From contig NW_003130854.1 of NCBI RefSeq assembly GCF_000003605.2, forward strand, positions 2,161,473 through 2,191,973: a stretch of DNA of 30,501 nt, written 5' to 3'. Shown here piece after piece: positions 1 to 30,501 of this stretch (position 1 is its first letter; the number at the start of each line of letters is the position of its first letter). The translations under genes and the position numbers were made by a program. The stretch comes from Saccoglossus kowalevskii (lineage: Eukaryota; Hemichordata; Enteropneusta; Harrimaniidae). The notes under the pieces are model-generated. The model worked only from the letters and a program-made list of their open reading frames with translations, did not search any database and was not told where the DNA came from.

Positions 1-6
1 ACTTAA

Positions 7-515
7 AGATTAAATATAGATAAAATAATATCAGAAAAACTAAAAACAAAGTTTAAAAAAAATTGTAAACAGATTTTAGACAATGATAATTTAACAAAGG
101 GAAAAATCACAAAAATAAATTGCGCACTTACAGAGAACTGAAAACAGATTTTGGCTTTGAAAACTACTTACATGTAGTCAAAAATACTCATCACAGGTCA
201 TCAATGACAAAATTGAGGATTAGTGCTCACAGACTACAAATAGAGACTGGGAGATATAACACAGATATATCTGACAGAAAATGTCTATGTTGTGAAAATA
301 ACGCCATAGAGAACGAAGAACATTTTCTTTTAACATGTGATCTCTACGCGGGAGAAAGAAAAAAACTTTATCAGCTGTTATCACCCCAACACTTAGCAAA
401 CAAAGAAAAATTAAAATATATTTTAAATAATAAAGATGAGAAAACAATAATACAAATAGCAAAATACATAGAGAACGGTTTCAAAACAAGAGAGGAAAAA
501 CTGAAAACATTATAG
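7..515 (+). pseudogene. Non-LTR retrotransposon (LINE) ORF2 C-terminal remnant, frameshifted
   Basis: This is the tail of a LINE reverse-transcriptase polyprotein. The reading frame that opens at 7 (RLNIDKII...) stops at 139-141. The recognisable part continues in another frame from about 108 to 515 as KLRTYRELKTDFGFENYL..., then KLRISAHRLQIETGRY, then a CCHC motif, C-x2-C-x9-H-x4-C (counting the TTG at 120 as residue 1: C55, C58, H68, C73). This order of motifs, ending in a zinc-knuckle-like CCHC, is typical of the region behind the RT domain in many invertebrate LINEs. The break between frames lies near 108-120, so the copy is dead, or the edge of the window cuts off an already 5'-truncated insertion. 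It carries no RT catalytic motif. I cannot name the clade with certainty. Confidence 0.8.
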
Positions 516-1033
516 TCAGCTAACTCAAGATAAGGTCATGTACATGCAGTAGTAATCTAAACATTCACCAACACAAATATGGAAAACAATCCAATTTACT
601 TTACCATTATTGGTAAGTAGGTAGAAAACAAACATCAATACAATAAACTAAAACCAAATGACACAATACATTACAAAATATGCTAAAAATATGCTAATAA
701 ATATGCTAAAAAATATGCTAATAAATACAATAACAATGCAATTTTTAATTATCTGGTTCTCAAAATACAAGGATTTCAACATTTGAACTTTCATCTAATT
801 AATTAAAATATTATATACAGACAAAATCATAATTGAATTGCTTTACATGAACACATCTTGTCTTCCTTACATAATAATTACATATGGCTAGTTTCAGGTT
901 GAAATAAAATTGTGTGGCTAATTAAATAAGTAATACAAATTGTGTATGCCTGAAACAAGACTGAAAGTATCTGGTGTATACTTATGAAATGTAGTGTCTA
1001 ATCCTGAGTATGCTGTAATGTTAACTGTTATCA
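516..1033. other. AT-rich spacer, 3' flank of minus-strand oxidoreductase gene
   Basis: No coding exon is visible. The stretch lies downstream of the minus-strand gene that stops at 1034. The nearest plausible minus-strand poly(A) signal is ATTAAA, read from TTTAAT at 744-749, which would give a 3' UTR of about 290 bases. Short degenerate repeats of the type 'atatgctaa(t)aa' occur around 679-725. Confidence 0.4.
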
Positions 1034-3720
1034 TTACTGGCATGAATAATCATCATTAAGTGTGATAACTCGGTTTTCTTTTCTGGCTTTCTCAGCAGCA
1101 AACACTAGTAAATGGCTTGCGAGAATTTCCTGTACACCAGTGCATATCTTGGATGTGTCATTAGTCTGGAAGAGAAATCAATATGATATAAAATAACTAT
1201 TCTAAAGCAATTATTGAATCCTACATCACATAATTTGTTCAAATTAGTTGAAAGAGGACAGACAGTTTTGATTACAATTTATTATTTTATTTGTGAGGTT
1301 GAAAATTTAGGCGTTAAATGGCATTGTTTTTTTCTAGTTCTCATAAAAAAAATAAAAAGGTATATGGTCCTATGTGATGCTAAAAATTGCCTGAATAATA
1401 TACAAATTAGGTGATTATTATGCAAAAACTAATCAGAGCTGTGCATTATCCCAGAACATATATGTACCATGTTTCCTTGAAATCTAATAATTGGTTCTTG
1501 AGATATCAGGAGAACAAGCAAACAAATTGTAACCCCTTTACTTTATGTAAAAACATTGCATACCATCTACAAGCAAACATGATAATCACTATAAATCGAT
1601 AAGAAATAACAATATATTGAAGAGGTCGTGTGCGACTGTTGTGTGACATGAACTCTTAATACATGGACAGTAAAAGCAACAATAATAGATTAGCAACAAA
1701 TTAACTGACAGAACATGATGTGAGCATGTGTGTGTATGTATGTGTCATTGACATTATTCAAGTAATCTGTACAGCAAGTCATGGGATGCTTGACAACATG
1801 GTGATAATAGGCCTGTTTAAAGATAGCCCAACTTTCAGCAAAACAGTTCTCTCAGCAACTGTTCAGCAAATGCTGTTTGCAAGAAGGTTTTTTAAGAGAC
1901 GCCACACTAAATACACACTCCAACATGGACCATCTCATAGGTAGGCTGCTGTGTGTAAGCAATAGTTGACTCAACCAGAATGGCAATATCAGTTTTGTGA
2001 TGTGTTGCTCAACAGAGACATTATCTCAGTAAAAATTGATTGTCAGTGAGTACCAAGCCAGCAGTGACGCGAGCCAAATTGGTGGATGCTAAAATTAAAA
2101 TAATGCTGTGAATATTTGTGATGGGATTTGCCATTCTGTGCTGTCGAAGATGAAAAAGATGTGTATTCTCTGATGAGATGGCACATGAGTAAAATGGTGT
2201 GCATAGTGCAACCAAAGAGAATCTCTACTGCAAGGTTGTTGAGACATAGGGATCATGTCCATTGCTGATGGCCATGGTGTATTATGTTTTATATCTTCTG
2301 ACATACAACAATCATAAATGTTAACACTATACACCCACAGACGAGTACCAGTGAAGCTAAATTTGAATAAAATCTATATGGCTGTGAAACATGTTCAAAT
2401 TTGTTGATTTTTGTTTTGAATGGTTGCCAGTTTGATAAATTTTATCAAAATACCTGCAACCCTTTATGTCTTGTATTTGTGATGAATTTAAGCAAAATGA
2501 CCTGTCTCTATAATTCACTACGACGGATTTCATTACCAGGATTGAATGAATTTGGTGTTTTTCAGGACAAAACCACTCACCAACAAGTTAAGGGGCAACC
2601 AAGCAAAAACAAAATGATGTGAAAATGTATTGTAATATAACTTGTTTTTGTAACAACTTTGAATAAAATCAGTCCAGACATGTCTGAGAATTGATACCAG
2701 ACAACACACAAACACCCAGACGTATAGACAGAAACCAAAACTCAGACCAGTTGTGACCAACTAGACCAGGTGTGAAAATTATCATACACCACTTTAATAT
2801 GTAATATGTAATTTTATAGTTTTGTTGCAGGTATACATGTAGTAAAGGCCCATGTCTAAGTTAGACTAAGTAAAAACTTACTGAAACAGCTTTCACAAAT
2901 GCATCCATTAGCTGAAAATCTGCATAATCATGCCCCGCACCGTTTATTCCAGGAAAATACTCAGATGATTCAGAAGTGAATTCATGGAGGATGACATTAT
3001 CACCATTATATCTTATCTCCCCCTGTTAAGATAAAAAGAGTGAAGACAGAAAAATTGTGATGATTGAGTTGGATCACTAATCAGGATTAGGGTATTATAC
3101 AAATTAGATTGAATTTGAATCCATATAAACGCAATCCTCCATAGGAATGCAATTTAATTAAGATTTAAATGAATCCAATTAAAAATTGTATTTAATTGAA
3201 TTTAAGTCAGTAAAAATAACAACATAAAAATTGGAACTTGATTTACAATTATTTGCATAGTCTGGTAATAGAAGGGGGTAAGGTGTGATACAAATTACCA
3301 TCAATCTATTACACTAAGCTACTATTTAATTAGATTAAATATTAATAAATTTGTAAATTGTAAATTGTGGTTTAGTGGTTGCCCATCTTAAACATGTATT
3401 TGTTAATTTACTGCCATATACAAGCATTACATGTCATGGTATGGTATGAATATAAATCATGTACTAGATGACATGCTAGTAAATTTTACCTTTGTACCAT
3501 ATATTACAGTCTCTCTGTTACAGACACGTTCTGTGAATGCCATCATTGTCAGCGATGCCGTTTTACAGCCATCAAACATGAAATTCACAACTTGGTTATC
3601 ACAGACATCATTATCACATTCATACACACATCGGCCATATGGTCCTGTTTGTAGTGCTTCAGTTATGCTTTCAATATCAGGGACTTCACAGACGACAGAT
3701 ATCGGCCATCCTGTATCACC
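1034..3720 (-). CDS. Gfo/Idh/MocA family oxidoreductase, C-terminal three exons (partial)
   Basis: Three in-frame exons joined at phase 0 encode 167 residues and a stop: 3490-3720, 2882-3022 and 1034-1165. All have AG acceptors and GT donors on the minus strand. The first reads [18 protein letters not shown], then [14 protein letters not shown] and [17 protein letters not shown], and ends VIYGTK. The second continues GEIRYNGD and ends [16 protein letters not shown]. The third runs [19 protein letters not shown] and ends with TAA at 1034-1036. This is the C-terminal substrate-side domain of NAD(P)-dependent Gfo/Idh/MocA dehydrogenases, where GTKGE and LMDAFVKAV are conserved. Family members are usually about 350-430 residues, so the N-terminal Rossmann domain and its GxGxxG exon are missing. 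No such exon is found upstream before THOC5 begins. The substrate is unknown. The protein is probably cytosolic, by family only. Confidence 0.85.
1166..2881. other. Last intron of oxidoreductase gene
   Basis: This 1.7 kb interval separates the last two exons of the oxidoreductase gene, with donor gtaagt and a cag acceptor on the minus strand. It holds a solo diverged unit of the hairpin-ended repeat family at about 1401-1530. The open frames at 1720-1944 and 2021-2334 show no recognisable domain. Confidence 0.6.
1401..1530 (+). repeat. Solo unit of the ATGCAAAT-type repeat family
   Basis: The stretch contains 'caaattaggtgattattatg', then 'aaaactaatcagagctgtgc', 'atgtaccatgtttccttgaa' and 'ttggttcttgagatatcagg'. 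These match, in order and spacing, one internal unit of the elements at 4251-5435 and 12597-13633. It is a single diverged copy without the terminal hairpin. Confidence 0.7.
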
Positions 3721-4250
3721 CTGTATTCAATTAATAGCGCTACATGTAAGTACATAATCTATAATAATAACCTATAAAATATAATCATGTACCAAAATTA
3801 TGGAAACTTGCCACTTACAAAATATTTCTTCAGATTATCTCTAAAGTATGCATCAGAAAATATTTAGAAGCCGATGAAAACTTTTAATAACTTAGAATTA
3901 TTGCATTCAGAATTTATTTTAATATTTCAAAGGAATTAATGATGATGTATTGTAGAACCCACTCAATAGTAATTTGGAATCATATGAAGTGGAATAAAAC
4001 TAGGTAAGGTAAAGGGTAATAATTAAAGGCCCAGGTATACTATAAATGCGCTCCTAAACAATAGGGATTATTTCCTTGCTTGTCATGCTGTAGTAAACAG
4101 CTCCAGTCAAGTTCCGGTAAAAATGCATTTTCTCTAATTTACAGGTCGATTATGTGGATGTATGAGACTATGAATATCACATCAGTGACTGTGTGTAGTA
4201 TTTATTACAATAAATAGTGTACGATTTGAGATTTTGAGATAAAAGTAAAA
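3721..4250. other. Non-coding stretch upstream of the first surviving oxidoreductase exon
   Basis: Neither a THOC5 exon nor an oxidoreductase exon is recognisable on the minus strand. This is part of the interval in which the two truncated genes meet. Confidence 0.5.
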
Positions 4251-5435
4251 ATCAAAGAAAGCTTAGAAAGAACTCCCATGTGCTGAGAAGTATTGGAGAC
4301 ACATTAAATATAATTTAAAATTACTTAGCTGAAAACTAATTATGCAAATCAGAAAATTAACATGAACAGATTTGATTGTAAAATTCATTGAAATGTGATG
4401 ATTAGTACTTTAGATATCAGTAGAAAAGCTGAAAATTAATTATGCAAATTAGGTAATTAATATGCACAATTATTTACCCTGAAACTAATCAGGTCTCTGC
4501 ATAGTCCTAAAGGATCTATGTACCAAGTTTCATTGAAATGCGATGATTAGTACTTGAGATACCCGTGGAAAAGCTGAAAATTAACTAATTATGCAAATTA
4601 GGTGATTAATATACACAAATATTTATCCGAAACAATCAATCTCTGCATAGTCCTTGAGTATGTAAGTACCAAGTTTCATTGAAATGTATGCTCACTACTT
4701 ATATCAAAAGCTGAAAATTAATTAATTATGCAAATTAGGTAATTATATGTACTGATATTACCATAAAAACTATCAGGTCTGTGCAGTGTCTATGACATCT
4801 ATGTACCAAGTTTCATTGAAATGTGATGATTAGTACTTGAGATATCAGTGGAAAAACCGAAAATTGACTAATCATTATGCAAATTAGGTAATTAGTATCC
4901 ACGGATTATTACCAAAAACTAATCAAAACCTAGCATTAGTTCAGAAAATCTATGTACCAAGTTTCATCAAAATCCAATGAGTGGTTGTTTAGATATCAGT
5001 GGAACAGTCATGGAACCACTAAAAAATAGCTAATTATCATGCAAATTAGGTAATTAATATGCACGGATTTTTACCAAAAACTAACGAAATCTGCGCATAT
5101 GTTCAGAGCATCTATGTACCAAGTTTCATCAAAATCCAATGAGTGGTTCTTTAGATATCAATGGAACAGTCATAGAACAGCTAAAAATTAGCTAATTATC
5201 ATGCAAATTAGGTAATTAACGAGCATGGATTTTTACCAAAACCTAATCAAATCTGCGCATTGGCCCAGAGCATCTATGCACCAAGTTTCATCAAAAACTG
5301 ATGTATGGTTCTTGAGATAGCAGTGGAACAGTCGGACACACATACACACATACACACACACATACACACATACACACACACATACAGACACACTAACTGC
5401 AAAGACTCCCATTTTGTGCTTCGCACATGGGAGTC
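4251..5435 (+). mobile_element. Hairpin-ended repetitive element, copy A (about 1.2 kb)
   Basis: The left end reads 'atcaaagaaagcttagaaag' followed by actcccatgtgctgag. The right end is a hairpin at 5404-5435 with GACTCCCAT pairing ATGGGAGTC and an inner GTGC/GCAC stem around TTC. The body is about seven tandem units of roughly 100-165 bp. Each carries 'atgcaaattaggtaattaat' or a variant, 'tctatgtaccaagtttcat' and 'gatatcagtgga'. The same ends and units recur in inverted orientation at 12597-13633, which defines the element. There is no ORF, so it is non-autonomous. Its class is unknown: the 3' hairpin recalls a Helitron end, but I see no CTRR terminus. Confidence 0.75.
5336..5395 (+). repeat. 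(CA)n-type microsatellite inside the repeat element
   Basis: This is an irregular run of cacata and cacaca units just before the right-end hairpin of copy A. Copy B carries the complementary tgtgta run at about 12641-12680 in the same relative place, so the microsatellite belongs to the element. Confidence 0.85.
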
Positions 5436-5531
5436 AAAAAAGAAAATAACATTACATAAACCCATGACAATCACATAACTGGCGCCCTCCATTGACAACT
5501 TTGAGAAACAATAACAAGACATTCAATTTAC

Positions 5532-8500
5532 CTTTTTCTCTGTTCAAGTTCCCAATCTAATCTGGCTAATCTCAACTGATGAGGATCTCGGTTTGTTTTT
5601 TCAGGTTTAGATATTTCTCCCGGTGCCTTTTCATAGAAGTCTGACACATCAACAAGATCTATATCTTCATCCATAGAACTGTAAGCAAAGAAAAAAGATC
5701 AAATAAATTAAAATTTAATATAGCATGAGAGCTTACCTAACAGTTTTATATACTGTGGAATACTTTATTTTCACTGGAATTAATTTTCGCTGAAAAGGCT
5801 TAGTGGGCGTTTTGTGTGGAACTTATTTTCACTGATTTTTGATGAGTTTAATGTGAAATATAGGAAAAAAAGTATATTCGTTGAATTTTATTTTCACGGA
5901 ATTATTCCTTCAGCGAAAATAAATTCCAAGCGAAAATAAAGTATTCTACAGTATACCAAACTTATTTTCTCAGAAATAATTTTTTCATCTGAAACAAGAT
6001 TTACAAGTACAAGGAAGTTAGGAAACTTTGATAAAGCATGTAAAAGATGTTTTAACTACTAGTATTGATACTCACGTAAATTCCAAACACTTTGTAACTT
6101 CTTTCTGTAGATGCATCGCTTCATACAACAAATTCTGCAACTGTAGATGGAAACTGTCCACTTTCTGTTTGGATTCATGTGTGGAATCTTTTGACTTCTT
6201 ACTTCGTATGTGTGCAATGCGATTTAATTTCTTAAGAGTCACAAAATTTAAAGATGATTGGATTCGTCTTGCCGTCATCTCGCCAGTCTATAAAACAATA
6301 AATTTAATAAAAAAATTTATTAAAGATAACTTGTATGAAAATACAAAAATAACAGTAAATTAAAAAGAAAATTACTTACATTATCTTTAACACCTTTCAT
6401 CTTCATATCATAAATTTCTTTCATTAATTTCTTGATATCATTTGAAGCAGCTGAAAATATTGCTTGGTCTTTTACTGGATCTCTCTGATCAACTTCTCTT
6501 TCTTCACTGTATACAAATTCCTATAATCCACATATACAAAGTTTTAACTTATTTCATTGTGAATGACACAGTTCATGACGATACCGTACTCGACCGCGTT
6601 AGCGCCCAGGGGCCTCAACTCAGAAAATCACGATTTTTTTAGGGGTGGGCGCTTACCCGAGCACTCCCCTCGGGAAAATGAAAATTTTGATTCATCATGC
6701 GACAGATATTACGTCTTTGAGGGAAAATCAGTGAAGTGAATTATCGATGTCGAAGTACGATCTGTTGGAATTGAATTCAGCGAAGAAACGACATGTTTTT
6801 TTTCCAAAAAACTGGTAACTAGCCATTTTTGAGAGGTAAACTGAATATGGCATGAACTATTTACCGCATTTTTATTTGTATCAACAGGTCATTGTCAAAG
6901 CATAGTTTACGCACGGTTACCGTGGTCTGCGCATTCACAACATATTCACAGCGGTCGATAGTTGATATCCACGCTGTATCATATAAAAACGATTACTAAG
7001 ATTTGTTACGTAATTATCAAAGACCAAGTTTTAAATTAGTTGCATTTTGAAGGGGTGGGCGCTTAGCCGAATGTAACCCCGAATATAAAAATTGCACAAA
7101 AGTGGAGGGTGGGCGCTTGACTGGGCATGGACGCTAACGCGGTCGAGTACGGTAATTGAAGTGTCTTAACATATTGGAATTTTTATACAATCCAGAGAAA
7201 GAGACCTGAAGAAAAAACAATATGGCAGGCAGTCAGCCATTCTGAATCAGAATTTGAAAACCAACATTATTTTCATCATCCAAAGTTTGATTGAAATTAG
7301 CCCAGTCATTTCTGAGAGCAGGTTGTAAACATGTTCAAGTATTAGGATTTAATCCGATTTACTTCCAAAATGAGTCAGTGAGTGACTTTATCTGTTGGTA
7401 CGGTAGAGACTATTCGCACCATATTTGTGCATATAATAGAATACTGTAAAATGACTAATTTTCACTGGGTATAAATTTTGCTGATTTACCATTTCAGGCA
7501 TATTTAGTGGGTTTTAAATTCACGGTTTTGTCATTTAGATAATGTGTGCTAAATTTTACATATTCACTGAGTTTTAATTTAGTGCATTTTCCAGTCAGCG
7601 AAATAAGCAAAATTAAAACCCAGTAAATAATTACCATTTTACAGGAGCTTTGCATCGCATTGGTGCAAATAACAGAAATAGATACATAATTCTCACTGAA
7701 TTTGTAAATAGCAGAAAGATATCAACTATTCACACTATTTCATTTATTACACCACAGTCCCACTATCCATCTACAGCGGGACTGTGATTACACCACAGCT
7801 AAAAATAAATTACAGCGCAATAAATAAATAAATATTGTATATAGCAGATAATATTGGTAATCATTGTCCTAAGTACATTTGTAACTACTATTATTATACA
7901 TCTGTCATCGTAACACCATAAGTTACAGCCTGCCATAATTTTGCGGTATTGCACTGGGTATTTTCATCCTACTATATTAGGAAATGCAAATTCCAAATAT
8001 GGAATGATTACATGCATAAACGTTCTCTAATAATAACAAACAAACATGGCTGCCCCAGAGTTTGACCAGACCCCACACAAAAAAGTTTGCTAAATCTGTA
8101 CTAAACGTTTTAGATTTTGGCATTCCCATGATGTATTCCTGGGAGGAAAAGATGTATAATAATAAGGTTATTACGAGGATACTGCAAAGTATGCACTCAG
8201 ACAGTATGTGGTCGCATCGACCTTGGCTGCACGTCGGCCGATACTGTACTGTACTCTCTTCATGCATACTTTGCAGTATCTTCGTAATTTATTTATCTTA
8301 TTTCAGACTGTCAAACATTTGAAAGTCCATATAAAACAAGTAGGAAAAATAAATAAATAAATGAACAAGACATATATGTATGTAGGCCAACAGAAATGAA
8401 TGAAGAAAAATTACCTCATACTCATAGTATTCAAAATAAATATTGTATTGTAAATAAATATAAATATTGTATTTGGAAGTGAGTGTCAGAAAATTTCACT

Positions 8501-8811
8501 CACCGATCAGCATTTTAGAGAGAAAATAAAACTATTTCTGCGGGGATACTATATTATCTCAGTGTGATACACACACACATACGAGTATGCTGTAGTTTTA
8601 CATGTAGCAGTTCCCATTGTCATATGTTGCTTGGGCTTCGCTACGTCCCCATAACATCGGCAAGTTTACCAGACACTATGAGTGTACCCACCTTATCATA
8701 GGACGATAATTTTACTTTCTTGGGATCTTTCGAACTGACAGATACATCGCTTAATGGACGTGTTGTTCTACGGCGTGTTTTTTTCTGTGAAAGTGATGTA
8801 CTTGAAGACAT
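5532..8811 (-). CDS. THOC5: THO complex subunit 5, first four exons (3'-truncated gene)
   Basis: The minus-strand exons are 8692-8811, 6380-6520, 6076-6287 and 5532-5678, joined at phases 0, 0 and 2. They encode 206 residues plus two bases. The protein starts [11 protein letters not shown] with a basic N-terminus. It continues [15 protein letters not shown], then [54 protein letters not shown], and ends [19 protein letters not shown]. These blocks match vertebrate THOC5 in order. THOC5 is a coiled-coil subunit of the THO/TREX complex, which couples transcription to nuclear mRNA export. Human THOC5 is about 680 residues, so only the first 30% is here. Exon 4 ends with a normal donor (gtaaat), but no following THOC5 exon is visible down to position 1. 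The start at 8811 is the first ATG of the exon. The gene is head-to-head with the VPS9 gene. Confidence 0.92.
5749..5955. mobile_element. Hairpin MITE, copy 1 (about 207 bp)
   Basis: The left end 'tatactgtggaatactttat' and the right end 'aaagtattctacagtata' are inverted repeats that extend about 45 bp with few mismatches, including ttttcgctgaa/ttcagcgaaaa. It lies in THOC5 intron 3. A related copy in opposite orientation is at 14874-15058. TA or TATA flanks are compatible with target-site duplication. There is no ORF. Confidence 0.8.
6582..7154. mobile_element. 573-bp element with perfect 23-bp terminal inverted repeats
   Basis: Both ends begin TACCGTACTCGACCGCGTTA and stay identical for 23 bases when the right end is reverse-complemented. 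The outermost TA may be the target duplication. Inside are three direct copies of GGGTGGGCGCTT, at about 6643, 7053 and 7108, each next to a G- or C-rich run. No transposase ORF is present. It is a non-autonomous DNA transposon inserted in THOC5 intron 1. The superfamily is not identified; a TA target would fit Tc1/mariner-like or other TA-inserting families. Confidence 0.8.
7442..7645. mobile_element. Hairpin MITE, related family (about 200 bp)
   Basis: The left end 'ctgtaaaatgactaattttc' and the right end 'aattaccattttacag' are inverted repeats with imperfect extension inwards (cactgggt and acccagta). Layout and motifs ('ttttcactggg', 'tcagcgaaa') resemble the MITEs at 5749 and 14874 but the sequence is clearly diverged. 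It lies in THOC5 intron 1. Confidence 0.65.
7753..7786. repeat. Short hairpin
   Basis: CACAGTCCC and GGGACTGTG form a perfect 9-bp stem around a 16-base loop. It stands alone in THOC5 intron 1 and no function is evident. Confidence 0.5.
8170..8288. mobile_element. Small foldback element
   Basis: The arms at 8170-8195 and 8263-8288 (attacgaggatactgcaaag.. and its reverse complement) pair over 26 bases with one mismatch around a 67-base GC-richer centre. It lies in THOC5 intron 1. The shape fits a miniature inverted-repeat element. No second copy is seen in the window. Confidence 0.6.
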
Positions 8812-9108
8812 TTTGGCCGATCTATAATGTTATAAATGTAATACACGCTGGTTGACGCTATTTCCGAAAACGAGGACAAACCCTTTGAACCTTGAACTCT
8901 GCCTCGTTCCCTGATATAGTATTTATATCAGGCGGAAACAAAATATTACCTAATGTACAATTTGTATAATTATAGTCAACTTGTTTAATAAATTAATATT
9001 AATATACAATCAAATGAAAGGATAAATATACTCAGTTGATGGAGAGATAAACGATTTTTTTTACTACTCATGGCGACTGAGGCTGCTATGTGTATACATA
9101 CACGCATA
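8812..9108. promoter_or_regulatory. Putative bidirectional promoter between THOC5 and the VPS9 gene
   Basis: The start codons of two divergent genes lie 297 bases apart, or 258 if the upstream ATG of the VPS9 gene is used. Such spacing is usual for a shared promoter and leaves room for only short 5' UTRs. A perfect 8-bp inverted repeat, CTGATATA..TATATCAG with a 5-base spacer, lies at 8911-8931. No TATA box can be assigned with confidence. Confidence 0.6.
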
Positions 9109-12100
9109 ATGGCCGACAGTGAAGATTTGGATTTTAATCCGTTCTACAAACTTCTACAGGTAATTGCATGTTTCTGTGATCAAGTACAATTGTATCATTA
9201 TTGAGGGATAATACATGATTTGTGAGTTTGTATAAAAGCATGGCATTTAATTAATCAATTGACAAGTTAAAGTTGACGTCATAAGTGAAACTGGAGCACC
9301 ATATTTTGGGCCGGTGGAGAAAGTAGAAAACTGTAGTCTCGAGTTGTTTCAAATAATAGTAATATACTGTAGGTTGTTTATTATTTGGCGCCGTAGACGA
9401 TATTTACTTGAGAACCTCTCATCGTCTTTATTTTGACCACGTCGTAGGTCATATACTCATCGCCCTCTGTGTCAAAATTCAGAAATGCTTTCTTTTTGTT
9501 TTCCACAGAATCCCTCATTTACATCAGTGTTTCCGGAAACGTTGTGTGATTTTGTGATCATCCCACAATTGGGGTGACTTCTTCAATTCCCATGAGATAG
9601 TCATGATCATTGCATTTGCTTTAATATTTATTGTAGTTTTTTAGGAAAATATGTTTCTAAAGATACAATAAATTTATCATATTATTGCAGCAAATCACTT
9701 GCATACCATCATCTTACAAATGTACATTGTCATTTTATATGCTATTTTCTTTGTTTTTAGTTAAATTCCTGAATTGATGAATTTTTGAAACTATTACTTT
9801 AAATTTGGCAATTGTTCGGTCCATATTAAGCAGTTGATCTGTGTTACTAGTATTAACATGTAATATTGTATTAATTAATTTGTTTATTTCTACAGACTAG
9901 ATTTATGAATAAATTTGAAACTGCCCAGAAAAAATGTTATCTTGTGTGTATCCCTGCAGCGACAGCACTTCAAGGAATCAATATCAATCAAAACTTTGTA
10001 GGTATGTATGATGTTTTGAAATAGTTTCCTTCAACAACTCACATCAAGACGGCAGGCTTTTTGTAAGTCTTTGTCCACCACTGTCGTCCTAGGTATTCGA
10101 CTTTTGTTCTCTTATGATGAGTTAATAACACCAACGAATTGTTTCCCTCAGCATTGTGTAAGTTAGATATGTGTTTGTGTACCACTACTGCTTTTCCTAG
10201 GCTTCAGTGACCGCGTCTCGTGATTCACAAGTGATCCTTTGTCGTTGGTAATTAACATAAAATGGTGGGCTTTTTGTAAGTCTGCGTCAACTACTGTCGT
10301 CCTGGGAACTTGACTTTTTTTCAGATACGTGTTTGTGTACTGCCACTGCTTTCCTTGGGCTTCGGTTTCCCTCTGAATTGTGTAAGATAAATATGTGTTT
10401 GTGTACCACTACTGCTTTCCTTATGCTTCGGTTATTTTTTCCACAAATAAAAAAGAAAATCAGCAATCGACGTTGGTCTTGAAAAACACCCAAAAATATT
10501 TTATCTTTATTTAAAAACCTAATTCGTAACTAGAGTGAGCAGTCAGTAAAATATCCTATCTCTGGTCTTTATTTTTAAACCTAAATCGTAACTAGAATGG
10601 TTCAAAGCAGCCTGTAAAATAAAACAAAGGCAGCATGTTACTTAAGGATCTGTCAATCAACCACACCATGCTAACTAATTGACCTGTCAATCAACCACAT
10701 CATGCTAACTAGCCCACAGCCGCCACCCCCCACCTAAATGATATACGGTAGTCCGGCACGCAAGTTGTTGGCGCTTAAATTGACAACATCCGACTTGTTC
10801 AACTAATACCATCAAGGCTACAACTGGCTTATTGTTACTGCAGTAATGTGATACAAAGTCTGGTCATCATACTTTAATTGATAGTGAATTATACACAAGC
10901 ATGGATTGCTAGAATACTCTGTGCCCAAACATGTGAGTAACAATTGCACAGGGCACATATGTCGTCATAATTGAAATTGTTGTCAGGACAGTACATTCAG
11001 CAATACTGTTTCAGTCACAAAGTTAAACCACCCGTTTATCATACTTGCAACATAATAGCAAGCAATAACATGACATTAACTTGATGAAAATGAATGAATA
11101 CTTCATATAATAGTGGTAGTGAATCTACATGTACATAGATAACATTTATAGAATTGATATACATACATGTACTACTACTGCTCATTTTACATATTTACTA
11201 TTTTGTTTCAGATACTCATATACTCAGGCCTTCTCCTTATTTTCGAAGGTATGGAAAACCCAATTGCTTTATTACTTTTTTCATAACTCTGTACAGGATT
11301 CTACCAAAGATAAAAATGAATTAGCCATGGTGGCTATATAAATGTACTCCATCATTTTTCTTAGCGTGCAATCACCAACTTGTTTGGTCACTTTGCAAAC
11401 ATGAAAAATAACAAAATTATTCAGCTTCATGTAACAAATTGACTTACTTGACTTAATTCCTTGTCTCTTCGTGGAGATTAGGGCTAGTTGGTTTCCCTAA
11501 TCACAGCTTTTTCCAGGGTAAGGTGATTACCCCGACGCCCAACCTCCAACCTGGAGGACCAGTTGAACTGTATTTCGTCTCTTCTCTGCATGGTTAAACA
11601 TGCCAGGGGATTTCTCCTCGCTGACACAGCTCGTAGGGTAACTAAGAACCCCAAGCCTCTCCACCACGGCAAGGTAACAGTTCAGGGAGTAGTGCTGTAA
11701 CACTTAATATAAAACAATATTATGTTTCCCTGATGTTTAATTTCTAGACATTTCTGGTGGTGATGTTTGTATATAATGACCATTTTCTCTCTGAATAATT
11801 GAAATTACTCTTAGCTATTGGTGGTGAAAGTGACGTAATATGTTGTAGCCTAAATGTAAATGTAATTCATTATTTGAGTGTATTTTAGTGTAAGGGTTAC
11901 TGGAAACCCAGTTATTATTAGTTGTTATCCTTGTAAAGAGTATGAGCTTGGCAGAAATTGCTGCACCCAAATACAAGTAGACTGTTGACAGTCCTCAGGT
12001 CTAATTTGTTAGTATATTAAATCAGCAAACACTGAAGCTGTTTACAAGAAATTCCACAGGCATTTCAGCGAAGGCCACAATGTCACCTGAGGGTGTTTAC

Positions 12101-15100
12101 AAACGTTAACAGTCATCAGGCCTCCAGCCTTTGCTGAAATGCTTATGGCATTTCTTGCAAACACCTTTAGAGTTTGCTGATTTAATATACTAAAAAAATC
12201 AGGCCTGAGGACTGTCGACAGTCTATTAAATATACAACTATCATTTTATACATTGTGTATACATTGTGAAGGCAGTATCTTTTCATTCACTGTTACTTGT
12301 TTTAGTTAAATTTGTTTGTTAATTTGTTAGCTTGTTATTTTTTAAATTTTAGCTGTAAAAAACATTTCTTTAATTATGTCGCTGTTTTTCTTGCAGTCAC
12401 TATGAAAGTACAGATAAAACTGGTAACAAAAGTATTGCAATTGAAAATGGTTTTGTTCAAACCAAAGATGGATTCTCTGTTAACACAAAAATCAGGATTC
12501 TGTCTGAAGAACTCAGCTACAATAAGGTATACATTGACACTTAGAAAACCTAAGTCAACTTTTGTCTGAAATTTTCTGAAATAAACTTAATTTTTTACTC
12601 CCATGTGCGAAGCACACAATGGGAGTTTTTGCAGTTACCCTGTCTGTATGTGTGTATGTGTGTGTGTATGTGTGTGTGTCCGTCTGTTCCACTGATATCT
12701 CAAGAACCATACATCGTTTTTTGATGAAACTTGGTGCATAGATGCTCTGGGCCAATGCGCAGATTTGATTAGGTTTTGGTAGAAATCCATGCATATTAAT
12801 TACCTAATTTGCATGATAATCAGCTCATTTTTAGCTATTCCATGACTAATTTCACTAATTTAGTCCACTAATTTCTAAAGAACCACTCATTGGATTTTGA
12901 TGAAACTTGGTTCATTGATGCTCTGAACTAATGCTAGGTTTTGATTAGTTTTGGATGAAAATCTGTGAATATTAATTACCGAATAATGATTAGTTAATTT
13001 TCGGCTTTTCCACTGATATCTCAACTACTGATCTTTGCATTTCAATGAAACTTGGTACCTAGATGTCATAGGACACTGCACAGACCTAGTAGTTTTTAGG
13101 GTATATCAGTACATATTAATTACCTAATTTGCATAATAAATTAATTTTCAGCTTTTGATATTTCAAGTAGTAAGCATTACATTTCAGTGAAACATGGTAC
13201 ATATATACTCAAGGACTATGCACAGATCAATTGTTTTGGGATAAATATTTGTGCATATTAATCACCTAATTTGCATAATTAGTTAATTATCGGATTTTCA
13301 CGTATATCTCAAATACTAATCATCACATTTCAATGAAATTTTGTACATAGATGCTCTAGGACAATGTATAAATATGATCAGTTGTGGGTTAAATTAGCAT
13401 AATAATTCATAATTATGATCTGATCACATTTCAATAAAACTTGGTACATAGATGGTCTGTTACATTGCGCAGACCTTATTAGTTTTACACTTTGTTCATT
13501 TTAATTTCATGATTTGCATAATTATTTTTCAGCTTTTCCATCAATATCTCAAGTACAAGTAATTTTGAATTAATTTTTACTGTGTCTCTAATACTCTCAG
13601 CACACGGGAGTTCTTTCTAAGCTTTCTTTGATTTCATATATTTTCAAAAATATTGATCAAGACTGGTAGCAAATAGGGGATTATGTCAATTTGGCCTAAA
13701 AATAACAGAAAAACATTATACAAAAATACATAAAATGTTGCGCCATAATTGTGGTGAAAAAAATGTTAAAGTTAAGAGTTGTTGGATAAGCGAATCACTA
13801 TTTGTATCTCAGCAGCTGCAATCCACCCTGCCACATTTGATAATGTATCCTTCAAACTCTTTTCTGCATCCATAGTTCCATTGCCTTACACAGTACACAC
13901 AGTGTACTGATTATATCATGATTTGTCATATACTGCATAGTATGATTTGCTATAACAAAAAATTTATATTATTTACTTTCAGGATTATAAACCATTCAAG
14001 ATTTTAATAATAGAAAAACCATTGGATCCAAGGTTCAGGGTGAGTATTATTTACAGTATCAGTATATTGAAGCATATGATTAAAGGTTACTATTGGTAAC
14101 AAGGCAGAGATTTCAGAAAAATAATTGAACTGTTATAATAAGTACTTTTTGTACTTGATTATGTTAGAAATCTAATCACATTTTTTTATTTGCAGACTGG
14201 CAACTTTGTTTCATTGTCGCCTGTAGATACGTATACTAATAGCATATCATTTCAGGAGTAAGTGATTTCTTTGTATATGTATGTGTAAACAGAGTAATGA
14301 TTTGATGAACCATTAATTAAATGTGTCTATTCTACAACATTATACCTTGAGATCTCATAGTTATGTAAGTGTCTAGTGAACAACTTTACAAACAAACATC
14401 CTACAATGATCATGATGCGATATTTACTTTTCAATTTTGACTTTCAGAAACAAGAAACTTCTGTTTCAATTTCCGGAACACAGAGTGCCTTTGTCAATTT
14501 TAGATCAGAACATTAAACAATTTAACATGAATTATATGATATTGCAAGGTTACTTGGACCATGCTGCAATGAAGTTACAGGATATGTGTTTTACTGCTAC
14601 TGAGGTAAAAATGCTCTACTTAGAAAATCATCTTTTTGTAGAAGTGCTCATCAAGCCAAAATATTTTTTTATTGTACATATTGTTTTTCCATAGATACAC
14701 TCATTTATGTAAAGGTGTATGTTACTTTTGGTTTATGTACCGATATAGTCAAACCTGTGTTTAGAAACTACCCAATATGAACAGTGTTTATAGACAGGTG
14801 GTCTTGTATGGAGGTTGAATTATCTTTTCTTGAACTGCCACCTCATACATTTCAAACTATGTTTAAAAACAAATACTGTAGATAACTTTATTTCGCTGAA
14901 GGGATGATTTCGTGAAAATAAAATTCAGCGAATATACTTTTTTTCCTATATTTCACATTAAACTCATGAAAAATCAGTGAAAATAAATTCAAAGCAAAAC
15001 GCCCAAAAAGCCTTTTCAGCGAAAATTAATTCCAGCGAAAGTAAAGTATTCCACAGTAATTTGTTTCTGTTCCTGTTCCAAATTTGTTTGATGTTAACAA

Positions 15101-18100
15101 AATCAAGTTTGACTTAAAAATTATTTTATAAACAGAATTTTGGTTCTTAAGCAAAGACAATTAAAAATATTGGTCACATAAGACAGGTATTTTTTTTACC
15201 CTGGTTGCTCATACATTATGTCATAATAGGCTTTTTTTTCTTTGAACTAATGCTGTAATAGTTTTATTTCATATGATTGCCCTATCAAAATATAAGTAAA
15301 AAAAATAGTTGACTATTATATGTACATGCAAAACTCAAATTTGCAGTAATATTACCGCCAGTCCAAATTTTAAGTTAGATGCATCAAAATTAAAGTTGTA
15401 TGTGTTACATTACCCAATGGATACTAAAAAAAATTTTTAATTTGCAAAAAAAATTTTACTAGTGTTCATTTGCATTTTTTTGTTATGAAATATATAAATA
15501 TTTCTATGGTATACACTGGAGTCTACTAAGCCATGTACGTTATAATTTATTTATAAACCAAAATGATTCCAGTTACATATTGTATGAACTTGTGCAGCGT
15601 CTGTCACATATTTGGCAGATGAAAACAGTAGATCATGGTAAGCTGAGAAAGTGTTGTGAAATCTCAAGCCATCATTGACTGGTCTGATTGATTCTTGAAT
15701 GGATGGAGCAATCTGCCTAGTCTATCCAATTATCTTTTTTATTAATTGAATTAGATTAAATTCAAATAAAAACAGTTGGATTTATAAGTATAAAAAATTT
15801 ATTTTATAAAAATAAACAAAGATTTGTTGATTTATAAGCGTGATTTGATTTTGATTCGCAGAGCATTTTGAAAGTTAACAGAAATACGCGACGTAATGCA
15901 GACAGGAGAATGGTTGATATATTGACAATTGCAGTTGAAAGGTAAACATTTTGTCTGTGCATGACAAATTTATATTTTTCTCATTTTGCTTAATAATTTG
16001 TGTAAATGTTTGGTCAAAAACATAAGTCTGAATTCTGTGTTGGCATATGCCGGTCATCCTAAAATAAGAAATTATTATAGATTAATAATTAATTATTATT
16101 ATAGAATGCATGCATGTCGTATTATCATATTATAGCTAGTTTTTACTGAGTTGCACTTTCACTTTGCAATATAGTGAGGTATCATTCCCTGGCCAATATG
16201 TGCACTGTCAATGTTGACGTCGTGGAAGAGCAATGGAGAGATACAGAATATGAATTGAAGTGAATCTCCTAAATTAAACTAGCTTTGTAAACAATAGACA
16301 CTCATTTGAAGGGTTTGTTTTATCGTTGGTATGTTTGATAAAAATATATTTATACAATTTGTGTTTTTATCTTATCTGGGAGTGATATTTCATATACAAA
16401 GTAGGAATGCAATTATAGCTGGTAATCTCAGTACTATTATTCATGTAAACTGTAAATATAACACTGATCATATTTTATTTCACATAGTTATGTTATGGGG
16501 TGTGTTCATAGCAAAGTATTCCCGGCTGTCTGTCAGAAGTGTTGTAGAGATGATAACAAAATCTGTAGCAAAGAGAAAGAACTCCAAGGAGTTGGAGGTG
16601 ACGAATTTGGTGTCAAAACTGAGTTTTGCTGTCCACTACCAGCATCAGTGAGTATTCATTTACCCTCAAACTAGCTTAGAATCTAGAACCTACCGGTAGG
16701 CTTAGATGATGACATTTTCAATCAACCAATCAAATTTAGTCAATAGCTGACAGTGATTAAATATTACTAGCATCATACCTAGATATAATTGATGGCATTT
16801 TCAAACAACCAATCAAATTTACAGTCAATAGCTGACAGTGATTAAATATTACTAGCATCATACCTACGCTTAGTTGATGGCATTTTAATTCAACCAATCA
16901 AATTTACAGTCAATAACTGACCATGGTAAGATATTACTAGCATCATACCTAGGCATAGTTGATGGCATTTTAATTCAACCAATCAAATTTACAGTCAATA
17001 ACTGACCATGGTAAGATATTACTAGCATCATACCTAGGCATAGTTGATGAAATTTTCAATCAACCAATCAATTTTACAGTCAATAGCTGAAAACAATGAG
17101 ATATCACGTTTTTCAATATTGCATATTTTTTGTATCAATGTGTTTTCTGATGAATCTATTCATAGCATTCATACATGGTATATTTACCATACTAATGAAT
17201 TGTGCAATGTTTTACGTTATGTAGGTTGTTGAATTAGCAAGATTGGATGGACTCTACACCCCACTTGAAAAATTGTTTTGTTTAAAATCTACGTTGGTGA
17301 GAATTGTAATTTCATATATACACTCATCACTTCACATTGTTTTGTATTATACGTACATGTATTATATTAGTATCTGTTGTGGGTTTTTTCTGCCCTCTAG
17401 TATGGACTATAATTAAATCTAATCCCATGTATTTGCATATCGTTTAGACCAAGTTGTGTCCATGCATAAAAGTTACTTGGGGACAACCAAACTTACCAAG
17501 AAATTGTCAGTTCTTTTAATTTTGATTTCTCATTAAGATAACCAGTTTTACTCCATGTTCCTTGCATGTAGGGAATAACACGAAATGAATAGTCATAAAT
17601 ATAACAGTAAATATTTCAAATGGACAACACATACAATATTGTTTTGTTGCCAGAGGTCATCCTTCAGGGCACTTAGATTGAACCAGCTATTTCTTTGCTC
17701 ATACTGAGGATTTGCACATGTTTCACTGTACAATTTACAACTACGATTTTTGACCTCTTAGACCATGCTAAGGAACTTTGCATGAATACAACTATTATGT
17801 GTTTATATATATGGTTTGTGTTAATTATAGGATTGTATATCAGAAGAAGTGAATTACTTTGCTAAAGACAATGTGGTAGCTGGTAATGAAGTACCATGCA
17901 TTGCGTCAGATGATCTTATACCTCTACTGGTAAGCAAAGTCCACAATCATGAAGCGGATCTGCCATTACTTAGTCAGAATGTGTCCAATATTGCATTTGT
18001 CATCCAGTGTTTGTATTTTAATAGCAAGAAAGAAACAATATTAATTTGACTTTCTTGGTGAAAATAAAAAAGTTGCTTAGTGTAACATTTGTGTTAAGAC

Positions 18101-21100
18101 AATAATGTTTATATCCATCCGTGTTAAAATGATTGGTTACCTTATTATGGTCATCATTAGGGTCAATGCCATTAAGATACCAGGAATAGAAAAATAATTG
18201 GTGTCATCGAACAAGTCCAAAATTGTGGTGTGGAATATGACAGAAATTTTGCATTTTAACACTGGTTTCTATGGTGAAATTATTTCTTCACAATGAATCC
18301 TGAAATTTTATTTGGTGACATTATTGATATGAATCCTAATGCTGTTAAAAAAACACATTTAATTTTGTGTGTTACTTGTGTCATAATATATTCCTAAAAA
18401 GTACAACGAGTAATCCTCTCCCACAATGCATTGTATATATGTGCAGTAACATGCTCAGTAGTGCAAAATTTGAATTCAACTCCCACAATGCATTGCATAT
18501 ATGTGCAGTAACATGCTAAGTAGTGCAAAATTTGAATTCAACTCCCACAATGCATTGTATATATGTGCAGTAACATGCTCAGTAGTGGCAAATTTGAATT
18601 CGACTCAAACTGTCTTGAAGTTACTATGGATTCAAAAATAAAGGGTGATAACATTACATTTTATTTTGCTCATTGCTGAAACTTAGGTTATTTTTGCTTA
18701 AAGTTGTATCGTTATTCCATTTCAGGTAACAGTACTCATCCAGTCTAAAAGCACTCATTTAATCAGTAATTTGTATTATATAGAACATTTTCACTGGGCA
18801 ACAACGTCAAAAGATGATCTCAGGTTAGTCATACACTCAGTTAATGTTTAATAAATACAGCTAATCTGTATTTCAGATAATTATCACATTTGTATCATGT
18901 ATATCTGACCTGTGTAATGGAATCTGCCTCAGTGTGAGCCTTATTCATGACAGAACTTTTTCAGTAAATCAAATAGAAAGTATTAATTATTCAATTAAGT
19001 TCAGTAAAATTTGTACATGTACAGGGTACATGTAGCATGTTTTATGATAAATCTATAAATTTTTAAAAGAAATCACTGAAAACCATTCGACCAATCACAG
19101 TAATTTTGAATTTGACATCACTAGTGTAGATGAAATGATCTGAGTGTCATCCAATCAGCAATCAGTTTCACACTTAGAGAATGATACAAAAGTTCATTCC
19201 AGCGTCTCTCATTTCAATTGAGAATCAAAATATTTTCCAAAAAATTACAGTTATTGAATTCACTTGGTAATCTGAAATGCATATATACATGTGTCACATA
19301 TATACTTTTGTATTATTTAGTTTCAGTCTAGTGACATTTAAGGCTGCTACAGAATATTTTCTGAACACTGATTTTTCACATCTCAAACCACTTGCACCGA
19401 AGATGAGAAATGAGGTAAGTGGTTGCTGCTACATTTGGTAATTATTATTGATATTGACAATGATGTGACGTGACTCCTTCAATTGTTGTGATGAGCAAGA
19501 CTTTGGAAATTTGTTAGTTTGAAATTACGAGACTTTAGTTTGGAGACAATTAGTAGCAATCCAACAAGTTAAATTTATAACATTTTAACATGTGCTACCA
19601 GTACATGATTTGTGTCTGTAATATGTTAGCTAGAATGAAAATTTCTGCTGTTGGTTTGAAATCTATGGATAATCTTGATAAACTGGGTTTTAAGTATAGG
19701 ATAAAGCTTGAGTACAAAGATTTACTATTTCCATAGCAACTGGATCCAGATCTCGTCTAATGTAATTGGTTGTTTTGAAGGAGAATCCTTCCCTAAAGAA
19801 AATTTTATAGTACAAGTGTTATCATTGGTTACTTGTTAATATATAGTCGTTATTACTATTTTTAATTTAAATTAAACATCTTATTAATACCGGTACTTCT
19901 TTTTATGGACACACCCCCCCCCTCATGGGCATGTAAATTAAAAATCATTCTCAAAGTTGTTGTTTCCATGGTTACCAGATCCTTCTCCACCAAAATTTAT
20001 TAGATTGGCATTTTGAATGAAAATTAGTTCCTGGAATGAATGTTTCCATGGCAACCGTATCTACAAATTTCACAAACAAACATACACTGGCAAAAATGTT
20101 ATTGAAAAATCCTTGGCTGACTAATTGCATGCATTTTTTGTAAACTTCATATCTGTAATATACTAGATGACACTAGAAGAAATTCTTCTTGCCAAAAAAG
20201 AACAAGAAAATGAAACTGGGGAAAAAGGTGAGAGAAGCAGAGACAGCCATAAAGTAGCATACAGAACACGTGGAGGTTCATTCAACAGAGAATTAGACAA
20301 TATAACAAGAATGATAGAAAAAACTACTACTAGTCCTACAAATACAACTACTCCAATGAAATCTCTTTTTGCCGGTAAGTCAAACAACTGTGATACTTTA
20401 GGATGTGTCTTAATTTGTGTATGTTAAGCCCTGCTCAGATTGATCTAGTACAAAGGTATAACACTGCTCAGTAAAAGAATGACCTTGCTAACCAAAGAAA
20501 ACTGCCTATTCATACAACATCCCTTATAATCTATATCAATTATCCTGTTTATCAAATAATGTATTTAGTATATTACCGGTAGTAGCAATTATGTGAATGA
20601 AAGAGTTGTGTTTATGGGTCACAAATTTTAATGATATGCCATACATGTGCAATAAATGTAATTTTTATGTGCACTTCTATTGGCCATATGGTAGGAGCAA
20701 ATATGATAGTGGTTGATACTTATCTGTTTTAGAATATGACCAAGTCCAAGCAAGTGGTTTTGCTCAGAGATCTACAGTTGTACCTCCAGACGTGATCCCT
20801 TCATCATCAGCACACACAAGACTACAAACTCCACTTGGGTAAGCATGACTAAGCTCAAGGTTGTTGCATTTGCATATTCATGTCATATTTTATTACAGTA
20901 TTATTGACATATCATCAGGATTTATGATGTAAAATTTATTGGAGCCAGTAGGAAAAGTAGAGTAAAGTTGGTTATCATTATCAAATGTTTTTTTGGTTGT
21001 ATACAAAGTCTTGATGTGAGCCATGATGTTTTGTGCATGATTTGACCTACAACCTTTGATCTGATAGGTTAAGTACAATCTATGTTATTAACCAATCAGA

Positions 21101-21733
21101 ATGCTGTGCAATTCTCCAGGAATTCTCAAATAATAGCATTCTTATAAAAAAAGAGGATTTGAATTACCAATATTGAACTGCAATTCGTTGGTATTGATTT
21201 TAGGGACAAAACTACAGAGTACAATGGCTGTGCACTGGACATTTGTGGTCAAACAAATTTCTGGATTTTGAAAGAGATTGCATATGTGACCCCGAATGTA
21301 AATATCATGCAAAAATTAGGGATGCTTGACCAAACATCTAATTTTATTATTTGAACAAGTTATTGACCATTTCCTTGGCATGTTTTAGCAGATTCCATTC
21401 AAGCTTATTAGGAGCAACTCACATGAAGTACTGATGCATGTTGATTTGTTTCGTGAATCGGTTCAAAATGGCTGACTGATGGCCACGTTGGTTTTACCGT
21501 TTCTCGGTCATACTTTGACCAATTTTGTTCAAAAAAGTCTTCTTTGGTAGCACATTATTATGCTGAATACTCCTCCAACATTGAATATAATTATATTTTT
21601 TTTTATTGTTTATAATTCACACAGTCACTAAGAACTTGATAATTGAAAATGACTTATTCACATTCATTTCAGGGACTTTCTATCATCTTTGAAGAATGAT
21701 GTATTGGATGGTACTTATGGAAAAGGAGATTGA
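9109..21733 (+). CDS. Varp/ANKRD27-like VPS9-domain protein without ankyrin repeats, 16 exons
   Basis: Exons: 9109-9159, 9896-10001, 11212-11248, 12397-12526, 13983-14039, 14196-14257, 14448-14604, 15862-15941, 16488-16647, 17225-17296, 17831-17929, 18726-18823, 19321-19414, 20167-20374, 20733-20838, 21673-21733. All phases agree and give 525 residues ending DGTYGKGD*. An in-frame ATG at 9070 would add 13 residues. I prefer 9109 because MADSEDLDFNPFY aligns with the N-terminus of ANKRD27 (M..NPFY) and has G at +4. Residues about 200-395 match the helical bundle and VPS9 fold: GVKTEF, ELARLDGLYTPLEKLFCL, ASDDLIPLL, SNLYYIEHF, FKAATEYF. VPS9 domains are guanine-nucleotide exchange factors for Rab5-family GTPases, and Varp acts on Rab21 on endosomes. 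D331 and P335 are kept. The catalytic Tyr position (Varp Tyr350) is Phe371 and the nearby Thr is Val374. After the VPS9 domain come only about 125 polar, Thr/Ser-rich residues and no ankyrin repeats. Confidence 0.85.
10035..10440 (+). repeat. Diverged interspersed duplications in VPS9-gene intron 2
   Basis: The block 'ggctttttgtaagtct' followed by 'ctactgtcgtcct' occurs near 10055 and again near 10267. A second block, 'gtgtttgtgtaccactactg' followed by cttcggtt or a variant, occurs near 10171, 10326 and 10395. This is an imperfect local amplification with no coding content. Confidence 0.65.
10643..10708 (+). repeat. Tandem duplication of about 36 bp
   Basis: The motif 'ctgtcaatcaaccacaccat' followed by gctaacta occurs twice in a row with one or two mismatches. 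Confidence 0.7.
11462..11692 (-). mobile_element. GC-rich dispersed element, possibly SINE or LINE 5'-end derived
   Basis: This block is markedly more GC-rich than its intron. On the minus strand it reads 'aactgttaccttgccgtggt' followed by ggagaggcttgggg, then a run of short potential stems (aacctccaacctggaggacc has CCTCC/GGAGG; ccctggcatg/catgccagggg). The start GCCGTGGTGGAGAGGCTTG resembles, from memory, 5' ends of some invertebrate LINEs. Assignment is uncertain. No tRNA A or B box is clear. Confidence 0.4.
11978..12225. mobile_element. Foldback element (about 248 bp, arms about 110 bp)
   Basis: The left arm 'tagactgttgacagtcctca' has its reverse complement at the right end (tgaggactgtcgacagtcta). 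Pairing continues inwards through 'agtatattaaatcagcaaac', gtttacaagaaat and gcatttcagc, with scattered mismatches almost to the centre. It lies in the intron between exons 3 and 4 of the VPS9 gene. It has no ORF and would form a long hairpin in the pre-mRNA. Confidence 0.8.
12597..13633 (-). mobile_element. Hairpin-ended repetitive element, copy B (inverted)
   Basis: This is the reverse-complement counterpart of 4251-5435. The terminal hairpin is at 12597-12626 (ACTCCCATGTGCG..ATGGGAGT), followed by the tgtgta microsatellite and then units with 'taatttgcat' and 'gatgaaacttgg'. The far end is 'gggagttctttctaagcttt' at 13611-13630. Copy B is about 150 bp shorter and internally rearranged. It lies in intron 4 of the VPS9 gene. 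Confidence 0.75.
14874..15058. mobile_element. Hairpin MITE, copy 2
   Basis: This copy is related to 5749-5955 in reverse orientation. It shares 'cctatatttcacattaaact', 'aatcagtgaaaataa' and 'ccttttcagcgaaaattaat', and both ends carry tactgta/g..acagta inverted repeats. It lies in intron 7 of the VPS9 gene and is slightly decayed and shortened. Confidence 0.8.
16695..17105 (+). repeat. 85-bp tandem repeat, about five copies
   Basis: The anchor 'caaccaatcaaattt' begins at steps of 83, 85, 85 and 85 bases (AACCAAT at 16724, 16807, 16892, 16977, 17062). Copies three and four are almost identical, which points to recent duplication. The array lies in intron 9 of the VPS9 gene and ends about 120 bases before exon 10. 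Confidence 0.9.
18417..18603 (+). repeat. 62-bp tandem repeat, three copies
   Basis: The unit 'ctcccacaatgcattgtata' followed by tatgtgcagtaacatgct recurs at exactly 62-base steps (18421, 18483, 18545) with only a few substitutions. It lies in intron 11 of the VPS9 gene, about 120 bases before exon 12. Confidence 0.92.
19727..20055 (+). promoter_or_regulatory. Cluster of X-box-like (RFX) motifs in intron 13
   Basis: GTTTCCATGGCAAC at 20042-20055 fits the palindromic RFX X-box, GTNRCC-N2-RGYAAC, except at one position. GTTTCCATGGTTAC at 19962-19975 and ATTTCCATAGCAAC at 19727-19740 are close variants. Function is inferred from motif only, and the first pair may be parts of an old repeat. Confidence 0.35.
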
Positions 21734-21769
21734 ATAATATCACAAGTTTTACAAATTGGAAAAAAGCTA

Positions 21770-23975
21770 CTACAGCTATATTCTGCAAATCTACATAGCT
21801 GTTCGCAAAACTACATTGCTGCTGAAGTCTGCTTCCAGTCAATACAGATGATACAATCTTCAGTCCATTTTGCTGTTACAGTCCTCAACCAATCTACATA
21901 GCTGCTGCAGTTGCCTACCAATCCACACAGTTGATACAGTCTTCCAGTCCACATAGCTACTGCAGTTGCCTATCAATCTACACAGTTTCTGCAGTCCTCT
22001 AGTAATCTACATAGCTACTGCAGTTGCCTACTGGTCCACACAGTTGCTACGGTCCTATAGTAATCTACATATCTACTGCAGTTGCCTACCAATCTACACA
22101 GTTTCTGCAGTCCTCTAGTAATCTACCTAGCTACTGCAGTAGCCTACCAATCTACACATTTGCTGCAGTCCTCTAGTAATCTACATAGCTACTGCAGTTG
22201 CCTACCAATCTACACAGTTGCTGCAGTCTTCTAGTAATCCACATAGCTACTGCAGTTGCCCACCAGTCTACACAGTTGCTGCAGTCTTCTAGTAATTTAC
22301 AAAGCTACTGTAGTTGCCTACCAGACTACACATTTTCTGCAGTCCTCTAGTAAACTACATAGCAACTGCAGTTGCCTACCAGTCTACACAGTTGCTGCAG
22401 TCTTCTAGTAATCCACATAGCTACTGCAGTTGCCCACCAGTCTACACAGTTGCTGCAGTCTTCTAGTAATTTACAAAGCTACTGTAGTTGCCTACCAGAC
22501 TACACATTTTCTGCAGTCCTCTAGTAAACTACATAGCAACTGCAGTTGCCTACCAGTCTACACAGTTGCTGCAGTCCTCTAGTAGTCTACATATCTACTG
22601 CAGTTGCCTACCAGTCTACACAGTTGCTGCAGTCTTCTAGTAATCTACAAAGCTACTGTAGTTGCCTACCAGTCTACACATTTTCTGCAGTCCTCTAGTA
22701 AACTACATAGCTACTGCAGTTGCCTACCAGTCTACACAGTTGCTGCAGTCCTCTAGTAATCTACATATCTACTGCAGTTGCCTACCAGTCTACACAGTTT
22801 CTGCAGTCCTCTAGTAATCTACATAACTACTGCAGTTGCCTACCAATCTACACAGTTGCAGCAGTCCTCTAGTAAGCTACATAGCTACTGCAGTTGCCCA
22901 CCAGTCTACACAGTTGCCTCAGTCTTCCAGTAATCTACATATCTACTACAGTTGCCGACCAGTCTACACACTTGCTGCAGTCCTCTAGTAATCTAAATAC
23001 TCACTGCATTTTCCTACCAATCCACAGTTGCTGCAGTCCTCTAGTAATCTACATAGCTACTGCAGTTGCCCACTAGTCTACACAGTTGCTGCAGTCATCT
23101 AATAATCCACATAGCTACTGCAGTTGCCTACTGGTCCACACAGTTGTTGCAGTCATCTAGTAATCTACATATCTACTGCAGTTGCCTACCAGTCTACACA
23201 GTTGCTGCAGTTTTCTAGTAATCAACATAGGTACTGCAGTTGCCCACCAGTCTACACAGTTGCTGCAGTCTTCTAGTAATCTACATAGCTACTGCAGTTG
23301 CCTACCAGTCTACACAGTTTCTGCAGTCCTCTAGTAAGCCACATAGCTACTGCAGTTGCCTACCAGTCTACACAGTTTCTGCAGTCTTCTAGTAATCCAC
23401 ATAGCTACTGCAGTTGCCTACCAGTCTACACAGTTGCAGCAGTCTTCTAGTAATCTACATAGCTACTGCAGTTGCCCACCATTCTACACAGTTGCTGCAG
23501 TTTTCTAGTAATCCACATAGGTACTGCAGTTGCCCACCAGTCTACACAGTTGCTGCAGTTTTCTAGTAATCCACATAGGTACTGCAGTTGCCCACCAGTC
23601 TACACAGTTGCTGCAGTCTTCTAGTAATCTACATAGCTACTGCAGTTGCCTACCAATCTACACAGTTGCAGCAGTCTTCTAGTAATCTACATAGCTACTG
23701 CAGTTGCCTACCAGTCTACACAGTTTCTGCAGTCCTCTAGTAAGCCACATAGCTACTGCAGTTGCCTACTGGTCTACACAGTTGCTGCAGTCTTCTAGTA
23801 ATTCACATAGCTACTGCAGTTGCCTACTGGTCTACACAGTTGCTGCAGTCTTCTAGTAATCCACATAGCTACTGCAGTTGCCCACCAGTCTACACAGTTT
23901 CTGCAGTCCTCCAGTAATCTACCGGTACATAACTACTGCAGTTGCCTATCAATCTAATTGCTGCAGTTAAGTACT
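21770..23975 (+). repeat. 58-bp satellite array, about 36 copies
   Basis: The consensus unit runs cagttgctgcagtcttctag, taatctacatagctactgca, gttgcctaccagtctaca. It contains two CTGCAG sites per unit and is itself roughly two related halves. The first units, before about 21890, are decayed. Blocks of three units are duplicated exactly 174 bases apart (aatttacaaagc at 22294 and 22468). The unit length is not a multiple of three and no long ORF is kept. The array starts within 40 bases of the VPS9-gene stop codon and no AATAAA occurs before its end, so it may form most of a 3' UTR. Confidence 0.95.
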
Positions 23976-24003
23976 TCTTGAGATCAATCATCACGTCTGA
24001 GGA

Positions 24004-24009
24004 AATAAA
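24004..24009 (+). promoter_or_regulatory. First candidate poly(A) signal of the VPS9 gene
   Basis: AATAAA here is the first canonical signal after the stop codon at 21731-21733, immediately beyond the satellite. A second lies at 25662-25667. If used, the 3' UTR would be about 2.3 kb and mostly satellite. Transcript data would decide. Confidence 0.3.
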
Positions 24010-26174
24010 TTATAGTGAAGATATGGAATAATTTGCATACCTATAGATAAATAATAGTTTTGCTATTTTCACAATTTCAAAGATGATAAAACTGACTGGC
24101 CACTGAATCACTGTTTAGTAAAAAGAGATTGATAGTTATTTTTTTTACTGTTTTGACAGATTTTTATATATTTACGCTGTCCTAGCTTTCTTGACTTGTT
24201 CAATAACCTATTTAAATTATGTAAATATGCAAATGTGGTCATCAAAACATTTACCAGTGTTGGATTTGGATACAATTTTATACATAAATGTGTTCTGAGA
24301 CATATGTGTTGATTAACAAACAATGCAAAGTGACTTTGTGATCAGCATGTACTTGTAGAATGCCGTACACTACCGGTAATCTCCTTAATCAGTAATTATT
24401 TATTTACTTGGCTTGTTAAACACTATACTTATTTATTTCTTAAATAATTATGTTTATGAATAGTTTATTAATTGGTTTAAATAATGTTAAATATTTTTCT
24501 GAAAGAGGCTGTTTTTGTTTGCAATTTGATTTTAAAATGATAGGTTTATTATTTAAGGATGGACGTAGCTGAATGGGAGTTCTCTGAAATGTGTTCAGAC
24601 TTGATCCTTGTGACAGACTTTTTGTTAAGTTTGAAGAAAAAATACCATTGTTTGGTATTTGGTTACCAATGCTGATCTTTAACAGAAACCAATGTTGAAT
24701 GAATTGTGACCAATTTACAATTGAAATAGACCATCATAGTAGGGCTTATGGGGAAACAACAAAGCCATTGTTTCCATGGAAACAATCTTGTGTAACCCAT
24801 CTTTTTATTTGAATTTTGTCATTCAAGAGATTGATCACACTTGAAAGTAAAATTGCACATGGAGGGTCATACTATATCAGTATCAATCTTCAACTTTGAC
24901 CCTAATAGCATACTACAACATTAGTGGGTTGATGTACCTCCTGATTCCTACATCAAATAACATGTGATTTATTACATATCAGTGAAAATAAATCTGTCAA
25001 TGCAAATTTTAGTTTTCAGTAAAAATTAAGTAAATCACAGTATATTATAGATAAATATAAAGCTTTCCATTGATACTCACTCTTTTCTAAATATGGACTA
25101 CTTTTTGCTGGACAATCGTAGTAGTTCAATTTGTATAATTGGGATACAGTTTTATTTGTTTTATTAATGTAGAAACAAACTCATTTTTAATCTCTATAAG
25201 GAGCTTGTTTTTAATCTCTATAAAGTACATCAACTTTCCAAGGTGTTTTCTATCTGTTCCTGTTATAATACATTACACTGTATGTAATTGAAATACACCA
25301 TCACCCTTCATTTACCCCTGAGTCTGATGAGTAACTGTAAAACTTATCAAGTAATCATTTTTGTTTTAAAGCTACATTATGTAAAACTTCAGTGAATTGG
25401 AGTTATTTATTGTTATATTTTATTGCATGTGCAATATCTTGGCTGGGATTTTTATTAAATGTCTTTAGTTGTAATAAGAATTGTGTTTTTTTTCCTGTTG
25501 TTCATATGTGTGTGTGGGTACGTGCATGCATGCGGGTGCGCACAGGTGTGGGTATAGATGAGTGGGTGTGGTGGAGGGGAGATTTCAACTTGTCTAATGT
25601 TAGAAGGGTAGTAAATGAGAATCAGTGAGTGCTATTTATGTTTGTATGCATTTACAATACAAATAAAAACTATCCATCATAAAAATGCCCAACCAACAGA
25701 TACAGAACGAAATAGAGAAATTGTGTCATGTCAACAATTAATTATTCGTATTATAAAGGCAATAGTGAAAATGCCAAAATAATGTGTTTTTGCATAGACC
25801 CTCCATGGTTTTTGTCACAAATTTAACAAAGAATGCATGTTCTGTTATGTATTGTGTGACAATCTGCTGAAAAAAAATATTTAGGGTTGATATTTGTCTC
25901 AATTTGCATTTCCCATTATTGTTGATTTTGTGTCCTGAAATACCATAATTCTTTTAAACTAAATCTAAAAAGTTTACCCATTTGTTCTTTTTAATTAGCT
26001 ATTTAATATTGATACTTTAGAAAATTTAGTGAGCTTATTTAGCCAGCTTCCAATGAGACGTCAAACAAAGGTGAATTTTATGTATACATTGTATTTGTTT
26101 TTTTCTACACCACAACATACATCCAGACATGCACCATATTCTGAGCTATGAATGTGTTCACTTCAATATAAATA
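24010..26174. other. AT-rich intergenic stretch between the two satellite arrays
   Basis: No exon or gene is recognisable on either strand. It contains a perfect 20-bp palindrome at 24767-24786 and a duplicated 'ttttaatctctata' at about 25187 and 25210. Confidence 0.5.
24767..24786. repeat. Perfect 20-bp palindrome, X-box-like
   Basis: ATTGTTTCCATGGAAACAAT equals its own reverse complement. The core GTTTCCATGGAAAC resembles an RFX X-box half-site pair and the motifs at 19962 and 20042. Confidence 0.6.
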
Positions 26175-28927
26175 GCTGACAGTGTTCAACCAAAAATGCC
26201 ATTATAACTAGGAGTGGTCAACCAACCAGGTAGTGGTCACTAGGAAGGAGTGCTCAACCAATCAGGTCGTTGACACTAGGAGTGGTCCATCAACCAGACT
26301 GTTGTCACAAGGAGTGGTCCATCAACCAAACAGTTGTCACCAGGAGTGTTCAACCAATCAGATCGTGGTCACTGGGAATGCTCAACCAATCACGTCGTTA
26401 ACACTAGGAGTTTTTAACCAATCACGTCGTTGACACTATGAGTGTTCAACCAATCAGGTCATGATCACTACAAGTGCTCAATCAATCACGTCGTTGTCAC
26501 TAGTAGTGTTCAAACAATCAGATCGTGGTCACTAGGAGTGCTCAACCAATCACGTCGTTGACACTAGGAGTGTTCAACCTATTACGTCGTTTACATTAGG
26601 AGTGTTCAACCAATCACGTCGTTGACACTAGGAGTGTTTAACCAATCACGTCGTTGACACTAGGAGTGTTCAACCAATCAGGTCGTGGTCACTAGGAGTG
26701 CTCAACCAATCACTTCGTTGACACCAGGAGTGTTCAACCAATCACGTCATTGACACTGGGAGTGTTCAACCAATCAGATCGTCGTCACTAGGTGTGCTCA
26801 ACCAATCACTTCGTTGACACTGGAAGTGTTCAACCAATCAGGTCGTGGTCACTAGGAGTGTTCAACCAATCAGGTCGTTGACGCTAGAAGTGTTCAAACA
26901 GCCAGGCCGTGATCACAGGAGTGTTCAACCAATCAGACTGTTGTCACTAGGAATGGCCGTCCATCAACCAGACTGTTGTCACTAGGAGTGCTCGACCAAT
27001 CACGTCGTTGACACTAGAAGTGTTCAACCAATCAGGTCGTTATCACTACGAGTGCTCAACCAATCCGGTCGTGGTCACTACAAGTGCTCAACCAATCACA
27101 TCGTTGACACTAGGAGTGTTTAACCAATCACGTCGTTGACACTAGGAGTGTTCAACCAATCAGGTCGTGGTCACTAGAAGTGTTCAACCAACCAGGCTGT
27201 GATCACTTGGAGTGTTCAACCAATAAGGCTGTTGTTACTAGAAGTGTTCAATCAATCAAGTCGTGGTCACTAAGAGTGTTTAACCAATCACGTCGTTTAC
27301 ACTAGGAGTGTTCAACCAATCAGGTCGTGGTCACTATGAGTGTTCAACCAGTCAGGTTGTGTTCACTAGGAGTGTTCAACCAATCAGGTTGTGGTCACTA
27401 TGAGTGATCAACCAATCAGGTCGTGGTCCCTCAGAGTGCTAAACCAATCACGTCGTTGACACTAGAAGTGTTCAACCAATCAGGTCGTGGTCACTAGGAG
27501 CGTTCTACCAATCAAGTCGTTCACGCTAGGAGTGTTCAACCAACCAGGCCGTGATCACTAGGAGTGTTCAACCAATCACGCTGTTGTCACTAGGAGTGGT
27601 CCATCACCCAGACTGTTGTCACAAGGAGTGGCCGTCCATCAACCAGACTGTTGTCACTAGGAGTGCTCAACCAATCACGTCTTTGACACTAGGAGTGTTC
27701 AACCAATCACGTCGTTGACACTAGGAATGTTCAACCAATCAGGTCGTGATCACTACGAGTGCTCAACCAATCACGTCGTTGACACTAGTAGCGTTCAACC
27801 AATCAGGTCGTGGTCACTAGTAGCGTTCAACCAATCAGGTCGTTGACGCTAGAAGTGTTCAAACAGCCATGCCGTGATCACAGGAGTGTTCAACCAACCA
27901 GGCCGTGATCACAGGAGTGTTTAACCAATCACTAGGAGTGGCCGTCCATCAACCAGACTGTTGTCACTAGGAGTGGCCGTCCATCAACCAGACTGTTGTC
28001 ACTAGGAGTGGCCGTCCATCAACCTGACTGTTGTCACTGGGAGTGCTCAACCAATCACGTCGTTGACACTAGAAGTGTTCAACCAATCAGGTCGTTATCA
28101 CTACGAGTGCTCAACCAATCCGGTCGTGGTCACTACGAGTGCTCAACCAATCACATCGTTGACACTAGAAGTGTTTAACCAATCACGTCGTTGATACTAG
28201 GAGTGTTCAACCAATCAGGTCGTGGTCACTATGAGTGTTCAACCAGTCAGGTTGTGGTCACTAGGAGTGTTCAACCAATCAGGTTGTGGTCACTAGGAGT
28301 GATCAACCAATCAGGTCGTGGTCCCTCAGAGTGCTAAACCAATCACGTCGTTGACACTAGAAGTGTTCAACCAATCAGGTCGTGGTCACTAGGAGCGTTC
28401 AACCAATCAAGTCGTTCACGCTAGGAGTGTTCAACCAACCAGCCCGTGATCACTAGGAGTGTTCAACCAATCACGCTGTTGTCACTAGGAGTGGTCCATC
28501 AAACAGACTGTTGTCACAAGGAGTGGCCGTCCATCAACCAGACTGTTGTCACTAGGAGTGTTCAACCAATCACGTCTTTGACACTAGGAGTGTTGAACCA
28601 ATCACGTCGTTGACACTAGGAGTGTTCAACCAATCAGGTCGTGATCACTACGAGTGCTCAACCAATCACGTTGTTGTCACTAGGAGTGGTCCATCACCCA
28701 GACTGTTGTCACAAGGAGTGGCCGTCCATCAACCAGACTGTTGTCACTAGGAGTGCTCAACCAATCACATCTTTGACACTAGGAGTGTTCAACCAATCAC
28801 GTCGTTGACACTAGGAGTGTTCAACCAATCAGGTTGTGATCACTACGAGTGCTCAACCAATCACGTCGTTGACACTAGTAGCGTTCAACCAATCAGGTCG
28901 TGGTCACTAGGAGTGCTCAACCAATCA
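26175..28927 (+). repeat. 32-bp minisatellite with CCAAT motif, about 86 copies
   Basis: The consensus unit is actaggagtgttcaaccaat followed by caSgtcgtKgtc. Most units have CAACCAATCA and end either CACGTCGTTGAC or AGGTCGTGGTCAC, often in alternation. A longer variant unit with 'gccgtccatcaaccagactg' is interspersed. Segments are duplicated at higher order: about 27300-27770 recurs 895 bases downstream at 28195-28665. The repeat is out of phase with any codon frame. It ends abruptly at 28927. Confidence 0.97.
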
Positions 28928-29474
28928 AAATATCGTTTTTAAGGGGAAGCATCCCCCTGTAAGGCCGTGCCTTAGGCGCAAGGCTGGTAAGCAGATCTCG
29001 CCCCTTCATGCAAAATTTCCTGTCGCCGCCTCGGTTTATGGTGGGTGTTATGAAAGTTTTATTATTTAGTCAGCGATCCGCGAAACAATGAGTCAGTGAC
29101 ATGCTGTAACACGTCTTGCCTGGGGTTATTCTAAACAAATATCCTGCTTTATTGTGGAAATATCTGTGTCTGTTTGAATTTTGAAATCATAAATCAACAT
29201 TATGATTTGTTACATAGCGCCATTTTAGTAGCTTAGTAGTTTTTATTGTTATACTAATTTTCATGTATTTTTTCTTCCATTCTTAGTTACATGTACTCAA
29301 TGTTTTATTCGTGATTCTGGTGTATTGAACTGTACTTCAGTTCTGCTTTGAACTAAACAATAACATTAGCTTATGTTTAATGTGTTATTTGTTATATGAG
29401 TTGTGTGAAGTATTATTTCTGTTTTTTTACAACCATAAAATTACTCTCTGTAGCAGATTTTCGTGTTGAATAAA
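28928..29474 (+). other. Flank of the minisatellite with GC-rich structured segment; possible decayed retroelement 3' end
   Basis: Right after the array come two adjacent hairpins: AGGGG-aagcat-CCCCT near 28942-28956 and AAGGC-cgt-GCCTT at 28961-28973. The first strand AAGGGG could instead pair with CCCCTT at 29001-29006. The rest is AT-rich and runs into (ATT)n after 'gttgaataaaattatt', a layout common at LINE 3' ends. No protein-coding trace was found. Confidence 0.35.
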
Positions 29475-30486
<1,012 letters not shown>

Positions 30487-30501
30487 ATGGCTTCTGATGT
30501 T
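30487..30501 (+). CDS. Possible first codons of a downstream gene, cut by window edge
   Basis: ATG GCT TCT GAT GTT (MASDV) opens in a good context (acaaaATGG) after a short CpG-rich stretch and runs off the window. Five codons are too few for any identification, and this may be chance. Confidence 0.3.

Follow-up and report, generated by a model that had tools for sequence, protein, structure and literature searches.

Assembly misjoins and ectopic recombination both occur at dispersed repeats. The locus described here resembles such cases in that an intact-looking repeat stands between flanks that appear to come from different places. The sign of the seam is different: it comes from a third repeat, a half MITE cut off at the element, rather than from reads.

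The repeat at the seam is most like the non-autonomous Helentron-like elements (HINEs). In the portion of the published account drawn on here (PMC7492417), Cg_HINE of the Pacific oyster has a 5′ subterminal repeat of 11–12 bp, an inverted repeat complementary to it, a microsatellite, central repeats and a 3′ subterminal repeat, together with T-rich ends and copies in non-coding parts of genes, and the element studied here is alike in each respect. Central repeats average 140–180 bp in Cg_HINE (PMC7492417, same portion) and measure about 137–162 bp in our element. The likeness is one of module description rather than of letter-by-letter alignment, and the 3′ palindrome of our element is short and folds weakly. 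The DINE-1/HINE families of Drosophila and mites share with it the subterminal inverted repeats, the microsatellite and apparently insertion in T-rich DNA, according to the sections of Thomas et al. (PMC4067079) used here. Those sections report a tie between DINE-1/HINE families and breakpoints of gene duplications, propose end bypass as a source of HINE-linked duplications, and describe captured gene fragments in Helentrons as rare, with none in mite HINEs.

We analysed a stretch of 30,501 nucleotides of the Saccoglossus kowalevskii genome (hereafter the window), on scaffold C2261 (3.16 Mb) of an assembly of 572 Mb in 4830 pieces. The original prediction, made from the window alone, held that two minus-strand genes, THOC5 and a Gfo/Idh/MocA oxidoreductase, are both truncated at one repeat-filled junction.

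Results

To the right of the repeat, four minus-strand exons of THOC5 were read, together with the beginning of a further intron.

8692..8811, minus strand: THOC5 exon 1, start codon at 8811 (exon/splice analysis and human THOC5 match)
6380..6520, minus strand: THOC5 exon 2 (exon/splice analysis and human THOC5 match)
6076..6287, minus strand: THOC5 exon 3 (splice analysis and human THOC5 match; PF09766 in genome search)
5532..5678, minus strand: THOC5 exon 4, the last found, phase 2, donor GT at 5531–5530 (splice and domain matches)
5442..5531, minus strand: beginning of THOC5 intron 4 as far as the element (90 bp between exon 4 and HINE A)

GT follows all four exons and AG precedes exons 2–4. 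Spliced together, they give 206 codons and 2 nt, and therefore end in phase 2. Residues 31–206 of the peptide match residues 24–199 of the 683 in human THOC5 (PDB 7apk_E, E 3.3e-61), and the FmiP/Thoc5 domain PF09766 was recognised with 149.9 bits, over profile positions 1–103 of 362 only. At 206 residues against 683 in human, the gene in the window falls short of full length. The longest of its introns seen, from the exon limits, is 2.2 kb.

In the window THOC5 keeps exons 1–4 only, as had been predicted, the last of them ending at 5532. When 88 stop-free minus-strand pieces of at least 20 residues overlapping 1–5531 were searched with PF09766, none matched, while exon 4 as a control was positive; human THOC5 residues 200–683 gave a best E of 6.1 in the window and of 2.3 in five other stretches tested. 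The genome, much of which reads N, likewise yielded no exon beyond exon 4 in its readable part. Genome-wide absences, this one included, are weak evidence because N was read at 15 of 20 sampled 250-base places (8 of 13 with the seven scaffold starts left aside), because both window flanks are N (18,554 bases on the left, at least 10,000 on the right), and because the protein search misses short exons. Its bluntness can be gauged from the full-length oxidoreductase query discussed below, which recovered one of three exons in the window and one of five on scaffold C4610. A candidate for THOC5 exon 5 at C649:97058–97225, which scored under the cut-off (18.3 bits, E 0.24), was rejected; by eye its minus strand looks like coiled coil, and THOC5 matches in three stretches of C649 were no better than E 5.8.

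THOC5 stands head to head with a plus-strand gene for a VPS9-domain protein, the start codons (8811 and 9070) being separated by 258 bp, and the two genes perhaps have a promoter region in common. Just downstream of the VPS9-domain gene are minisatellites at 21879–23922 (58 bp × 35) and 26181–28927 (32 bp × 85). A palindromic MITE some 208 bp long occurs at 5750–5957 and again at 14887–15058. Among the best 40 of 1917 candidates in one genome search, 39 other scored places matched only the stretch 5750–5957, with 89–96% identity in the best piece.

To the left of the repeat, the next coding exons on the same strand belong to the oxidoreductase.

3490..3720, minus strand: oxidoreductase exon, profile positions 261–341 of 426 (splice analysis, homologue ORFs and profile)
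2882..3022, minus strand: oxidoreductase exon, profile positions 337–389 (splice analysis and profile)
1034..1165, minus strand: last oxidoreductase exon, including the stop codon at 1036–1034, profile positions 389–425 (splice analysis and profile)

These exons join in phase 0 throughout and account for 167 residues at the C-terminal end of a protein of about 430. The peptide is similar to ORFs at 66 of 67 prokaryotic loci, with roughly 36–63% identity, and in full-length ORFs the match runs from about residue 250–330 to the end or near it. A Pfam scan of two homologue ORFs found PF01408 and PF02894 in both; the window fragment by itself lies below the Pfam cut-off, a PDB search with it gave no match up to E 1, and an NCBIfam search gave none. 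A profile built from 59 full-length oxidoreductases and run over the six frames of the window (stop-free pieces of at least 15 residues) matched only at positions 261–425 of 426, the next best match having E 1.2. The NAD-binding Rossmann domain, PF01408, was absent from the window in a six-frame profile search. The best N-terminal tblastn match (E 0.003, 20399–20166, minus strand) was rejected as a missing exon, being without profile support; it lies antisense to what was taken for a VPS9-domain gene exon encoding a highly charged stretch.

The left-hand gene is thus present as a C-terminal part without N-terminal exons, in agreement with the original prediction, and no missing exon of either gene was found in 3721–5531 or the rest of the window by the oxidoreductase profile, PF09766 or human THOC5 residues 200–683. 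The further claim that exon 4 could not usefully be spliced to the exon beginning at 3720 was borne out: the frame shifts and TAA follows after 19 codons, and a THOC5–oxidoreductase fusion gene is rejected on these grounds.

In its best segments, the intron-bearing oxidoreductase (exon 3490–3720) shows 44–64% identity to genes from Chloroflexota, Planctomycetota, Thorarchaeota and other groups (L001–L067). At the left end of the window, positions 1–540 carry the last part of a gene for a non-LTR reverse transcriptase; its frame is broken, and zf-RVT matches it weakly, under the cut-off at E 0.0025.

A genome search with a full-length bacterial relative led to two places, the window and C4610:19444–19608. 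The minus strand of C4610 carries five oxidoreductase exons between 20531 and 17724, which cover profile positions 7–171, have a methionine in the first exon where the matched protein starts, and contain PF01408 (E 5.8e-21). This scaffold is 925,913 bases long; the exons run toward its left, nearer end, and its first 17,371 bases read N. The C4610 piece covers homologue residues 25–183 and the window piece 277–440, with no overlap, and near-invariant columns are kept in 18 of 19 and 28 of 29 cases, respectively. The C4610 half has its nearest homologue in L013, the window half in L001 and L002, and the identities of the two halves to the 59 homologues have a rank correlation of 0.43. The two pieces are probably halves of one oxidoreductase gene. 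The difference in nearest homologues tells against this, and C4610 could instead hold a complete paralogue with its 3′ half in the first 17.4 kb that read N. Of the exons missing from the window, Rossmann exons of the same oxidoreductase family were thus located on C4610, and readable sequence yielded nothing of THOC5 past exon 4. In the intron that follows the fourth C4610 exon (17800–18720, L097), inspection by eye showed a repeated splice donor, in the form of tandem copies of the exon end and 5′ splice site (AAAATCAAGGTAAGAC).

Between the two half-genes lies a repeat whose parts, with those of related copies in the window, are as follows.

4250..5441, minus strand: HINE A, a full-length non-autonomous Helentron-like element of 1192 bp, 5′ end at 5441
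5404..5435, minus strand: hairpin formed by the 5′ subterminal inverted repeat (ACTCCCATGTGC at 5434–5423) and its complement
5336..5393, minus strand: TG-type microsatellite of HINE A
4384..5330, minus strand: central tandem repeats of HINE A, about 137–162 bp
4272..4283, minus strand: 3′ subterminal inverted repeat of HINE A, complementary to the 5′ one at 12 of 12 bases
12591..13640, plus strand: HINE B, a second full copy, inverted with respect to A, within what appears to be an intron of the VPS9-domain gene (plus strand)
1379..1529, no strand assigned: decayed piece of the HINE repeat family in an oxidoreductase intron (blastn)

Judged by its modules, the element at 4250–5441 is a non-autonomous Helentron (HINE). 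Subterminal inverted repeats stand near both ends and pair at 12 of 12 bases in HINE A and 11 of 12 in HINE B. The 5′ hairpin, in which the 5′ subterminal repeat meets its complement, is stable in both copies (−12 kcal/mol, z −5.0 in A; −10.1, z −4.4 in B), and a microsatellite is followed by central tandem repeats in the order expected of a HINE. The 3′ palindrome AAGCTT (4259–4264) has no stable fold (z 0.15). Nine other copies were examined, and among the four with a readable 3′ end the palindrome is kept in three and has one mismatch in the fourth (L073). Runs of T precede the 5′ end wherever that end is readable, and TT stands at the 3′ end. HINE B is 83% identical to HINE A (892 of 1078 ungapped columns, in an alignment that takes in short flanks). 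That it sits within an apparent intron suggests that a HINE copy need not break its host gene. The original prediction neither identified the element as a HINE nor noted this second copy.

The family is abundant. A stretch of 20 bases from the 5′ end of HINE A has 270 exact copies in readable sequence, the window's own included, and the reversed control pattern has none. The best copies are 97–98% alike over about 1 kb. Up to position 1059 HINE A is 97% like two other copies (L069 and L070), and over its final 90 bp or so it is 98% like a third (L128); a switch point inside HINE A is not shown by this pattern, as repeat number varies among copies. One scaffold, C2287, stops 12 bases past its HINE match (27901 of 27913).

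The repeat had been placed at 4251–5435, exactly between the half-genes. It does lie between them, with limits refined to 4250–5441, but it does not abut the exons, from which it is separated by 90 bp of intron on the right and 529 bp on the left. The left-hand interval contains a second dispersed repeat.

4023..4249, plus strand: first half of a 426-bp MITE, ending at the element (genome search and comparison of copies)

In a genome search with 2800–4250, 39 places besides the window itself were found among the best 40 of 215 candidates, and only the last 230 or so bases were matched. They belong to a MITE of 426 bp, numerous in the genome, which starts with TTAAAGGCCCA and ends with TGGGCCTTTAA; all seven copies read (L121–L127) are of full length, one to within 2 bases. 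The copy in the window breaks off in its A run at about 4249, where the 3′ end of HINE A begins, and its remaining 184 bases are absent both at 5442 onward and from the whole window. HINE A itself has both ends intact, each resembling a normal T-rich insertion edge. A single simple insertion should leave the 184 bases beyond the HINE 5′ end. Since they are absent, the flanks, as far as the letters allow us to judge, are not the two sides of one target sequence, and a seam is present in the sequence. A pattern for the reciprocal junction, in which the MITE's second half would adjoin a HINE 5′ end, gave 0 matches in readable sequence. Neither half-gene had a second allele or paralogue in readable sequence among the best 40 of 1917 and the best 40 of 215 candidates, all other matches being on MITEs.

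The proposal that this repeat is a junction made by recombination, deletion or misjoin thus holds as regards the seam, to which the half MITE and the Rossmann exons on C4610 both point; the sequence does not choose among the three, and rolling-circle capture also fits. Truncation of both genes is a fact of the window sequence and need not hold in the animal, both halves looking intact and constrained.

Discussion

The reading we favour, ahead of ectopic recombination and then of rolling-circle capture, is a join made in assembly through near-identical HINE copies, and we give it an even chance of being right. On this reading, two separate loci would meet in the window within a single HINE copy. 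In the animal, THOC5 and the oxidoreductase would each be complete, each with a HINE in an intron; the assembler would have passed from one HINE copy to another, up to 97–98% alike over about 1 kb, leaving the remainder of each gene on other scaffolds, and the oxidoreductase 5′ half on C4610 would be the likely partner of the 3′ half in the window. The misjoin is favoured because both half-genes are intact, because the oxidoreductase 5′ half lies near a scaffold end and points at it, and because C2287 stops just after a HINE, an instance in which the assembly does stop at such an element. Counting against it are the minisatellites of 2.0 and 2.7 kb in the window, which suggest reads able to span 1.2 kb, as well as the 0 matches to the reciprocal junction, the chance that C4610 carries a paralogue, and the fact that true recombination gives identical sequence. 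If two HINE copies had undergone ectopic recombination in the animal itself, by deletion, inversion or translocation, the outcome would be the same cut MITE, together with a hybrid element and two broken genes. With HINEs present in hundreds of copies, many of them highly similar, and with no second copy of either half-gene in readable sequence among the candidates scored, such an event is conceivable, and it would probably be recent or heterozygous; however, open frames, splice sites and conserved residues in both halves are unexpected for an old fixed break, and loss of THOC5 is expected to be harmful. We consider it unlikely.

There are two further readings, both improbable. An ordinary single HINE insertion into a long THOC5 intron 4, with the second MITE half removed in a deletion of its own and the 3′ end of the oxidoreductase being an old intronic fragment or a gene whose 5′ part is lost or distant, finds a parallel in HINE B, which lies in an apparent VPS9-domain gene intron without breaking the gene, and the rest of THOC5 could be in the 18.5 kb of N to the left. 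Yet it requires a deletion that halted exactly at the intact HINE 5′ end and, on the same side, a gene fragment of independent origin, and intron 4 would exceed 5.5 kb against 2.2 kb for the longest intron seen. The other, which we rate a little lower, is rolling-circle capture, in which the HINE 3′ end was bypassed and the half MITE and last three oxidoreductase exons were carried into THOC5 intron 4. By the same improbable route THOC5 would continue to the left of the window, leaving it on its own strand into N sequence, and the oxidoreductase fragment would be a passenger copy. The oxidoreductase exons and the cut MITE do lie on the element's 3′ side, the side that read-through would take, and end bypass and gene-fragment capture by Helentrons both appear in the sections of Thomas et al. 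(PMC4067079) drawn on here, although the same sections call captured fragments rare in Helentrons and give none for mite HINEs. Moreover, no second terminator (subterminal repeat with at most 2 mismatches) occurs left of 4272 in the window, the oxidoreductase fragment is without decay, and its three exons have no second copy in readable sequence. That a bypassed-terminator HINE brought in the half MITE and three last exons, complete with splice sites and stop codon, and so gives an animal example of Helentron exon capture in which a non-autonomous element took up more than 3 kb, is the least probable of the propositions considered here.

If the join is an assembly error, as we favour, annotation of this genome will show two conserved genes as truncated, and others that carry intronic HINEs may be broken likewise; the half-MITE test would offer a cheap way to detect such joins with nothing but the sequence. 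Should the join be real, satellite-carrying Helentron elements would be seen to break genes by recombination, or to capture exons.
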